In this document: positions 1 through 64,000 of the stretch, piece by piece
Layout: the number at the start of each line of letters is the position of its first letter
Numbering within the stretch: the first letter of the stretch is position 1
Source of the DNA: Candidatus Zipacnadum vermilionense
Lineage (GTDB): Bacteria; Armatimonadota; Zipacnadia; Zipacnadales; Zipacnadaceae
Assembly: GCA_029821755.1 (NCBI GenBank)
Contig: JALGSV010000003.1
Location: 62,001 to 126,000, forward strand
Direction of reading: 5' to 3'
DNA: 64,000 bases
Notes under the pieces: model-generated
Database searches by the model: none
What the model was told of the DNA's origin: nothing
What the model saw: the letters and a program-made list of their open reading frames with translations, nothing else
Made by a program: the position numbers and the translations under genes

Positions 1-159
1 GTCCTCCGGCACGTTCCGCAGCACGATGCGCGCCGGCATTCCGCGCAATACCGCCGGGTTCTCTCTGACCATCACGTAGGCCCACAGAAACGCGGCGATC
101 AGGACCGAGATGATCTTGAGTCCCAGATTGTCACGAAACAGAGCATTCAGGTAGTGCAT
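1..159 (-). CDS. cdaR: CdaR/YbbR-domain protein, N-terminus only (cut by window edge)
   Basis: Only the first 53 codons are inside the window. They begin MHYLNALFRDNLGLKIIS, followed by a hydrophobic stretch (VLIAAFLWAYVMV, about residues 19-31) that would anchor the protein. The sequence then runs ENPAVLRG, the usual lead-in to the first YbbR repeat. In known systems CdaR is a membrane-anchored extracytoplasmic partner that modulates the diadenylate cyclase CdaA. Here it lies 91 bp downstream of cdaA on the same strand, as in Firmicutes cdaA-cdaR(-glmM) operons. The ATG at 159 is the only plausible start, because an in-frame stop lies a few codons upstream. No strong Shine-Dalgarno sequence is visible. 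The rest of the protein, and any glmM, is beyond the left edge. Confidence 0.85.
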   Translation of the reverse strand, partial: MHYLNALFRDNLGLKIISVLIAAFLWAYVMVRENPAVLRGMPARIVLRNVPED

Positions 160-250
160 GGCTGCGCCAGCCAGTCTGAGTCGTCAGTGTCAGTTCCAGC
201 CGCCGGTCGATGGCATTCTCACCACTGTCCCTGTCGATTGTCACTCCGCC

Positions 251-1066
251 CTACTTTCTCCAGAAGAACACCCTTCGCTCGGCGCGCTGGGCCTCGAAAA
301 GCTCCATGAGGCGCTCAGTGAGCTGCGATCGTTGTAGCGCTGGGCTCAGCGTACCGTTAAAAGCCAGCGAAATGTTGCCCGTTTCCTCCGACACTACCAC
401 GATGACTGCGTCGGTACGCTCGGCCAGGCCCAGCGCCGCCCGGTGACGCATGCCGGTCTCCGTGGACAAGCCCGGCCGCTCCGAATGCGGCAGCACGCAA
501 GAGGCCGCCAGAACCTGCGCCCCGCGGATCACCACGGCCCCGTCGTGCAGGGGCGTGCGCGGGCTAAAGATTGTGATTAACAGCTCCACCGATACCCGAC
601 CGCTGATGGTCTTGCCCGTACGAGTGATGTCTACCAGCGGCTGGGCACGCTCCAGAACCATCAGCGCCCCGTAGCCCTTCTCTGCTAGAGTGGCCGCTGC
701 CTCCACGACCTCGCCGATGACGTCGGGGCCGCTCTCCTCACTGAGCGATCCCAGCGGTGCCGGCAGGAAGCCGGTGCGCCCCAGGCGCTCCAAGGCCATG
801 CGCAGCTCCGGCTGGAAGATGACCACCAGAGCGATAACGGCGACCGGCACGATGGCATTCAGGATGAAACGCAGCGTGGGCAGCCAGGAGGAGACCAGCA
901 GCACCAGCAGCACCAGGACGACCCCCCGCAGCAGTGACATCGCCCGGGTGCCCCGGGCCAGCAGCAGCACTCGGTAGATCAGGTACGCCACGATCAGGAC
1001 GTCCAGGGCGTCCAGGAAGCGGACACTGATGGCCAGATTGGTGAGGATCTGCCAGAGTTCGGTCAT
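251..1066 (-). CDS. cdaA: Diadenylate cyclase CdaA (c-di-AMP synthase)
   Basis: This 271-residue protein makes cyclic di-AMP from two ATP. Three N-terminal membrane helices (about residues 17-37, 43-62 and 64-84) precede a cytoplasmic DisA_N catalytic domain. The two diagnostic motifs are intact: DGA at 175-177 (in TPLHDGAVVIRG) and RHR at 207-209 (in GMRHRAALG). Length and layout match CdaA of Bacillus and Listeria (about 270 residues). The gene is followed by cdaR and preceded by a dedA gene on the same strand. It has its own promoter overlapping the end of dedA. C-di-AMP usually controls potassium and osmolyte balance and wall homeostasis; no c-di-AMP riboswitch is visible in the window. 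Confidence 0.96.
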   Translation of the reverse strand: MTELWQILTNLAISVRFLDALDVLIVAYLIYRVLLLARGTRAMSLLRGVVLVLLVLLVSSWLPTLRFILNAIVPVAVIALVVIFQPELRMALERLGRTGFLPAPLGSLSEESGPDVIGEVVEAAATLAEKGYGALMVLERAQPLVDITRTGKTISGRVSVELLITIFSPRTPLHDGAVVIRGAQVLAASCVLPHSERPGLSTETGMRHRAALGLAERTDAVIVVVSEETGNISLAFNGTLSPALQRSQLTERLMELFEAQRAERRVFFWRK

Positions 1067-1139
1067 AGGGAGGCTCTCCCCCTGCGACTCCCGCTCCCTC
1101 GCGGAGCGGCGCCTACCCAGGAGGCTCGAACCTGTGGCG

Positions 1140-1169
1140 ACTATAGCACGGCGCCTTACGGAGCGTCAA
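1140..1169 (-). promoter_or_regulatory. Promoter of cdaA
   Basis: On the minus strand a -35 box TTGACG (1164-1169) is separated by 18 bp from an extended -10 box, TGC-TATAGT (hexamer at 1140-1145). The -35 lies inside the last codons of dedA, so cdaA-cdaR can be transcribed independently. The predicted start is near 1133, giving a leader of about 65 nt. Confidence 0.7.
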
Positions 1170-1836
1170 CGGAGGTCGTGGCCTTGGGTCCCGATCGCGA
1201 CTCGCGGCGGTGCTTGAGATACTCGATGATCCCGGGCACGAGGGAGATCAGAATCACGACGACGATCACCAGCGAGAAGTGCTCCTGTACCACCTTTAGG
1301 CTCCCGAAGAAGTACCCACCGAAGACGAACAAGCCCACCCACAACAGGTTGCCGAGCACGCTGAAGATGACGAAGCGACGGTAGTGCATCGCGCCAATCC
1401 CGGCCACGAACGGGGCGAAGGTACGCACGATAGGCACGAACCGCGCCACGATGACCGTGCTGGCGCCGTGTTTCTCATAGAAGTGGTGGGTGCGCTCCAG
1501 GTGTTTCTTGTTGAGCAACCGGCTGTTGGAGTGGAAGGCGCGCGGGCCGATGAACCGGCCGATCCAATAGTTGGTGGAATCCCCGCACACCCCCGCCAAC
1601 CACAGGATCGCTAGCAACATCCCCGGCGTCAGAGCCGAGCCCGGCGTACTGGCTGTGACCCCTGCCGCAAACAGCAGCGAGTCGCCCGGCAAGAAGGGCG
1701 TGATCACCAGCCCGGTCTCACAGAAGATAATCCCCGCCAGGACGGCGTACGTCAGCGTGCCGTAATGTTGGGTGAAGGCACCGAGGTATTGGTCTAGGTG
1801 CATTATGAGGTCGAAGATGCCGGTCGGTAGCTCCAT
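1156..1836 (-). CDS. DedA family integral membrane protein
   Basis: A 226-residue polytopic membrane protein of the DedA/SNARE-associated superfamily. Some family members act as undecaprenyl-phosphate or phospholipid flippases. The typical conserved segments are present: FxETGLVITPFLPGDSLLFAAG near residues 35-60, GDxxNYWIGRFIGPRAF, and HGASTVIVARFVPIVRTFAPFVAGIGAMHYRRF, with the signature arginines. I chose the ATG at 1836 because AGGAG (1842-1846) sits 5 nt upstream. The frame is open 13 codons further but without a ribosome site. The C-terminus is charged and cytoplasmic. A role in recycling the lipid carrier would suit the wall and polysaccharide genes nearby, but that is inference. Confidence 0.92.
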   Translation of the reverse strand: MELPTGIFDLIMHLDQYLGAFTQHYGTLTYAVLAGIIFCETGLVITPFLPGDSLLFAAGVTASTPGSALTPGMLLAILWLAGVCGDSTNYWIGRFIGPRAFHSNSRLLNKKHLERTHHFYEKHGASTVIVARFVPIVRTFAPFVAGIGAMHYRRFVIFSVLGNLLWVGLFVFGGYFFGSLKVVQEHFSLVIVVVILISLVPGIIEYLKHRRESRSGPKATTSVDAP

Positions 1837-1964
1837 GTGGTCTCCTGGAGAGAGAATCGCGTCATTCCACCCCATGATCGGAAGGGGATTCGCCGCTCTT
1901 GGGTATAGGTCCTTTGTCGCCCTCTATCACGTGTGGGGCGCTTTCCCTCCCCCGCTAACTATGG

Positions 1965-1970
1965 TATAGT
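1965..1970 (+). promoter_or_regulatory. -10 element upstream of the first foldase gene
   Basis: TATAGT at 1965-1970 lies about 50 bp before the TTG start at 2020. The best -35 candidate at 17 bp (TTTCCC, 1942-1947) is weak. The second foldase gene at 26451 has a comparable element (TGC-TATAAT) at the same relative distance. Confidence 0.5.
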
Positions 1971-2019
1971 GGCTGCCCTGCAGCACCATTCTCATTCCTC
2001 ACAAAGGAGAGTCACTAAC

Positions 2020-2952
2020 TTGCCAACACGTCTACCTTTCGCGCTGCCGCTGGCTGCGGCAGCCGTTTTGATTTTCAGCTTGGCCGGAACGGTCCAGGCC
2101 GTCGGGGTGGCCTATGTCAACGGTAAGGAGATCACCGAGGCCGACTTCGTCCAGCAATTGCGCGAGGCCGCCGGCCACGATGTTCTCACCGCCATGATCG
2201 AGACCCGCATCATCACCGACGCTTTCATCAAGTCCGGCCTGCCCCTGCTGGACGCGGATGTCACCGCCTTCATCGCCCAGCGCTTTGACAGCATGGAGAA
2301 CTTCCGCACCCTAGCCCAGGAGAACAACGTCGACCCGGACGCCTACATCGAACGCGCCGTCAAGTCACAGATCATGCTCGAGCACCTGGCGCTAAACGCT
2401 GCCCCGGCCACGCCGGAGAACCTCCAGAAGTATTACGAGGCGAACAAGGCCAAGTACGGGACGCCGGAGACCGTCGCCCTGCGCCAGATAGTCGTCGAGT
2501 CCCAGGAGGACGCCGACAAGGTCATGGCCGCCCTCAAGGACGGCGCTGACTTCGCCCAGGTAGCCAAGGACAACTCGATCGAGCCCAACGCCCAAGACAG
2601 CGGCGGTCTTATAGAGAACGTCCCGTTGAGCAACATTCCTCCGCCACTGGATCAAGCCCTCAAGGACCTGCAGGAGGGCAACTACAGCGAGCCCCTCACC
2701 ATCGGGCAAGTATTTGTGGTCCTCCAACTCGAGAAGCGCACGCCGGCCCAGGAACAGACCTTCGAGCAGGCCAAGCCGCAGGTGGCGCAGGACTACACCG
2801 CGCAGCAGACTGGCCAGCCTGCCTTAACGGCCCTGCGTGAGAAGCTCCGTCAGGAGGCCCGGGTCCACGTGCAGGACAAGGAGTTCAAGGGGATTGAGGA
2901 CGAACTGAAGAGTCCCCTGACGCCCCCGCCCGGACCGGGCGCTCAGGGCTAG
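2020..2952 (+). CDS. PrsA/SurA-like peptidyl-prolyl isomerase (parvulin), exported
   Basis: A 310-residue exported foldase. A signal peptide (PTRLPFALPLAAAAVLIF..) ends at about residue 28 near VQA, with no lipobox cysteine. An N-terminal chaperone-like helical region follows (AYVNGKEITEADFVQQL, a SurA_N-type start). A PpiC rotamase domain then spans about residues 145-240 (TPETVALRQIVV, GADFAQVAKDNSIEPNAQDSGG, and a C-terminal VVLQLEKR strand). The tail is proline-rich. The start is the TTG at 2020, 11 nt after AAAGGAG (2003-2009). A longer ATG frame from 1933 would overlap the promoter. It is a paralogue of the gene at 26451, with a nearly identical ribosome-site leader. It should catalyse cis-trans prolyl isomerisation and folding of secreted proteins. 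Confidence 0.9.
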   Translation: MPTRLPFALPLAAAAVLIFSLAGTVQAVGVAYVNGKEITEADFVQQLREAAGHDVLTAMIETRIITDAFIKSGLPLLDADVTAFIAQRFDSMENFRTLAQENNVDPDAYIERAVKSQIMLEHLALNAAPATPENLQKYYEANKAKYGTPETVALRQIVVESQEDADKVMAALKDGADFAQVAKDNSIEPNAQDSGGLIENVPLSNIPPPLDQALKDLQEGNYSEPLTIGQVFVVLQLEKRTPAQEQTFEQAKPQVAQDYTAQQTGQPALTALREKLRQEARVHVQDKEFKGIEDELKSPLTPPPGPGAQG

Positions 2953-2984
2953 AGGCAGCCAGAGCCCGGAGTACCGCATTCACC

Positions 2985-3010
2985 AGGGGCGTGATTCGTC
3001 ACGCCCCTTC
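2985..3010. terminator. Hairpin after the foldase gene (terminator or REP-like palindrome)
   Basis: A perfect 10-bp stem (AGGGGCGTGA / TCACGCCCCT) closes a TTCG tetraloop at 2995-2998. Only a short T run follows. It resembles other GGGGCG-type palindromes in the window, for example at 27523, so it may be a dispersed repeat doing terminator duty. Confidence 0.6.
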
Positions 3011-3102
3011 CCATGTGTGGAGGAAATGGCGGGCCGGAGATAGAAAGACTGGGCGAGGGCGGGCCGACAAGGCCGCTCCCGCGGAAAGATAGGGAGGTCC
3101 GC

Positions 3103-4608
3103 ATGTCCATTAAGATCGCTGTCATCGGCGCTGGGAGCGTCGGCTTCACCCGCGGCATGGTCCGCGATATCCTGTGCGTGTCGGAGTTGCAGGACACCCG
3201 CTTCGCCTTCACAGACCTCAACGCGCACAACCTCGACATGGTCTACCAACTGTGCCGGCGCGATGTCGAATCGGCGGGGATCCCGGCCACAGTCCATGCC
3301 ACCCTCGACCGGCGCGAGGCCCTCGCCGATGCCAATTACGTCTTCTCCTTCGTCCGCGTCGGCGGCCTGGAGGCCTTCGCCACCGACATCGATGTCCCTC
3401 TCAAGTACGGCGTAGACCAGTGTGTGGGCGATACGCTGGGACCGGGCGGGATCATGTACGCCCAACGGACCATCCCCGTGCTGCTGGAGTTCTGCAAAGA
3501 CATCAGCGAAGTCGCGACGCCCGACTGCCTCTTCCTCAACTACTCCAACCCCATGGCCATGAACACCTGGGCCTGCAGCAAGTACGGCCACGGCGTCAAC
3601 GTCGTCGGCCTCTGCCACGGTGTCGAGGGCGGGCACGGGCAGATCGCCCAAGCCCTGGGTCTGGAGAAGGACGAAGTCGACATCATCTGCGCCGGGATCA
3701 ACCACCAGACCTGGTACATCTCGGTCAAGCACCAGGGCGAGGACCTCACCGGCAAGATCCTCGAGGCCTTTGAGAAGCACCCCGACTACAGCCGCACCGA
3801 GAAAGTCCGTATCGATATGCTACGGCGCTTCGGGTACTACAGCACTGAGTCCAACGGCCATCTCTCCGAGTATCTGCCCTGGTACCGCAAGCGCCCGGAG
3901 GAGATCATGCAGTGGATCGACCTGGGCTCGTGGATCAACGGCGAGACCGGCGGCTACCTGCGGGTGTGCATCGAGGGCCGCAACTGGTTCGAGCACGACT
4001 TCCCCAACTGGATGGGCCAGCCGCCCTGGACCTTCCGCCCGGAGGACCGCGGCCACGAGCACGGCTCCTACATCATCGAGGCGCTGGAGACCGGCCGCGT
4101 CTACCGCGGCCACTTCAACCGGACCAACGGCGGTTGCCTCACCAACTTGCCACCTGACTGCATTGTCGAGGCCCCCGGGTACGTTGACGGCAACGGTCTG
4201 ACCATGGGAATCATCGGCGACCTGCCGCCAGGATGCGCGGCCGTGTGCAACGTCAGCATCGGTGTGCAGCGTCTCGCCGTGGAAGCGGCGGTTCACGGCG
4301 ACGACACGCTCTTGCGCCAGGCGCTCATGATGGACCCCCTCACGGGGGCCGTCTGCAATCCGCCCGAAATCTGGCAGATGGCCGACGAACTGCTGGTCGC
4401 CCAGGAACAGTGGCTACCCCAGTACGGCCCGGCCACCGCCGCCGCCAAGCAACGGCTGGCGAGCGGGAACCTACTCCCCACCCGCGACTACCAGGGCGCC
4501 GCTCGTCTGCCCGTCCGTACCGCGGAGCAGCTGGAGGCGCAGCAAGAGGAAATGCGCGCCTTGGCGGCCGAATCGGACAAGGCCAAGGAGCGGTCCCCTG
4601 CCGAGTAG
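3103..4608 (+). CDS. GH4 alpha-galactosidase/alpha-glucosidase (MelA type)
   Basis: A 501-residue NAD- and metal-dependent glycosidase of family GH4, which cleaves glycosides by a redox-elimination mechanism. The Rossmann start is [19 protein letters not shown] at residues 5-23. [14 protein letters not shown] is typical of the MelA/AglA alpha-galactosidase and alpha-glucosidase branch. NYSNPMAMN and GLCHGVEGG (the Cys and His metal ligands) are intact, as is INHQTWY. I start at the ATG at 3103, with AGGGAGGT (3091-3098) in front; an in-frame extension to 3013 has no ribosome site. A GH95 gene follows 35 bp downstream, suggesting an operon for plant or mucin-type oligosaccharides. No dedicated transporter is beside it. 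Confidence 0.92.
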
Positions 4609-4643
4609 CCCGGCCTGCAGACTCACCTGCGCTCTGGAGACAG

Positions 4644-6932
4644 ATGACCACGATGATTACATCCCCCCACACCCTCTGGTACCGCCAGCCCGCCACCTCC
4701 TGGCTTCACGCCCTGCCCATCGGCAACGGTCGCCTGGGCGCGATGGTATTCGGCGGCCTGCCGACGGAGCGCCTCCAACTGAACCTAGACACGCTCTGGA
4801 CCGGGGGCCTTGAGGACAGCAACAACCCGGATGCGCTGGAGTACCTGCCCCAGGTACGCGAACTGCTCGCCGCCGGCCGCTACGCGGAGGCGGAGGCTCT
4901 GGCTGCCCCCCACCTCATCGGCGAGCCGCGCGGCATCCGCCCCTACCAATCCCTGGGCGACCTGTGGCTGGACTGGGAGGTCTCCGGCGTCCCCCAGGAC
5001 TACCGCCGCGAGCTGGATATGGAGACGGGGATAGCCGGACTCAGCGGCACCCCCGAGGGAGCGGCCTTCCACCGGGAGGTGTTCTCCTCGGCACCGGACC
5101 AGGTCCTCGTCGTCCACTGGACCAGCGACCGGCCCCTCACCGGGGCTATTCGCCTAACGCGTGAACAGGAAGCCCAGATCACGGTGCTGGCCGACGACCG
5201 ACTGGCCCTGCGCGGGCGCTGCGACGCGGGCGAGGGGATCGGCTTTGCCGCGCACCTGTGGGCGCTGCCGGAGGGCGGCAGCCTCAGGCGGTCGCCCAAC
5301 GGACTCCAGATAACCGAAGTGTCGGCGTTGACGCTTCTGCTAGCCGCAGCCACTACCTTTGAGACGCCCGACCCGGACGCGGCCTGCGAGGAATGGCTCC
5401 GCCGCGCCGGACAGAAACCATACACCGACTTACGCGAGGCGGCGGTCACCGACCACCGGCGCTACTTCCACCGGGTCTCGCTGGACTTGGGCCGGACTGC
5501 GCAGGACGACCTGCCCACCGACGAACGTCTGGACGCCGTGCGAGCGGGCGCCCTGGACCCGGGGCTGGTGGCGCAGTACTTCCAGTTTGGCCGCTACGCG
5601 CTGATCGCCTGCTCCCGGCCCGACACTCAGCCGGCCAACCTGCAGGGCCTCTGGTGCGAGGAGATGCGTCCGGCCTGGAACTGCAACTACACCGTCAACA
5701 TCAACGTGGAGATGAACTACTGGCCCGCTGAGGTGACCAATCTGGCCGACTGTGCCGAGCCGCTTTTCTCCTGGATCGACCGCCTGCGGGGGCCGGGACG
5801 GGAGACCGCCCGGAAGCATTATGGCTGCGGCGGTTTCACCCTCCACCACGTCTCCAACCTGTGGGGCCACGTCACCCCCGCCGATGGGCTATGGGGAATT
5901 TGGCCAATGGGCGCCGCCTGGGTCTGCCGGCATCTCTGGGAGCACTACCTGTACAGTGGCAACCGGCAATTCCTGCGGCACACGACCTACCCTATCATGA
6001 AGGAAGCAGCCCAGTTCCTCCTTGATTTCCTAGTGGAGGACGAGCACGGCCGGCTGGTCACCAACCCCTCCACCTCTCCGGAAAACTCCTTCTTCGGCCC
6101 GGATGGTCAGCCCCACCACCTCTGCGTAGCGGCCACCATGGACCTGCAGATAATCCACGACCTGTTCAGCGCCTGCATGGAGGCTGCGACTACCTTGGAG
6201 ATCGAGGGGGACTTCTGGGGGGTGCTCGACTCGGCGCGCCAGCGCCTCGCTCCGCTGCAGATCGGCAAGCACGGCCAACTGCAGGAGTGGCTGGAGGACT
6301 TCGACGAGCCCGAAATCGGCCACCGCCACCTGTCCCACCTCTATGGCCTCTACCCCGGTGACCAGATCACCCTGCGCGGCACGCCCGAACTAGCGCAGGC
6401 GCTGCGGGCCAGTTTGGAGCGCCGCCTGGCACACGGTGGCGGCGGCACCGGCTGGAGCCGCGCCTGGGTTGCCGCCCTGTGGGCGCGCCTGGAGGAAGCC
6501 AACCTGGCCCACGACAGCCTCTACATCCTCCTGCGCGAGTCCACCGAGTACAACCTCTTCGACCTACACCCTCCACACATCTTCCAGATTGACGGCAATT
6601 TCGGCGCCACCGCATCGATCGCCGAGATGCTTCTGCAAAGCCACGCCGGTGAACTAAGCCTCCTCCCCGCCCTGCCCGAGGCCTGGCCGGAGGGAAGGGT
6701 AGCGGGTCTGCGCGCACGCGGAGGGTATGAGGTGGATCTCACCTGGAGCGCCGGGCGTCTACAAGAGGGAATCATTCGGGCCGCCCACGCCGGCCTCTGC
6801 CAGGTCCGCACCGCGGGAGCCACGCAGCTCCAGGTGAACGGCGGAACCGTGGAGGCTACAGGGGAGGAGGAGTCGGTGATCGTCTTCCCCGTAGACGCGG
6901 GAAGTGAATGCCGGCTACACCGCGTCGGCTGA
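4644..6932 (+). CDS. GH95 family glycoside hydrolase (alpha-L-fucosidase or alpha-L-galactosidase type)
   Basis: A 762-residue protein of family GH95. The N-terminal beta domain opens with [28 protein letters not shown], characteristic of the family. The (alpha/alpha)6 catalytic part carries [10 protein letters not shown] (about 351-361, whose Asn residues activate water in the known mechanism). It also has NPSTSPEN (about 474-481, candidate acid Glu), [28 protein letters not shown] (about 603) and [18 protein letters not shown] (about 650). GH95 enzymes are inverting 1,2-alpha-L-fucosidases or alpha-L-galactosidases; the specificity is not decidable here. No signal peptide is visible, so a cytoplasmic place is likely. 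The start is the ATG at 4644 after CTGGAGA. The frame is open much further upstream, but that part overlaps the GH4 gene and is a shadow. Confidence 0.92.
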
Positions 6933-6954
6933 AGTGCGGCTCGACGAGGGTATC

Positions 6955-8892
6955 ATGAGACAATTGGCTCTGACCCGAAGCCAACTCCTGCTCGCCCTAC
7001 TGGTCTGCTGGGCGCTGCCCAGCGGCGTGGGGTGCGCGCCCGACCAAGACTCGGCCGCCGGCTTCACCGATCACGGCATCGCCGCTCCCTTCAGCATCAG
7101 CCGGGGCACGGTAGCCACCACGGACGGTGCCGGCCGGGACGTGGTCCTGGTGTGGCTCAGCGACCACCGCGGTGGCTATGCCCTCCTAATGGTCGACGCT
7201 GAGACGGGCCGCGGCGAGCAGTTCCCCATGCCCTTTGATCAGCGCGGCGACACCATCTACTTCTCCCTGCTCTCGAGCCGCAACCGCCTCTACACCCTCT
7301 TCGGAGACCATTTCGTCGAGTTCGACCCCACCCAACGAGCCTTCACCTTCCAGAGCCCCGTCCGCCCGCACAGCGCCATGAGTATGACCGAGGACGACCA
7401 TGGCGATATCTGGGCAGCCACCTTCCCGACGGCGGGCCTGGTGCGCTTCAACCCCGAGACCCGGAAGCTCACGGACTTCGGGAGCGTGCGGCAAGAAGAC
7501 TGGACCCAGTACCCCCGGCGGATAGCCACCGACGACCTGGGCTGGGTCTACGTGGGCACCGGCTACGCGGCCAGCCAGATCACTGCCTTCAACCCGGCGA
7601 CCCGCGAGGCCGGGCCACTGCTGGGGGAGGTCGAGCGCGCACAGGGCCTCCCGGCGCTTTACCCAGGCGTCGACGGGAAGGTCTACGGCGCGCCCCTCGC
7701 GACCAGCAATGACCGCTGGTACGAGTTCTACCGCGGACAAGCGAAGCTGCTCGGCGCGAGCCCAGGGGTCAAGCGGAAGCCCATCGTTGCCGGCGCCCAG
7801 CAGTTGCTCCACACCCGATTCCCCACCGGCAGGACTCTCCAGAGTCTCGATCTGACCGAGCGCAGCCTAGTCACCGTGGCTCCCCAGGCCACCGATACCA
7901 CTAGGGTATCCTTCGACTACCAGACCGAGGGCGCCGCTATCCTGGCTGTCGCGGCCTCCCCGCAGGGCGCCCTGTGCGGCGGGACCATGTTCCCCTTCCG
8001 CTTCTTCAACTATGACTCGGCGAAGAACCGATGGACGAATCGCGAGTGTCTGGGCCAATGGAACACTTTGGCCCGACAGGGAGACCACCTCTTCGTGGGG
8101 GCGTACGGACAGGGGATGCTCTTGGAGTGGGCGCCCGAGCGCGAGTGGACGCCCACGAAAGCCGGCGATCCCACCTCCAACCCCCTCCTCGTCACCACCT
8201 CCACTCCCACCGTCTACCGCCCGCGCGCGCTCCTGGCCTGTCCCGACGACCGCACCCTGGTGATGGGTGGCTCTCCACCACGGGGCCGCACCGGAGCCGG
8301 GCTGCTCCTGTGGGATCGGGAGACACAGACGCCAACCTTGCTCCCCGACACCGCGGTGGGCCCCGATCAGTCCACCATGAGTCTGGTGGCGCTGGGCGAG
8401 GGCAAGGTGCTCGGCGGCACCACTACTGCCCCCGCTGGTGGCGGGGTGAGGAAGGCGCGGGAGGCGGAACTCTATCTTCTGGATCTGGCTACGCGGAAGG
8501 TCCAGTGGCACGCCGCCGTCCTCCCCGGTGTGCAGGCCTACAGCGACCTGTGCTCGGGCGCTCACGGCCTGGTCTACGGGCTTGCCGACCGGAACCGCTT
8601 CTTCGTTCTCGATCCCGTGCAGCGGCAAGTGGTCTACGAGCAGTCCACCGGGGCGAGTTTCGGTCATGCCCCCTACCAGCAAGGCCCGCGCTACTTCGTG
8701 CGCGGGCCCGGGGAGACGGTCTACGTGTTGTTCGAGAGAGCCATCGCTCAGGTGGATGCCGTCGACCATCACCTGCACCTGCTAACCAAGGCTCCGGTCC
8801 CGATCGGCCCGGGCGGGGACTACCTGGAGGGACGCATCTACTTCGCCAGTGGCTCGCACCTGTACAGCTACACCCTACCGGCGCAGCCGTGA
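6955..8892 (+). CDS. Exported beta-propeller protein, function unknown
   Basis: A 645-residue protein with an N-terminal signal sequence (RSQLLLALLVCWALPSGVGC). Its Cys near residue 22 could be a lipidation site, although the lipobox is poor. The remainder is repeats of beta-propeller blades, such as GDIWAATFPTAGLVRFNPETRK and LGWVYVGTGYAASQITAFNPATR. Each has a G-x-W/Y-x-x-T core and an NPxT or DPxQ turn, as in regulator-propeller or Vgb-like domains. It follows the GH95 gene by 22 bp after GAGGG (6945-6949), so it is probably co-transcribed with the two glycosidases. I can see no catalytic signature. Binding of a carbohydrate or scaffold at the envelope is a reasonable guess only. Confidence 0.75.
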   Translation: MRQLALTRSQLLLALLVCWALPSGVGCAPDQDSAAGFTDHGIAAPFSISRGTVATTDGAGRDVVLVWLSDHRGGYALLMVDAETGRGEQFPMPFDQRGDTIYFSLLSSRNRLYTLFGDHFVEFDPTQRAFTFQSPVRPHSAMSMTEDDHGDIWAATFPTAGLVRFNPETRKLTDFGSVRQEDWTQYPRRIATDDLGWVYVGTGYAASQITAFNPATREAGPLLGEVERAQGLPALYPGVDGKVYGAPLATSNDRWYEFYRGQAKLLGASPGVKRKPIVAGAQQLLHTRFPTGRTLQSLDLTERSLVTVAPQATDTTRVSFDYQTEGAAILAVAASPQGALCGGTMFPFRFFNYDSAKNRWTNRECLGQWNTLARQGDHLFVGAYGQGMLLEWAPEREWTPTKAGDPTSNPLLVTTSTPTVYRPRALLACPDDRTLVMGGSPPRGRTGAGLLLWDRETQTPTLLPDTAVGPDQSTMSLVALGEGKVLGGTTTAPAGGGVRKAREAELYLLDLATRKVQWHAAVLPGVQAYSDLCSGAHGLVYGLADRNRFFVLDPVQRQVVYEQSTGASFGHAPYQQGPRYFVRGPGETVYVLFERAIAQVDAVDHHLHLLTKAPVPIGPGGDYLEGRIYFASGSHLYSYTLPAQP

Positions 8893-8926
8893 TTGACCGC
8901 ATCTCGCCCGCGGGCGCCGACTGAAA

Positions 8927-10150
8927 CTATCGCCCCTCCTCGACGACCTCCTGGAGTACCTCTTCAAACCGGCGCGCCAACAGCGCGAACGAGTGCCGTT
9001 CCTCCACGTAGCGCCTGCCCTTCAACCCCATCTTCCACCGCTCCTCCGGGGTCATCTCCGCCAGGTTACGCAAAGCGGCAGCCATATCTTCCGGGTCCTC
9101 CGAATCCACCGAGATCCCGCACTCGGCCCAGCGCACCGGGTCGTCCTCTGTAGTGACCGCACAGACGACCGGCCGCGCCACGGCCATATAGTCGAACATC
9201 TTGTTGGGACTAATGCCCCACCGGAAGACGGGGAACCGCCGCAGATGCAGCAGGCCGATGTCCGCCTGGGTCAGTTCCTGGTAGATCTCCGCCTTCGCTA
9301 CCGGGTCCGCGAAGACCACGTTCTGCAAGCCCATCTCCCGCGCCCTCTGTTGCAGCCCGGGTTTTTCCGGCCCGTCCCCGATGAAGCGCAGGAGCAGACG
9401 GCGTCCCCAACCGCTGTCCTGCAACAGGCGTGCCGCGCATAGCACGGTGTCCAAGCCGTTGTTCATCCCATGAGCCCCGGCATAGACGGCGACCAGCGGC
9501 TCGTGCGGGCCGCATGGCATGGGCTCGGACACGAGCGACAAGTCGACGCCGTTGGGAATCCACACCACGCGCTCCCGGGGTACCCCGCGGCCCACCATGT
9601 ACTCCACCGCTCGCGGGAGCAGCGTGATGATCCGGGCGGCGTGTCGGTAACAGTGGTTCTCTAGATAGGAGAAGCCGACTACGGCCGGGTGCCATCGCGA
9701 AAACTGACCGGAGTCGACGTAGTTCTGGGGCAGCAGGTCGCGCACCTCGAGGACGAAGGGCACCCCACAGGAGTGCGCCCGGCGCTCGGCTGCCCAGCCG
9801 GCGAAGAGGTGAGGGCTGGAGCCCACTACCACGTCCGGCCGCGGCAGGCCGTCCAGAATGGGGCTGTGGCGAACTTGCCGGGCGAAAGCCCACATGTTAT
9901 TGACTCGAGCCGGGCTGTTGCCCTGGTAGGAGGGGGTACGCAGCCGCACAAAGGTCACACCATCAGCCGAGTCTACCCGCCAGCGCTCGTGCGGCGCCAG
10001 CAGAGACTGCCGCGTGACGTGGTGGATGTCCGCGGTTATGATTGTGACCTCGTGCCCCCGCGCCGCCAGGGGTCGGGCCAGGGAGTAGTGACGCGTTATG
10101 CCTACCTCGGAAGGCATCTGCGCGTAGTGATTGACAATCCAGATTCTCAT
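8927..10150 (-). CDS. Glycosyltransferase family 4 (WbuB-like)
   Basis: A 407-residue GT4 glycosyltransferase with a GT-B fold. The N-terminal acceptor domain begins IWIVNHYAQMPSEVGITRHY, very like the fucosaminyl-transferase WbuB group. The donor domain carries AVYAGAHGMNNGLDTVL, LRFIGDGPEKPGL and the GISPNKMFDYMAVARPVV block, with the conserved nucleotide-sugar-binding region. The start is the ATG at 10150, with AGGAG (10159-10163) 8 nt upstream. It is the last gene of the minus-strand polysaccharide operon, following the 2-epimerase gene by 53 bp. It should act at the inner membrane face, adding one sugar to the lipid-linked repeat unit. Confidence 0.9.
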   Translation of the reverse strand: MRIWIVNHYAQMPSEVGITRHYSLARPLAARGHEVTIITADIHHVTRQSLLAPHERWRVDSADGVTFVRLRTPSYQGNSPARVNNMWAFARQVRHSPILDGLPRPDVVVGSSPHLFAGWAAERRAHSCGVPFVLEVRDLLPQNYVDSGQFSRWHPAVVGFSYLENHCYRHAARIITLLPRAVEYMVGRGVPRERVVWIPNGVDLSLVSEPMPCGPHEPLVAVYAGAHGMNNGLDTVLCAARLLQDSGWGRRLLLRFIGDGPEKPGLQQRAREMGLQNVVFADPVAKAEIYQELTQADIGLLHLRRFPVFRWGISPNKMFDYMAVARPVVCAVTTEDDPVRWAECGISVDSEDPEDMAAALRNLAEMTPEERWKMGLKGRRYVEERHSFALLARRFEEVLQEVVEEGR

Positions 10151-10203
10151 CCTTCGGTCTCCTGGGCGCCATAAGCCCACCGGCTGTCTACTGCCAAGTC
10201 CAG

Positions 10204-11286
10204 CTAGCCATCGCACAATATGGCGACAGTACGCTCCGCCGCATTCCCCTGGCCATACAGCGCGCCGACTCGGCCCCGTGTACCGACCGCTTCCAGTATG
10301 GCCTCCGCTACCCCCTCTGCACTGACCGGCGGTGTCAGCCGGTTCCAGCCGGTGGTGACCAGCTCTACCCACTCCGTTTCCTCCCGCAGGGTCACACACG
10401 GCACCCCGTAGAAGTACGCCTCCTTCTGTACTCCGCCGGAGTCCGTGGCGATGACGCGCGCGTGGCTCTCCATACTGACCATGTCCAGGTACCCCAGCGG
10501 GTCAGTCAAGAGCAGGCCCTCCGTGAGCTTCGGCCCCTCCCCGGTGCGCGCCAAAGCCCCCCGCGTGCGCGGGTGCAGCGGCACTACGACGGCGTATTCC
10601 CGCGCTACACGCCGCAATCCTTCGAAGATGGCCCGCAGCCGAGCCGCGTTGTCAGTGTTCTCGGCGCGATGCACCGTCGCGAGTATGTAGTCGACCTCTA
10701 GCAGGCCCAGCCGCGCCGGCAGGTCGCTGCGCTGCGCCGCCACCTCCGCGTAGAACAGAGCGGCATCATACATCACGTCCCCGACCAGATGAACGCGCTC
10801 GGGAGGTAGCCCCTCTCGGCATAGGTTCTCCACCGCTGCTTCGGTGGGCGCAAATAGCAGCTCCGAGGCGTGGTCGGTGAGCACCCGGTTGACCTCTTCC
10901 GGCATGCTCCGGTTGAACGACCGCAGCCCCGCTTCCACGTGCGCCACCCGCACATGCAGCTTGGCCGCCGCCAACGCTCCCGCCAGCGTGGAGTTGGTGT
11001 CGCCGAAAACCAACACCCAGTCGGGGCGCTGCTCCAGCAGCACTTGCTCTATCGCCTCGAGCATCCGACCGGTCTGTGCCCCCTGGGTTCCTGAGCCCAC
11101 CTCGAGGTTGCAGGCAGGGGGGGACATCCCCAATTCGGAGAAGAACACCCCGGACATCTGCTCGTCGTAGTGCTGGCCGGTGTGGACCAACACCTCTTCC
11201 ACGCCGGGATGCGCAGCCAGCGCCCGCGAGACCACGGCAGCCTTCACAAACTGCGGCCGTGCTCCAACTATTGTCACGATCTTCAT
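10204..11286 (-). CDS. UDP-N-acetylglucosamine 2-epimerase family (WecB/WbpI)
   Basis: A 360-residue non-hydrolysing UDP-HexNAc 2-epimerase. Signature pieces are KIVTIVGARPQFVKAAVVSRAL, VLVHTGQHYDEQMSGVFF, VFGDTNSTLAGALAAAKL, HVEAGLRSFNRSMPEEVNRVLTDHAS, ATVHRAENTD and DSGGVQKEAYFYGVPCVTLREETEWVEL. WecB makes UDP-ManNAc. The homologue WbpI/WlbD instead epimerises UDP-2,3-diacetamido-glucuronate. Because the operon also encodes WbpE-like and WbpD-like proteins, the latter reading is attractive but unproven. The ATG at 11286 overlaps the stop of the preceding GT gene by 4 nt (ATGA), so translation is probably coupled. Confidence 0.92.
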   Translation of the reverse strand: MKIVTIVGARPQFVKAAVVSRALAAHPGVEEVLVHTGQHYDEQMSGVFFSELGMSPPACNLEVGSGTQGAQTGRMLEAIEQVLLEQRPDWVLVFGDTNSTLAGALAAAKLHVRVAHVEAGLRSFNRSMPEEVNRVLTDHASELLFAPTEAAVENLCREGLPPERVHLVGDVMYDAALFYAEVAAQRSDLPARLGLLEVDYILATVHRAENTDNAARLRAIFEGLRRVAREYAVVVPLHPRTRGALARTGEGPKLTEGLLLTDPLGYLDMVSMESHARVIATDSGGVQKEAYFYGVPCVTLREETEWVELVTTGWNRLTPPVSAEGVAEAILEAVGTRGRVGALYGQGNAAERTVAILCDG

Positions 11287-12392
11287 GCCCACCTCGCGTA
11301 CAGCTCCAGCAGCTTCCGCTTCTCTATATCCCAGTTGTGCCGCTCCCGGACCGCCTGTTGCCCCCGGCGTCCCCTCGCCTCCGCCTCCTCCGGGTGCTCC
11401 AGCATCCACTGTATGGCCTCGGCCAGCGCCGCCGCATCCTGCACGGGAATCACCATCCCACAGCCCGCTTCCTCCACGGTCTCCCGCATCAGCGGCAGGT
11501 CGGTCACGATCACTGGCAGGCCCGCCGCCATGTATTCCATCAGCTTAGTCGGATGCCCGTCCCCCAGGTAGTTGGGGATCGGGTGCAGGAGCACCAGGCC
11601 GATACGAGCGCGGGCTAGCTCCGCGGCCACCTGCTCGCGGTTCTGCCAGCCCAGAAAAGCCACGTGTTCCCACCCGGGCGTCTGCTGCATCGTCTCCAGG
11701 ACCGACTCGCGCTCCGGCGCCCCCGCGAGCCTCAACTTGGCCCCCAGCGAAGCCGGCAGCAGGCTCATCGCCTCCACCATCTCCACGGCGCCGCGCGCGA
11801 CACTGATGCCTCCCGCGTAATAGACCCACCGCGGCCGTTCTGGATAAGGGATCGCCTCCGCCACAGCGATCTCCTCCAGCCGCGGGAAGTTCTCCACGAC
11901 CACGGTCTTGCGCGCTGGGAAGCGCCGCGCCAGTTGCGGACGCGCCACTACGACCCCATCGAAGCACCGCCCGGCCAACCCCAGCATCAGGCCGGAACAC
12001 CACGAGACCACTCGCCGCAGCGGCCGCGGTATCCAGTACTTCCCCAGCACCTGCCCCGTCAGGTCCTCGTGCGCGTCGTAGATCACCCGCTTGCCTGCCA
12101 GCTTGAGCAGCAGCCCGGCGGGAATCAGCGCGGGGTCATGCAGGTGGTAGACGCTAGCCTTCTCCTGCAACGCCGCGCGCCAAGCGCCCCAAGTGCTCGC
12201 GGTGAACCGTCGCAGGCGCCCTCGTGGCCGGGCTAGAGGCACTATCCCTACGCCGCCGACCGTCTCGGACTGCGCCGCCGGCACCAGATAGGACACCTCG
12301 TAGCCGGCGCGCGCCAGCGACAACGCTTCCTTCCCCAGAATGCGCGCGTCCCGCGGCCGGTGCCCGGTGCTCACATGTACAACCTTACGCAC
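11283..12392 (-). CDS. Glycosyltransferase family 4
   Basis: A 369-residue GT4 protein. Its N-terminus (KVVHVSTGHRPRDARILGKEALSLARAGYEV) and YHLHDPALIPAGLLLKLAGKRVIYDAHEDL are typical of the acceptor half. WVYYAGGISVARGAVEMVEAM and the GDGHPTKLMEYMAAGLPVIVTDLP donor block are typical of the other half. The GTG start at 12392 overlaps the polymerase gene by 8 nt and the stop overlaps the epimerase start by 4 nt. Donor and acceptor cannot be read from the sequence. Confidence 0.9.
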   Translation of the reverse strand: MRKVVHVSTGHRPRDARILGKEALSLARAGYEVSYLVPAAQSETVGGVGIVPLARPRGRLRRFTASTWGAWRAALQEKASVYHLHDPALIPAGLLLKLAGKRVIYDAHEDLTGQVLGKYWIPRPLRRVVSWCSGLMLGLAGRCFDGVVVARPQLARRFPARKTVVVENFPRLEEIAVAEAIPYPERPRWVYYAGGISVARGAVEMVEAMSLLPASLGAKLRLAGAPERESVLETMQQTPGWEHVAFLGWQNREQVAAELARARIGLVLLHPIPNYLGDGHPTKLMEYMAAGLPVIVTDLPLMRETVEEAGCGMVIPVQDAAALAEAIQWMLEHPEEAEARGRRGQQAVRERHNWDIEKRKLLELYARWA

Positions 12393-13671
12393 GGCGTCCC
12401 GACCCTCCCCATGGCAAGACCATCAGCCCCAGCGCCGCGAAGGCGAAGCGGTTATCGGGCAGGTCGCCGCTGACCAGCGCATTGAGCAAGGTATTGAGCA
12501 CCAGCATCAACACCACCAACCGGAGCTTGTCACGCTTGATCTCCGCCCACGTCCCCAGCGACCGGAAGGCGTAGACAATCACACCGACCAGCAGTACCGC
12601 TCCTACCAGGCCCAGTTCGGCCAGGGTCTCCAGTAAAATGTCGTGCGGATACGACCGAATGTCGGGTACGCCCGCCAGAATCGGCCAGGCGCCGATCCCA
12701 TGCCCCAGGAGCGGCTGCTGCAGCCACTGCAGGACCGCGGCACGGTAGTTGAGTACCCGCGCCCCCGCCGACAGGCCGCCGCCCTCCTGCGAGAACAGCG
12801 TCGCGAACCGCAGCAGCGAGAACAGGCGGCGGGTGGTCAGCAGGGCGGCGATCAGGGCCCCCGCCCCCAGTAGCGCCACCCCCAGCCCCCGTGCAGCACT
12901 GCGCGTCAGCTCCACCGCCCCCCGCTCCCCGGGGCGCAAGCGCAGGCCGCCCAGCAAGGGCAGGGCCATCGGGACCACTGTCGCGATCAGCGGCCCTCGC
13001 CCCGGCAGGACCACCACTATCCCGAAGAGCCAGCCCAGCACGAGCAGGCTAACCAGACGCGCGCGGCGACTCTTCGCCTCGTACAGCAAGTAGCCCAAGA
13101 CCACCAACGCCGCCGGGCCGACGCAACGCCCCACCCCCAAGTAGTTGCTGCCCATGATGTCGGCCACCCGGGCGAAACCGCTGCGCAAGTACAACAACGT
13201 GGACTCCAGCCCCATCATTCCGGCAAAGATCACCAGCGCCACCAGGAAGCGGCGCACCCGCGCCCGATCGTAGGCAACAATGGCCGCCGTGCTCAGCAGC
13301 GCCCATAACACCAGTGTCGCCAGATAGAAGGCCTTGGTGTGCGCGTATACGACGCCGGGCGTCCACAGTAGACTCAGTCCCGCATACCCCGCGAATAGCG
13401 CATAGAGGCTTCCCAAGACCAACGCTGGTCGCCGGACCCGCCCTCCGCGGTGATACAAGACCATGGCCCCGGCCAGCGCGCTGGCTGCGCCCATCGCCGC
13501 GGTGATGTCCACGGGGAACCACTCAAACCGAGGGTCGTTCTTGTACCGCCCGGCAAACAGGAACAGCACCAGTAACATCTCAAAGGAGCACACGGTGCCG
13601 CAGGCGCGGCGCGCCCACACCGCCGGTGTGGCGGGAGAAGCCAAGCCATCTTCCTGGGCACAGGTAGTCAT
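12385..13671 (-). CDS. O-antigen polymerase/ligase (Wzy_C/WaaL superfamily)
   Basis: A 428-residue polytopic membrane protein with roughly ten to twelve hydrophobic segments. The large periplasmic loop and following region contain RVLNYRAAVLQWLQQPLLGHGIGAWP and YPHDILLETLAELGLVGAVLLV. The H-x-x-x-x-E in the second piece is characteristic of the Wzy_C family. GRGPLIATVVPMAL precedes it. It should polymerise lipid-linked repeat units (Wzy) or ligate the chain (WaaL). As a flippase and a Wzz lie in the same locus, Wzy is the likelier role. It begins one base after the stop of the upstream GT gene. Confidence 0.87.
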   Translation of the reverse strand: MTTCAQEDGLASPATPAVWARRACGTVCSFEMLLVLFLFAGRYKNDPRFEWFPVDITAAMGAASALAGAMVLYHRGGRVRRPALVLGSLYALFAGYAGLSLLWTPGVVYAHTKAFYLATLVLWALLSTAAIVAYDRARVRRFLVALVIFAGMMGLESTLLYLRSGFARVADIMGSNYLGVGRCVGPAALVVLGYLLYEAKSRRARLVSLLVLGWLFGIVVVLPGRGPLIATVVPMALPLLGGLRLRPGERGAVELTRSAARGLGVALLGAGALIAALLTTRRLFSLLRFATLFSQEGGGLSAGARVLNYRAAVLQWLQQPLLGHGIGAWPILAGVPDIRSYPHDILLETLAELGLVGAVLLVGVIVYAFRSLGTWAEIKRDKLRLVVLMLVLNTLLNALVSGDLPDNRFAFAALGLMVLPWGGSGRRA

Positions 13672-13672
13672 G

Positions 13673-14902
13673 TCAGTCCATCCGCGGCGCTGCCACCGCT
13701 CGCTCGATCAGGGCCACCTCCATCGCCGACCGTTCCTCCCAGGACCGAAACGTCTCCCGCGCTTGGCGCGCAGCGCACTCGCCGATCTCCCGCGCAGCTT
13801 CCGGGTGTTCCCGCAGCCACGCCAGCTTCTCCGCGGCCTCCTCTGCATCCCTAGCCAGCAAGCCGGTCATCCCGTCCTCGATGATCCCCTCCAGGCTCCC
13901 ATCTCGCGCAGCCAGCACCACCGCCCCCGCCGCCAGCGCCTCGATGACCACATTGCCCAGGTTGGAGGTCTGGTAGAAGGACAGCACCGCCAGCGCGTGC
14001 CGGTAGCACCACAGCATTTCGTTCGGCCCCAGCGCGCCCAGATGCATGACCTGCTCCGCCAGTCCGCGCGCGGCCGCCTCCGCCTGGATCTCCTCCCAAT
14101 ACTCCGGCTGCGTCAGATGCCCCGCGAAGCACAACCGCACTTTGTCCTGCCCGCCCCGATACAGGCGCTCCAGGATCTCCACCGCCAGGTGCTGACGCTT
14201 CCACCGGGCCAGTCGCGCCGGATAGAACAGGAAGGGTCCCTCCGGCAACGACGCCGGTGCTGCTGCGCTCCCCCCGGCCGCTTGCTCGTCGTTTGAGGGC
14301 AGTTGCACGCCGTTAAGCAGGAAATGGAAATCGTAGGGGCATTTCCCCCGCGGCGCCAGTCGCTGCTGCACCTGGTCCGCCCGCGTGCCGTCGTTCGTGA
14401 CGAGCAGGAACCGTTTGGGCAGGCGGAAGGCCAGATACTCCAGCGGATGGCGCAGGAATATGCTCAGCCGCGACCGCCGGTCGATCTCCTCAATCAGGAA
14501 GCTCCCGTACAGCCGCGCCCCGCACGGCACCCGTCGGTGCCGGGCCGCCAGGGTTGCGACCGTCCCGGCCGGACCGTGCCCGTAGACAAAGTCGTATCTC
14601 TTCCCGCGCAGGGCACGGAGCGTCGCCCGGTACATGCGCCAGGCCGAGGCGAGCCCCGCCAGCCGCGTGGTGCGCCACGGCACCACCTGAAACCCGCATC
14701 CCCACAGCCACTCCGGTCCGGGGCGCAGGGGCCGCCGGACGTCCTCCGGGCTCACCCCAATGACGAAGTCCACCTCATGTCCAGCCTCGAGGAGCGCCCG
14801 CAGCGGCCGCACCAGCGCCGGCATCCCGGCCGCCTCACTCCTGCCCTCCAGCAGCAGATCCCGCAAGCCCGAGAAGAGACCGGTCACGTACAGTACCCTC
14901 AT
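13673..14902 (-). CDS. Glycosyltransferase family 4
   Basis: A 409-residue GT4 protein. The start is RVLYVTGLFSGLRDLLLEGR. The donor domain has FLFYPARLARWKRQHLAVEILERL (sugar-nucleotide fold, Arg-Lys pair), VMHLGALGPNEMLWCYRHALAVLSFYQTSNLGNVVIEALAAGAVVLA and an EGIIEDGMTGLL motif. The ATG at 14902 overlaps the stop of the acyltransferase by 4 nt. It acts in the same repeat-unit assembly as its neighbours. Specificity is unknown. Confidence 0.88.
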   Translation of the reverse strand: MRVLYVTGLFSGLRDLLLEGRSEAAGMPALVRPLRALLEAGHEVDFVIGVSPEDVRRPLRPGPEWLWGCGFQVVPWRTTRLAGLASAWRMYRATLRALRGKRYDFVYGHGPAGTVATLAARHRRVPCGARLYGSFLIEEIDRRSRLSIFLRHPLEYLAFRLPKRFLLVTNDGTRADQVQQRLAPRGKCPYDFHFLLNGVQLPSNDEQAAGGSAAAPASLPEGPFLFYPARLARWKRQHLAVEILERLYRGGQDKVRLCFAGHLTQPEYWEEIQAEAAARGLAEQVMHLGALGPNEMLWCYRHALAVLSFYQTSNLGNVVIEALAAGAVVLAARDGSLEGIIEDGMTGLLARDAEEAAEKLAWLREHPEAAREIGECAARQARETFRSWEERSAMEVALIERAVAAPRMD

Positions 14903-15522
14903 GGCTCCCCCGTGTCCTCGCTCGCGGTTTCGGGCCCTTCCCCGACGCTCCCCGCCCGGATCAGGCCAGCGGACACGCCCCCAAGAATGCAGTGGCCGTC
15001 CAGGAAGTTCCTGGTCACGACCGCGCCCGCACCCGCCGTCGTCCCATCACCTAGGCGCACCCCGGGTAGGTTCACCGCATTCATACCGATCCAGCAATTC
15101 TCGCCGATGACCACGTCCTCCGCGGGCAGGTGGGCCTCGGGGTCGAGCGGGTCGTGGCTGGCGCTGATGATGCCGACATTGGGTGCCACGCACGTCCCTC
15201 GGCCGAGGTGGATCTTGGCGCCGCAGTTCTGGAAGTAGCACCCGAAGGTCTGGAAGTTGTTCAAGTCGTCAACGTCCCAGGTCAAGTTGTCCGGGTTGCC
15301 GATGGCGATGAAGGGGCTGACGGGCCAGGGCACGTGCCGGTTGAAGCCCAGTACCTTCTGCAGCCAGATCGACCACCACACCGAATGCCACCCGCGGGTG
15401 CTCGGCTCGAAGTGTCGCCCCCGCAAGTAACGGCGTGGGAAGCACAGGTAGCCCAACGCCCGCACCGGCAGCAGGCCGAGGTGCTTGACGACACCGCGCA
15501 ATGATCCTCTCCGAGCGCTCAT
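14899..15522 (-). CDS. Left-handed beta-helix acyltransferase (WcaF/serine acetyltransferase-like)
   Basis: A 207-residue protein with hexapeptide-repeat character (IHLGRGTCVAPNVGIIS, VVIGENCWIGMNAVNLPGVRLGDGTTAGAGAVVTRNF). A candidate catalytic His lies in ISASHDP. The N-terminal half is longer and Trp-rich (HSVWWSIWLQKVLGFNRHVPWPVSPFIAIG), as in putative colanic-acid-type acyltransferases. I chose the ATG at 15522, just upstream of the flippase stop. Longer starts would overlap the flippase gene by up to 86 bp. It probably adds an acetyl group to a sugar of the polymer. Confidence 0.85.
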   Translation of the reverse strand: MSARRGSLRGVVKHLGLLPVRALGYLCFPRRYLRGRHFEPSTRGWHSVWWSIWLQKVLGFNRHVPWPVSPFIAIGNPDNLTWDVDDLNNFQTFGCYFQNCGAKIHLGRGTCVAPNVGIISASHDPLDPEAHLPAEDVVIGENCWIGMNAVNLPGVRLGDGTTAGAGAVVTRNFLDGHCILGGVSAGLIRAGSVGEGPETASEDTGEP

Positions 15523-15529
15523 GGATGTC

Positions 15530-16861
15530 TCACTCCGCGGGAGCATCGTGTGCGGGGGGCGCTTTCGCCGCGGCGGTGCGCGCAATCGTCGCGTACATGA
15601 TGAAGTAGGCGACATACGTCAGAGTCATCAGCGCCGACAGTCCCGCCAGAGTCGCCACCGGCGTCCAGTGCCAGCGCGAGGCCAGGTAGAAGAGCCCCAC
15701 AACGATGCTGGCCCGCACGGCGTCGCCGTACAACTGCAGATCCTGCCGCTCCACGATGTTCGCTAAAGCCGAGATTGGCGAGACCACGAACTGCGCGTAC
15801 AGCATCGGCGCCAACACCTGGCAGTAGACCCCGGCCTCGTGCCACCGCTCGCCGAAAACGAAGGAGAAGAACAGGGGCGCCAGCAGCCCTACGCCCAGCA
15901 CGGAAAGCCCAATGAGCGCCAATCGCCGAGTGGTTCGCATCAGCAGCGCGTACAAGTCGGCCGGGCTCTCCCGCACCAGGCGGGCGGCCTCGCCGGTGTA
16001 GACCTGGGCTATGGCCCCGCCGATGAACTGCATCGGCCACCCCATCACCCGCATCACCACTCCGAAGCTACCCGCCACCACAGCGCCGAACAGCGCGGCT
16101 ATGAGCAATGCGGGCAAGCGCAGGCCAGCGATGTTGAGCAAAGCAGTGGCGCTGAAGAAGGGGAACCGGCGATAGCGCCAAGCCACCTGCCGCATGCCGC
16201 CCCAGGTGATCCCGCGCAGCGCCTCCTGATCCTGCTTCCACGCGAGCGTACCCAAGGTAGTGCTGCCGGCGCCCTGGCCGACGACACTCCCCACCAACAG
16301 GCCCAGCGGACGGCAGTGCAGTAGCCCCATGCCCAGTTGGATCAGCACCTGCCCCAGCCCCTGGCTTACTCGAGTCCGCGCAATCCGGCCAAAGGCCTGC
16401 TTCCGGATAGCCCAGTAAGTCAGCGCTCGGTACGTCCCTGACCACAGCACACCCAGCCCCACTAGCCACATGTAAGGAGCCAGAGTCGGGGTCTGCGTCC
16501 AGCCCACTATGTAGTCCCGCAGGAACCACGCCACCACACCAGCCACCGCGCTGAGACCGACGACGATTGCCAGGGCCAGCGCCAGCGTGTTGGCCGCGTC
16601 AACCTTGTCCTTGGGGAGGGGAATGGCGTACTCGTAGCGCAGGCTGGCGACTACCGAAGGAAAAGACAATAGCGAGACGTACACCGCCAAGACTCCGTAG
16701 TCGTCTGGCTGGTAGAGACGGGTGAGCACCGGAGTCACCAGCACCGTGAGCGCCTGGGCGAACGCGGTTCCCCCCACCAGTATCGCCACCTGGCCGAAAA
16801 AGCCCCGCCCGCACAGCCGCCGGACCAGCTGCCGGCAGCCCTCCGTTAGTCCAGTGCCCAT
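15530..16861 (-). CDS. Oligosaccharide flippase (Wzx, MOP superfamily)
   Basis: A 443-residue membrane protein with about 12-14 predicted helices. It has the MOP/Wzx N-terminal signature FFGQVAILVGGTAFAQALTVLVTPVLTRLYQPDDYG, then YVSLLSFPSVVASLRYEYAIPLP. Basic loops alternate with hydrophobic stretches throughout. It should flip undecaprenyl-linked repeat units across the inner membrane. The ATG at 16861 follows GGTGGAGG and overlaps the 3' end of the aminotransferase gene by 16 nt. An earlier in-frame start at 16912 would overlap more and lacks a ribosome site. Confidence 0.9.
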   Translation of the reverse strand: MGTGLTEGCRQLVRRLCGRGFFGQVAILVGGTAFAQALTVLVTPVLTRLYQPDDYGVLAVYVSLLSFPSVVASLRYEYAIPLPKDKVDAANTLALALAIVVGLSAVAGVVAWFLRDYIVGWTQTPTLAPYMWLVGLGVLWSGTYRALTYWAIRKQAFGRIARTRVSQGLGQVLIQLGMGLLHCRPLGLLVGSVVGQGAGSTTLGTLAWKQDQEALRGITWGGMRQVAWRYRRFPFFSATALLNIAGLRLPALLIAALFGAVVAGSFGVVMRVMGWPMQFIGGAIAQVYTGEAARLVRESPADLYALLMRTTRRLALIGLSVLGVGLLAPLFFSFVFGERWHEAGVYCQVLAPMLYAQFVVSPISALANIVERQDLQLYGDAVRASIVVGLFYLASRWHWTPVATLAGLSALMTLTYVAYFIMYATIARTAAAKAPPAHDAPAE

Positions 16862-17955
16862 GCCAGCGCCTCCACCACCCGGGCCTGAGACTCTTCGGTT
16901 ATCTCCGACCATAGTGGCAGGCTAAGGACCTCCCCCGCCGCCGCCTCGGCCACCGGGAGGCTGCCATACTGACCCGCGTAGGCCGGCAAACGGTGAATCG
17001 GCACCGGGTAGTAAATCATGGTCCCAATCCCCGTCTCGGCCAGCTTGGCCTTCGCCCCGTCCCGCCGGTTGTCCAGCACCCGAATGGTGTACTGATGGTA
17101 CACGTGCCGCCCGTCGACCTCCTCGCGCGGCGGCACCACTCCCGCCACCTCTGTTAGCATGGCCCCGTACCGCGCCGCCGCCACCCGGCGACCCTCGTTC
17201 CACTCGTCCAGGTGCGGTAGTTTCACCCGCAGTACCGCCGCCTGCAGTTCATCCAGGCGGCTGTTGTAGCCGATGGCCTCATTGAAGTACTTCTTCTTCG
17301 CGCCATGCACGCGCAGCATTCGGGCCTGCTCCGCCACCTCGTCATCGTCCGTGGCGATCAGCCCGCCGTCCCCAAAGCCTCCCAGCGGCTTGGTGGGGAA
17401 GAAGGAGAAACAGCCCGCCGTCCCCAAGGCTCCCACCTTGCGGCCGCGATACTCGCTTCCCAGCGCCTGGGCCGCGTCCTCCACCACCCGCAGCCCCCTC
17501 TCCCGCGCGAGGTCCACCAGCGGATCCATGTCGGCCGCCTGCCCGAACAGATGCACCGGCAGCAGCGCCCGCGTCCGCTCCGTCACCGCCACCGCCACCT
17601 GCTCCGGCTCCAGGCAGAAACTCCGAGGAGCAATGTCCACAAACACCGGCCGCGCTCCCAGGCTACTGATGGCTTCCGCCGTGGCGAAGAAGCTGAAGGG
17701 AGTAGTGATGACCTCGTCATCCGGCCCGACTCCCGCCGCCCGCAAGGCTATCACTAGGGCGTCGGTCCCCGAGTTCAGCCCGATCGCGTGCTTAACGCCC
17801 AGGTACGCGGCCATTTCCTGCTCGAAGGCCTTCACGTTCGGCCCCATGATGAAGCGGCCGCCACGGATGACCTCCTGCACCGCGCTCGTCAGTTCCTCCC
17901 AGAGCGCGTCGGTCTGCGGCCCCAAGTCTAGTAGAGGAAGGTTCAACTCGGCCAC
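16846..17955 (-). CDS. DegT/DnrJ/EryC1/StrS sugar aminotransferase (WbpE-like)
   Basis: A 369-residue PLP-dependent aminotransferase acting on a keto-sugar nucleotide. Markers are FIMGPNVKAFEQEMAAYLGVKHAIGLNSGTDAL, PFSFFATAEAI, EDAAQALGSEYRGRKVGALG and the Schiff-base Lys in FSFFPTKPLGGFGDGG. The C-terminal block YNSRLDELQAAVLRVKLPHLDEW is conserved. WbpE/WlbC enzymes with this layout transfer an amino group to C3 of a UDP-2-acetamido-3-keto-glucuronate. The GTG start at 17955 has AGAGGTG upstream. The acetyltransferase gene that would act next is directly upstream, 12 bp away. Confidence 0.9.
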   Translation of the reverse strand: MAELNLPLLDLGPQTDALWEELTSAVQEVIRGGRFIMGPNVKAFEQEMAAYLGVKHAIGLNSGTDALVIALRAAGVGPDDEVITTPFSFFATAEAISSLGARPVFVDIAPRSFCLEPEQVAVAVTERTRALLPVHLFGQAADMDPLVDLARERGLRVVEDAAQALGSEYRGRKVGALGTAGCFSFFPTKPLGGFGDGGLIATDDDEVAEQARMLRVHGAKKKYFNEAIGYNSRLDELQAAVLRVKLPHLDEWNEGRRVAAARYGAMLTEVAGVVPPREEVDGRHVYHQYTIRVLDNRRDGAKAKLAETGIGTMIYYPVPIHRLPAYAGQYGSLPVAEAAAGEVLSLPLWSEITEESQARVVEALAWALD

Positions 17956-17967
17956 TTCATCACACCT

Positions 17968-18564
17968 CTAGGCGCCGGCAGTGCCCGACGCGATAGTCGT
18001 CTCGCCGGTCTGGATGTACTCACGGCCACACTCAGCGCACCTCGCCTCATCGCCGGCGAAGTGCAGTCTGACGCCGCAGGCGCAGGCCCAACCCAACGGC
18101 CGCGCCGGCACCCCGGCCACCAGAGCGTACGCCGGCACGTCCTTGGTCACCACCGCTCCCGCGGCTACAAAGCAGAACTCCCCCAGTGTGACCCCGCACA
18201 CAATCGTCGCGTTCGCCCCGATGGAGGCGTCGTGCTTGACCAGTGTGCACAGGTAGTCGTCGGCGGTGTTGCGCGGAAACGCCGACCGCGGCGTCTTGAC
18301 GTTGGTGAACACGCAACTCGGCCCCAGGAAAACGTTGGCCTCCAGCACCACCCCGTCATACAGCGAGACGTTGTTCTGGATTTTCACGTTCCGGCCGACG
18401 ATCACCTTGGCCGCGACGAACACATTCTGCCCCAGCTTGCAGTCCTCGCCGAGCTGCGCACCGCCGCTGATGTGGCAGAAATGCCAAATCTTAGTGCCTC
18501 GGCCGATGCGGGCGCCCTCGTCGACGTACGAGGAGTCATGCACGAAGTAGTTGGTCTCGCTCAT
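17968..18564 (-). CDS. Hexapeptide N-acetyltransferase, WbpD/WlbB-like
   Basis: A 198-residue left-handed beta-helix acetyltransferase: [45 protein letters not shown], then [31 protein letters not shown]. These match UDP-2-acetamido-3-amino-glucuronate N-acetyltransferases. A C-terminal Cys4-type ribbon ([10 protein letters not shown] ... CAECGREY) is also typical of this family. The second of two close ATGs (18564) has better spacing from GGGAGG. Its place next to the DegT aminotransferase supports 3-amino then 3-acetamido formation on a uronic-acid nucleotide. Confidence 0.9.
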
Positions 18565-18605
18565 AGCCATGTCCTCCCTATCCGCGGCCGCTGCCGTCCG
18601 CTCGG

Positions 18606-21299
18606 TTACAGTACGACCAGCCCAGCTCCGTCCACGAACTCGTAGGGGCTCGCCACCCACCCATGCTCCCCCAGGATATGGATAAGCCCCTCCGCCGCCG
18701 ACGCCTCCACCAGGATCATAACGCACCCACCCAGGCCCGCCCCGGCCATCTGTGCACCCTTGACCTCCGGCACTTTCCGCGCCAGGTCTACGATCTTATC
18801 GATCTCCGGAGTGCTACAGGCGTAGCGGCCCGGCTGCCGGTGCAGTTGCGCCCCCGCCACCTGCTCCGGGTCCCCCGAGCGCAGCCCCTCGATCAGACTG
18901 TCCAGGTAGGCGTCGTCCACCGTATAGGTCCACGCGGAGGGCGCGAGCTCCTCATCATGTTGTACCACGCGATCTCCGTCTTGCGATATGTACCACAGTT
19001 CACCCAGGCCTTGCGCGTCTTGCGCGACCAGGTGCTCCAGGCACTTCGCGCTGCGCTCGCACTCCGCCAGGCCAAAGAGCATGACCCCCCGTACGGCCAG
19101 CGGCGCATCCCGCCGCGGCAGGGTAACCAGAATGGCCTCCAGCCGCGCGTGCTCTTCCTCGCTGAAGGGGCCATACGTCTCCAGCAGCTCCGTCGCCGAA
19201 ATCTCCTCCGGGATGCCCTTCAGCAGCCGGTAGAGCTCTTCGAGCGAGATCCCCAGGTTTTCGCAGGTGACGTCGCGCAGCCGCTGCACGCGGTCGCTGT
19301 ACTCGGGGTACAGGCGCTTGAACAGAATCTCCCCCACCACATAGCCCAGCACGCGGCTGTTAAAGATCTCCCGGGCGTTCTCGCTCTTCTTGGCCTGCAC
19401 CCCCGAGTTGCACACCACCACTACGTGACCGGGTACGAAGGGCGCCGCCGCGCACACCCGGAAAGGCAGGAAGCTAAAGCGTACCACCTGCCCGCGCCGG
19501 CCGAACTTAATGGCCGCGTGGTCGCCGGAGCCACCGCGGGTGCCGACGAACCACTCCCCCTCCCCGCACAGGTCCACCAGCATGTGCGCGTGCACCGGTA
19601 GCCGGTTCCGCGCGATCAGCGCCTCGCTTGCCCCCACTACCAGCGCCGAGGAGGAGGACAAGCCCGCGCCCATCGGAATGGTCCCATGTGCCACCAAGTT
19701 GAGCCCCTCCAGCGGCGTCTCGGGAAAGGCCGCCTGCAGGCGAAGAGCGGCGGCCCTAAAGTAGTTCCCCCACCGGCCCTGACTCGCAGTGGCCAGGGCC
19801 TGCGCGTTGTTGATCGCCGTGTACCAGTCTCCCTGGCCCAGTGCCGCTGCCTCTTCCGCTATCGAGAAGCGGTCGTCGCGGAATTCGTCCCCGTTCGTGT
19901 TGTGCAAGCAGATGAGGTCGTCGTCCCGGGGCCCACATACCATCACCACCTCCTCGCTGATCGCTACCACGTTGGTGAAGCCCCCGCGGTGGTCAATGTG
20001 CCGTCCCAGCAGATTGAGTCGCCCCGGCGAGCGCACGACAAAGACCTGCTCGCCCATCCCGTGGTGATGCGCGTAGCACTCGAGGGCCCGCAGGTACGCG
20101 GATCGCCGGGCCTCCTGCAGGTCCAGGTCCGGCCCGTACGTCTCGTTCATGAAGCTCTGCACCGGCGACAGGTTCAGCGAAAAAAGCGTGTGCCAATCGG
20201 CCACACTGCGCAGACTTGCTGCGTGCAGCAGTTCCGGCCGCTCCACTAACTGCAGGTCACTGGGGCTGATGATCCGCAACCGCCGCTGGACCTCCGCCAG
20301 CTCCTCCGGCGTATTGAAGGTCAGGGTCTCGTCGGGGCTTTCGACTGCGGCTATGGTGAGCGTGTACTGGGGGTGTTCTTCCACTGCACGGGCGGCCGAT
20401 AGGAGCTTGACGGCGTCCGTCAGGTATTCCTCGCCCTGGGCATTGTCCCGGTTCAGCCCTTGCAGCGCATTATACAGCGCCGGCGCCCGGAACAGGTAGG
20501 TGCCCAGACTAGCCCAGCGCGCCTTGTCCTCGACTTCCGCCATCGGGATCTCCCGATGCTCGCCGGCCTCTTCCCACCTGAGGGTAGTCCTCTCTCGCAG
20601 TGGATTCAGGGCCGCCGCCAGGGCCTCGGCGGTTAGCTCCGTCTCTCCCTGCACCAATTCGTACAGGGCCCCACAGGCCGCTCGTGCCTTGTTCTCCTGG
20701 GGGAACCGCTGGGAGACTAAGGCCCGCAGGTCGCCAGCCGGCCACGGCCCGCCCTCAGCCGTCCGGTCGGACAGCTCCGCCACCAGCCGCGACAGCCTGA
20801 TGTCGCTCGTCTCAACGATCGCTACCGGCCGGCCCTCGCTATCCTCGAACAGCCGTCCGCACGACGGATGCTCCTCCTTGTCCCCCACCAGAAGGGTCAG
20901 GTCGCTGCCGCTATGCTCAAACGTATCGAGCATCCGGCGGACCACCTCCGGCGCCAACCACCGATCGCCCATCGCCAGGAGAATGGCGCCCTCGTACCCA
21001 GCCGCGGCTAGACACTCCGTTCCGCACCGAGCGGCGTGTCCGGTGCCCAAGGGCGTCGGCTGCACCGCGAAGACCACGCCAGGGACGCGTGTGTCTACAG
21101 TCCGCACCACCTCTTCCCCACCAGTCCCGATCACCACGACGTGGTTGGCCACTCCGGCTTCCTGGTATGCCTGCAGGCACCGTAAGATGAAGGGTACCCC
21201 CGCGACCTGCATGCAGACCTTGGGGATGGACTCGGCGCCCATCCTCGTGCCGCGCCCGGCCGCCAGTATCACCGAGAACCCCCCATTGCTTACCGTCAC
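18606..21299 (-). CDS. Fused nucleotidyltransferase and GHMP (galactokinase-like) sugar kinase
   Basis: An 897-residue two-domain protein. Residues 1 to about 350 form a GlmU/GalU-type NTP transferase: [41 protein letters not shown]. Residues from about 415 form a GHMP kinase of the galactokinase family: [18 protein letters not shown] (about 423), the ATP loop [15 protein letters not shown] (about 545) and the C-terminal [14 protein letters not shown] (about 850). In galactokinase the first motif reads GEHTDY; here Glu is replaced by Arg. The fusion implies salvage of a free sugar to sugar-1-phosphate and on to NDP-sugar in one protein, as in Bacteroides FKP, but with a different kinase branch. 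The GTG start has GAGGAGGT upstream. It is the first sizeable gene of the polysaccharide operon. Confidence 0.88.
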
Positions 21300-21433
21300 A
21301 CGCTGACCTCCTCAGTCAGTTCTATGCGCTCCTGGTCTGTCCGGTCATAGAGTGGAACACGCAGGCCCTCGTCAGTCTCTAGCCCGCCCACCGGCGGGCT
21401 CCTGACGGGGGCCCAGTGCATCCCCTGCGGCAT
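21296..21433 (-). CDS. Possible small leader ORF before the polysaccharide operon
   Basis: A reading frame ends GGLETDEGLRVPLYDRTDQE.. and stops at 21296-21298, overlapping the GTG of the kinase gene (GTGTGA). In-frame ATGs lie at 21433 and 21421. The frame is open to 21625, but that distal part contains the promoter. The C-terminal 40 residues look protein-like and not strongly composition-driven. No ribosome site precedes the two ATGs, though a perfect AAGGAGGTG lies further up at 21545-21553. It could be a short coupled protein or chance. Confidence 0.3.
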   Translation of the reverse strand: MPQGMHWAPVRSPPVGGLETDEGLRVPLYDRTDQERIELTEEVSV

Positions 21434-21789
21434 CCATGAGAGCAAGGCGTGGCCGTTGTCTGCTGGCGCTGCTCGTGCCACCGCGAGGCCGCGCCGCAGC
21501 CTCGCCGTCCACCCTTCGGCAGGTAAACAACGGCGGACAAGGTACACCTCCTTGCCCCCTCGTGGCTCCGGCGGCGTGGTCCTCCAAGCGCATGGACTAT
21601 AACACCTACAACCTCGTGGGGTCAAGATAGGACGCCGAGCCGAAGGCCTTCCCCCGCTTCACTAGACCGGTGCTGGGCAAGAAGGAAACCCCAGTGCACA
21701 TGAGGAATTACGCGTCTACGGGAGGCCCCTACTCACCGGCCCGCGCTCGAACAACGCGATCCCGGTGACAGCGACCCCAGGAGGATCAC
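21300..21789. other. 490-bp divergent intergenic region (kinase operon / wzz)
   Basis: Its left half is the long minus-strand operon leader with the possible small ORF and a strong unused-looking ribosome site (AAGGAGGTG at 21545-21553). The promoter is at 21596-21625. The right half, 21626-21789, leads to the Wzz gene. Apart from AGGAGG at 21779-21784 I see no clear -10/-35 pair, repeat or hairpin there. Confidence 0.6.
21596..21625 (-). promoter_or_regulatory. Promoter of the polysaccharide operon
   Basis: On the minus strand TTGACC (21620-21625), an 18-bp spacer and TATAGT (21596-21601) form a good sigma70-type promoter. The start would be near 21589, leaving a leader of about 290 nt before the kinase gene. 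It probably drives the ten co-directional genes down to 8927. Confidence 0.7.
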
Positions 21790-23292
21790 ATGGCCGACAA
21801 CGTGGATAGCTGCTCGGTGGAACCGGCGATTCAACAGCCCTCCCGGTTGCTGCGCTTTCTGGACTGGCTGCAGTGGCAACGGCTGCTGCTGCTCAGCTTG
21901 GCGGCAGGGATAGTGGTAGGCGGTTACGTCTTCCTGATGGTACCCGTCCGCTTCTCCGCCCGCGCCTCGGTCCTGCTCAGTGAACAGCCCGACATTGCCA
22001 CCAGTCTCGGCCTCCTGGCTGCCTCAGGTGTCGCCCCCCGCGTGACGCTCGGTGCCTTCAACCTGAACGGCACCGGCGCCTTGCAGCGCCTGCAAGCGAC
22101 TCTCACCAGCACTAGCCTGCGAGCCGAACTGCTCAAACGCCACCACCTGGTCCAGGTGCCGGGCCTGACCGAGGGTGGTGCCATGCGTTGGCTGAACAGT
22201 GCCACTAAGATCCAGACGCTGGGCACCGGGCTGGTGCCCGGCGTCGGCGGCCTCGGCGGCGTCGGCCTGGCCGTGCAGGTGACTTGCCCCAGCACCAGCC
22301 GTATCCGCTCGTGGCTGGGCGCTCCCCGCCCCTTCACGCCGCGCCAAGCCAAGGAACTGTGTGCCGCCCTCGCCGACGACTATCTTGTCCTGCTCGATCA
22401 GTACATGACCAGGCTAAACGTCGAGACGGCGCGCGACGCCCGGGTCTTCGTGGAACAGCGCAAGCAGGAGGCCGAAGCCAAGCTCAAGGGCACCGAGGAC
22501 CGCCTGCTCACGCTCCAAAGCCACTACCAGTTGGTCGAGCCCGGCAGCAAGGTCAGCCAACTGCTCGATCTGATGAAGGGAGCCACCCAGGCTCAGACCC
22601 AGGCCGCCGCGGAGGTCGATAGCGCTACCCGCGCCCTCGAGGTGGCCCGCCGCCGGCTTACCACGGAGCAAGCCGATCGCATCAGTGAGGAAATCACTCT
22701 GCGCAATCCCGTGCTGATTGACCTGGAGGAGAAGCTCGCCCAGTTGCGCCTCGACCTCGCCGCCGCCTTGGCCTCCGGCAAGTCCGCTGAGCATCCCGAC
22801 GTGGTCGCACTCCGCTCGGCCGTCCGCAGCGCCGAGGAACAGCGTTCCGCGGTCGCTCAGGAGGTCCGCCAACAACTTACTGTCGGGCCCAACCCCGTCT
22901 ACGATGCGACTGCCGGAAAAGTGGCGGATCTGGAGGTGAGCCTGGCCGGCGCCCGTGCGCGCCAGGCCAGGTACGGGGCCATCCTCGCCCGCTGGGAGGC
23001 GGAAGCCGAGCAGTTGCCGCCGATGGCGCGGCAGTATACCCGACTCTCCCGCGAGCGCGACATGCAGTCCGACTTACTCGTGACGCTCAGCAAGCGACTG
23101 GAGATGGCCATCATCCAGGAGCAGGCCGAGACTAGCGGCCGCTTCCAGGTCCTGGACACCGCCGTCCCGCCCGAGAAGAAATCGGGCCCCTCCTCCGTCA
23201 GGAGCGCCCTGGGCGCCTTCCTGTTTGTCGCCCTTCTCTTGGCCGCCGGCTGGGCCTGGCGCCGGGGCGTCTTCGTCATCACCGACGACTAA
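21790..23292 (+). CDS. Wzz/GumC-type polysaccharide chain-length protein, no kinase domain
   Basis: A 500-residue inner-membrane protein with a Wzz N-terminal helix (LLLLSLAAGIVVGGYVFLMVPVRF, about 38-62). A long periplasmic region includes extended coiled coil (about 215-400, for example AEAKLKGTEDRLLTLQSHYQL and DLEEKLAQLRLDLAAALASG). A second membrane helix ends the protein (RSALGAFLFVALLLAAGWAWRRG), preceded by a proline motif (DTAVPPEKKSGPS). It lacks the cytoplasmic ATPase module, which is instead found at 33617 fused to a second Wzz domain. It should set chain length and bridge to the SLBB exporter. AGGAGG precedes the ATG. Confidence 0.88.
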   Translation: MADNVDSCSVEPAIQQPSRLLRFLDWLQWQRLLLLSLAAGIVVGGYVFLMVPVRFSARASVLLSEQPDIATSLGLLAASGVAPRVTLGAFNLNGTGALQRLQATLTSTSLRAELLKRHHLVQVPGLTEGGAMRWLNSATKIQTLGTGLVPGVGGLGGVGLAVQVTCPSTSRIRSWLGAPRPFTPRQAKELCAALADDYLVLLDQYMTRLNVETARDARVFVEQRKQEAEAKLKGTEDRLLTLQSHYQLVEPGSKVSQLLDLMKGATQAQTQAAAEVDSATRALEVARRRLTTEQADRISEEITLRNPVLIDLEEKLAQLRLDLAAALASGKSAEHPDVVALRSAVRSAEEQRSAVAQEVRQQLTVGPNPVYDATAGKVADLEVSLAGARARQARYGAILARWEAEAEQLPPMARQYTRLSRERDMQSDLLVTLSKRLEMAIIQEQAETSGRFQVLDTAVPPEKKSGPSSVRSALGAFLFVALLLAAGWAWRRGVFVITDD

Positions 23293-23348
23293 CCCCGCAG
23301 CCGCCGCTCTTCACGCCCTCTCCCCCACTCTGCGCTGCGCCCTGCCAG

Positions 23349-26183
23349 CTACTTCACAATCAGGGCCGCGGTTATCACCGGTACGATGGCTTTGAGCCAC
23401 TGCGAGAGCTGCGACTCGGTCCGTATGTTACGTACCACGTGCTGCGCCGGCACCACGATCACGTCGCCTGCATGCACCGGCATGTCCATCCGGGCTGGGC
23501 TCACCCCGCCATTGGCGTGAACCACCACCATGCCGCTCCTCGCTGCGTCGTCACGCAGCCCCCCGGCCCGGTTGAGGTAATCGCTGACCGTGTCTTGCGC
23601 TTGAGCTGGCAGGCTGCCCGCCCGGGCTACGGCACCCAGCACCATGACCGTCGTCGAACGCCTGGGGATCACTAGCACGTCCCCGTCCTGCAGGATCAAA
23701 TTGCCCTCGCGCCCGCGGGTATTGATCAGCAACTCTCCATGCAGAGGGATGCCCGCCACCGACGTCTGCCCCCGGACCGGCGCAGGAGGCAGCACGATGG
23801 TCACCCCGGCCTCGTGCGTCAGGACGGAAGTGATCCCCTGCGCCACTGCCTGCCCCAAAGCGGAGGACCGGGTCGCCACGTCCATCTCCCCCTCTGACGA
23901 CCCCTCAGCCACCGGCCCCGCCCCCCGCGACTCCGTGTTCACATCCGCCACCACCCGCCGCAAGTCCTCCGCCTGAGCCTGGCTAGCTGCCGTGGCTGAG
24001 TAGCGGTAGACCACCATCCCCTCCGAGTCCGCGTTGGCCAGCAGCTCGCCCCCCTCCTGCAGCAAGTCCCACGCGGTATACTGCTCGCTCCCCGCCGACC
24101 GCTTGAGCGCGTAGCTACCCGGCCGCTCAACTTCCCCACGCAGCGCAACCATCTCTGCCCGCACTGTGAAGTCGCCGCGCCCAGCCACCCCCACGCTGTC
24201 GTCGTCACCCAACACAGGGTCCGGATCCAGCCGATAGGTCTCAGGATCCCCCGCAAGCACCAGCGTCGTGCTGCGTACAGCCCCCTCGAATCGGCCCGGC
24301 GTCAATTCCACTGCCGGACCCGCTCCCGGCAGCAGCCCTCCTGCCGCATGGATCAGATCGCTCACGCGCATCCCCTCCGCGCGCGGGTACTCACCGGGCT
24401 TGCGCACCAACCCGCTGATATGCACTATCGAAGCCGGCACGGACTCGTCCCGCAGCTTCAGGACGAGCAGGTCGCCACGCTCCAGGGGCACGTCTGCCTC
24501 CGCCTGACCTGCCAGGGCCAGCCGGACGTTCACCGGGATAATCTCCCGCCGCTGGTCGAGTCGCAGGCGCTGGATATCCGCGCGCTCCAGGTACGCCCCC
24601 GGCTGAGGCCCCCCGGCCAGCAGCACCAACTGGCTCAGCCGCATGCCCGTGGCCCAGGGGTATAAACCCGGTTTCGCCACCGGCCCTTGCACCTCCACCT
24701 GGAAAGCCGCCTCCACCTCGCTCTGCTTGTAGATCTGCACCACATCCCGCGGCTGCAACGCCACGTCCGCATCTCCCTTGCCGCCCATCACATCCCACAC
24801 GCTAAAGCGGATCGTCTCGTAGTCCAGGGCGGCGTTGAGCCGACGGATGATGCCCAGATTCATGTGGGCGTCCATCTCTAGCCCCTGGGCCGCCGCCAGC
24901 AGCGCTCGCAGCGTACTCCCCGCCCCCACCGGATAGGTCCCCGGCCGCCGCACCGCGCCCAGTAGGAACACCACGTTATTGGGCTCCGGCAGGGCTGCGG
25001 GCACCAGCAGCAGGTCGCCATCCTGTAGCGGCCGTTCACTATCCAGCCCGCCCGCCGTGCTGAGGTCCAGACTGTTCAGTTGCCACTGCCGCGTCGCATC
25101 CAGACGCCACAGTTGCACCTGCGGAGCGTAGCCAATCGGTTTGAGGCCGCCGGCCATCTCTACCGCCTGGGCCACCGTTGCCTCGTTCTTCAGTTCATAC
25201 CGCGCGGGCCGCCGCACTTCCCCGGCCAGCCCCACCTCCGCCTGCAGCGGCGGGATAAACAGGCTGTCGCCCGGCTGCAGCATCACATCCTGATCCCGCT
25301 TGCCGTACAGCAGGTAGTCGTACAGGTCTATCGTCAGGGAGGGCTTGCCCACCCGCGTCAACTGTAGGTTGCGGTAGCTCCCGATCTCTGAAGGCCCCCC
25401 CGCCGCGTACAACGCCGTGAACACCGTGGCCATCCCCACCAAGGAGTACTTCCCCGGTCGTGCCGCCTCCCCAGTCACGTACACCTCCACCACCCGTTGT
25501 TGGGATATCACTAGGGTGACCGTCGGCCCCGTGTAAAACTGCTCGTAGGCCTGTTGCAGGGCCATCTGCAACCGCTCCAGGCGCTCCCCCGCCGCGGTTA
25601 GCCTGCCTACTTGCGGCAGCATCACGAAACCCTCCGGGCTCACCGTCACCTGCAGGTTGATCTGCTCCCGGCGCATCGCCCACACCGACAGGTTCAGTAC
25701 GTCCCCCGGCCCGATCACATAATTTGGCGGCACCGGCGCGTTGACGACGGGCGTCCCGGCCGTGCCGAGCACGTGGGCGACCGCCGTTCCGGTGGTCGTG
25801 GCCCCGGCTCCCGCCACGTGCACGGTAACCGTCGGAGCGGCGGCGATCTGAGCGCCGGAGCCGCCCGTCGCCGTCGGCGCCAGCGGCGGGGCCGTTCCCT
25901 CCGCAGGTCCCACCGGCGTCGACGCCAGCGGCGCGAACAGACTGGCCCCAAAGCGGGGCAAAGCGGCATAAGTGTCCGCCTGAGTCGGCCGCGGTAGTGC
26001 CGGTTCGCTATACACTGCAGGCCCGAGGGGAGCCGGGGGCAAAGTCGGTGCCACCGGCGCGGTTACCGGTGTCGCCACCGGCGGGGGGACCTCCGCAGGT
26101 TCCTCTGTCGTTACCTGCCCCCAACCCAGCCCCGTTGTCAGGAGCACGACCGCGACCAGCAAAACACGCCACTTATGGGTCAT
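23349..26183 (-). CDS. Large SLBB-domain polysaccharide export protein (Wza-like)
   Basis: A 944-residue exported protein. A signal peptide (WRVLLVAVVLLTTGLGWGQ) is followed by about 120 residues rich in Pro, Ala and Thr. A Poly_export domain then begins NYVIGPGDVLNLSVWAMRREQ (about 150). Several SLBB repeats follow, each with a GxVxxPGxY strand (YVTGEAARPGKYSL, LAGEVRRPARYEL, LLGAVRRPGTYPV, VQGPVAKPGLYPW, ISGLVRKPGEYPR, LRGEVERPGSYAL). A C-terminal hydrophobic helix (LKAIVPVITAALIV) may span the outer membrane, as in Wza. Typical Wza has about 380 residues, so this is a greatly extended form. It is convergent with the Wzz gene. The start ATG at 26183 has only a weak ribosome site. Confidence 0.88.
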   Translation of the reverse strand: MTHKWRVLLVAVVLLTTGLGWGQVTTEEPAEVPPPVATPVTAPVAPTLPPAPLGPAVYSEPALPRPTQADTYAALPRFGASLFAPLASTPVGPAEGTAPPLAPTATGGSGAQIAAAPTVTVHVAGAGATTTGTAVAHVLGTAGTPVVNAPVPPNYVIGPGDVLNLSVWAMRREQINLQVTVSPEGFVMLPQVGRLTAAGERLERLQMALQQAYEQFYTGPTVTLVISQQRVVEVYVTGEAARPGKYSLVGMATVFTALYAAGGPSEIGSYRNLQLTRVGKPSLTIDLYDYLLYGKRDQDVMLQPGDSLFIPPLQAEVGLAGEVRRPARYELKNEATVAQAVEMAGGLKPIGYAPQVQLWRLDATRQWQLNSLDLSTAGGLDSERPLQDGDLLLVPAALPEPNNVVFLLGAVRRPGTYPVGAGSTLRALLAAAQGLEMDAHMNLGIIRRLNAALDYETIRFSVWDVMGGKGDADVALQPRDVVQIYKQSEVEAAFQVEVQGPVAKPGLYPWATGMRLSQLVLLAGGPQPGAYLERADIQRLRLDQRREIIPVNVRLALAGQAEADVPLERGDLLVLKLRDESVPASIVHISGLVRKPGEYPRAEGMRVSDLIHAAGGLLPGAGPAVELTPGRFEGAVRSTTLVLAGDPETYRLDPDPVLGDDDSVGVAGRGDFTVRAEMVALRGEVERPGSYALKRSAGSEQYTAWDLLQEGGELLANADSEGMVVYRYSATAASQAQAEDLRRVVADVNTESRGAGPVAEGSSEGEMDVATRSSALGQAVAQGITSVLTHEAGVTIVLPPAPVRGQTSVAGIPLHGELLINTRGREGNLILQDGDVLVIPRRSTTVMVLGAVARAGSLPAQAQDTVSDYLNRAGGLRDDAARSGMVVVHANGGVSPARMDMPVHAGDVIVVPAQHVVRNIRTESQLSQWLKAIVPVITAALIVK

Positions 26184-26396
26184 GTCAACCACTGTCCTCG
26201 CTATCACATGTCTGCCCCCCTCCTCGCTCGCCTCCACACCCTCCCGTTGGCAGTATTCTCCGCACCTGGACTCCAGTCCTTCCTCTCTCGTGTCCACTGC
26301 CACCTGTCCCGCAGGGCCGGGCCTCCGCCGTCCGCGCCGCCGCGCGACCCGACGAGATGCCGCACCCCGCTCACTCTTTCCTTTTGCCCGGCCATG

Positions 26397-26405
26397 TGCT
26401 ATAAT
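26397..26405 (+). promoter_or_regulatory. Extended -10 promoter of the second foldase gene
   Basis: TGC-TATAAT (hexamer 26400-26405) lies about 50 bp before the TTG start. The -35 region is weak (T-rich, TTTCCT at 26377-26382), which is common for extended -10 promoters. Confidence 0.6.
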
Positions 26406-26450
26406 TTCGTTGCATTTTGCCGCGGTTCTATCTGAAAGGAGTCACCTAAC

Positions 26451-27443
26451 TTGTCCATGCTCAGCAAATCTGGGCGAGGACTGGTCCTGTGTGGGCTAGT
26501 CGTCGCCCTTCTTCCTGTCTTGATGGGGTGCGGGTCGCGACCCGCCGCCATCGTCAACGGCACAAAAATCACCGAGGCCGAGCTGAATAAGCGCCTACGC
26601 GACGCCAACGGTAAGCAAGTACTAGGTAACCTGATCGAGACTCAAATCATCCGCGACGCCTTCACCGAGGCCAACCTGCAGGTAACTAAAGAGGATACGG
26701 ACCAGGCCATCGCCGAGAGCTTCGGTTCGATGGATGCCTTCCGCCAGAAGGCTGCTCAGGCCGGGATTAACCCGGAAGATTTCATCAAAGAGGCCCTCGA
26801 ACCCCGCATCATGCTCGAGAAGCTGGCCACCCATAGCCTCACCGTCACCGACGCCGAACTGCAAGACTTCTACAAGAAGAACAAGGACAAGTACGACGTC
26901 TCGGAGAAGGTCACTATCCGCCAGTGCGTGGTGCCTGACAAAGCCACAGCCGACAAGGTCACTGCCGCCCTCAAGGGCGGGGCAGACTTTCCAGCAGTGG
27001 TCAAGCAGTACTCGACCGATCCCGGCACCCGCGAGACTGGTGGGCTGATCTCTGACATCGACATCAGCGGCGTCCGCCCCCCCCTGACCGACGTCCTCAA
27101 GGACCTCAAGGAAGACGCATACGCCGAGCCGTTACAGTTGGGCGGCGAGTACCTCATCGTCAAGCTTGAGAAGCGCCAGTCGGCTGAGAAGCGCACTTTT
27201 GAACAGGTTAAGACCCAGGTGCAGCGCGACAATCTCCGCGCCAAGCTGACCCCCGAGGCCATCATGACTCTCCGTAACAAGTTGCGCGGCGAGGCAAAGA
27301 TCAATGTCGTGGCCCCGGAGTTCCAGAGCTTGAACGAGGAGTTCCGTCCGACGCAGATACCGGAATTCGGCGGCGGTGCCCCCGGAGGAACTCCGGGCAG
27401 CGCCCCTCCGGCTCCGGTCACGCCTCCTCCGTCCAGCCCGTAG
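26451..27443 (+). CDS. PrsA-like lipoprotein peptidyl-prolyl isomerase (parvulin)
   Basis: A 330-residue paralogue of the protein at 2020. The signal peptide ends in the lipobox LMGC (Cys about residue 26), so this copy is a lipoprotein. The N-terminal helical part begins AIVNGKITEAEL-like (IVNGTKITEAELNKRLRDANG). The PpiC domain spans about 150-245 (EKVTIRQCVVPDKATADKV, GADFPAVVKQYSTDPGTRETGG). A Gly/Pro-rich tail ends the protein. The start is the TTG after AAAGGAG (26435-26441); an ATG two codons later is the alternative. It should help exported proteins fold at the membrane face. Confidence 0.9.
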   Translation: MSMLSKSGRGLVLCGLVVALLPVLMGCGSRPAAIVNGTKITEAELNKRLRDANGKQVLGNLIETQIIRDAFTEANLQVTKEDTDQAIAESFGSMDAFRQKAAQAGINPEDFIKEALEPRIMLEKLATHSLTVTDAELQDFYKKNKDKYDVSEKVTIRQCVVPDKATADKVTAALKGGADFPAVVKQYSTDPGTRETGGLISDIDISGVRPPLTDVLKDLKEDAYAEPLQLGGEYLIVKLEKRQSAEKRTFEQVKTQVQRDNLRAKLTPEAIMTLRNKLRGEAKINVVAPEFQSLNEEFRPTQIPEFGGGAPGGTPGSAPPAPVTPPPSSP

Positions 27444-27480
27444 TACTCCGACTCGCCGACCAACTCGGCCCCGTATTCCA

Positions 27481-27546
27481 GCGACCGTGGGCACTCGCGG
27501 TCGCTAGTGCGTGGGTAGGGATAGGGGCGCAGCGCACTGCGCCCCT
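27481..27546. terminator. Two hairpins after the foldase gene, the second a REP-like palindrome
   Basis: GCGACCG (27481-27487) pairs with CGGTCGC (27498-27504). AGGGGCGCAG (27523-27532) pairs with CTGCGCCCCT (27537-27546) around a CGCA loop. A degenerate copy of the second palindrome in the opposite orientation follows directly, ending in GTCCCTAC at about 27588, just before mazG. Confidence 0.55.
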
Positions 27547-27590
27547 CGGATCTTCCGCGGCCTGGGCGCAACGAACTGCGTCCCTACACT

Positions 27591-28403
27591 ATGAAGGAAT
27601 TCGACGAACTGGTGGCGATAATGCAGCGTCTGCGCTCCCCGGACGGCTGCCCTTGGGACCGCGAACAGACCCACGAGGCCCTGGCTCCGCATCTGATCGA
27701 GGAAGCCTACGAGTTGATCGAGGTCATCGAGGCCGCCAAGCCGCAGTATATCTGCGAGGAACTTGGCGACGTACTGCTGCAGGTGATCTTCCACGCCCAA
27801 CTCGCTGCCGAGCGGGGCGAGTTTGACATCCACGACGTCACCCAGCGCCTCGTCGACAAGCTCTACCACCGCCACCCGCACGTCTTCGGCGAGGTCCAGG
27901 TCAGCGGTACCGAAGAGGTCCTCCACAACTGGGAGCAGCTCAAGCACGCCGAGTATGTAGATGAGCCGCGCCAGTCGGTGTTGGATGGCATTCCCTGCGC
28001 CCTGCCCGCCTTGCAGCGAGCGCAGAAGTTGCAGTGGCGGTCCGCCAAGGTCGGCTTCGACTGGGACGACTTGGCCGGACCTCGAGGGAAGCTCGACGAG
28101 GAAATCACCGAGCTCGATACCGCCCTCGCCCAGGAGGATCCCGAGGCCATCCGCCACGAGATCGGTGATGTTCTGGCCAGCGTGGTGAACCTCTGCCGCT
28201 TCGTAGACGTGGATGCGGAGGGGGCCCTGCGCGAGGCCAACCGGCGGTTCGAGGCACGCTTCCGCGAGGTCGAGCGAGGCGCCAAGGCCCAGGGCCGGGA
28301 CCTATCCGACATGACCCTGGACGAGATGGACCATCTGTGGAACGCCGCCAAGGCGGGTTCCACTGGGAACGCGGCGAAGGCGGCCGGGCGCGATGAGGGT
28401 TGA
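27591..28403 (+). CDS. mazG: Nucleoside triphosphate pyrophosphohydrolase MazG
   Basis: A 270-residue all-helical pyrophosphatase that hydrolyses (d)NTPs to NMP and PPi. The N-terminal MazG domain shows LRSPDGCPWDREQTHEALAPHLIEEAYELIEVIE (metal-binding EExxE) and EELGDVLLQVIFHAQLA (ExxD). The second MazG half shows LDEEITELDTALAQEDPEAIRHEIGDVLASVVNLCRFVDVD. The length is near that of E. coli MazG (263). No ribosome site precedes the ATG at 27591, which abuts a repeat. The gene overlaps the S4-domain gene by 11 nt, mirroring the Bacillus yabN-yabO pair. Confidence 0.95.
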   Translation: MKEFDELVAIMQRLRSPDGCPWDREQTHEALAPHLIEEAYELIEVIEAAKPQYICEELGDVLLQVIFHAQLAAERGEFDIHDVTQRLVDKLYHRHPHVFGEVQVSGTEEVLHNWEQLKHAEYVDEPRQSVLDGIPCALPALQRAQKLQWRSAKVGFDWDDLAGPRGKLDEEITELDTALAQEDPEAIRHEIGDVLASVVNLCRFVDVDAEGALREANRRFEARFREVERGAKAQGRDLSDMTLDEMDHLWNAAKAGSTGNAAKAAGRDEG

Positions 28404-28656
28404 TATGTTCCTGCGCAATTCCGGCTTGGTCCCGCGCCGGACTCTCGCCCAGAAGATGTGCGACGGCGGCCTGGTCAAGATCGACGGCAAGACCGTCAAG
28501 CCAGCCAGCCCGGTGGAGGTCGACCAGGAGATCAGCCTGCAGCTGGGCATGAACCGCCGCCGCTACCGGGTCCTGCAACTGCCTAACCGCCCCGTCGCCA
28601 AGCGCGATCGCCCGAACATGGCCGAGCTGCTCGAGAGTAGCCCGGTGGATCCGTAG
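28393..28656 (+). CDS. rqcP: S4-domain ribosome-quality-control factor RqcP (YabO/HslR type)
   Basis: An 87-residue single S4 RNA-binding domain: MRVDMFLRNSGLVPRRTLAQKMCDGGLVKIDGKTVKPASPVEVDQEISL is nearly the full family signature. RqcP binds peptidyl-tRNA-obstructed 50S subunits and helps RqcH add alanine tails. The related HslR acts similarly in heat shock. The order mazG then rqcP with overlapping frames is the conserved Bacillus arrangement and supports the name. A short basic tail (PVAKRDRPN) follows the domain. Confidence 0.9.
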   Translation: MRVDMFLRNSGLVPRRTLAQKMCDGGLVKIDGKTVKPASPVEVDQEISLQLGMNRRRYRVLQLPNRPVAKRDRPNMAELLESSPVDP

Positions 28657-28660
28657 TTTC

Positions 28661-28737
28661 GCGGGCGCAGGTCAGGCTTTCCCGCCTGCCCGCTCTGTCC
28701 CTGGTCCGCACCTGCCGGCCCCGGCTCGCAGGCCGGC
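28661..28737. repeat. Two imperfect hairpins between rqcP and ppdK
   Basis: CAGGC (28674-28678) pairs with GCCTG (28684-28688), flanked by GCGGG and CCCGC with a bulge. Then GCCGGCC (28714-28720) pairs with GGCCGGC (28731-28737) around a 10-nt loop. They look like degenerate dispersed palindromes and may serve as terminators. Confidence 0.4.
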
Positions 28738-28787
28738 GCTACTCACCTATCTTTGTTTCACCCATAACCACATAGGAGGCAGTATTG

Positions 28788-31487
28788 ATGTCCACTCTGG
28801 AACGTGTGTATCCGGCTAATACCGATATCGAGCCCATCAAGGCGGCGCTGGCCGCGCAGGGCCGGGAGCTGCGGGATTTCCTCGGCGGTAAGGGGTCCAA
28901 TCTCTTCATCATGACCAACCAGGGCCTGCCCGTGCCGCCCGACTTCACCGTCACCACGGACGCCTGCAACGAGTACGTCGCCCTGGGGCAGTTCCCCGCA
29001 GGCCTGCCCGAAGAGATCCTGGCGGCGATGGCGGAGTTGGAGTGCCAAACCGGCAAGCAGCTCGGCAACCCCGACAATCCCCTCCTAGTCTCCGTCCGCT
29101 CCGGCGCCAAGTTCTCCATGCCCGGCATGATGGATACTGTCCTCAACCTGGGCCTGAACGACGCCGTCGCCGAGGGCATGATCAAGCTCACCGGCAACGA
29201 GCGCTTTGTCTGGGATGCCTACCGCCGCTTCATCATGATGTTCGGCGATGTTGTCATGGGCGTCAAGCGGCATTACTTCGAGGAGGCCCTGGACCAGGTG
29301 AAGGAAAAGGAGGGCGTCTCCAACGACGTCGACGTCTCCCCCGCCGGCTTGAAGAAGGTCGTTGCGATGGAGAAAGCCATCTACGAGCAGCACCTCGGCA
29401 AGCCCTTTCCGCAAGAGCCCCGCGAGCAGCTCTTGGAGGGTATCCGCGCCGTCTTCGACTCCTGGAACAACGACCGAGCCATTGCCTACCGGCAGATGAA
29501 CAAGATCCCCCACAATCTGGGGACTGCCGTCAACGTGCAGACCATGGTGTTTGGCAACATGGGCAACGATTCCGGCACTGGTGTCGCCTTCACCCGCGAT
29601 CCCTCCACCGGCGAGAAGCTCCTCTACGGTGACTTCCTGCTGAACGCCCAAGGCGAGGACGTAGTCGCCGGCATTCGCACCCCCAAGCACATCTCTGAAC
29701 TGCAGGAACTGATGCCCGAGATCTACCAGCAGTTCGTGGACATCTGCGATCTGCTGGAGAACCTGTATCACAACATGCAGGACCTGGAGTTCACCATTGA
29801 GAGCGGCAAGCTTTACATGCTCCAGTGCCGCAACGGCAAGCGCACCGCCCAGGCCGCCATCCGCATCGCCGTGGACATGGTCGAAGAGGGCCTCATCTCC
29901 AAGGAAGAGGCCGTCATGTTGGTAGAGCCCGCGCAGCTCGACCAGCTGCTGCATCCGCAGTTTGACTCCAAGCAGAAGCCCGAGTCCATCACCAAGGGCG
30001 TAGCCGCCTCCCCGGGCGCCGCGGCGGGACAGGTTGTCTTCACCGCTAAGCACGCCGTCGAGAAGGCTGAGAAGGGTGAGCGCGTGGTGCTGGTGCGCCG
30101 CGAGACCTCTCCCGACGACATTCGCGGCATGGCCGCCTCCGAGGGAATTCTCACCTCCATGGGTGGCAAGACCTCCCACGCCGCGGTCGTCGGTCGCCAG
30201 ATGGGTAAGCCCTGCGTAGTCGGCTGCAGCGCCGTGGAGATCGACGCCTCCGGCCAGTCCATGAACATCAACGGGAACACCATCAATGAGGGCGACTTCA
30301 TCTCCATTGACGGGGCTACCGGCGAGGTCATGCTCGGCGATGTCCCCACCATGGACTCCGAGATCATCCTGGCCCTGCGTGGCGCGATTGACATGGCCGA
30401 CGCCCCACTCGCCCGACTCTTCGCCGAGTTCATGCCCTGGGCCGACGACATCCGCTTCCTGGGCGTGCGCACCAACGCCGATACGCCTGAAGACTCCTCC
30501 CTGGCCGTGGCCCTGGGTGCCCATGGCATCGGCTTGACCCGCACCGAGCACATGTTCTTCGGCGAGGAGCGCCTGCTTACGTTCCAAAAGATGATCCTCT
30601 CCGAGAGCCCCGAGGAGCGCGAGGCGACCGCCGCCGAACTCCTACCCTACCAGCAAGAGGACTTCTACGGCATCCTTAAGGCCATGGACGGCAGGCCCGT
30701 CATCATCCGCCTGCTCGACCCGCCCCTGCACGAGTTCCTACCCAAGGACCCCGCCAGCGTCAAGGCCGCGTCCGAGGTCAGCGGCAAGAGCGAGCAGGAC
30801 ATCATGGACATCGCGGCCTCCCTGCATGAGCTCAACCCCATGCTCGGCCACCGTGGCTGCCGCCTGGGCGTGACCTTCCCTGAGATCTACAAGATGCAGG
30901 TCCGAGCCATCTTCCAGGCCGCCTGCCAGTTGAAGAAAGAAGGCCTCAACCCCGTGCCTGAGGTCATGATCCCGCTCGTCAGCATCATGGGCGAACTCGA
31001 CCTCTGCGCTGGGGACGCGCACGCTGTGGCTAAAGAGGTCCTGGCGGCGCAAGGCGTCGAACTCGACTACATGCTCGGCACCATGATTGAGCTACCCCGC
31101 GCCGCACTGATCGCCGCGGACATCGCCAAGGTCGCCGAATTCTTTTCCTTCGGCACCAACGACCTCACCCAGACCGCCTACGGCTTCAGCCGTGACGACG
31201 TGGAGGGCAAGTTCATCCCGGCCTACATCTCCCAGGGCCTCATCATGGTGAGCCCCTTCGAGTCCCTCGACGAGCAGGGCGTGGGCCGGCTGATCGACAT
31301 CGCCTGCCAGGAGGGCCGCACGGTTCGGCCCGATCTGGAGCTCGGCATTTGCGGCGAGCACGGCGGCGACCCCGACTCGGTGGACTTCTGCCACCGGGTA
31401 GGTCTCGACTACGTCTCCTGCTCCCCGCTCCGCGTCCCCATCGCCAGACTTGCGGCCGCGCAGGCGCAAGTGAAGAGCCCGAGGTAA
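28788..31487 (+). CDS. ppdK: Pyruvate, phosphate dikinase
   Basis: An 899-residue enzyme interconverting pyruvate + ATP + Pi and PEP + AMP + PPi. The order is an ATP-grasp domain (GGKGSNLFIMTNQGLPVPPDFTVTTDACNEY), the swivelling phospho-His domain (GILTSMGGKTSHAAVVGRQMGKPCVVG, catalytic His in TSHAA) and the PEP-binding TIM barrel (GIGLTRTEHMFF, LNPMLGHRGCRLGVTFPEIYKMQVRAIF, FGTNDLTQTAYGFSRDD, GICGEHGGDP). The length matches bacterial PPDK (about 875-900). TAGGAGG (28773-28779) precedes the ATG at 28788. A strong terminator and then enolase follow, which places two adjacent steps around PEP side by side. Confidence 0.97.
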   Translation: MSTLERVYPANTDIEPIKAALAAQGRELRDFLGGKGSNLFIMTNQGLPVPPDFTVTTDACNEYVALGQFPAGLPEEILAAMAELECQTGKQLGNPDNPLLVSVRSGAKFSMPGMMDTVLNLGLNDAVAEGMIKLTGNERFVWDAYRRFIMMFGDVVMGVKRHYFEEALDQVKEKEGVSNDVDVSPAGLKKVVAMEKAIYEQHLGKPFPQEPREQLLEGIRAVFDSWNNDRAIAYRQMNKIPHNLGTAVNVQTMVFGNMGNDSGTGVAFTRDPSTGEKLLYGDFLLNAQGEDVVAGIRTPKHISELQELMPEIYQQFVDICDLLENLYHNMQDLEFTIESGKLYMLQCRNGKRTAQAAIRIAVDMVEEGLISKEEAVMLVEPAQLDQLLHPQFDSKQKPESITKGVAASPGAAAGQVVFTAKHAVEKAEKGERVVLVRRETSPDDIRGMAASEGILTSMGGKTSHAAVVGRQMGKPCVVGCSAVEIDASGQSMNINGNTINEGDFISIDGATGEVMLGDVPTMDSEIILALRGAIDMADAPLARLFAEFMPWADDIRFLGVRTNADTPEDSSLAVALGAHGIGLTRTEHMFFGEERLLTFQKMILSESPEEREATAAELLPYQQEDFYGILKAMDGRPVIIRLLDPPLHEFLPKDPASVKAASEVSGKSEQDIMDIAASLHELNPMLGHRGCRLGVTFPEIYKMQVRAIFQAACQLKKEGLNPVPEVMIPLVSIMGELDLCAGDAHAVAKEVLAAQGVELDYMLGTMIELPRAALIAADIAKVAEFFSFGTNDLTQTAYGFSRDDVEGKFIPAYISQGLIMVSPFESLDEQGVGRLIDIACQEGRTVRPDLELGICGEHGGDPDSVDFCHRVGLDYVSCSPLRVPIARLAAAQAQVKSPR

Positions 31488-31500
31488 GACCGAGTTACCC

Positions 31501-31530
31501 AGAGGGGCGGCCGCTGGCCGCCCCTCTTTT
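31501..31530 (+). terminator. Rho-independent terminator of ppdK
   Basis: A 12-bp perfect stem (AGAGGGGCGGCC / GGCCGCCCCTCT) closes a GCT loop and is followed by TTT. It sits 13 bp after the ppdK stop. Confidence 0.85.
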
Positions 31531-31542
31531 CACCTTCAATAG

Positions 31543-32847
<1,305 letters not shown>

Positions 32848-32863
32848 GGCTACCTTACCCCTT

Positions 32864-32889
32864 CCCCCTCTCCAGAACGGGAGAGGGGG
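32864..32889. repeat. C-rich/G-rich hairpin after eno (repeat family B, likely terminator)
   Basis: CCCCCTCTCC (32864-32873) pairs with GGAGAGGGGG (32880-32889) around AGAACG. The same arms recur at 63597-63621. Related sequences lie near 37866, 45679 and 55966. Confidence 0.6.
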
Positions 32890-32972
32890 ATCCATGGGGA
32901 CCATACGGGTAACCAACCGGAGACAGGCGGAGGGGAAACACACCAAGCATCGCAGTCCGGGGAGGGCGTCTC

Positions 32973-33512
32973 ATGCGGAGACTCTGGATTCGTCTGGAGC
33001 GGGCCCACACCGCCCGGTGGGGACCGAGACGGATGACCATGGGCGCCGCGCTACTGTTGGCGCTGCTCGCCCTCGCCCTGGCCACGCAGGGCCGCTTCCT
33101 CCACCCCACCGGCTACGGGCTCAGTCTAGCCGCCCAGGTAGTGGACGCGCGTCGGAGCGAGGCCGACCTCAATCAGCAGATTCGACAGTTACAGGAAGTC
33201 TATGAGTTCCTGCAGACGTCGGACGGGCGGGAACTGGCCGCTCGCGCTGAGGTGCAGGCACTCAAGCCCGGCGAGCGGCTGATCATCCTCTCCGAGGCCG
33301 CCCGCCAGGCCAAGGAACCGCAGACCGTCGCTGAGCGGATCAACCAGGGGCTTGAAAACGTCGGTGAGGTCGTAGTCGACCGGCTTCGCTACACCAAAGA
33401 GGTCCTCCAGGTATGGAGCGGCGTGGGCGAGTCCCGCGCGGAAGCTTCCCCCACCCGGCCGAACCTCACCGCCAAGCCCGCGCCATCCCCAAAGCCAGCC
33501 ACCCGCAACTGA
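32973..33512 (+). CDS. FtsB/DivIC-like septum protein (probable)
   Basis: A 179-residue single-pass membrane protein. A basic N-terminus precedes one helix (MTMGAALLLALLALALATQGRFL, about 21-43). A short coiled-coil segment follows (RRSEADLNQQIRQLQEVYEFLQTSDG). The tail is low-complexity Pro/Ser/Ala. FtsB/DivIC proteins join FtsL and FtsQ/DivIB in the divisome and are often encoded right after eno, as here. The typical FtsB length is 90-130, so the C-terminal part is extra. GGGGAGGG lies 6 nt before the ATG. The family call depends on context and topology as much as on sequence. Confidence 0.6.
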   Translation: MRRLWIRLERAHTARWGPRRMTMGAALLLALLALALATQGRFLHPTGYGLSLAAQVVDARRSEADLNQQIRQLQEVYEFLQTSDGRELAARAEVQALKPGERLIILSEAARQAKEPQTVAERINQGLENVGEVVVDRLRYTKEVLQVWSGVGESRAEASPTRPNLTAKPAPSPKPATRN

Positions 33513-33553
33513 TTGTCCGAACCTGCCTCACCACCACCCCACCAGAAGCCAAC

Positions 33554-33590
33554 GCGCCGCGACCCGGTTAGGTCGCGGCGCTTTTCCTCT
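33554..33590 (+). terminator. Rho-independent terminator
   Basis: An 11-bp perfect stem GCGCCGCGACC / GGTCGCGGCGC with a CGGTTA loop (33565-33570), followed by TTTTCCTCTTGTTT. It terminates the eno-ftsB unit and could also act on the convergent kinase gene. Confidence 0.85.
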
Positions 33591-33616
33591 TGTTTGTCGG
33601 TTACCGCCCAGACTCA

Positions 33617-35839
33617 CTAGAACGGCAACTCGTCGTCACTCCGCGGCGGCGTCGGCGCCCCCGGCGCAGGCGGCTGCTGGGCAGATCCCTCTCGCCTCGC
33701 CCGCGGCCCGCGCCGAGCCGAGCCCGACTGGTTGTAGTCGTAGTAGTAGTAATAGTAGTAATAGTATGGATCGCCCGCAGTGAACCGCAGCTTGTTGAGC
33801 ACCACGCCCAGGATGTCGCCGCGGGCATGGCGCAACAGCCGCACCATCTCGTCGAAGGCGTCCCGCGTCACCTGCCCCGCCGCGCCCACCAGAATGGTCT
33901 TGTCCACCTGCGCCGCCAGGAGCAGCGCATCGGTGAGCATGATCGCCGGCGGAGAGTCCAGGATGATGACGTCCACCGTCTCTCGCAGCTCCTGCAACAC
34001 CGCCCCCATACGAGCCGAATCCAGCAGCTCCGACGGGTTGGGCGGCAGAGGCCCGCTCGGCAGTAGCGACAGCCGCTCCACCCGTGTCGCCTGGATGGCC
34101 TGCTGCGCGCTCAACTCTCCGACCAGCGCGTTCGTCAGACCGACGCTGGCATCCAACTGGAACAGATTGTGCTGTGTCGGGCGCCGCAGGTCCGTATCCA
34201 GCAACAACACCGTCTCCCCAGCCTGGGCATAGGCGATGGCCAGATTGGCAGCCACTATGCTCTTGCCTTCCCCCGCCCCGGCGCTGGTGACCAGAATCGT
34301 CCGCGGGCGGTCGTCAAGCGTGGCGAAGTTCACGTTGGAGCGCAGGGTACGGAAGGCCTCCGCGGGTGGGCTCTTGGGCGCATCCAACACCACCAGTGAG
34401 GTAGCCTGATCGCCCGTCCAGGGCACCACGCCCAGGAAGCGCAGGGAAGGGTCGCGGGTGAGATCCTCCGGCCGCCGCACCGTGTCGTCCATCGTCTCCA
34501 TCAAGAGCGCCAGAGCCAGCCCCACGAACAATCCCATCGCCAGCGACGCCAGCAGCGTCCGCATCAGGGTCGGGCTGCTCGCCCGCGCCTGTAGAGCGGG
34601 GTCCACGATGGAGCTGCGCCCTCGCTGGGAGGCCGCGATCAGTTCTTTGGCCTCCAACTGGGCCAGCAACTCCTTGTACGCCGCGCGCTTGAGGTTGATC
34701 TGGTCCTGGAGCTGCTCCAGCACCCCTTCCTTGTCCAGCACGTCCGACCGGCGCGCCTCCCCCGCGGCCACGATGCCCTGTAGGCTGCCCACCTTGGCGC
34801 TCAGCTCCGCCACGGCCTGCTCTGCCGCCCGGCGCTCCGCCTCGATGCCGTACCTCTTCGCTGGTTCCACCGGCGCCGTGGTCTCGAGGGTGGGGCTGGT
34901 GCGCGCCAGCGCCTGGCGGATCTCCGCCAGGCGCGTACGCATCTCCGCCACCGCGGGGTGGTCCTGCGTGTACCGGGACTCCAGTTGCAGCAGGGCGATC
35001 TGGGTCGTGTTCTGCTGCTCCATCAGGCTGGCGTAAGTCGGGTTGGCTACCACCGTTCGGATGGTCTGCTGTGCCTTGGCCTTCTGCTCGGAGCTGCGCA
35101 AGGCCGCCAGACGCGCCCGCATCGCCGCCAGATCCGCCTGCGTCTGATTGAGGGCGCTACGGAAGTCCGCCGCCTCCCCGCCGACGGCCACCACCTGCCC
35201 CTGGCCCCCGGCCCCGCCCGCCGCCGTCGTCACCCCCCACTGGCGCTGGTATTGCCGCTTCTTCAGCAGCAGTATGTCCAGCTCCCGGCTCGTAGTGTCC
35301 ACCTGCTCTTGCAGGTATTTCCTGGCGTTAGTGGACTCCTTCTGCCGCAAGTCGTCCATAACTTCCAGGAACGACTGCGCTGTCTGATTGGCAAATTCCC
35401 GGGCCCACGGCTGGGTCTCGGACTTCGCCGTGATGATGAGCAGATCCGGAGGCCGAATGGCGGTGCTGATCGCCGCGGCAATCTCCTGAGGATCGACGAT
35501 GATCTTGGGACCGACAGTGCGTTCGGAGAGGGCTTTTTGGGTGCGCACGGCTACCTCGTTACCGGCAGCTATGTGCGCTTGCGTTTCGAGGGCGATGCGT
35601 TCACCGGAGGCAGTGGGAGTTCCGCCGAGCAAGAGAACGCCAGCGGTTTCTTGGGGTACGACAACAGTAGCGGAGGCCCGATAGGTCTTGGGCATTCCCG
35701 CGGAGATCAGTCCGCCCACTACCATGGCGGCCGCGCCGACAGCGGCGATGAACCACCACCTCCGCATTACCATGCGGATGTAGTCGCGGGCGTCAAATCG
35801 GGGTGCAATCGTTTCTGCGGTTTGAGTCTGCGATGCCAA
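33617..35839 (-). CDS. Tyrosine autokinase of polysaccharide export (Wzc/BY-kinase)
   Basis: A 740-residue inner-membrane protein. A Wzz domain has a first helix (WWFIAAVGAAAMVVGGLIS) and a long periplasmic coiled coil; a second helix lies about residue 430 (LLASLAMGLFVGLALALLM). The cytoplasmic BY-kinase has Walker A TSAGAGEGKS (about 520), Walker A' LLLDTDLRRP (about 545) and Walker B VIILDSPP (about 623). Residues 692-700 are nine consecutive tyrosines followed by Asp-Tyr, the autophosphorylation cluster. The proposed start is a TTG at 35839 with AGGAGG 12 nt upstream; a GTG at 35875 is possible. Phosphorylation of the Tyr cluster normally switches oligomer state and controls polymer export. 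The gene is far from the main operon. Confidence 0.92.
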   Translation of the reverse strand: MASQTQTAETIAPRFDARDYIRMVMRRWWFIAAVGAAAMVVGGLISAGMPKTYRASATVVVPQETAGVLLLGGTPTASGERIALETQAHIAAGNEVAVRTQKALSERTVGPKIIVDPQEIAAAISTAIRPPDLLIITAKSETQPWAREFANQTAQSFLEVMDDLRQKESTNARKYLQEQVDTTSRELDILLLKKRQYQRQWGVTTAAGGAGGQGQVVAVGGEAADFRSALNQTQADLAAMRARLAALRSSEQKAKAQQTIRTVVANPTYASLMEQQNTTQIALLQLESRYTQDHPAVAEMRTRLAEIRQALARTSPTLETTAPVEPAKRYGIEAERRAAEQAVAELSAKVGSLQGIVAAGEARRSDVLDKEGVLEQLQDQINLKRAAYKELLAQLEAKELIAASQRGRSSIVDPALQARASSPTLMRTLLASLAMGLFVGLALALLMETMDDTVRRPEDLTRDPSLRFLGVVPWTGDQATSLVVLDAPKSPPAEAFRTLRSNVNFATLDDRPRTILVTSAGAGEGKSIVAANLAIAYAQAGETVLLLDTDLRRPTQHNLFQLDASVGLTNALVGELSAQQAIQATRVERLSLLPSGPLPPNPSELLDSARMGAVLQELRETVDVIILDSPPAIMLTDALLLAAQVDKTILVGAAGQVTRDAFDEMVRLLRHARGDILGVVLNKLRFTAGDPYYYYYYYYYDYNQSGSARRGPRARREGSAQQPPAPGAPTPPRSDDELPF

Positions 35840-35913
35840 GTAGTGTAAGCGCCTCCTGAGCGAACCCCGACGCACAGGGTATCGACGGCACTGTAAGGCA
35901 CGGAACGCTGCGG

Positions 35914-35943
35914 ATTATATCACCGTTCGAGAACTTGAGTCAA
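35914..35943 (-). promoter_or_regulatory. Promoter of the tyrosine autokinase gene
   Basis: On the minus strand TTGACT (35938-35943), an 18-bp spacer and a perfect TATAAT (35914-35919). The start is predicted near 35907, with a leader of about 68 nt. Confidence 0.75.
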
Positions 35944-36026
35944 CCCGGAGGCGCCCACGACTGGGGAGAACGGGCGTGAAGGGACCACCGACTCACCCTA
36001 CCTTGCGCCACGCACACCGCGCAACG

Positions 36027-36032
36027 TATAAT
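36027..36032 (+). promoter_or_regulatory. -10 element overlapping the amidase start region
   Basis: A perfect TATAAT at 36027-36032 with TTGCGC (36003-36008) 18 bp upstream. The -10 overlaps the first possible ATG (36031). Transcription would start near 36039, favouring the second ATG at 36043 with an extremely short leader. Confidence 0.5.
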
Positions 36033-36042
36033 GAGCGACCGT

Positions 36043-37797
36043 ATGCCGTCCAGTCGCAGCCCAATTCGGTGCCCTGTTGTCTGCGCTATCTGCGTGGCCG
36101 CGCTGGTCGGGCTAGCCGCCGCAGCGGCCCACGCTCAGACCAGGCCGGCGCGCGTAGTCGTGGCCGGACAGGTCTATACCGGCGCCCCGGCCGCCCAGGT
36201 CACCGATGGCCGGACTTGGGGCCCCGTAGCGCCGTTGGCCAAGCTATGGGGTGCCCGCCTGCTCGGCCCGGAGACGGGGCCTCGTCTGGAGCTCGTTACC
36301 TCTGAGGGGCGACGGGTGGTCGTGGAAGCCGGGCAGTCCCGCCTGCGCCTCGACGACCGCGAAGTTGCCCTGCCCGCCTCGCCCCGGCTGGGCGGCGCTC
36401 ACCTATACGCGCCCCTCGCCCCCTTGTTCTCCGCTCTGGGGGCGCGGGTCCGCGAGGCTCCTGAGCAGGGACTCTTCGTCGCAGCCGCCGTTCTGCGCGA
36501 TATCCAGTTCCTGCTATCTCCCGCCGGCCTGGTCGTTCGTCTGATCGCTAATGCGCCCCTCTCCGGTGTGCCGCGCCGCCTTGCCGACCCGGAGCGCGTG
36601 TATGTTGACCTGCCCGGCCTGGCGCTGGAGCCCCCCCCGGGCGAGCTGTACGTGGGCGCCTCCGGCGTCTGGCGTCTGCGTTACAGTCAGTTCAAGCCTG
36701 AGTCCTTCACCGCCCGCTTTGTCCTGGACCTGCGCGACCGGCAGCCCGCCCGCTGGACACCCGCACCGGACGGCGGCTGCCTGGAGCTGGGCACGCTCAC
36801 CGGGAAAGAACTGCCCTTTACCCCCGAGCGGCCCCGCGTAAAGTCCGTCGAGTTGCTCAACCAACCCGGCGAGAGCGGTCAGGCGGTGATTCGCCTGTCA
36901 GGGCCCGTCGAGTTCACCTGGGAGGTCAGCCGGTGCCCTTACGGTATCACCTTCACTCTCCCGGACGCGGTCGCCTCCCCGCTATGCCGCACTGCTGCGC
37001 CCGACGCCCTGGTGCGCGGTGCCGAGGTGCTGCCCGCCGCCGACCACGGCGTGAAGGTGGCCGTCTCTTTCGGCTGGGCTATGCGCTGCGCGGTGTCCGC
37101 CGATGCTGCTGCCCAGGAAATCACTGTCCGGCTCAAGCGCGATACGCTGGCCGGCAAGCGCCTGGTCGTGGACCCCGGCCACGGCGGCCGGGACCCCGGT
37201 GCTCAGGCCCGCGGCCTGAATGAGAAGGACATCAACCTGGCCGTGGCTACGGAACTGGTCTCCCGCCTGGCGGCCGCCGGCGCCGTGCCCTTCCTGACCC
37301 GCGACAGCGACGTCTTCGTACCGTTGGCTGAGCGCCCCCGCCTCGCCACGGCCCTGGAGGCCGACGCCTTCGTCAGCGTGCACTGCAATGCCATGGAGCG
37401 GCCCAACCTCAACCACGGGACTGAAGCCTACTACTACACGCCGCAGAGCTGCCTCCTGGCGACGATGCTTCAGGACAGCCTCGTCGCCGGCCTGGGCCGC
37501 CGCGACAACGGCGTCCGCCAGCGTCGCTTCGCGGTCCTCTGGCGCAGCCAACAGCCCTGCGCACTGGTGGAGCTGATGTACCTGGACTGGGACGCCGAAG
37601 GCGATCTGCTCCGTCTTCCCGAAGTGCAGCATCTCGCCGCCGGGTCCCTGTTCAACGCCTTGCGCGCTTACTTCGAGGGCCTCCCCCTCACGCCCGAAGG
37701 GAGCTGGCCCTCTAACCGGCCGCCGCTGTTCATGGGCACCGAGGCCAACCTGCCGCTACCCAACATCGCTCCGGCGGCCGCCGGGAAAGACGGGTAG
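36043..37797 (+). CDS. N-acetylmuramoyl-L-alanine amidase (AMIN-like + Amidase_3)
   Basis: A 584-residue exported wall hydrolase. A signal peptide (CPVVCAICVAALVGLAAAAAHA) leads to copper-amine-oxidase-like and AMIN-like beta regions (for example LAPLFSALGARVREAPEQGLF and VYVDLPGLALEPPPGELYVG). The C-terminal Amidase_3 zinc domain has VVDPGHGGRDPGA (His), the ligand Glu in LNEKDINLAV, SVHCNA (His) and the catalytic Glu in ALVELMYL. It cleaves the lactyl-Ala amide of peptidoglycan. The ATG at 36031 overlaps the -10 box, so 36043 is preferred. It is divergent from the tyrosine autokinase. Confidence 0.9.
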   Translation: MPSSRSPIRCPVVCAICVAALVGLAAAAAHAQTRPARVVVAGQVYTGAPAAQVTDGRTWGPVAPLAKLWGARLLGPETGPRLELVTSEGRRVVVEAGQSRLRLDDREVALPASPRLGGAHLYAPLAPLFSALGARVREAPEQGLFVAAAVLRDIQFLLSPAGLVVRLIANAPLSGVPRRLADPERVYVDLPGLALEPPPGELYVGASGVWRLRYSQFKPESFTARFVLDLRDRQPARWTPAPDGGCLELGTLTGKELPFTPERPRVKSVELLNQPGESGQAVIRLSGPVEFTWEVSRCPYGITFTLPDAVASPLCRTAAPDALVRGAEVLPAADHGVKVAVSFGWAMRCAVSADAAAQEITVRLKRDTLAGKRLVVDPGHGGRDPGAQARGLNEKDINLAVATELVSRLAAAGAVPFLTRDSDVFVPLAERPRLATALEADAFVSVHCNAMERPNLNHGTEAYYYTPQSCLLATMLQDSLVAGLGRRDNGVRQRRFAVLWRSQQPCALVELMYLDWDAEGDLLRLPEVQHLAAGSLFNALRAYFEGLPLTPEGSWPSNRPPLFMGTEANLPLPNIAPAAAGKDG

Positions 37798-37909
37798 CAG
37801 TCTCGCACGCGCATAGGCGCCCGCGTGCGGCTCGTGCCGGGCAGCCGGATGGCTGCAATTTCGAGACCCCCTCCCCATACCAAGGGCGTCGGCGCTCGGA
37901 GAGGGGCAA

Positions 37910-37952
37910 GGGGCGGGGCTCCCCCCGCCCCGGACGGGAGTTACACCCGTCC
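37910..37952 (+). terminator. Tandem hairpins between amidase and rph
   Basis: GGGGCGGGG (37910-37918) pairs with CCCCGCCCC (37923-37931), and GGACGGG (37932-37938) pairs with CCCGTCC (37946-37952). A partial family-B repeat lies just upstream (about 37866-37909). The second stem ends 6 nt before the rph ribosome site. Confidence 0.5.
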
Positions 37953-37971
37953 TACCTAAGGAGGAATCCGT

Positions 37972-38709
37972 TTGCTTCGCAAAGACGGTAGAGATAACGA
38001 AAGCCTCCGCGACGTAGTCATTAAGCGTGGGGTCAGCAAGTACGCCGAGGGTTCTTGCCTCATCCAGATGGGCGACACCCATGTTCTGTGCACCGCTTCC
38101 CTAGAGGAACGCGTGCCCCGTTGGCTCAAGGACGGCGACCAGGGGTGGGTCACCGGCGAGTACGCCATGCTCCCGCGCTCCACCTCCGACCGCTCGGTCC
38201 GCGAGAGCGTCCAAGGCCGCCGCCAGGGCCGGGGCATGGAAATCGAGCGTCTCATCGGCCGCTCCTTGCGCGCCGTGACCAACCTCAAGGCGCTGGGCCA
38301 GCGCACCATCACGGTGGACTGCGACGTCCTGCAGGCCGACGGCGGCACCCGCTGTGCCTCCGTCACCGGCGGCTACGTGGCCCTGGCCGAGGCCCTCTCC
38401 TTTCTGGTGCGCAAGCGCCGCGTCAAGGTCTGGCCGCTCCAGGCGCAGGTCGCCGCCATCTCCCTGGGTCTGGTGGCCGGGGAGATGATGCTCGACCTGT
38501 CCTATGAGGAAGACTCCCGTGCGGCCGTAGACACCAACTTGATCATGACCAGCCACGGCGGCGTAGTCGAGGTCCAGGCCACCGCCGAGGGCGATCCCTT
38601 CTCCGTCAGCCAACTGGGCCAGATGATGACGCTGGGGCAGAAGGGCATGATGCAGCTACTAGCGTTCCAGACCCAGGCCCTGGAGGGGCTGCAAACCTCC
38701 CCCTCGTAA
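37972..38709 (+). CDS. rph: Ribonuclease PH
   Basis: A 245-residue phosphorolytic 3'-5' exoribonuclease that trims tRNA 3' ends. Conserved pieces are VVIKRGVSKYAEGSCLIQMGDTHVLCTAS, WVTGEYAMLPRSTSDR, QGRRQGRGMEIERLIGRSLRAV, TITVDCDVLQADGGTRCASVTGGYVAL, LDLSYEEDSRAAVDTNLIM and VEVQATAEGDPFS. The start is a TTG after AAGGAGGA (37958-37965). rdgB begins 6 bp after its stop, the widely conserved rph-rdgB order. Confidence 0.96.
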   Translation: MLRKDGRDNESLRDVVIKRGVSKYAEGSCLIQMGDTHVLCTASLEERVPRWLKDGDQGWVTGEYAMLPRSTSDRSVRESVQGRRQGRGMEIERLIGRSLRAVTNLKALGQRTITVDCDVLQADGGTRCASVTGGYVALAEALSFLVRKRRVKVWPLQAQVAAISLGLVAGEMMLDLSYEEDSRAAVDTNLIMTSHGGVVEVQATAEGDPFSVSQLGQMMTLGQKGMMQLLAFQTQALEGLQTSPS

Positions 38710-38715
38710 CCCCGC

Positions 38716-39333
38716 ATGACCGACCTCTGCCGTCTTCTCGTCGCGTCGCACAACCCCGGCAAGGCCCAGGAGCTCGCCGCGCTCCTGGCCGGCTTGCCGG
38801 TGGCGGTCCGCTCGCTCGCCGGCTACCCCCAGGTGCGCCTGCCCCAGGAGACCGGAGAGACCTTCGCCGAGAACGCCTCCCTCAAGGCCCGGGCCGTCTC
38901 CCAAGCTCTGCACGAGTGGGCCCTGGCGGACGACAGCGGCCTGGTCGTCCCCGCCCTGGACGGCGCCCCCGGCCTGCACTCCAGCCGCGTCGCCGCCACC
39001 GATCCCGAGCGCCTTGCCTGGCTCCTGCAGCGCTTGGACGGCCTCCCCGACCCTTCCCGGCAGGCCCATTTCCTCTGCGTTCTCGCCCTCACTGACCCTC
39101 GGGGGCGCCTGATCGGCACCTGGGAGGGCCGGGTCGAGGGCCGCATCCTCACGGCGCCCCGCGGCCAGGGCGGCTTCGGCTACGATCCAGTCTTCCTTTA
39201 CGAGCCCGCGAGCCTCACCTTTGCCGAGATGACCCCGGAGGAGAAGGCGGCCGTCAGCCATCGCGGACAGGCTCTGCGGGCCTTCCGCGCTGACTTGCTG
39301 CACCTGCTGGAGACGGAGGGCGCCGATGTCTGA
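38716..39333 (+). CDS. rdgB: XTP/dITP diphosphatase (RdgB/HAM1)
   Basis: A 205-residue house-cleaning pyrophosphatase removing dITP, XTP and similar. Family signatures are LLVASHNPGKAQELAALL, ETGETFAENASLKARAVS, ALADDSGLVVPALDGAPGLHSSRVA, GQGGFGYDPVFLYEPASLTFAEMTPEEKAAVSHRGQAL. It follows rph closely and overlaps the GT9 gene by 8 nt, so it is part of the same transcription unit. Confidence 0.96.
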   Translation: MTDLCRLLVASHNPGKAQELAALLAGLPVAVRSLAGYPQVRLPQETGETFAENASLKARAVSQALHEWALADDSGLVVPALDGAPGLHSSRVAATDPERLAWLLQRLDGLPDPSRQAHFLCVLALTDPRGRLIGTWEGRVEGRILTAPRGQGGFGYDPVFLYEPASLTFAEMTPEEKAAVSHRGQALRAFRADLLHLLETEGADV

Positions 39334-40360
39334 CGACCGCTCCCCCCGCATCCTGATCGTTCGCCGCAGCTCCTTGGGTGACGTCATCGTCGGCCTGCCC
39401 GCGCTGGTCGCCCTCCGCCGCGGCTTTCCCCAGGCCTACCTCGCCTGGCTGGTAGAGGAGGAGCTGGCGGACCTGGTCCGCGGCCACGACTGCCTGGATG
39501 AGGTCCTCACCATTCGCCGCCTCACCATTCGCCAGCCGTTCGCCTGGTGGCAGGAGACCCGCGCCGTCAGTCGCCAGCTCCGCGAACGCCGCTTCGACTG
39601 GGCCGTGGACCTCCAGGGCCGCGGCAAGAGCGCGCTCATGTGCTACCTCAGCGGCGCACCCCGCCGAGTCGGCTTCGCCAACGAGGTCCGCAGTATGTTG
39701 GGTATGCGCTGGATCAACGAGGTCGTGCCCATCGATCCGGGCCTGACCGCGGTGGACCGTTCTCTCCTGATGGCCGACTACCTCGGCGCCCCCCTCTACC
39801 CCGTCGAGTTCCACTACCCGGTGCTGCCGGAGGCGGCCGAGTGGGTCGAGGAGCTTGCGCCCCCCGACGGTGCGCCTCTCGTCGGCCTGGTCCTGGGTGC
39901 CTCCTCCCCGGTGAAAGCCTGGCCCCCGGAGCACTTCGCCCGCCTAACCGAGCTACTGCGCGAGACCGGCGCCGAGGTGGTCCTGATCGGCGGGCCCGAC
40001 GTGGCCGAGCGCGAGGCGGCTATACAGGCGGCCCTGCCCGAGCCTGCCCTTAGTGCAGTCAGCGAGACCAGCCTGCCGCAACTGGCCGCCCTGCTCGCCC
40101 GGACCGACGCCGTCGTCTCACCCGACACCGGCGCCCTGCACATGGCCGCCGCTGTCGGCACACCGGTGATCGGCCTTTACGGCCCCACCAGCCCTGAGGC
40201 GACCGGCCCCTACGGCGACCAACACCGCGTCCTCTGGGATCGCCCCCCCTGCGGTCCCTGCGTGCGCCGGCCCCGTTGCTCGGACTACCACTGCATGATC
40301 GACCTCACCCCCGAACGCGTGGCCGAGGCCGTGCGGGAGGTGCTCGCCCACCGCCCATGA
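39326..40360 (+). CDS. Glycosyltransferase family 9 (ADP-heptose-LPS heptosyltransferase-like)
   Basis: A 344-residue GT9 protein. The N-terminus ILIVRRSSLGDVIVGLPALVALRRGFPQAYLAWLVEEE and the donor site VLGASSPVKAWPPEHFARLTELL are characteristic. The same holds for VLIGGPDVAEREAA, DAVVSPDTGALHMAAAVGTPVIGLYGPTSPEATGPYG and the Cys cluster near the C-terminus (CGPCVRRPRCSDYHCMIDLTPE). GT9 enzymes add heptoses to LPS inner core. Its presence suggests an outer membrane with LPS-like core or another heptosylated glycan. Both ends overlap neighbours. Confidence 0.92.
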   Translation: MSDDRSPRILIVRRSSLGDVIVGLPALVALRRGFPQAYLAWLVEEELADLVRGHDCLDEVLTIRRLTIRQPFAWWQETRAVSRQLRERRFDWAVDLQGRGKSALMCYLSGAPRRVGFANEVRSMLGMRWINEVVPIDPGLTAVDRSLLMADYLGAPLYPVEFHYPVLPEAAEWVEELAPPDGAPLVGLVLGASSPVKAWPPEHFARLTELLRETGAEVVLIGGPDVAEREAAIQAALPEPALSAVSETSLPQLAALLARTDAVVSPDTGALHMAAAVGTPVIGLYGPTSPEATGPYGDQHRVLWDRPPCGPCVRRPRCSDYHCMIDLTPERVAEAVREVLAHRP

Positions 40361-41439
40361 TCGTCACCCCTGACCGCCGCGTCGAATGGAACGCCCTGGT
40401 CGCCGCCTGCCCACACGGGGACCTGCTCCAGTGCTGGGAGTGGGGCGAGCTCAAGGCCCGCACTGGCTGGACCCCCCTCCCGGTAGCCGTGGAGCGCCAG
40501 GGCCGCCTCGCCGCGGCCTGCCTCCTGCTCCGGCGACCGGTCCCCGGCGGCCTGAGCCTCCTTTACGCGCCTCGCGGGCCCCTAGTGGACTTCTCCCAGC
40601 CCGACCTCTGGGCTGACCTCGCGGCCGAGATCCGCGCAGTTGGGAGACGTGAGCGGGCAATGGTGGTCAAATTCGACCCAGCCCTCCCGGCGGAAGATGC
40701 TCAGGTCGCCACAGCCCTCCGCGCCGCCGGCTTCCGCTCCTCGACCACCGCCGAGGCGATCGGCGGCACCCAGCCCCGCCAAGTGATGAAGCTTGATCTC
40801 ACCCCCTCCGAGGAGGAGCTCCTGGCCTCCTTTGCCCCCAAGTGGCGCTACAACATCCGTCTCGCCGCCCGCAAAGGGGTCACCGTCACTGACGAGGTCA
40901 CCCGCGACGACCTCCCCGCCTGGTACGAGGTCCTCAAGATCACCGCTCACCGCGACGGCTTCACCGTCCGCGCGCTGTCCTACTTCTATGACCTCTGGGA
41001 CCTGATCATCGCCCCCGGCCTCGGTCGCATGTTTCTGGCGCGGCTCGACGACCAAGCCCGGTCCGCCGGGCAGATTATCGCCGGCACCATGGCCTTTTGC
41101 CTCCCGCCGCAGTGCTGGTACGTCTACGGCGCCTCCGCCAACGAGCACCGCAACCTCATGCCCAACCACGCCCTGCAGTGGGCGATGATGCAATGGGCCA
41201 AACGCCAGGGCTGTAACGTCTATGATTTCCGGGGCGTGGCTCCCGAGGTAGACGGCGAGCCCCAGGGCTACCTGGCCGGCCTCAACCGCTTCAAGCGAGG
41301 TTTCGGCGCGCAGTACGTGGAATACCTGGGTGACTGGGACCTGGTGCTCAGGCCCGCGGCCTACTGGGCCTTCCAGAAAGCCCTCCCCTGGGTCCGGCAG
41401 CGAGGCAGGCGGAAGCGGGCGGCGGAGGAGGCCGTGTAG
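40357..41439 (+). CDS. FemAB/GNAT-type aminoacyl or acyl transferase
   Basis: A 360-residue protein with a FemAB-like double GNAT fold. HGDLLQCWEWGELKARTGWTPLPVAVERQGRLAAACLLLRR opens the first module. KWRYNIRLAARKGVTV is the FemXAB signature. The second GNAT module ends QGCNVYDFRGVAPEVDGEPQGYLAGLNRFKRGFGAQYVEYLGDWDL. FemX enzymes move an amino acid from aminoacyl-tRNA to the peptidoglycan precursor; relatives act on exopolysaccharide or peptides. The ATG overlaps the GT9 stop by 4 nt. An envelope role is likely and the substrate unknown. Confidence 0.87.
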   Translation: MIVTPDRRVEWNALVAACPHGDLLQCWEWGELKARTGWTPLPVAVERQGRLAAACLLLRRPVPGGLSLLYAPRGPLVDFSQPDLWADLAAEIRAVGRRERAMVVKFDPALPAEDAQVATALRAAGFRSSTTAEAIGGTQPRQVMKLDLTPSEEELLASFAPKWRYNIRLAARKGVTVTDEVTRDDLPAWYEVLKITAHRDGFTVRALSYFYDLWDLIIAPGLGRMFLARLDDQARSAGQIIAGTMAFCLPPQCWYVYGASANEHRNLMPNHALQWAMMQWAKRQGCNVYDFRGVAPEVDGEPQGYLAGLNRFKRGFGAQYVEYLGDWDLVLRPAAYWAFQKALPWVRQRGRRKRAAEEAV

Positions 41440-41447
41440 GGACGTCT

Positions 41448-41546
41448 GTAGGGCGCGGGCTTGTGCCGCGCCCCTCGCTTTGACGCGCGGCATGCTTGCC
41501 TTGGTTGCCGCCAGCGCAGAGGGCGCGGTACGAGCCCGCGCCCTAC
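41448..41546. repeat. Inverted pair of REP-like palindromes (family A)
   Basis: Two 26-28 bp palindromes lie head to head. Copy one (41448-41475) begins GTAGGGCGCGGGC and pairs GGGCGCGG with CCGCGCCC around a 7-nt loop. Copy two (41521-41546) is its reverse complement, with the same 8-bp arms and a slightly different loop. A degenerate third copy is at 59996-60021. They fill the gap between the FemAB gene and tldD, and copy two ends 1 bp before the tldD ribosome site. Confidence 0.65.
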
Positions 41547-41558
41547 AAGGGAGTGCAC

Positions 41559-42968
41559 ATGCGTGAACTAGTAGAACAGATCCTGGAGGCCGCTCGCCAG
41601 GCGGGAGCGCAGTTCGCCGACCTCCGCGTTGGCGAGGGCAGCGGCGTCTCTATCGCCGTCCAGGACGGCCAGGCCGACCGCATTAGCACCGGCTCCGGCC
41701 GGGCCGCCGGTCTGCGCGTCCTGGTGGACGGCGCCTGGGGTTTCGCCCCCACCACCACCGTCACTAAGCGCGAACTCCTCCGCGCCGTGCGCGAGGCCAC
41801 CGCCATGGCTCGCGCCGCTGCGCCTTCCGTCACCGAGCCCGGCATGGTCGCCGAGATCGAGCCGGTAGAGGATTCCGTCGAGGCACAGTTTCGGATTGAC
41901 CCGCGCGACATCAACCTCGCCGACCGCGTGGCCGCCATCTTCGAGCTGGAACAGGCCGCCCGCCGCGAGGACACCGAGCGCATCACCAACACCATCGCCG
42001 GCTACAACGACGGCTTCAGCCGCTCCTGGATCGGCAACACTGAGGGCACCTACCTGGAGGCCGAGCGCGTCCGCTGCTCCTTTGGCCTCTCCGTCATCGC
42101 CCAGGAGGGTGAGGTCCGCCAGTGGGCCTCAGAGAGCCGCGCCGGCGGCCGCGGCTACGAGGTCTTCGAGGATGTGAATGGCGAGGAATTCGCCCGCGAA
42201 ACCGCCCAACGCGCCCTGAACCTGCTGGAGGCCTCTCCCCCACCCGCCGGTAAGTTCGAGGCAATCATCGACCCCAAGATCACCGGTCTGCTCGTACACG
42301 AGGCCTTCGGCCACAACTGTGAGGCCGACGCCGTCTGGTCCGGCCAGTCCATCGTCTCCGACAAGATCGGCGAGCAAGTCGCTGCCGACACTGTCAACAT
42401 CGTGGACGATCCCCTCCGCGAAAACCTGAATGGCTCTTTCCAGTACGACAGCGAGGGCACCCCGGCCCAGCGCCACGTGCTCGTGGAGAATGGCGTCCTC
42501 TGCGGTTTCCTGCACAGTCTGGAGACCGCCGCCCAGTTCGACGAACCTCCCAACGGCGCCGCGCGCGCCGGCAGCGCCCAGGACCCGCCCCTGGTACGCA
42601 TGAGCAACACCTACCTTGAGCCGGGGGATTGGTCTTTCGAGGAGATGATCGAGGGCATCAAGGACGGTCTGTACCTGGCGGGCGGCAAGTGGGGCTACGT
42701 CTACACCGCCCGCGGCCAGTTCACCTGCAATGCCGAGCACGCCTACGCCATCAAGCACGGCGAATTGGGCCGCCACTACCGCAACGTCAGCTTTGCCGGC
42801 CTGACGCTCGATACCTTCCAGCACGTCACCGCTGTCGGTAACGACCTGGACTTCGAGATGGGCGGCACCTGCGGCAAGAGCGGCCAGGGCGTTCCCGTCG
42901 ACACCGGCGGCCCCCACCTGCGCCTGGCCGAAATAGTCGTGGGCGGGCATGAGGAGGCGGAGGCTTGA
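41559..42968 (+). CDS. tldD: TldD metalloprotease
   Basis: A 469-residue TldD, the catalytic half of the TldD/TldE protease that processes linear peptides. HEAFGH at 247-252 supplies the metal-binding HExxxH, which TldE lacks. Other conserved parts are ADLRVGEGSGVSIAVQDGQADRISTG, GFAPTTTVTKREL and GTCGKSGQGVPVDTGGPHLRLAEIVVGG. AAGGGAG precedes the ATG at 41559. No tldE (pmbA) is next to it. Instead three short genes ending in a PqqD-domain protein follow with 4-nt overlaps. Known TldD/E jobs include CcdA degradation and microcin B17 maturation. Confidence 0.94.
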   Translation: MRELVEQILEAARQAGAQFADLRVGEGSGVSIAVQDGQADRISTGSGRAAGLRVLVDGAWGFAPTTTVTKRELLRAVREATAMARAAAPSVTEPGMVAEIEPVEDSVEAQFRIDPRDINLADRVAAIFELEQAARREDTERITNTIAGYNDGFSRSWIGNTEGTYLEAERVRCSFGLSVIAQEGEVRQWASESRAGGRGYEVFEDVNGEEFARETAQRALNLLEASPPPAGKFEAIIDPKITGLLVHEAFGHNCEADAVWSGQSIVSDKIGEQVAADTVNIVDDPLRENLNGSFQYDSEGTPAQRHVLVENGVLCGFLHSLETAAQFDEPPNGAARAGSAQDPPLVRMSNTYLEPGDWSFEEMIEGIKDGLYLAGGKWGYVYTARGQFTCNAEHAYAIKHGELGRHYRNVSFAGLTLDTFQHVTAVGNDLDFEMGGTCGKSGQGVPVDTGGPHLRLAEIVVGGHEEAEA

Positions 42969-43345
42969 CCGATCTGCCGATGGTGATCGCTTTCAGCGCG
43001 GTAGCAGTCGTCCTGCTGACTCTGATCAGCTACATGCTCTACCGCCGGGCCCTTGAGATGGGCCATCCGGCCGGTCGCGTGGGCCCCCGCCTGGTGGTCT
43101 TCGGGCTGGGCTGTCTCGGCGCGCTGTCCGTGGGCCTCTATTTCCACCACCTCTACCCCCAGGGCCTGTTCAATGTCAACTTCGGCGGCGGCAGCCAACC
43201 TGTCGCCCTCGTCGGCGGCCCCCAGGCCAAGGGTCCGCTGCTCGTCGCCATCCTCGGCATGATCGTCTGCGCCCTGGTCGCCTGGCTGGCGATGCGGCCC
43301 CTGCAGACCCCGCCACCCGACGCACCGGAGGGGAAGCCAGAGTGA
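42965..43345 (+). CDS. Small membrane protein, unknown
   Basis: A 126-residue protein with three likely membrane helices: MVIAFSAVAVVLLTLISYML (about 6-25), LVVFGLGCLGALSVGLYF (about 43-60) and LLVAILGMIVCALVAWLAM (about 91-109). The loop between the last two is Gly-rich, and a Pro-rich tail follows. I recognise no family. The TTG start overlaps the tldD stop (TTGA), with GGAGG upstream, and the stop overlaps the next gene's GTG. Translational coupling to tldD argues for a shared process at the membrane. Confidence 0.7.
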   Translation: MTDLPMVIAFSAVAVVLLTLISYMLYRRALEMGHPAGRVGPRLVVFGLGCLGALSVGLYFHHLYPQGLFNVNFGGGSQPVALVGGPQAKGPLLVAILGMIVCALVAWLAMRPLQTPPPDAPEGKPE

Positions 43346-44268
43346 TCCTCGCCGCCGCTATCCTGTGGACCCTGGCCGCTCTAGCGGCCGGGCTGACCAT
43401 CTGGGGCCTGCTCGTGGAGCCTCACCACCTGGAGGTAAGCCGCCTCCGCCTCCCTCTCCCGCGCCTGCCTGAGGAACTCCGCGGCCTCACCATCGGCCAC
43501 CTTTCCGACACCCATCTGCGCGGCCGCCCCACCTCCCGCCAGATCGCCGAGCGTGCCTGCGCCGAGCTGATGGCGCAGCGTCCCGACCTCATCTGCATCA
43601 GTGGCGACCTCGCCAACCACGCCGAGCACATGCAGGAGGGCGTGGAGCTTCTCCGCCTGCTCTCGGCCCCGCTGGGTGTCTTCCTGGTTCTGGGCAACCA
43701 CGATTGCGACGCCACCATGGAAGACTTCCTCGCCGGGAACCCCTCCTGCGACGACGCCGAACAGGCTTGGCGCCAGGCCGTGGCCTCCAACGGCGTGGTT
43801 CTACTCGACAACGAGTCGCGGACGCTCCAGGTCCGGGGTAAACAAGTGGTCATCGCCGGCATCGGAGACCTCTCCGCGGGTCAGGACGACCTCCCCGCGG
43901 CCCTGGCGGGCACCCCGCCCGGCGACCTACGCCTGCTCCTCTGCCACACCCCCGATACTGTAGACCTCCCCGAGACCGAGTGGGCCGATCTCATCCTGGC
44001 CGGGCACACCCACGGGGGGCAACTACAGGTCCCCGGCCTTGGTAGCATCTGGGCCCCCGTCTGGCGGCAGCGCCGGCGCGCCAGCGGCCTGCTGCGCCTG
44101 GGGCAGACGCTGCTCTTCGTCAATCGCGGCGTCAGTTCTGCCTTCCCCGCCCGCATCAACTGCCGCCCGCAAATAGCGATCCTGGAGCTAATCGCCGGCA
44201 GCCTCGACAACATCGCTGAAACCCGCCGGATTCCTCTTCCGGCGCTTGAGGAGGAACGTGTGGTATGA
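43342..44268 (+). CDS. Metallophosphoesterase (YkuE/YaeI-like), membrane-anchored
   Basis: A 308-residue calcineurin-like phosphoesterase. An N-terminal helix (LAAAILWTLAALAAGLTIWGLLV) is followed by the dinuclear-metal motifs GHLSDTHLRG, ISGDLANH, VLGNHDCDA, LLLCHTPDT and LAGHTHGGQLQVPGLG. The sequence after the last motif (INRGVSS-like FVNRGVSSAFPARINCRPQIAIL) matches the YkuE/YaeI group. These are suggested to cleave lipid-linked or nucleotide phosphoesters. The GTG start and ATGA junction couple it to both neighbours. Confidence 0.9.
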   Translation: MILAAAILWTLAALAAGLTIWGLLVEPHHLEVSRLRLPLPRLPEELRGLTIGHLSDTHLRGRPTSRQIAERACAELMAQRPDLICISGDLANHAEHMQEGVELLRLLSAPLGVFLVLGNHDCDATMEDFLAGNPSCDDAEQAWRQAVASNGVVLLDNESRTLQVRGKQVVIAGIGDLSAGQDDLPAALAGTPPGDLRLLLCHTPDTVDLPETEWADLILAGHTHGGQLQVPGLGSIWAPVWRQRRRASGLLRLGQTLLFVNRGVSSAFPARINCRPQIAILELIAGSLDNIAETRRIPLPALEEERVV

Positions 44269-44774
44269 GCTTCACCGGCTTGTGGCGACTGATCTCCGGC
44301 AAGAAGGCCCCGCCTCCCAGCATCACCCGCCAGGATGCCTTGCGCGTCTACCCCATGCGCAACCCTAGCCTGCAGTGGGAGCCGGACGAGGAGGGCGCAG
44401 TTACCGCCACCCTCACTCGCCCGCGGGACCTGAAGAACCGGGTAGTCGGCACCTTCCTGATGCTGCCCGAATCCAAGCAGCTCAAGCTCGATGAGGTTGG
44501 TACCTTCGTCTGGAACCTCTGCGACGGCAAGCACACCGTGGCCGACATGGTGGCCGCGATGGCGGAGCAGTACAAGCTCAGCCGCCGTGAGGTGGAGGTC
44601 TCCCTCACGGAGTTTCTGCGCATGTTGGCCAAGCGCGGCATGATAGTGGTAGCCGTGCCCCAGGACATAGTAGACACGCTGGACCCAGGAACAGCCAAAG
44701 CGCTGGGGATAGTGGAGATCAAGACAGTGGAGGAGACGGAGGAGGAGGGGGAAAGGGAAAGCGACGAACGATGA
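44265..44774 (+). CDS. PqqD-domain (RRE-like) protein
   Basis: A 169-residue protein. Residues about 64-135 form a PqqD-type winged helix (LPESKQLKLDEVGTFVWNLCDGKHTVADMVAAMAEQYKLSRREVEVSLTEFLRMLAKRGMIVV). About 60 residues precede it and an acidic tail (EETEEEGERESDE) follows. PqqD domains bind precursor peptides of RiPP pathways and hand them to radical SAM enzymes. They also occur alone, where the role is unclear. No radical SAM gene or obvious precursor is adjacent. It is the last gene of the tightly overlapped rph-to-PqqD run. Confidence 0.82.
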   Translation: MSFTGLWRLISGKKAPPPSITRQDALRVYPMRNPSLQWEPDEEGAVTATLTRPRDLKNRVVGTFLMLPESKQLKLDEVGTFVWNLCDGKHTVADMVAAMAEQYKLSRREVEVSLTEFLRMLAKRGMIVVAVPQDIVDTLDPGTAKALGIVEIKTVEETEEEGERESDER

Positions 44775-44853
44775 TCGATGGCGGATGAAGGAGCAAGTAC
44801 CGAGGCCCCGCAGGAGCCTATCCTCCCCCTTCATCGATTACCAATCATCGTTC
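44766..44853. terminator. Long imperfect inverted repeat between convergent genes
   Basis: GAACGATGAT (44766-44775) pairs with ATCATCGTTC (44844-44853), and inside it GATGAAGG (44784-44791) pairs with CCTTCATC (44828-44835). It spans the convergent gap between the PqqD gene and rpsT, so it may be a bidirectional terminator. Confidence 0.5.
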
Positions 44854-44872
44854 AGCAATGCCGCTTAGCCGC

Positions 44873-45124
44873 TCAGCTCTTGGCCGCGTTGAGCTTCTTC
44901 ATCAGCCGCGACTTGCGGCGGGCGGCGGTGCGGGGGTGCAGCACGTTGGTCTTGGCGGCCTTGTCCAGCGCCTTGTAGGCGGCGGCCACTTCCGGCGCCT
45001 CGGCCTGCCCCAACTCGCTGGCGGCCCGGACGGCGGTCTTGTAAGCGCGCTTGATCCCCAGGTTATGCTGATGCCGGGCCCTGGCCTGGCGAAGGTCTTT
45101 CTTGCGGGACTTGATTTGCGGCAT
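44873..45124 (-). CDS. rpsT: 30S ribosomal protein S20
   Basis: An 83-residue, highly basic helical protein: PQIKSRKKDLRQARARHQHNLGIKRAYKTAVRAA at the N-terminus and KTNVLHPRTAARRKSRLMKKLNAA at the C-terminus are the S20 signature. It binds 16S rRNA helix 44 and the 5' domain. It is monocistronic with its own promoter and a structured leader. Confidence 0.96.
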   Translation of the reverse strand: MPQIKSRKKDLRQARARHQHNLGIKRAYKTAVRAASELGQAEAPEVAAAYKALDKAAKTNVLHPRTAARRKSRLMKKLNAAKS

Positions 45125-45142
45125 GACGATGATACCCCTCAG

Positions 45143-45195
45143 GCGGACGCAGAGGTCCGCAGGATTAAAGCGCCGCCGTCCACCGGGACGGCGGC
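45143..45195 (-). promoter_or_regulatory. Structured 5' leader of rpsT
   Basis: In the roughly 85-nt leader a 10-bp perfect stem (GCCGCCGTCC / GGACGGCGGC, 45172-45195, CGGT loop) is followed by a second 6-bp stem (45143-45148 with 45155-45160). S20 represses its own synthesis in E. coli; whether these stems mediate that here is inference. The first stem lacks a proper U tract for an attenuator. Confidence 0.4.
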
Positions 45196-45216
45196 TACTT
45201 GGCTTTCGCGATGAAG

Positions 45217-45246
45217 ATTATAGCACAGCCCTCGCGGAGTAGGCAA
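45217..45246 (-). promoter_or_regulatory. Promoter of rpsT
   Basis: On the minus strand TTGCCT (45241-45246), 18 bp, and an extended -10 TGC-TATAAT (hexamer 45217-45222). Confidence 0.7.
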
Positions 45247-45277
45247 GCATATTGGCTAGATCAACGGCTCCCGACCG

Positions 45278-45306
45278 TTGACTAAGACCCGCGTGGATTG
45301 TATCAT
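45278..45306 (+). promoter_or_regulatory. Promoter giving a probably leaderless mRNA
   Basis: TTGACT (45278-45283), exactly 17 bp, TATCAT (45301-45306). The +1 would fall at or within a base or two of the ATG at 45313, so the transcript would have no leader or ribosome site. Confidence 0.6.
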
Positions 45307-45312
45307 CCCCCC

Positions 45313-45606
45313 ATGCTCCCTCGCCTTCGCCGCCGCCGACTCCTGCGTTGGGTAGCATTCACCATCGCCAGCCTGGTCTTGTTCGCCGGCGCCATCTGGT
45401 TAGCGCTGGCCTTGGCTGGCTCCTCCCCTACCCGCGCCGTCCGCGTCCTGCGCGGCCCCTCCCCGGCCCCTGCTCCGTACTCCGTCAACGAACGGGAAGG
45501 CACCGTCCGCATCAAGCAGGAGGTCGCCCCCGGCGAAGAGCGCGAGTTTGAGCTTAAGAGCACTGCCGAGGGCGTCCTCGTCCGCCCCCTCCCCCCTAAG
45601 CAGTAG
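45313..45606 (+). CDS. Small single-pass membrane protein, unknown
   Basis: A 97-residue protein. An Arg-rich start (PRLRRRRLLR) leads into one helix (WVAFTIASLVLFAGAIWLALALAG). About 55 residues outside follow (PYSVNEREGTVRIKQEVAPGEEREFELKSTAEGVLVRPLPPKQ), probably beta. I recognise no family. The ATG at 45313 is chosen because the frame's earlier TTG lies inside the promoter. It is divergent from rpsT. Confidence 0.6.
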   Translation: MLPRLRRRRLLRWVAFTIASLVLFAGAIWLALALAGSSPTRAVRVLRGPSPAPAPYSVNEREGTVRIKQEVAPGEEREFELKSTAEGVLVRPLPPKQ

Positions 45607-45645
45607 GGACAGACGTCCTCTCACTCGGAGAGTATGTCTGTCCCT
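45605..45645. terminator. Hairpin directly after the small membrane protein gene
   Basis: AGGGACAGAC (45605-45614) pairs with GTCTGTCCCT (45636-45645). The stop codon overlaps the first bases of the stem. A family-B repeat with GAGGGGGCAGGGAGGTGAGG follows at about 45679-45742, just before the convergent rpsR stop. Confidence 0.5.
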
Positions 45646-45741
45646 GTTCTCCACACCGGTCTTCCGAGGTCTGGCGCTCTTACCCACTCCCCCTCTACTG
45701 ACACGGGCGTCTGCGCCCGGCGAGGGGGCAGGGAGGTGAGG

Positions 45742-46074
45742 CTAACCCCGATCGCGTCCGCGTCCGCCGCCCCGGCTCTCCATAGTGCCCTCTGTCACGT
45801 ACGGCACCAGCGCAATCTCCCGCGAGCGTTTGATAGCCGCGGCGATGCGGTTCTGGTGGCGCCGACAGGTCCCCGTCTGGCGCGCCTTGCGGATGCGACT
45901 GCGGTCATCCATGTACTGCCGCATCAGGCTGACATTCTTATAGTCGATAACGATCTCGACACGAGCGACACAGAACTGGCAATGCTTGCGCCGCCCTCGG
46001 CGCATCCCTCCTCTGCGGTCGTCGCGACTGCCCCGGTCTCGGTCCCTGTCTCCCCGGTTGCGCGGTCCGGCCAT
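45742..46074 (-). CDS. rpsR: 30S ribosomal protein S18
   Basis: A 110-residue S18. The core is KHCQFCVARVEIVIDYKNVSLMRQYMDDRSRIRKARQTGTCRRHQNRIAAAIKRSREIALVPYV, including the Cys pair of zinc-type S18 forms. An unusually long charged N-terminus (GDRDRDRGSRDDRRGG) and a Gly/Arg tail frame it. AAGGTGA sits 6 nt before the ATG. It is separate from rpsF and ssb, with which it is usually linked, and has its own promoter and leader hairpin. Confidence 0.95.
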   Translation of the reverse strand: MAGPRNRGDRDRDRGSRDDRRGGMRRGRRKHCQFCVARVEIVIDYKNVSLMRQYMDDRSRIRKARQTGTCRRHQNRIAAAIKRSREIALVPYVTEGTMESRGGGRGRDRG

Positions 46075-46112
46075 ATCACGATCACCTTTCTCCTGTTTGC
46101 ATGGACTAAGCA

Positions 46113-46140
46113 GGAGACCCCCGCGCCGGCAGGGGCCTCC
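46113..46140 (-). promoter_or_regulatory. Leader hairpin of rpsR
   Basis: Between promoter and start a 12-bp stem with two G-U pairs (GGAGGCCCCTGC / GCGGGGGTCTCC on the minus strand) closes a CGGC loop. It covers most of the leader. An S6:S18-binding leader is known upstream of rpsF operons; this could be an unrelated or derived control element. Confidence 0.45.
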
Positions 46141-46152
46141 ACAAACGCTAAG

Positions 46153-46182
46153 AGTATATCAGCCGGATGGCCCCACCGTCAA
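46153..46182 (-). promoter_or_regulatory. Promoter of rpsR
   Basis: On the minus strand TTGACG (46177-46182), 18 bp, TATACT (46153-46158). Confidence 0.75.
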
Positions 46183-46205
46183 CCCGGCCCCATGCGCCGC
46201 CCCCC

Positions 46206-47465
46206 TCACCCCTCTCCCGTCCACCCCATCTCCTTCCACGCCTTCCGTGCCGCCGCCCGCTGCGTCCGCGTCGGCTCAATCTTCCCCTTCACCGACACCG
46301 GGGGCTGTCCCGGCCCAGCGTCTTCCGGGTACGGCGACCACTGGTCCTTCTCGTACAGCGCCCGCGCCGCTTCGTCCGAGAAGTCGGGAATCGGATACGC
46401 CGTCCCGTTATCCAGTGCCGACCGCCAGGCTTGGATCCCCGCCGCCGACATGGCCAGTCCCCGGTACACGTTGAACCACGGTTGCTCCCGTTTGCGAATG
46501 GCTTGCGCGAAGTGGTACATCACGAAGAAGTCCCCGCCCCCGTGCCCCGCCCTGGCCGCCAACTCCTTCGCCACCGGGAACTCCGGCGTATAGATCCGCT
46601 CTCGGCTCCCGCCTTCCGGCAGGTTGAAGGGCTCATGCACCACCCTTACCTGCCCCATGTGTCCCACCCGGGAGGTCTCCATCAGTCCCCGCGTCCCCTG
46701 GAAGCGGTACCAGTTCCCATGCCCCGACAAGCCATTGCATCCCCCGTTGAGCCCGAACACCGCCTCGCTGTCCATGCGCAGCATCATGTAGCAGGAGATG
46801 TCGTTGCGCCTCACTTGCGGCTCGGCGAGTTGCTCGGGCGTCCGTGGGATGGCCTGCGCGTTCACCGCCAGCGGCATGAAGTCGGTCACGTACATTAGCG
46901 GGGCCAGCGCGTGGGTGCAGTAATACGTCACCGGCAACCAGTTGCGCCAGTGGCTCAGCCCCGGCGCCAGCCGGTTGGACTCCGCCGCCGTCACCGGATG
47001 CACATACTCCCCCTCCGCAAACCGGCATTCCCCTATCTCGCCCGCCTGATATAGTCGCCGCATCTCCTGGTTGGTGGCGAAGAAGGGGTAGTTCTCGGCG
47101 AAGAAGTAGACGGCTTTCGACCGCTCCGCCGCCCGCGCCAGTTCCACCCCTTCCCCCAGTGTCTTGCACGCCGCCGTCTCCGACATCACGTGCAGCCCCG
47201 CCTCCAGACAGCGTATGGCATACGGCGCATGCTCGTGGAAGTAGTTGCACAGCACCACCGCGTCCATCTCATGCTCCAGGAACTTGTCAAAGTCGGAGTA
47301 AGCCGTCAGCTCTAGCCGCTCGGCCACCTGCTGCGCCCGCGACTCCCACTGGTCACACACCGCCACCGGCGTCATTCCCACGTTGAGCGCCAGTTGGGCA
47401 AACCCCGCTCCCCGCCAGGCGCCGAACACCCCGACTCGTATCGGTTTCGCGTTGCGTCGAGCCAT
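46206..47465 (-). CDS. Gfo/Idh/MocA family oxidoreductase
   Basis: A 419-residue NAD(P)-dependent sugar oxidoreductase. The Rossmann domain (IRVGVFGAWRGAGFAQLALNVGMTPVAVCDQ) ends with VVLCNYFHEHAPYAIRCLEAGLHVMSETAACKTLGEGVEL. The usual EKP is replaced by ETA, with Lys shifted. The C-terminal domain has EGEYVHPV, THALAPLMYVTDFMP and HGGGDFFVMYHFAQAIR (His ligand). Such enzymes act on inositols, uronic acids and glycan ends. AGGAGG sits 10 nt before the ATG. The last gene before a divergent channel gene, it has no partner in an operon. Confidence 0.9.
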   Translation of the reverse strand: MARRNAKPIRVGVFGAWRGAGFAQLALNVGMTPVAVCDQWESRAQQVAERLELTAYSDFDKFLEHEMDAVVLCNYFHEHAPYAIRCLEAGLHVMSETAACKTLGEGVELARAAERSKAVYFFAENYPFFATNQEMRRLYQAGEIGECRFAEGEYVHPVTAAESNRLAPGLSHWRNWLPVTYYCTHALAPLMYVTDFMPLAVNAQAIPRTPEQLAEPQVRRNDISCYMMLRMDSEAVFGLNGGCNGLSGHGNWYRFQGTRGLMETSRVGHMGQVRVVHEPFNLPEGGSRERIYTPEFPVAKELAARAGHGGGDFFVMYHFAQAIRKREQPWFNVYRGLAMSAAGIQAWRSALDNGTAYPIPDFSDEAARALYEKDQWSPYPEDAGPGQPPVSVKGKIEPTRTQRAAARKAWKEMGWTGEG

Positions 47466-47515
47466 GCCAAAACCTCCTGCGCCAACGTCGCTCGGACGGG
47501 TTGTCAGTTAGCCGT

Positions 47516-47544
47516 TGCCCCTTCCGCCCAATGCTGGTATGCTC
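47516..47544 (+). promoter_or_regulatory. Promoter of the ligand-gated channel gene
   Basis: TTGCCC (47516-47521), 17 bp, TATGCT (47539-47544). The start would be near 47551, which rules out the two ATGs further upstream in the frame. Confidence 0.6.
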
Positions 47545-47587
47545 CCTACGCGAGAGTCCACCCCACCACGCAAGGCAGGCGATAATC

Positions 47588-48553
47588 GTGTGCAGAGCCG
47601 TCTCCGCCGCGCTCCTTTTCTTTGCCGCCTCCCTGGCCCTGGCGGCCCCGCCGGCCTCAGCCCCTGCTGCTTCTGGCTCGCCCCAGCGGGTCACGGTGGG
47701 CATCTACCTGCTAGACGTGCGGGACTTCGATCCCCATCACTGTTCATACAATGTTGACTTCTATGTCTGGTTCCGCTGGACCGGCCCCATTGACCCCAGC
47801 CGATTTGAGCTGCTCAACGGCCACCTGACCTCCCGCGACCACGCCGACTATAGGCACGTCGACGGCGTCAACTACGTTTCCTACCGCTGCCGAGGCGAGG
47901 TGCACAACCCCTTCGACTTCTCTCGCTACCCCCTGGACGAACACAACCTGACGCTGGGAATAGAGGACGCCGACCACGACGCCTCCCAGTTGGTCTATGA
48001 GCCCGACCTGGCGCAGACAGCCCACGACGCTACCCTCACCCTCCCCGGTTGGCGGGTCGGCAAGCTCCGCTCGGGAGTGCTGACCATCACCTACCCCACC
48101 GACTTCGGCAACCCCGCTCGTCCGATCGGCCAGAAGGCCACCTACTCCCGCTACGTCGTCACTGTCCCCATCTCCCACCGCGGCACCGAGGCCTACGCCA
48201 AGACGTTCCTGCCCTTGTTCATCTCCGTCGCCATCGCCTTCCTAACCTTCCTCATCCACCCCGCCAACCAAGACTCGCGCTTCGTTCTGGGTGTCGCTGC
48301 TATCTTCGGCGCTATCTCCTCCCAGATAATCGTCTCCGCCGCCCTCCCGGAGACCGCCTACATGACCCTCGCCGACCGCATCCACTTCATCGCCCTGGCC
48401 TTCATCTTCTTCGCACTGCTCGAGTCCTGTGTCTCCTTGATGCTCCACCGCCGGGAGAAGCACCGGGCCCTGGCCTTGATCGACGCCGTCTCGCTCGTGG
48501 TCTTCCCCGCCGCCTTCATCGTGATCGTCGCCCTGCTCACGATTGCCGGGTGA
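47588..48553 (+). CDS. Prokaryotic pentameric ligand-gated ion channel (pLGIC, GLIC-like)
   Basis: A 321-residue channel subunit. A signal peptide (AVSAALLFFAASLALA) is followed by an extracellular beta-sandwich: VTVGIYLLDVRDFDPHHCSYNVDFYVWFRWTG (35-66). The loop NPFDFSRYPLDEHNLTLGIED (107-127) is the prokaryotic equivalent of the Cys loop, without the disulfide. Four helices follow: M1 about 207-223, M2 about 231-252 (pore), M3 about 260-286 and M4 about 296-321. LPETAYMTLADRIHFIALAFIF closely parallels the M2-M3 stretch of GLIC (LPKTPYMT...). Its length equals the GLIC type. It should form a ligand- or proton-gated channel in the inner membrane. The GTG start follows from the promoter. It is monocistronic. 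Confidence 0.88.
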   Translation: MCRAVSAALLFFAASLALAAPPASAPAASGSPQRVTVGIYLLDVRDFDPHHCSYNVDFYVWFRWTGPIDPSRFELLNGHLTSRDHADYRHVDGVNYVSYRCRGEVHNPFDFSRYPLDEHNLTLGIEDADHDASQLVYEPDLAQTAHDATLTLPGWRVGKLRSGVLTITYPTDFGNPARPIGQKATYSRYVVTVPISHRGTEAYAKTFLPLFISVAIAFLTFLIHPANQDSRFVLGVAAIFGAISSQIIVSAALPETAYMTLADRIHFIALAFIFFALLESCVSLMLHRREKHRALALIDAVSLVVFPAAFIVIVALLTIAG

Positions 48554-48619
48554 ACGCGCGCGGAAGCGCAGCGCTTGCGCTACCGCCGAGAGAAAGGCAG
48601 AGCCGGGGCAGGCTGCCCC

Positions 48620-49951
48620 CTATCCCACTCCGTCCCGCGCCATCACCTCCGCATACCACTTCGCGCTGTCCTTCGGTATCCGCCTCAGGGTCGGGTAATC
48701 GCTGTATACAATCCCAAAACGCATGCTGAACCCCGCGGCCCACTCGAAGTTGTCCATCAGGCTCCACAGGAAGTACCCCCGCACCGGCACCCCGTCCTGA
48801 ATCGCCCGCCCCACCTGCTCCAGATGCGCCTGTAGGTAGGCGATCCGCTCCGGGTCATGCACCTCCCCGTCCGCGGCGATGACGTCGTTGTACGCCGCCC
48901 CGTTCTCCGTCAGGTACAGATCCTCGACCCCGTACTCCCGCGCGAGCCGCGTCATCATCTCGTAGTACCCCTCCGGGTAAATCTCCCACCCAAAGGCGGT
49001 CTTGGGCCCTGACCCGTAGCTGACCTTCACGTCCAGGAACTCCCTCGGCGCCTGCTCGGCCATCTGCCGGAAGTAGTAATTCAGCCCCAGGAAGTCCAGC
49101 GGCGTGTTCGCCACCTGCATATCCCCCTCGCGCACCTCCGGCATCTGTGCCTCCAGCAGCGCATGGATGCCCTCCGGGTAAGCTCCCCGGAAGATCGGAT
49201 CCAGCCACCAACGATTGAGCCACTGGTCGTACCGGTCCGCCGCGCCCGCGTCGGCCTCGCTGTCGGTGAGCGGCTGGATCGGCGCCAGATTCAGCGTAAT
49301 CCCAATCTTCCCTGCCTGCCCGCTCTCCCGGAAGGCCTGTACCGCCCAGCCCGAGGCCAGGTGCAGATGGTGCGCCGCAGCCAGCGTCTCGGGCACGCTC
49401 TGATGCCCCGGCGCGAAGATCCCCTCCCGGTACCCCAGGTCCGCCACCACCCACGGCTCGTTAAGCGTGATCCAGTTCTGCAGCCGGTCTCCCAGCGCCT
49501 CGTAACACACCGAGGCATACTCCGCAAAAGCCTGCGCCGTATCCCGGCTCGGCCAGCCCCCTCGGTCCTGCAGCGCCTGCGGCAGGTCCCAGTGGTACAG
49601 TGTCGCAAAGGGGGTGATCCCCGCCTCCAGCAGTCCGTCCACCAGCCGGTTGTAGAAATCCAGCCCCCGCTGGTTGATCTCGCCCCGCCCCGTCGGGATG
49701 ATCCGCGGCCAGGCCAGCGAAAATCGGTACCCTTTCAGCCCCAGCTCCTGCATCAGGGCGATATCCTCCGCCCACTTGTGGTAATGGTCACAGGCCACAT
49801 CACCGGTATCGTTATTCTTGACCTTCCCCGGGGTATGGCTAAACCGGTCCCAGATGGACTCCCCCTTCCCCTCTGCATGCGCCGCGCCCTCAACCTGGTA
49901 CGAGGCCGTAGCACAACCCCACAGAAAGTCAGCCGGAAACTGTTTGGACAT
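48620..49951 (-). CDS. GH1 beta-glucosidase
   Basis: A 443-residue retaining beta-glycosidase of family GH1. FLWGCATASYQVEGAAHAEGKGESIWDRF opens the barrel. The acid/base Glu165 lies in ITLNEPW and the nucleophile Glu349 in YLTENGAAY. The C-terminal SLMDNFEWAAGFSMRFGIVYSDY is conserved. The length is normal and there is no signal peptide, so it is cytoplasmic. GGGAGGTG lies 7 nt upstream of the ATG. It follows the PHP gene on the same strand with a palindrome in between. Confidence 0.96.
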   Translation of the reverse strand: MSKQFPADFLWGCATASYQVEGAAHAEGKGESIWDRFSHTPGKVKNNDTGDVACDHYHKWAEDIALMQELGLKGYRFSLAWPRIIPTGRGEINQRGLDFYNRLVDGLLEAGITPFATLYHWDLPQALQDRGGWPSRDTAQAFAEYASVCYEALGDRLQNWITLNEPWVVADLGYREGIFAPGHQSVPETLAAAHHLHLASGWAVQAFRESGQAGKIGITLNLAPIQPLTDSEADAGAADRYDQWLNRWWLDPIFRGAYPEGIHALLEAQMPEVREGDMQVANTPLDFLGLNYYFRQMAEQAPREFLDVKVSYGSGPKTAFGWEIYPEGYYEMMTRLAREYGVEDLYLTENGAAYNDVIAADGEVHDPERIAYLQAHLEQVGRAIQDGVPVRGYFLWSLMDNFEWAAGFSMRFGIVYSDYPTLRRIPKDSAKWYAEVMARDGVG

Positions 49952-49979
49952 CGCTCTGCACCTCCCGATAATCCGCGTG

Positions 49980-50001
49980 GCGCGGGCTTTCCAGCCCGCG
50001 C
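49980..50001. repeat. Palindrome between PHP and GH1 genes
   Basis: GCGCGGGCT (49980-49988) pairs perfectly with AGCCCGCGC (49993-50001) around TTCC. It resembles family A in composition and may be a processing or termination signal between the two genes. Confidence 0.55.
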
Positions 50002-50043
50002 TCCCCGGGGACTGGCCTATCGCCTCCCGCCGCCCGCTCGCCG

Positions 50044-50805
50044 TTACCCCACCGCCCGCAATCTCCCCAAATCCACCAACTGCGACTTCTCCAGCCCCGT
50101 CACCTCAGTCAACTTCGCCACAAAGCCGAAGTTCCCCACCGCCGCCGCCGCGCGCGCTTCGCTGCCTACCACGAACTTGACCCCCTCCCGCGAGAAGGCC
50201 CGCACCACCGTCCCATACTCTTCCAGAAACTCCTCTGGCGGCAGCTCCGGATACCACGACCAGATGGTATTGTTCAGCTCGAAGGCCACCTCCTCCTCGC
50301 GCATTACTCCGGCCAGCTCCTCCAGCAGCGCCGTGGGAAGCTGCCCCGGACTGAGCGCCGCCGAGAAGCGCCCCAGGTTGAACGGCGCTGATAGAACGTT
50401 CACGTGCGGCCGCCGGCAAGCCCGCACCAGTGCCTCCAGTAGGTTCTCCAGCAGCGTTTCCATCCGCACCGGCGTCGCCCGCGCCACCCCCTCCGTCAGC
50501 GGCGACAACCGCGCCAGCACCAGCGCGAACTGCTGCCCGGCCTGCTCCGACAGGGTCAGCCGCCCCTGCGGATCCAGGATCGCGCACGAGGCTCCCGCTA
50601 CCACCCGCACCGGACTTCCCTCCGCTGCCCGCGCATATGCCGCCAGCCGCGCGGGTGCCTGGCTCTCCTCTTGGTCGTAGTGATCGGTCAGCGCCACCGC
50701 CCGCAGCCCCGCCGCCTGCGCCGCACGCACGCATTCCTCCGGGGCATCACTTCCCTGCCCCAGCGACGTATGCACATGCGCGTCGTAAGGAAAGTCGCGG
50801 ATCAT
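50044..50805 (-). CDS. PHP-domain metal-dependent phosphoesterase
   Basis: A 253-residue PHP domain protein with YDAHVHTSLGQGSDAP (H-x-H metal site) and VALTDHYD at about 39-46. A candidate histidine metal site and VLSAPFNLGRF in mid-barrel follow, and the C-terminal part has GVKFVVGSEAR and LVDLGRL. Relatives include histidinol phosphatases and nucleotide phosphoesterases. The substrate is unknown. It precedes the GH1 gene. Confidence 0.82.
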   Translation of the reverse strand: MIRDFPYDAHVHTSLGQGSDAPEECVRAAQAAGLRAVALTDHYDQEESQAPARLAAYARAAEGSPVRVVAGASCAILDPQGRLTLSEQAGQQFALVLARLSPLTEGVARATPVRMETLLENLLEALVRACRRPHVNVLSAPFNLGRFSAALSPGQLPTALLEELAGVMREEEVAFELNNTIWSWYPELPPEEFLEEYGTVVRAFSREGVKFVVGSEARAAAAVGNFGFVAKLTEVTGLEKSQLVDLGRLRAVG

Positions 50806-51013
50806 GGTTGGATGGTCAGCGTCACCGGCCCGCGTGGTGCGGACCTTCTATCCCGCGCGCCGCTCGCGGACCGGTTCCGGGGGGCCCCATGGGTGGCTGC
50901 ATGCGGCGCCGTTCGCCGCCTGCGGACCTGAGGCCGCAACTGGTCTCAGCCCCTCCGGCCCTTGTCTGGATCTATCTTGAGAGTAACGGACCCTTCCCCC
51001 TCCTCCCGCAACC

Positions 51014-51044
51014 TTGACAGTAGGGGGTACTAGCAGCGTACAAT
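51014..51044 (+). promoter_or_regulatory. Promoter of the SpoIIE-type phosphatase gene
   Basis: A perfect TTGACA (51014-51019), a long 19-bp spacer, and TACAAT (51039-51044). Confidence 0.55.
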
Positions 51045-51087
51045 CCTTGTGATTGTGCGCTACCGATGCGGAAGGAGGTGACGCCGT

Positions 51088-52401
51088 TTGAGGACCAAGA
51101 GATCGGACTTCCCCCGTCCCGCCACTCGCTTCCTGGAACAACAGACTGACCTGTTCTCCGCCCTCCTGCGGCTTGCCTTCCTGGTCGCCTTCCTGGGCAC
51201 CACCGTTCTCTCCAGCGTCCCCATGCGCCAGGAGTGGCCGGTCCGCGTCATCATCATCATCGCGAGTCTCTTCACCTCGGTGGTGTTCTTCTGCTACTTC
51301 CGCCGCCGCCCCTTGCACTGGCAGCGCTGGATTTCCCTGCCCCTGGACATCGCCTTGGTTAGCGGCGCCCTCTACACCGCCGGCGACACCTACTGGGGCG
51401 CGCTCTTCCAGGTCTACTACCTGATCGTCCTGGAGGGCGCCATTTGGGCCCAGGTCCCCGGCGCCATTACCACCGCCCTGAGCGCCATCCTCGGCTATAT
51501 CTTGGTACTCGTCGCCACCCTCCCCACGGGCACCGACGTCGTGCACTTCATCGTCCACGAGCCTACTGGCCTGCCCTTTCTCGGCATCCCCTTCCTTATC
51601 ACCGTCGCTGTGGTCGCCGGCTACCTGGCCCAGTCCCGCGAGGAGGAGCAGGAGCAGATCGCCCGCATCCGCAACGAGATGCTTCTGGCCCGCACCCTCC
51701 AGGATGTCATGCTCCCGCCCCACCCGCCCACCATCCCCGGCTGGGGTGTCGGCCTGCGCCTGCAGCCTGCCCTGGAGGTCGGCGGCGACCTGTACATGCT
51801 CGAGCGCCTTCCCACCGGCAATTACCTGGTCTGCCTGGGCGACATGGCCGGCAAGTCCATCTACGCCATGATCTACCTCGCCCTCATTGTCTCTCACATC
51901 CGCTCGGCGGCCCGGGATGGCCTCGCCCCTCGCGCCATCGCCTTCCAGGTCAACCGCCAGGTCTACGGCATGATGGCGCCGGAGACCTATGCCGCCCTCT
52001 TCATCGGCCTACTCAACCCCGATACCGGCGTTCTTACCTTCGTCAACTGCGGCCATCCTCCTCCCCTGGTGCTTTCCGTGGAGCATGGTCGGATGGCGAC
52101 TTTGGGAACCGGGGGAATCGTCATCGGGGCGATGCGGGAACCGGATTACGTCCAGCAGATGCGCACCATCGAGCCCGGGGAGGTACTGGTGGCGTACACT
52201 GACGGCCTGAGCGAGGCCCGCAACCAGTATGGGGAGGAATTCCAGGACACACGCCTTGCCAACGCGGGTCTCACCGCGCTGCACCAGGGGGCCAAACCCC
52301 AGGAGATAGTCCAGCGGCTTCTCGAGGCCGCCCGCCGCTGGGCCGCCCACCCCCGCAGCGACGACGCGACCTGCCTGGTGCTGCAAAGGGGCAAAGAGTA
52401 G
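51088..52401 (+). CDS. Membrane-bound PP2C-type phosphatase (SpoIIE/RsbU-like)
   Basis: A 437-residue protein with an N-terminal bundle of about six helices (residues 20-190). A short linker (QSREEEQEQIARIRNEMLLARTLQDVMLPP) is the usual lead-in to SpoIIE domains. The phosphatase follows: EVGGDLYMLERL, VCLGDMAGKSIYAMIY (metal Asp), TFVNCGHPPPLVL, LVAYTDGLSEARNQYGEEF and the final Asp in SDDATCLVLQ. RsbU/SpoIIE proteins dephosphorylate an anti-anti-sigma factor in a partner-switch system; no STAS or HATPase partner is in the window. The TTG start has the perfect ribosome site AAGGAGGTGA (51072-51081). Confidence 0.9.
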   Translation: MRTKRSDFPRPATRFLEQQTDLFSALLRLAFLVAFLGTTVLSSVPMRQEWPVRVIIIIASLFTSVVFFCYFRRRPLHWQRWISLPLDIALVSGALYTAGDTYWGALFQVYYLIVLEGAIWAQVPGAITTALSAILGYILVLVATLPTGTDVVHFIVHEPTGLPFLGIPFLITVAVVAGYLAQSREEEQEQIARIRNEMLLARTLQDVMLPPHPPTIPGWGVGLRLQPALEVGGDLYMLERLPTGNYLVCLGDMAGKSIYAMIYLALIVSHIRSAARDGLAPRAIAFQVNRQVYGMMAPETYAALFIGLLNPDTGVLTFVNCGHPPPLVLSVEHGRMATLGTGGIVIGAMREPDYVQQMRTIEPGEVLVAYTDGLSEARNQYGEEFQDTRLANAGLTALHQGAKPQEIVQRLLEAARRWAAHPRSDDATCLVLQRGKE

Positions 52402-52423
52402 GGGGGGTGTAGGGGTTAACAGT

Positions 52424-52451
52424 GAGCGGCGGTCCATCGCGACCGCCGCTC
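52424..52451. terminator. Bidirectional terminator hairpin
   Basis: GAGCGGCGGTC (52424-52434) pairs perfectly with GACCGCCGCTC (52441-52451) around CATCGC, between convergent genes. There is no clear T tract on either side. Confidence 0.6.
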
Positions 52452-52478
52452 GAGGCCCACCCCTCCTGTGCGCGGGGG

Positions 52479-53093
52479 CTACCGTATCGTCCTCACCACT
52501 CCGACCACCTTCCCCAGCACCCCCATCTCCGTGGCCCGGATCGGTTCCATGGTGACGTTCTCCGGCCGCAGCTCGATGTAGCCCTCGCGCCGGAACATCC
52601 GCTTGACCGTCGCCTCATCCTCGAGCAGCGCCACCACGATATCGCCGTCGTCCGCCGTTTTCTGCTGGTTGACGATCACGTAGTCCTGGTCGAAGATCCC
52701 CGCGTCAATCATGCTGTCGCCCTGCACCCGGAGCATGAACAACTGCGGTCCGCTGAACAGGTCCTGCGGCAAAGCCAGGTAGCCTTCCAGGTTCTCCGTG
52801 GCCAACAGCGGCGTACCCGCCGCCACCCGCCCCACCAGCGGCACTAGCTGCGTCTTTTGCGCCGGCGGCATGTGCTCCTCGGTCGGACGCAGCGCCCGAT
52901 TCCGGTCCGCCGCCCGCTCAATGTACCCCATCGCCTCCAGCTTGCGCAGGTGATGCAGCACGGTAGACGGCGATTTGTATCCCAGCGCATCCGCTATCTC
53001 CCGCATGGTCGGCGGGTACCCCTCTTCGCTGGTCGCCTTCAGAATGTAGTCGAATATCTGCTGTCGCCGTCCCTTGAGCTCTGTGCTGGCCAT
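52479..53093 (-). CDS. lexA: SOS repressor LexA
   Basis: A 204-residue LexA. The N-terminal winged helix (RRQQIFDYILKATSEEGYPPTMREIADALGYKSPSTVLHHLRKLEAMGYI) is joined to an S24 peptidase domain. The self-cleavage site Ala92-Gly93 (VAAGTP), nucleophile Ser127 (QGDSMID) and base Lys164 (ATVKRM) are intact. The ATG at 53093 has AAGGAG 7 nt upstream. It represses SOS genes until RecA-stimulated cleavage, and the inverted repeat in its own promoter suggests autoregulation. Confidence 0.97.
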   Translation of the reverse strand: MASTELKGRRQQIFDYILKATSEEGYPPTMREIADALGYKSPSTVLHHLRKLEAMGYIERAADRNRALRPTEEHMPPAQKTQLVPLVGRVAAGTPLLATENLEGYLALPQDLFSGPQLFMLRVQGDSMIDAGIFDQDYVIVNQQKTADDGDIVVALLEDEATVKRMFRREGYIELRPENVTMEPIRATEMGVLGKVVGVVRTIR

Positions 53094-53119
53094 AGTTGGT
53101 CTCCTTGCCCTCAGTCGAT

Positions 53120-53154
53120 ATGTACCATATAGCACATTTGTATTAGTATGTCAA
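53120..53154 (-). promoter_or_regulatory. lexA promoter with overlapping inverted repeat (probable LexA operator)
   Basis: On the minus strand a perfect TTGACA (53149-53154), 17 bp, and TATATG (53126-53131). The imperfect palindrome ATGTGCTATATGGTACAT (53120-53137) covers the -10 box. Its half-sites (ATGTGCTAT and ATGTACCAT) agree at 7 of 9 positions, as expected for a dimeric repressor site. Confidence 0.6.
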
Positions 53155-53388
53155 GAGGGCAAACCCACGTGCGTGGCGATCCGGGGCCATATCGCCTCCC
53201 ACGCCTCCACTCCCCACTCCTCACGTTACATCCCTAGAAGGAATCCACCACTCCTTTGCCGAATTCCCCCTCCATCCGCTCCAATCCGCGCGTCACAGGA
53301 GTGAGGTCCCCTGCCCGCCCCGGACTCTTCTGCTTCTCGATCCAGCGGCAGCGGCGCACCGCGCAATGGGATCGTCATTGCCGAGAAT
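53138..53388. other. Gap between lexA promoter and the unknown gene
   Basis: No promoter or hairpin is clear. The frame of the downstream gene is open from 53305 (after a TGA at 53302-53304). AGGAG at 53297-53301 could serve a non-standard start such as CTG at 53311. Otherwise I see nothing in it. Confidence 0.4.
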
Positions 53389-54273
53389 TTGGCGCGCCTG
53401 GACGAAATCCCCCTCTCCTGGCTCCGTGACCAGGGGATGGACTTCATCGTCATCAGTTGCCCCGAAGACGAGGCCCGCTGGGAGGCCGAGCGTCTGGCCG
53501 CCTTCACTCGCGCCGCCGCCCACGCCGGCCTGGACCGCTACCTCGCCCCCACCGGCTACGGCAAGGTCCTCGACCCCGACCCCGCCATTCCCAGCCTCTA
53601 CCTACACACCCATCCCCAGACCCTGCAGGTAGACAGTCGCGGCCGCCGCTGCGCGAAGGCCTGCCCCAACGACCCCCGCTTTCTCGAGTGGTTCGCCGGT
53701 AGCATGCGCACACTGGCCTGGATGGTCGAGGCGCGCGGCTTCGTCTGGGACGCCCCCAGCTTCTACCACAGCCGCGGCGTCTGGGCCTGCCGCTGCTCGT
53801 ACTGCCAGCGCCTGTTCAGCGCCGCTGCCGGCCAGCCTCTCCCTCGCTCTCTTACCCCGGAGGTCCTCGACTTCCGCCGCCGGAGCCTCAGCCTCTTCCT
53901 CCTCGCTGCGGCCGCCGCCATCCAGTCGGTGGACCGTCGCCTGCAGTCCGTCGTCGCCCCTCCGCCGCCGCTTGACCCCAGCACCAGCACCACCGGCGCC
54001 GATGACTGGCGCCAGCTCGCCGCCAACGCCGGCATGGAGTCTTTAGCCCTGGTCGTTACCCCCGAGGGCCGGGGCTATCGCCTCCCCGAGTCGGACCTTC
54101 TCCAACCCCACAGCCAGGCCGCCGCCGCCGAGGGCAAGCCTCTCTGGCTCTGGCTGGCCACCGAACAACTCCACCCCGAGCTAGTCCACGAGGGCCGGAT
54201 CCTGGCCCGGCAACTGGGTGCCGAGGCGGTGGTCTGGTCGGACTACGAGGGGTTCCGTCGGCGGAAGGGGTAA
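53389..54273 (+). CDS. Unknown protein, possible TIM-barrel glycosidase-like
   Basis: A 294-residue protein of no family I can name. The first segments (IPLSWLRDQGMDFIVISCPEDEARWEAERLAAFTRAAAHAGLDRYLAPTGYGKVLD) alternate strands and helices like a TIM barrel. A CxxC follows in CRCSYCQRLF, with FVWDAPSFYHSRG before it. LWLWLATEQLHPELVHEGRILARQLGAEAVVWSDYEGF ends the barrel-like pattern. The only standard start in frame is the TTG at 53389, which has no ribosome site. Sequence similar in character (GIVIAENLARL) continues upstream to 53305, so the true N-terminus may be earlier or a frameshift may hide it. Confidence 0.6.
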   Translation: MARLDEIPLSWLRDQGMDFIVISCPEDEARWEAERLAAFTRAAAHAGLDRYLAPTGYGKVLDPDPAIPSLYLHTHPQTLQVDSRGRRCAKACPNDPRFLEWFAGSMRTLAWMVEARGFVWDAPSFYHSRGVWACRCSYCQRLFSAAAGQPLPRSLTPEVLDFRRRSLSLFLLAAAAAIQSVDRRLQSVVAPPPPLDPSTSTTGADDWRQLAANAGMESLALVVTPEGRGYRLPESDLLQPHSQAAAAEGKPLWLWLATEQLHPELVHEGRILARQLGAEAVVWSDYEGFRRRKG

Positions 54274-54280
54274 CCCTCCC

Positions 54281-54482
54281 CGGAGGGGCCGTGTCGAGTC
54301 GCGATTGCGCAGCAATCGCCAGGAGGCCGACCCCCGCCCTGAGGCCCACGCCGTCGCAGCGCAGTAGGAGGGCCAGTCACCATATACGCTCTCCCTTCCG
54401 TCGACACGCGGGGGGGGCGTATGGTCCCAGGGCCGGCCTTCTTGCGGTCGCTCTGCGGCCGCAACTCGACACGGCCCCTCCG
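54281..54482. repeat. 202-bp intergenic element with 19-bp perfect terminal inverted repeats
   Basis: CGGAGGGGCCGTGTCGAGT (54281-54299) recurs as its exact reverse complement at 54464-54482. Inside lies another perfect palindrome, GCGATTGC-GCA-GCAATCGC (54301-54319). The element fills the gap between two convergent genes almost exactly: 7 bp after one stop and 3 bp from the other. No coding frame is convincing. It could be a MITE-like insertion or a large bidirectional terminator. Confidence 0.65.
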
Positions 54483-54485
54483 CGA

Positions 54486-55829
54486 TCACACCCCCACGAT
54501 CTCCGCCTCCCCCTCCCCTGCCTCCGCCATCCTTCGCTTAAGCCTCCCTGCCAACTCGGCCCGCACCGCGGCATGTGCCGGATCGTCCGCCAGGTTGTTG
54601 CGCTCGTGGGGGTCCGCCTGCAGGTCGTAGAGGTTCTCCTCCACGTACACCTTACTCGCCGAGCGATTCCAGCCGTCCCGCGGAAGGTCACCCGGCGCCT
54701 GCACCGAGTACTTCCAGCGCTCCGTACGGATGGCCCGCCCCACCTGCGACTCGCTGATCTGCAGGAAGACCTCCCCAGGCCAATCCTCCGCCCCGGCCAG
54801 CGCCTCCTGCAACGCCCGTCCCCCCATGCTCCCCGGCGGCGTCACCCCAGCCGCCTGCAGAATCGTCGGCGGCACATCCATCAGACTCACTAGCTCCCGT
54901 ACCACCTGCCCGCCTCGGAACCCCGGCCCGCAGGCCACTAGCGGAATCCGGATGCAGCCCTCGTGGCACGACCGCTTGTACTCCGCGTTGCGCGTCTTGA
55001 AGTGACAGCCGTGATCGCTGGAGTACAGCAGCAGCGTGTCGTCGCTCCTCCCCAGTCGCTCCAGCTCCGCCCGCAGCCGCCCCAGGTTCGCATCCAGCGC
55101 CGCGCAGCACCCCAGATAATCCGGGTACTGCTCCTGCCAGTCCCCCTCCGTCCCCACCAGATCCCCCGGGACGTCGTAATCCCCAAACCGCTGCCGTGAC
55201 CCCACCGGCCCCTCGAAGCGCTCGTGGTCGTTCTGATGGTGAGGTTCGATGAAGGAGACAAACAGGAAGAAGGGCCTATCGCCGCGTCGCGTCTGCAGGT
55301 ATTCGATCGCCCAGTCCCCTAACGCCTCCACTCGGTAGCGCCCTGGCGGGAAGTCCCGCTGTCGCATCTCCCCGTCGAACATGTGCCCGTCGTAGCCGTG
55401 CGAAGTGAACTCCAGCACGTCCGAGGCTAGCCAGAAATCTCGGTACCCGCCGCGGTACTCCGGCGGCACCGCCACCGTCTCGAAGTTGACGTCCCTCTCC
55501 CCCAGCCCCCGTGTAGAGGCCAGGTGCCACTTCCCCAGGTACCCTACCTCATACCCGGCCTCGCTCAGCCAGTGCGCCAGCGTCTTCTCGTCCCGTGGCA
55601 GGCCGATGGCGTTGCGATAACATCCCGTCTGGGTCGCCCACTTCCCCGTCTGCAGGCAGGCCCGGGCCGGCCCGCAGACCGGCTGGCAGGTGAAGGCATG
55701 CTCAAACCGCACCCCTTCCTCGGCCATGCGGTCCAGGTGCGGCGTAATCGGCAGCCGCTGCCCGTAGCACCCCGCGGTATCCCAACGCTGCTGGTCGCTG
55801 AAGAAGACGATCACATTCGGAGGGTTCAT
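54486..55829 (-). CDS. Type I sulfatase (Cys-type, formylglycine-dependent)
   Basis: A 447-residue sulfatase of the alkaline phosphatase superfamily. NVIVFFSDQQRWDTAGCYG supplies the metal Asp residues. The maturation motif C-x-P-x-R is CGPAR at 52-56, whose Cys52 is oxidised to formylglycine. The continuation ACLQTGKWATQTG and GYEVGYLGKWHLAS are typical, as are PFFLFVSFIEPHHQND and LLYSSDHGCHFKTRNAEYKRS. No signal peptide is visible. It would need a formylglycine-generating enzyme or anSME encoded elsewhere. It probably removes sulfate from glycans or host polysaccharides. The ATG at 55829 has no good ribosome site. Confidence 0.92.
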   Translation of the reverse strand: MNPPNVIVFFSDQQRWDTAGCYGQRLPITPHLDRMAEEGVRFEHAFTCQPVCGPARACLQTGKWATQTGCYRNAIGLPRDEKTLAHWLSEAGYEVGYLGKWHLASTRGLGERDVNFETVAVPPEYRGGYRDFWLASDVLEFTSHGYDGHMFDGEMRQRDFPPGRYRVEALGDWAIEYLQTRRGDRPFFLFVSFIEPHHQNDHERFEGPVGSRQRFGDYDVPGDLVGTEGDWQEQYPDYLGCCAALDANLGRLRAELERLGRSDDTLLLYSSDHGCHFKTRNAEYKRSCHEGCIRIPLVACGPGFRGGQVVRELVSLMDVPPTILQAAGVTPPGSMGGRALQEALAGAEDWPGEVFLQISESQVGRAIRTERWKYSVQAPGDLPRDGWNRSASKVYVEENLYDLQADPHERNNLADDPAHAAVRAELAGRLKRRMAEAGEGEAEIVGV

Positions 55830-56010
55830 TAGGAGGCGTTCCGTCAACGAGTCGGGGATTTCCGCCCGTGCCCACAGGGAGGGGCCGCATGCGTAGCTCG
55901 CGCGCCCCACGCACGAGACGTGAGTTCGCGTGCGAGCTCGGCCCAGGCCCCCGGCTGCTCCGTTTTCCCCTCCTCTGCCCGGGCGGGGGCCAGGAGGTGA
56001 GGCTCCCCCC

Positions 56011-57669
56011 CTACCTCGTCAGCCCAATAATCACACCCACACCCCACAGCAGATCCCGTAGCGTGGCCAGCGTCTTCCCGCGCTCACCCAGACTCGGGAC
56101 GTAAAGGATATCCCCCGGCTGCAACTTCACATTCTCGGGGGCCTCCCCCCGCTTGAGCGCCCCGAAGGGTACCGGGATGGCCTCGCTCTCGCCGTCCGCC
56201 ATGGTGCGCACGATCTGGATCGCGTTGTCGTTGGCCCGCGGCCCCAGGCCCCCAGCATCGCTCAGTGCTTCCAGCACCGTCAGCTTCGGGTCCCACGGCA
56301 GCTTCCCTTGCCGCCCCACTGTGCCGAAGACGTACACCACCGATTTCTCCGGCACCATCACCACATCGTCCGGCTCCAGGGTGAGGTTCTTGTCCAGCGC
56401 GCCCTGCATGACCGCGTCCAGGTCCACGACCATCCGCTGTTCGCCCCGGTACACTGCTACCCGCGACAGGTCCGACTGCAACGTCGTCCCCGCCGCCGTC
56501 ACGATCCGCAGCACGTCCCGCTGCTTGACGTTCGCCAGCTCCTGCACTCCCGGCCACTGCACCGCTCCCACCACCAGCAGGTTCGTCGGCGCCATCTCCG
56601 GCAGCAGCAGCACATCGCCCGCTGCCAGCTTGATGTTCTGTGATAGGTCGCCCTTCTCCCACAGGGCCTTCAGGTCTACCCCTCGCGCCTTCCCGTTCGA
56701 TGAGACCACCTGCGCCCTGGCCAGGTCGGCCTTAGGCGTAAAACTCCCCGCCTGCGCCAGTGCCTCCAGCACCGTCACCGGATCGGTGCTACGGAAGGAC
56801 AGCGGACGCATGACCTCCCCCACCACCGAAATGTTCTCCGCCTCCTGTACTACCAGGGCATCCCCCGCCGCCAGTATCACATTCTGTCCGGTCTCGCCGC
56901 GCTTGAGCAGTGCCTCCAAGTTCACTACCGTGGTCTCGCCATCCTCATGCACCAGCATGGCGTTGACCAGCGAGGCATCCTTGGTTAAGCCGCCCCCCAC
57001 TCGCGCCAGCGCGTCCAGCACGCTAACCTTCGCCCCCAGGGGCAGCACCGTACTCCCGGGCGTGTTGACCTGCCCCAGCACCGCGATCCGGTCCTCCAAG
57101 CGCGGCACGCGGACGACATCCCCGTATCGCACCTTCTCCGGCGCCGCCACCGCCACCGCCTCCCCCGTCCGCAGCCCGCTCAGGTCCAGCGTGACCGTTG
57201 GCCGCCCCGGATGAGTAAGCTGCACCTGCCGCAAGTCGCTGTTGTCGGTAGTACCTGCCGCCGCCAGCGCATCCAGCACTGAGGCCCCAAAGGGGAGCAG
57301 CAGCGGCCCTTGCGTGGCCACGTACCCCAGCACATAGACCTTGCGCCCGGATTGCACCTCATTGAGGCCTACGGTCACATGGGGAGAGCGGAGGATAACG
57401 CGCAGCTTCTGGGTGAGCACCTGCTGCGCCTGGGAGAGGGTCAGGTCGCCCACGGTGACCTGGCCGATGAGGGGCATAACGAGGCTTCCGGCGGGACCCA
57501 CGGGGTAGGTCTTGGACAGATCCGTCTCCCCGAAGACCTGCACCTCCAGGGCGTCGCCGGGACTGATGACGTAATCCGGCCCGATCATCTGGGCGGCGCA
57601 GAAACCAGCCCCCCACGCACAGAGCAGTAGTGCGATGGTAACAGCGAAGAAAGCTCTAAGAGTGGCCAT
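56011..57669 (-). CDS. SLBB-domain polysaccharide export protein (Wza-like), second copy
   Basis: A 552-residue exported protein. The signal peptide is TLRAFFAVTIALLLCAWGAGFCAAQ. The Poly_export domain follows (DYVISPGDALEVQVFGETDLSKTYPVGPAGSLVMPLIGQVTVGDLTLSQAQQVLTQKL). About five SLBB repeats come next (VLGYVATQGPLLL, VLGQVNTPGSTVL, VVGEVMRPLSFRS, VVGAVQWPGVQEL, VFGTVGRQGKLPW). The C-terminal helix LRDLLWGVGVIIGLT may cross the outer membrane. It is shorter than the copy at 23349. AGGAG lies 6 nt before the ATG. It has its own promoter and no partner gene next to it. Confidence 0.9.
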   Translation of the reverse strand: MATLRAFFAVTIALLLCAWGAGFCAAQMIGPDYVISPGDALEVQVFGETDLSKTYPVGPAGSLVMPLIGQVTVGDLTLSQAQQVLTQKLRVILRSPHVTVGLNEVQSGRKVYVLGYVATQGPLLLPFGASVLDALAAAGTTDNSDLRQVQLTHPGRPTVTLDLSGLRTGEAVAVAAPEKVRYGDVVRVPRLEDRIAVLGQVNTPGSTVLPLGAKVSVLDALARVGGGLTKDASLVNAMLVHEDGETTVVNLEALLKRGETGQNVILAAGDALVVQEAENISVVGEVMRPLSFRSTDPVTVLEALAQAGSFTPKADLARAQVVSSNGKARGVDLKALWEKGDLSQNIKLAAGDVLLLPEMAPTNLLVVGAVQWPGVQELANVKQRDVLRIVTAAGTTLQSDLSRVAVYRGEQRMVVDLDAVMQGALDKNLTLEPDDVVMVPEKSVVYVFGTVGRQGKLPWDPKLTVLEALSDAGGLGPRANDNAIQIVRTMADGESEAIPVPFGALKRGEAPENVKLQPGDILYVPSLGERGKTLATLRDLLWGVGVIIGLTR

Positions 57670-57722
57670 AAAGGGCTCCTGATCGGTATGGGTCCAACCC
57701 CATCGCCCCCCCTGACGCTCCC

Positions 57723-57751
57723 ATTATACTACCTTCGTACGACAATCCCAA
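57723..57751 (-). promoter_or_regulatory. Promoter of the second SLBB export gene
   Basis: On the minus strand TTGGGA (57746-57751), 17 bp, and a perfect TATAAT (57723-57728). Confidence 0.65.
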
Positions 57752-57908
57752 CCTCTACCCAGGAAATCTTCCCGGCGGGTCCGCATGGCCCGCCCACATG
57801 GAGGGACCGGATTCGTCGTGCACTTCGTGCCCCGCTCGTCGCGGCCTTTCTTGAAGCCGCCTGGCCCCTTACCGACAAATGGAGGTCGCTCTCTCCCCTC
57901 CCCCCCGT

Positions 57909-57937
57909 TTGACACGCCCCTCCCCTCCGCTCATAAT
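57909..57937 (+). promoter_or_regulatory. Promoter of the M48 protease gene
   Basis: A perfect TTGACA (57909-57914), 17 bp, CATAAT (57932-57937). The start would be near 57944, 28 nt before the ATG. Confidence 0.75.
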
Positions 57938-57971
57938 ACCTTTGAAGCCACCTTTCTGGAGGTGTAACACC

Positions 57972-58715
57972 ATGCGCCTGCTCTCGCTGTTGTGTCTCTT
58001 CTGTCTCCTGGCCGCTTTGCTCTCCGGTTGCGGAGGGCATATCATCAGCCGCGATCAGGAAATCCAGATGGGCCGCCAGTCGGCCGACCAATTCGAGCGC
58101 GAGAACGGCGGACGCGGTAGGGACCCCGCGCTCGTCGCTCTCACCCAACGCCTGGCTGCCCGCATCACCCCCGTCGCGCAGCCGCCTGACTACCCCTACG
58201 ACATCCGCGTCCTCGACAACAAGGTCGTCAACGCGGTTGCCTTCCCTGGCGGCCGGCTGTATCTCTACCGCGGGCTTATCGAGACCTTCGACCGCAACCC
58301 CGACCAGCTCGCCTGGGTGCTGAGCCATGAGGTTTCCCACATCTCCCGTCGCCACGCTACTAAAATCATCGAGCGCCAACTGGGTTACCAGGCCATCATC
58401 TCCCTCCTGCTGAACAAGGGTGACGCCCCCCAGATCGCCGGCGCCGTAGCCAACCTCATGCTGTTGGGCTACAGCCGCGACGAGGAGTTGGAGGCAGACC
58501 GCTACGGTTTGATCTACACCCACGCCGCTGGCTACGACCCCACTGCCGCTATCGGTGTGCTCAAGAAGTTCCAGGAGTTACAGGGCCGCGAGCCTAGCAA
58601 GTTCGAGATCATGTTCGCCACCCACCCGGGCGACAACACCCGCATTGACGCCGTCCAGGGCTACCTCAAAGCCCAGGGCTGGAGCGGGGCGTACTACCGT
58701 CCGGACGGGGGCTAA
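57972..58715 (+). CDS. M48-family metalloprotease lipoprotein
   Basis: A 247-residue exported zinc protease of the BepA/YfgC-LoiP kind. A signal peptide ends in LLSGC (Cys20), so it is lipid-anchored. The HExxH is HEVSH at 119-123 (WVLSHEVSHISRRHATKI), and the third ligand Glu lies in SRDEELEADRYGLIYTHAAGYDP. FATHPGDNTRIDAVQGYL is the conserved C-terminal part. The TPR half of BepA is absent. GGAGGTG is 7 nt before the ATG. It should do quality control of outer-membrane assembly. Confidence 0.93.
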   Translation: MRLLSLLCLFCLLAALLSGCGGHIISRDQEIQMGRQSADQFERENGGRGRDPALVALTQRLAARITPVAQPPDYPYDIRVLDNKVVNAVAFPGGRLYLYRGLIETFDRNPDQLAWVLSHEVSHISRRHATKIIERQLGYQAIISLLLNKGDAPQIAGAVANLMLLGYSRDEELEADRYGLIYTHAAGYDPTAAIGVLKKFQELQGREPSKFEIMFATHPGDNTRIDAVQGYLKAQGWSGAYYRPDGG

Positions 58716-58721
58716 GGCGGG

Positions 58722-59999
58722 GTGGAGCGACTGTCGGAGCCGATCACGCTTTCTATCTTACAGCTCGCGGACCTCGAAGACCCGCGGGTGGGTGAGCAGG
58801 TCCTCGCCCTGGCCGCGGGTCTCACCGTGCAGGGACAGGCGGTCACCATCGCTGGGCGCCTCAACAAGCGCCTGCAGGAGCGCCTCCGCCGCCTCGGGGT
58901 CCGCTGGACGCTGCTCCCCTGGCCCCAGCGCCTCGGCGATTTCCCCTCCCGTGCCACGGCCCGGCAGCTCTCGCGCCAGCTGGCCACCCGCCCGCCTGAC
59001 CTGATCCACGCCCACGGCCTTACCGCTCTGCGCCTGGCCACCGCGGCCTTCCGCCACCTTCGCGCTCCCCGCCCTGCGCTGGTGACCTCGCTCTACCACG
59101 TCCCCCGCCGTCTGCCCTGGTTCGAGCGTCTCCGCCGCCGGCGCGAGCTGGCTCCGGCGCTCGCTCCCGGCACCGCCCTGCTGCTCACCTCCCAGGCCGA
59201 CCAGCAGGCCCTGCTCTCCCTGCTCGGTCCCCGCGCCGCGCGCGCCGAGGTCCTCTACCCCGCCGTCCCCGAGACCACTCGGCCCAGCGGCGTGGAGATA
59301 GGCCAGCTCCGCCGCCGGCTCGGCCTCACCGGCCACGCCGCCGTCGTCGGCTTCCGCACTACCTTCCAGGACCTCGAGTACCGCACCCTCCTACAGGCCG
59401 CCGCCCACGTACATGAGGAGGTCCCCAACGTCGAATTCGCCTTTCTCGGCGAGGGCCCCCGTCGCCCCGAGGCTGAGGCCTACGCGCACCAGCTCGGCCT
59501 CTCCGGCGCGGCTGTCTTCCTCGGTCGCCCCCGGAGCATGGCGGAGGCCCTCAGCGCCCTCAACGCCCTGGCCCTGCTCCGCGATGCAGAGGCGGCGCAT
59601 CTCGACGCTCTCCAGGCCCTCGGCTACGGTCTGCCGGTAGTCGCCGCGCAGGTTGGCGCCCTGGGGGAGCTGCTCGCGGGCCTGCCTCGCGTACACCTGG
59701 TCCCCCCGGACGACCCGGAGGCCTTGGCCGCGGCCCTACTCGACGCGTTGCACCTGATACCCACCGGCCAGCCCTCCGAGCAGGTGGAGACCGAGCCGGG
59801 CCGCCTGGCGGGCCTGGAACAGTTTCTGGTCTCACGCGAGTTCTGGGACCTCGACCAACCCTGGCAACGCACAGCGCACCGCCCTACTCGCCCCGACGCT
59901 GCCCTCCCGGCCTCCCTCCGCCGCTTCCTCCCCGAGGCCGTAACCGACCAACTCCTGGAGGTCTACCGCAGGGCGCTGGCGGACAACGCATCTCTGTAG
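58722..59999 (+). CDS. Glycosyltransferase family 4, divergent
   Basis: A 425-residue GT-B protein. The N-terminal half has SILQLADLEDPRVGEQVLALAAGLTVQGQAVTIAG and PPDLIHAHGLTALRLATAAFRH. The donor half has AAVVGFRTTFQDLEYRTLLQAAAHVHEEVPNVEFAFLGEGPRRPEAEAYAHQLG and LDALQALGYGLPVVAAQVGALGELL. The usual E-x7-E is weak (DAEAAHLDALQ), so activity is uncertain. The GTG start follows the protease stop by 6 bp, so the two are probably co-transcribed. Confidence 0.8.
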   Translation: MERLSEPITLSILQLADLEDPRVGEQVLALAAGLTVQGQAVTIAGRLNKRLQERLRRLGVRWTLLPWPQRLGDFPSRATARQLSRQLATRPPDLIHAHGLTALRLATAAFRHLRAPRPALVTSLYHVPRRLPWFERLRRRRELAPALAPGTALLLTSQADQQALLSLLGPRAARAEVLYPAVPETTRPSGVEIGQLRRRLGLTGHAAVVGFRTTFQDLEYRTLLQAAAHVHEEVPNVEFAFLGEGPRRPEAEAYAHQLGLSGAAVFLGRPRSMAEALSALNALALLRDAEAAHLDALQALGYGLPVVAAQVGALGELLAGLPRVHLVPPDDPEALAAALLDALHLIPTGQPSEQVETEPGRLAGLEQFLVSREFWDLDQPWQRTAHRPTRPDAALPASLRRFLPEAVTDQLLEVYRRALADNASL

Positions 60000-60321
60000 A
60001 GCGCGGACTCGTGCCCCGCCCGCCTCCGGCTAGTGAGCGCACCCGTCTTTCTAGATGATGCGGCCATCCAGCTACCCCTTCTCGTGGCCATACGCTCCGC
60101 AGTTGGTCCATCCGTCCTTGCACCTGTCAGGGGAGATGATCCAGGCTGGGCTGCTACCCCACCGACAGAGTTGAACGTTCAGATGGTCCGCACGGTAGAG
60201 ATCGCCTTGCGCGTAGATCGCAGCTATCTTCGCCCGCCGACAGATGTAGTACTCGGCGTCCCCGAGGCAGTTCGATCTGATACAGCCCTCGCTAACCCCG
60301 CAGCCTCACCAGTGCTCCCCT
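60000..60321. other. 322-bp intergenic region between convergent genes
   Basis: It starts with a degenerate family-A palindrome (59996-60021) and then contains the Cys-rich open frame on the minus strand. GC content looks lower than in the surroundings. No promoter was seen. Confidence 0.5.
60072..60305 (-). pseudogene. Cys-rich open frame without a start codon (possible gene remnant)
   Basis: Between stops, 77 codons read as a protein-like sequence, including CLGDAEYYICRRAKIAAIYA, QGDLYRADHLNVQLCRW and IISPDRCKDGWTNCGAYGHE. It has seven cysteines and codons rare in the neighbours (AGA, ATA, TGT). There is no ATG, GTG or TTG in frame. I recognise no family. It may be the tail of a broken gene. 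The frame itself is certain; its meaning is not. Confidence 0.35.
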
Positions 60322-61995
60322 CTACTTCACCACTCCTCCCAGCACCGCCTCCAGCAACGGCCCCACCACATGGCACGCGAACCACGAGCACTTCCACATG
60401 TCCTTCGTGTCCAGCGCCTGCGCCCGCATCCGCTCGATGAATCGCATCGTCTTCTGCGCCGGCTCCTCGTACTGGTCGAACCCCACCGCGTGCAGCCGGT
60501 GCATGACCTTCAGCGCCATCCCCGCCTTCCCCAGCGCCAGCGAGGTCTCGAACTTCCCGCTGTAGAACGGCTGCCACGCCAGCATATCCGACACCGGCGT
60601 AGCGCACATCTCCAGCGAGAAGTCCATCGACCGCCGCATCACCTCCCGGAAATCCGCATCCTCCGCCCAGCGCGGATACTCCAGCCACAGCGAGGCGTCC
60701 GACTTCATCACCAGGTCGTAGTGCTGGGTGACTACCTCGGCGTCCTCGGTATAGAACCAGTACCCCGGTTCCTGCCAGCCCGGCCGCATCCCCTCCGTCC
60801 ACATCCGCTCGGCGGTATCGCGCAGGTCGGCATTCCCGAACCTCTCCCCCAGCGGCCAGGCCGTGGCGACCGCAGACATCACCTGGTTGTAGACAAACGG
60901 CTTGCGCTGCTCGCTCTGGTCGGGATAGACCACGTTGACGAACCGCCGCCCGTGCTCGGGGTCCCGCGGCCAGGCGGCAAAGACGTCATACAGGGGCCGC
61001 GCGATCTCCGGATTCCCCAGCGCCCGCTCCAGCCGCAGACACGCCCGCGCCAGAATCCCCATGTGCAGCAGATTGTCCCCCGTATCCGCCCCCGACTGCG
61101 ACGAGGTTACCCCGCCCCAGAACGCCGGCACCAGGTTATGCAGGATGGTGTTGTACAGGTACTCCACCATCTGGAAGTACCGCGCCTCCCCGGTCAGCAG
61201 CCACGCCGGGATGAAGGCACTCAGGTAGAATCCCAGGTACCGCTCGTTCCACATGTACCCCTCGGCCGGGGTCCGGCGGTAGTACCAGTTCTCGGTGGTG
61301 TTCGGGCAGAAGTGCCACTCCCGCACGTGCTCGATTGCCTCATCAAGCGCCGCAAAGTACGGCTCCAGCCACGAGGGCGCCGTCCGCGTGGGCCGAGCTT
61401 CCAGCCCCGCCGGCGCGTCGCCTTCATACCCCGCTAGCTTCCCCCACCTCACCAGCAGGTCATTGGTCGCCCCCCACCCCGGCCATGACAACCCCGGCGG
61501 CACCGTCACCGCCCCCAGGTTGACTTCCTCCTCCACCGCCGGAGCCCCGCGGTACGACCCCCGCAGCTTCACCCGAAAGTCATAGTCGCCGGCCAGCAGA
61601 GGGAACCGCCGCAGCAGCGGTCCCTTGGGAAAGCCCATCCCCCACCGGCGCTTCCATGCCGCAAAGCCGTGCAGTCCCGCCGGCAGCATCTCGATGTCGA
61701 TCCGCCCACCCAGCGTCCCCGGGTCAAAGACAAACTGCAGCGAGTGCAGCGCATAGTCCCCGCCCGGCCAGGCCCCATCCAGTCCCTTCACCTGGTACCA
61801 CCCCAGCACGTGGTCGCTGTCCGGGTACAGTCCGACCGCCAGATGCGCATGCGCCCCCTCCACCGGCACTACCAGCAGAGAGCGCTGCTTGATCGACTCG
61901 AACAGGCCCTGGCGCGCGCGCTCATTCTCCGCGGGCGTGTCGCTCGTCCACCGCAAATCCCGCAGGTATGATCCGGCAATCCGTTCGTCGAGCAT
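60322..61995 (-). CDS. Large unknown protein, probable (alpha/alpha)-toroid enzyme
   Basis: A 557-residue protein I cannot assign. An N-terminal beta-rich part (LLVVPVEGAHAHLAVGLYPDSDHVLGWYQVKG, DYDFRVKLRGSYRGAP) precedes a C-terminal helical part. That part has repeated Trp/Tyr-rich helices (HFCPNTTENWYYRRTPAEGYMWNERYLGFYLSAFIPAWLLTG and FWGGVTSSQSGADTGDNLLHMGILARACLRLERAL). These resemble toroid glycosidases, lyases or epimerases. ATG 61995 has GGGGTGAT just upstream; the frame's GTG (62004) is the alternative. No signal peptide is visible. The neighbours are a GH4 gene and a GT gene, so a glycan substrate is likely. Confidence 0.65.
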   Translation of the reverse strand: MLDERIAGSYLRDLRWTSDTPAENERARQGLFESIKQRSLLVVPVEGAHAHLAVGLYPDSDHVLGWYQVKGLDGAWPGGDYALHSLQFVFDPGTLGGRIDIEMLPAGLHGFAAWKRRWGMGFPKGPLLRRFPLLAGDYDFRVKLRGSYRGAPAVEEEVNLGAVTVPPGLSWPGWGATNDLLVRWGKLAGYEGDAPAGLEARPTRTAPSWLEPYFAALDEAIEHVREWHFCPNTTENWYYRRTPAEGYMWNERYLGFYLSAFIPAWLLTGEARYFQMVEYLYNTILHNLVPAFWGGVTSSQSGADTGDNLLHMGILARACLRLERALGNPEIARPLYDVFAAWPRDPEHGRRFVNVVYPDQSEQRKPFVYNQVMSAVATAWPLGERFGNADLRDTAERMWTEGMRPGWQEPGYWFYTEDAEVVTQHYDLVMKSDASLWLEYPRWAEDADFREVMRRSMDFSLEMCATPVSDMLAWQPFYSGKFETSLALGKAGMALKVMHRLHAVGFDQYEEPAQKTMRFIERMRAQALDTKDMWKCSWFACHVVGPLLEAVLGGVVK

Positions 61996-62191
61996 GGTAA
62001 TCACCCCAGAGGCAGACTTCAGTCAGTGCGAGGAATTTCGTGGAAACAGCGGGGAATCCTTCTCCTGCGGGGCACTGCGTCAAGTAGCCCGTGTCCGCTC
62101 CGCGGGGGGCGGAGTTCCAGCCCACCCTCCCTTCACGGCGGATCGGCGCGCGCAGCGCGCCGGGGTAGAAGCGTCAGCGCCGCACCGCCCG

Positions 62192-63511
62192 TCAGCCTCC
62201 CAGCTCCCCCGCCGCCACCCCCGCCGCCCACAGCTCCTCACACATCGGCTTAGCTCGCTCCCACGACCGGATCGTCGGCTCCGCCACGAGGGCTCGCTCC
62301 AGGCCCTGCCGGTCACCGCGCACCGCCGCATCCACCGTGAGTCGCTGGTGCTCGGCGATGGCGTGGTATAGCCCCCACAGCTCCCGCGGCACCGCGTCTA
62401 TCTCCAGCGGCGCCACCCCTGCCGCGCTAACCAGCGCATGCGCCTCCACCGCATGCTCCGCCGGCATCCCCACCGCGTGACCGGCGTTGGGGTAGGTCAC
62501 CGCCAGCTCCGTCGGCTCTTCTCTCCGCAGCGCCCGCATCACCTGCGCGCCCAGGTCCCCCAGAGCGGACACTGCGCACCCGGCCAGCGCCGGTTGCGCC
62601 CAGAAGTCCTCGATGCGTTCCCGCGCCGCCAGCTCCGCCGCCTCGTCTGCCGCTCTCTGTTGCCGCGCCGCCCGCTGCTCGTCCACTGGCGTCCGCTCAA
62701 AGTACTCCCGCATCCCCTGCGCCAACTGGTCATGGAAGAAGTAGTGATGCTGATGCCCATTATTGAGCGGCAGGACCCCGAACAACTCGAAGAACTTCGC
62801 CGCCATCTCCCAGTTGCACCGCTCCGCCCCCGGCCGAGTGGGCAGGTCCTCCCACGCCTCGCGGATCAGCTCCCCCACCGGACGCCCCTGATAAGTGGAA
62901 TCCTGCGTGACCCACGACAGATGGTTCAGTCCCCCGCCCCGATATACCAGCTCTGGATTGGGCACCCCGATCTCGAACAGGTGGTCCATATCCCACGCGA
63001 AGTTGTACACCCCCGGACACAGCCCGATCGCGCGCCGGTCGCTGTAGCGGTGCAGCGCGTCCACCAGCGTGGTCACGGGGTTGGTAAACAGCAGGAACCA
63101 CGCCTGCGGGCACAACTCCGCCATGCGCTCGGCAATCCGCAAGACCACCGGCACCGTCCGCGCCGTCAGCATGATCGCGCTCGGCCCAAAGTCGTCGTGC
63201 CCGTGGTAGCCCCACTTCGCCCCGATCCGCTTGTCCCGCTCCAGCGCCGTCACCCCGCCCACCCGGATACACGAATACACGAAGTCCGCCCCCTCGAGCG
63301 CCGCGTCCAGGTCGGTCGTCCCCAGCGTCACGAGCCGCCGCCCCTCCGCCGAGGGCATCTTCCGCGCCAGCGCCGCCGTCGTCTCCGCCCGCCGAAGGTC
63401 CAGGTCCTGGAAGACCATATTCAAGTCCCCGGACGCCTCCTCACTCATCAGCAAGGCCTCCACGGTCCCCAGCAGCCGCAACGCACCACCGCCGAGAAAG
63501 GCGATCTTCAT
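62192..63511 (-). CDS. GH4 family glycosidase, divergent
   Basis: A 439-residue NAD/metal-dependent glycosidase. The Rossmann start is IAFLGGGALRLLGTVEALL. VYSCIRVGGVTALERDKRIGAKWGYHGHDDFGPSAIMLTARTVPVVL resembles the 6-phospho-glucosidase region. FTNPVTTLVDALHR and GLCPGVYNFAWDM hold the Cys of the metal site, but the His seen in MelA (GLCHGVEG) is Pro here. GGGLNHLSWV follows. It is only distantly related to the GH4 at 3103. It probably forms an operon with the unknown gene at 60322, 196 bp downstream. Confidence 0.88.
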   Translation of the reverse strand: MKIAFLGGGALRLLGTVEALLMSEEASGDLNMVFQDLDLRRAETTAALARKMPSAEGRRLVTLGTTDLDAALEGADFVYSCIRVGGVTALERDKRIGAKWGYHGHDDFGPSAIMLTARTVPVVLRIAERMAELCPQAWFLLFTNPVTTLVDALHRYSDRRAIGLCPGVYNFAWDMDHLFEIGVPNPELVYRGGGLNHLSWVTQDSTYQGRPVGELIREAWEDLPTRPGAERCNWEMAAKFFELFGVLPLNNGHQHHYFFHDQLAQGMREYFERTPVDEQRAARQQRAADEAAELAARERIEDFWAQPALAGCAVSALGDLGAQVMRALRREEPTELAVTYPNAGHAVGMPAEHAVEAHALVSAAGVAPLEIDAVPRELWGLYHAIAEHQRLTVDAAVRGDRQGLERALVAEPTIRSWERAKPMCEELWAAGVAAGELGG

Positions 63512-63596
63512 GGACTATCCTCCCGCGAACCCTTGGTCTCCGTACGCACGGCGTCTAGCTGCCCAGAGGCCCGATGCCTTCTGGGCGGCTCCGCTA

Positions 63597-63621
63597 CCCC
63601 CTCTCCTGCAAGGAGAGGGGG
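63597..63621. repeat. Family-B hairpin repeat
   Basis: CCCCCTCTCCT (63597-63607) pairs perfectly with AGGAGAGGGGG (63611-63621) around GCA and is followed by CAAGGGGTGAGG. It shares arms with the element after eno (32864). Confidence 0.65.
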
Positions 63622-63663
63622 CAAGGGGTGAGGCTCCGCGGCGAGCGCAGGGGTAAGGCGCGT

Positions 63664-64000
63664 CTATGCCCCAACCGTCGGCCCCACTACTCTCGCCCTT
63701 CCTCCCCGCACCTCCACTGGCGTCGCCTCCCACCTCACCAACCTCCCGCCCTCCTCATACACACACCTCAGCACCCACCCCTCATTCCCGCCGTAGCTAT
63801 CCTCATCGAACACCAGGTTCCCCAGGCAGTACGCGATCAGCCGGCCCTTATACTCCTCGATCTCTCCCCGCACGTGCGCGTGGTGCCCCACTACCAGGTC
63901 CGCTCCCAGGTCCACCGCCAGCCGCGCCAGCCGCCGCTCCTCCGCCGTCACCTCCCGCACCCCCTCCCGTCCCCAGTGCAGCGACACCACCAGCACCCCG
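63664..64000 (-). CDS. CapA-family protein, C-terminal part (cut by window edge)
   Basis: The last 111 codons are visible, and the frame is open to the right edge. LVVSLHWGREGVREVTAEERRLARLAVDLGADLVVGHHAHVRGEIEEYKGRLIAYCLGNLVFDED matches the C-terminal half of the CapA/PGA_cap metallophosphatase-like domain, including the GHHAHV metal site and YCLGN. The protein is linked to poly-gamma-glutamate or capsule synthesis in Bacillus, but the domain is widespread with varied roles. The N-terminus is outside. Confidence 0.85.
   Translation of the reverse strand, partial: GVLVVSLHWGREGVREVTAEERRLARLAVDLGADLVVGHHAHVRGEIEEYKGRLIAYCLGNLVFDEDSYGGNEGWVLRCVYEEGGRLVRWEATPVEVRGGRARVVGPTVGA

Follow-up and report, generated by a model that had tools for sequence, protein, structure and literature searches.

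A pentameric ligand-gated ion channel homologue of the short-ectodomain bacterial type in Candidatus Zipacnadum vermilionense

Introduction

Prokaryotic pentameric ligand-gated ion channels (pLGICs) serve as structural models for neurotransmitter receptors, and few of them have been studied; to our knowledge, almost no physiological ligand of these channels is known. The protein analyzed in this work, encoded within a 64,000-nt stretch of the Candidatus Zipacnadum vermilionense genome (referred to as the window), is a bacterial relative of the channels through which nerve cells receive neurotransmitters.

The described systems with which it can be compared are GLIC, the proton-gated channel of Gloeobacter, ELIC of Dickeya/Erwinia, for which the positions and roles of the agonist-site residues are available (PMC3119659), the animal GlyR and GABA-A receptors, and the bacterial ART-LGICs, for which Tasneem et al. 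2005 reported that the hWxP motif is present only in some forms (PMC549065).

The Gene and Its Surroundings

The pLGIC gene (47588..48553, forward strand) is an intact open reading frame, running from the GTG codon at 47588 to the TGA codon ending at 48553 and encoding 321 aa, as supported by ORF analysis, homology searches, AlphaFold2, and Foldseek; all features given below lie on the same strand. A Shine-Dalgarno-like AGGCAGG sequence (47573..47579) is localized 8 nt upstream of the GTG codon, the GC content by codon position (62/45/86 %) follows the same pattern as in the neighbouring genes, and the homologues align in frame with this ORF.

The upstream neighbour is a divergently oriented gene of a Gfo/Idh/MocA oxidoreductase, and the downstream one is a convergent gene of a GH1 glycosidase; the pLGIC gene must therefore be transcribed alone. 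The promoter of its own with which the gene had been credited in the first-pass annotation was not recovered, since a consensus scan revealed no sigma-70-like promoter, and the terminator scan at the gene found nothing either. The oxidoreductase and GH1 genes are not kept around the pLGIC gene of a congener (locus L041), and clustering of the neighbours, noisy as all ORFs were used, showed nothing clearly common to distant lineages among the matches listed. The genome contains a single pLGIC copy, and it is therefore expected that the protein assembles as a homopentamer.

Membership in the Pro-Loop Superfamily

Several comparisons establish that ORF 47588-48553 encodes a member of the Pro-loop (pLGIC) superfamily. 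In a phmmer search of the PDB, the protein matched ELIC/GLIC chimeras best (E = 4.5e-15) and GLIC with 6e-13. A family profile of 320 positions, constructed from 33 members (the window protein and 32 relatives), matched ELIC (2vl0, 2.4e-34) and GLIC (3eam, 1.5e-33) along profile positions ~21-317, i.e., over the full length, and its lowest E-value against the PDB sequences was 1.7e-37, the top scores belonging to chimeras with GABA-A/GlyR membrane domains. These phmmer and profile values exclude chance. The NCBIfam models LGIC_1 (4.5e-12) and LIC (7.3e-12) were also matched, both under their curated cut-offs. A full-length Pfam match, which the first-pass annotation had expected, was not obtained: Neur_chan_memb reached E 0.026 and 15.2 bits against a cut-off of 28.1, which is a detection threshold and not a biological feature, and Neur_chan_LBD did not match the window protein. 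Most of the scanned relatives are also placed under the Pfam Neur_chan cut-offs (L002 passes for LBD), and Pfam by itself would miss the window pLGIC. A Phage_holin_2 match in Pfam (E 0.0098) was rejected as a match to hydrophobic segments.

AlphaFold2, run as a monomer (pLDDT 92, pTM 0.82), predicted a beta-sandwich followed by four helices, and Foldseek ranked GLIC first (TM 0.75-0.78, E 1e-22, probability 1.00), which is partly due to the many GLIC entries. The signal-peptide-like N-terminus (residues 1-20; 47588..47647), recognized from the sequence and modelled as a low-pLDDT helix at residues 4-17, precedes the extracellular beta-sandwich (residues 33-197; 47684..48178), delimited by profile alignment and AlphaFold2. 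The latter also provided the borders of M1 (residues 201-222; 48188..48253), M2, the pore helix (residues 228-252; 48269..48343; supported by the alignment as well), M3 (residues 261-288; 48368..48451), and M4 (residues 292-320; 48461..48547).

Four of the five superfamily signature sites defined by Jaiteh et al. (PMC4795631) are kept, namely the Pro loop YPLD (residues 114-117; 47927..47938), the beta9 aromatic W155 (within GW 154-155, aligned with GW160 of GLIC), P209 of M1, and P254 of the M2-M3 loop, whereas the fifth, the pre-M1 Arg, is replaced by H197. Within the superfamily, the Pro-loop Pro is conserved in 100% as part of [F/Y]PxD (PMC4795631), and both P115 and D117 were found in all 33 aligned members. 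As in GLIC, there is no Cys-loop disulfide, because none of the cysteines of the window protein (C2, C52, C101, and C281) flanks the Pro loop in the usual way. Structure prediction, Foldseek, the PDB profile search, and NCBIfam all place the protein in the pLGIC superfamily, as proposed in the first-pass annotation, which had also noted a signal peptide, a beta-sandwich and four helices in the right order, and a missing Cys-loop disulfide. We consider it very probable that the protein functions within this family as a pentameric channel gated by a ligand, an estimate that leaves aside its ligand and selectivity.

A Clade with a Shortened Ectodomain

The window protein groups with homologues whose ectodomain is shortened between strands beta2 and beta4. 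The distance from the beta2 Trp to the beta4 Asn equals 13-19 residues in this clade (with one exception of 44), compared with 30-41 in ELIC, GLIC, and the other pLGICs of the host phylum. In the window protein, the W64-N77 segment (47777..47818) spans 13 residues, lacks beta3/hWxP and holds E74 (equivalent of ELIC E77), while ELIC, with 22% ectodomain identity, keeps beta3/hWxP and has 37 residues. Overall, the beta3/hWxP segment of the clade is shorter by about 15-20 residues, and the hWxP part before strand 4 is deleted in the window protein and all but one of the 33 members, the exception (L035:6025-7134) carrying a long insertion. Loop C (Y169 to Y186, i.e., ELIC Y174 and F187; 48092..48145) is conserved in the clade and longer than in GLIC (by 10 residues) and ELIC; its span is 14-18 residues in the clade (one exception, 6) versus 6-13 in ELIC, GLIC, and the in-phylum pLGICs. 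A further hallmark of the clade is the beta2 motif DFYVWFRW (residues 57-64; 47756..47779), where F58, W61, and F62 are invariant in the 33 aligned members and Y59 occupies the loop D position.

It should be stressed that forms without hWxP were already reported by Tasneem et al. 2005 (PMC549065), and such a group is therefore not new. The window pLGIC, which shares with these ART-LGICs the lack of hWxP before strand 4 and the short M3-M4 loop, probably belongs with them. In the phylogenetic tree, which has long outgroup branches, was midpoint-rooted, and is based on sequences sampled for their similarity to the window, the 33 members were separated from GLIC, ELIC, and the in-phylum canonical pLGICs with 100/99 support, and the window protein and that of its congener formed a sister pair inside a 15-row group. 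The PDB profile search revealed no solved structure from this clade, the best matches being of ELIC/GLIC type (1e-37), whereas the clade members reached 1e-78 to 1e-121 against the same profile, which their own sequences had helped to build. The family is already known in bacteria, and what is new is a member that combines the clade-level short ectodomain with a pocket resembling that of ELIC and with a coupling-site substitution specific to the genus.

The Agonist Pocket

The ELIC agonist site (PMC3119659) maps to Y40, Y59, W61, E74, L76, S98, E126, A128, Y169, and Y186 of the window protein. Four of these ten positions are identical (ELIC Y38, E77, E131, and Y174), a share that by itself does not clearly exceed the 22% identity of the ectodomain as a whole, and an aromatic residue is found at the place of F187. 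Conservation within the clade is high: E126 (47963..47965), aligned with the amine-binding E131 of ELIC, and W61 are invariant in the 33 aligned members, and Y59, Y169, Y186, and E74 are conserved in 85-97%, the mean entropy of the pocket in the family alignment being 1.16 versus 2.10 for random ectodomain positions (p 0.0017). In GLIC, the equivalents of E74, E126, A128, and Y186 are R, I, R, and E. As the pocket is ELIC-like and not GLIC-like, protons are a less likely agonist than a small amine-like molecule. A primary amine of the kind recognized by ELIC appears to be the most likely class, to which we would tentatively give slightly less than an even chance; a point against it is A128, which replaces F133 of ELIC in loop B and leaves the aromatic cage incomplete.

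Proton gating as in GLIC, in which the pore would open upon protonation at the domain interface, perhaps that of H197 beside D117, has to be weighed against this reading. The M2-M3 loop is nearly that of GLIC, H197 is titratable and placed at the coupling site, and GLIC was first in Foldseek. However, that rank reflects in part the abundance of GLIC entries, the GLIC pocket residues are not shared while the ELIC-type E74 and E126 are conserved throughout the clade, and His at position 197 is limited to the window's genus, which makes such a mechanism unlikely. The emphasis placed on GLIC in the first-pass annotation holds for the M2-M3 loop, but the pocket is nearer to ELIC, the M1-M2 length is that of animal anion channels, and the protein falls into the separate short-ectodomain clade.

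The Pre-M1 Coupling Site

H197 (48176..48178) occupies the place of the pre-M1 Arg (R199 in ELIC and R192 in GLIC). An Arg is present there in 30 of the 33 aligned members, and His only in the window protein and its congener (L041). The distance from H197 to P209 in M1 is 12 residues, the same as in GLIC and ELIC, and H197 is therefore a genuine replacement rather than a shift of the alignment register.

If this His broke the gating, the product would be a non-conducting or uncoupled receptor, i.e., a binding protein or a silent remnant. The pre-M1 Arg is conserved in about 94% of the superfamily, although not absolutely (PMC4795631), its replacement by Ala silenced ELIC and blocked the expression of GLIC (PMC4778918), and the window's genus is the sole carrier in its class, all of which would fit such a loss. 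Nevertheless, the ORF is open, the codon composition is normal, the pore is conserved, the gene has been retained in the congener (42% identity), and an adjoining Arg (R198 in the window protein, the R196-equivalent in L041) could take over; this explanation is thus very unlikely. On the preferred reading, that of a functional receptor, R198 may compensate for H197. It could also be imagined that the clade represents an amine-sensing pLGIC type of distinct structure (short ectodomain and long loop C) and that, in the window's genus, a titratable His stands in for the nearly universal coupling of the pre-M1 Arg to the Pro-loop Asp, so that the coupling of binding to gating depends on pH, which seems to us quite unlikely.

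The significance of the locus lies in the fact that the clade extends over many phyla and has a conserved pocket in a smaller ectodomain, and the window's genus departs from a residue considered necessary for gating; the protein would offer a compact means to find out which elements of the coupling machinery can be dispensed with.

The Pore and Ion Selectivity

The pore-lining positions of M2 are D229 (-2'), R231 (0'), V233 (2'), A237 (6'), F240 (9'), S244 (13'), and I247 (16'); ELIC has E at -1' and GLIC Ile at 9'. The near-parallel of the M2-M3 stretch with GLIC, pointed out in the first-pass annotation, was confirmed, as LPETAYMT and LPKTPYMT are identical in 6 of 8 residues (LPxTxYMT). An acidic ring at -2' is likewise shared with GLIC, and D or E occupies this position in 26 of the 33 aligned members. 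Because of the ring formed by D229, cation preference is somewhat the more probable outcome.

A ligand-gated but anion-selective channel with a GlyR/GABA-A-like pore, competing with the preferred explanation on selectivity only, is the less probable alternative, though not a remote one. It would be consistent with the M1-M2 spacing (9 residues up to R0'), which is that of the GlyR chimera and is shared with the animal receptors, with the best PDB scores, obtained for chimeras with GABA-A/GlyR membrane domains, and with R231 at 0'. However, R or K is found at 0' in 79% of the superfamily (PMC4795631), therefore R231 alone is no marker of anion channels, and most of the family has D or E at -2', where animal anion channels have Pro. 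Unlike the GlyR/GABA-A receptors, the window protein has no Cys loop, no Pro at -2', and a short M3-M4 loop. The evidence on selectivity is divided, the D229 acid speaking for cations and the M1-M2 spacing and chimera scores for anions.

In the preferred explanation, the product is a subunit of a Pro-loop receptor from the short-ectodomain bacterial clade, and five identical copies of it would assemble in the inner membrane, their beta-sandwiches lying in the periplasm. An agonist that is small and probably cationic would bind between subunits against E74, E126, Y40, Y59, W61, Y169, and Y186, under loop C, and the signal would pass from the Pro loop YPLD through pre-M1 H197/R198 to P254 of the M2-M3 loop. 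The M2 gate would then open around F240 (9') and I247 (16'), and ions, with cations favoured, would flow through the open pore, which could have a sensory function based on membrane potential or on the entry of ions.

Two charged residues of the membrane domain are near-invariant in the clade: K205 of M1 (48200-48202; 31 of 33) and, where M3 begins, D263 (48374-48376; 32 of 33). In GLIC, the roughly corresponding positions hold N or I and G. K205 and D263 may form a salt bridge close to the outer pore.

Distribution of the Homologues and Their Genomic Arrangements

A scan of species genomes revealed relatives at 39 loci, in Azospirillum, Myxococcota, Hyphomicrobiaceae, Planctomycetota, Verrucomicrobiota, Actinomycetota, Cyanobacteriota, Bacteroidota, and one archaeal MAG. 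In the window's class, 2 of 46 genomes encode a pLGIC, i.e., the window's own and that of the congener (42% identity), and in the phylum any match was found in 5 of 291 genomes, the other three carrying canonical pLGICs of another type. The sparse occurrence anticipated in the first-pass annotation is thus confirmed and, within the class, limited to the window's genus. The canonical genes (L044, L045, L046, and L047; one genome has two copies) are of the hWxP type, and in L046 the Pro-loop motif is FPFT, without the Asp. Among plasmids, seven near-full-length matches were found on Azospirillum megaplasmids, together with two partial and weaker ones (Azospirillum and Streptomyces). No viral or phage relatives of the window pLGIC were found.

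L024 (526-2661) and L031 harbour near-identical genes that encode a 717-aa protein and immediately precede a pLGIC gene of the short-ectodomain type. Its interpretation as a concatenated pLGIC dimer was rejected, since it consists of a Cache domain (MCP-like_PDC_1, dCache_1) and a highly divergent pLGIC-like module, the C-terminal part alone giving no PDB match with phmmer; Cache fusions are already known (PMC549065). The L022 contig, labelled as a Klebsiella pneumoniae MAG, groups with Myxococcota proteins and is probably mislabelled or contaminated.

Tandem arrangements were also observed. In the archaeal MAG (L035:6025-7134 and 7282-8169), the first gene has the insertion, of about 30 residues, after the beta2 Trp, and loop C of the second is very short. 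In three myxobacterial/delta genomes, two different pLGIC paralogues lie next to each other on the same strand (L016:4958-5929 and 5932-6885; L017:4940-5968 and 5911-6906; L021:111-1106 and 1202-2161), the upstream partners forming one clade and the downstream partners being placed elsewhere in the tree. Bacterial pLGICs are generally taken as homomers (PMC549065); these pairs suggest that their products might form heteropentamers.
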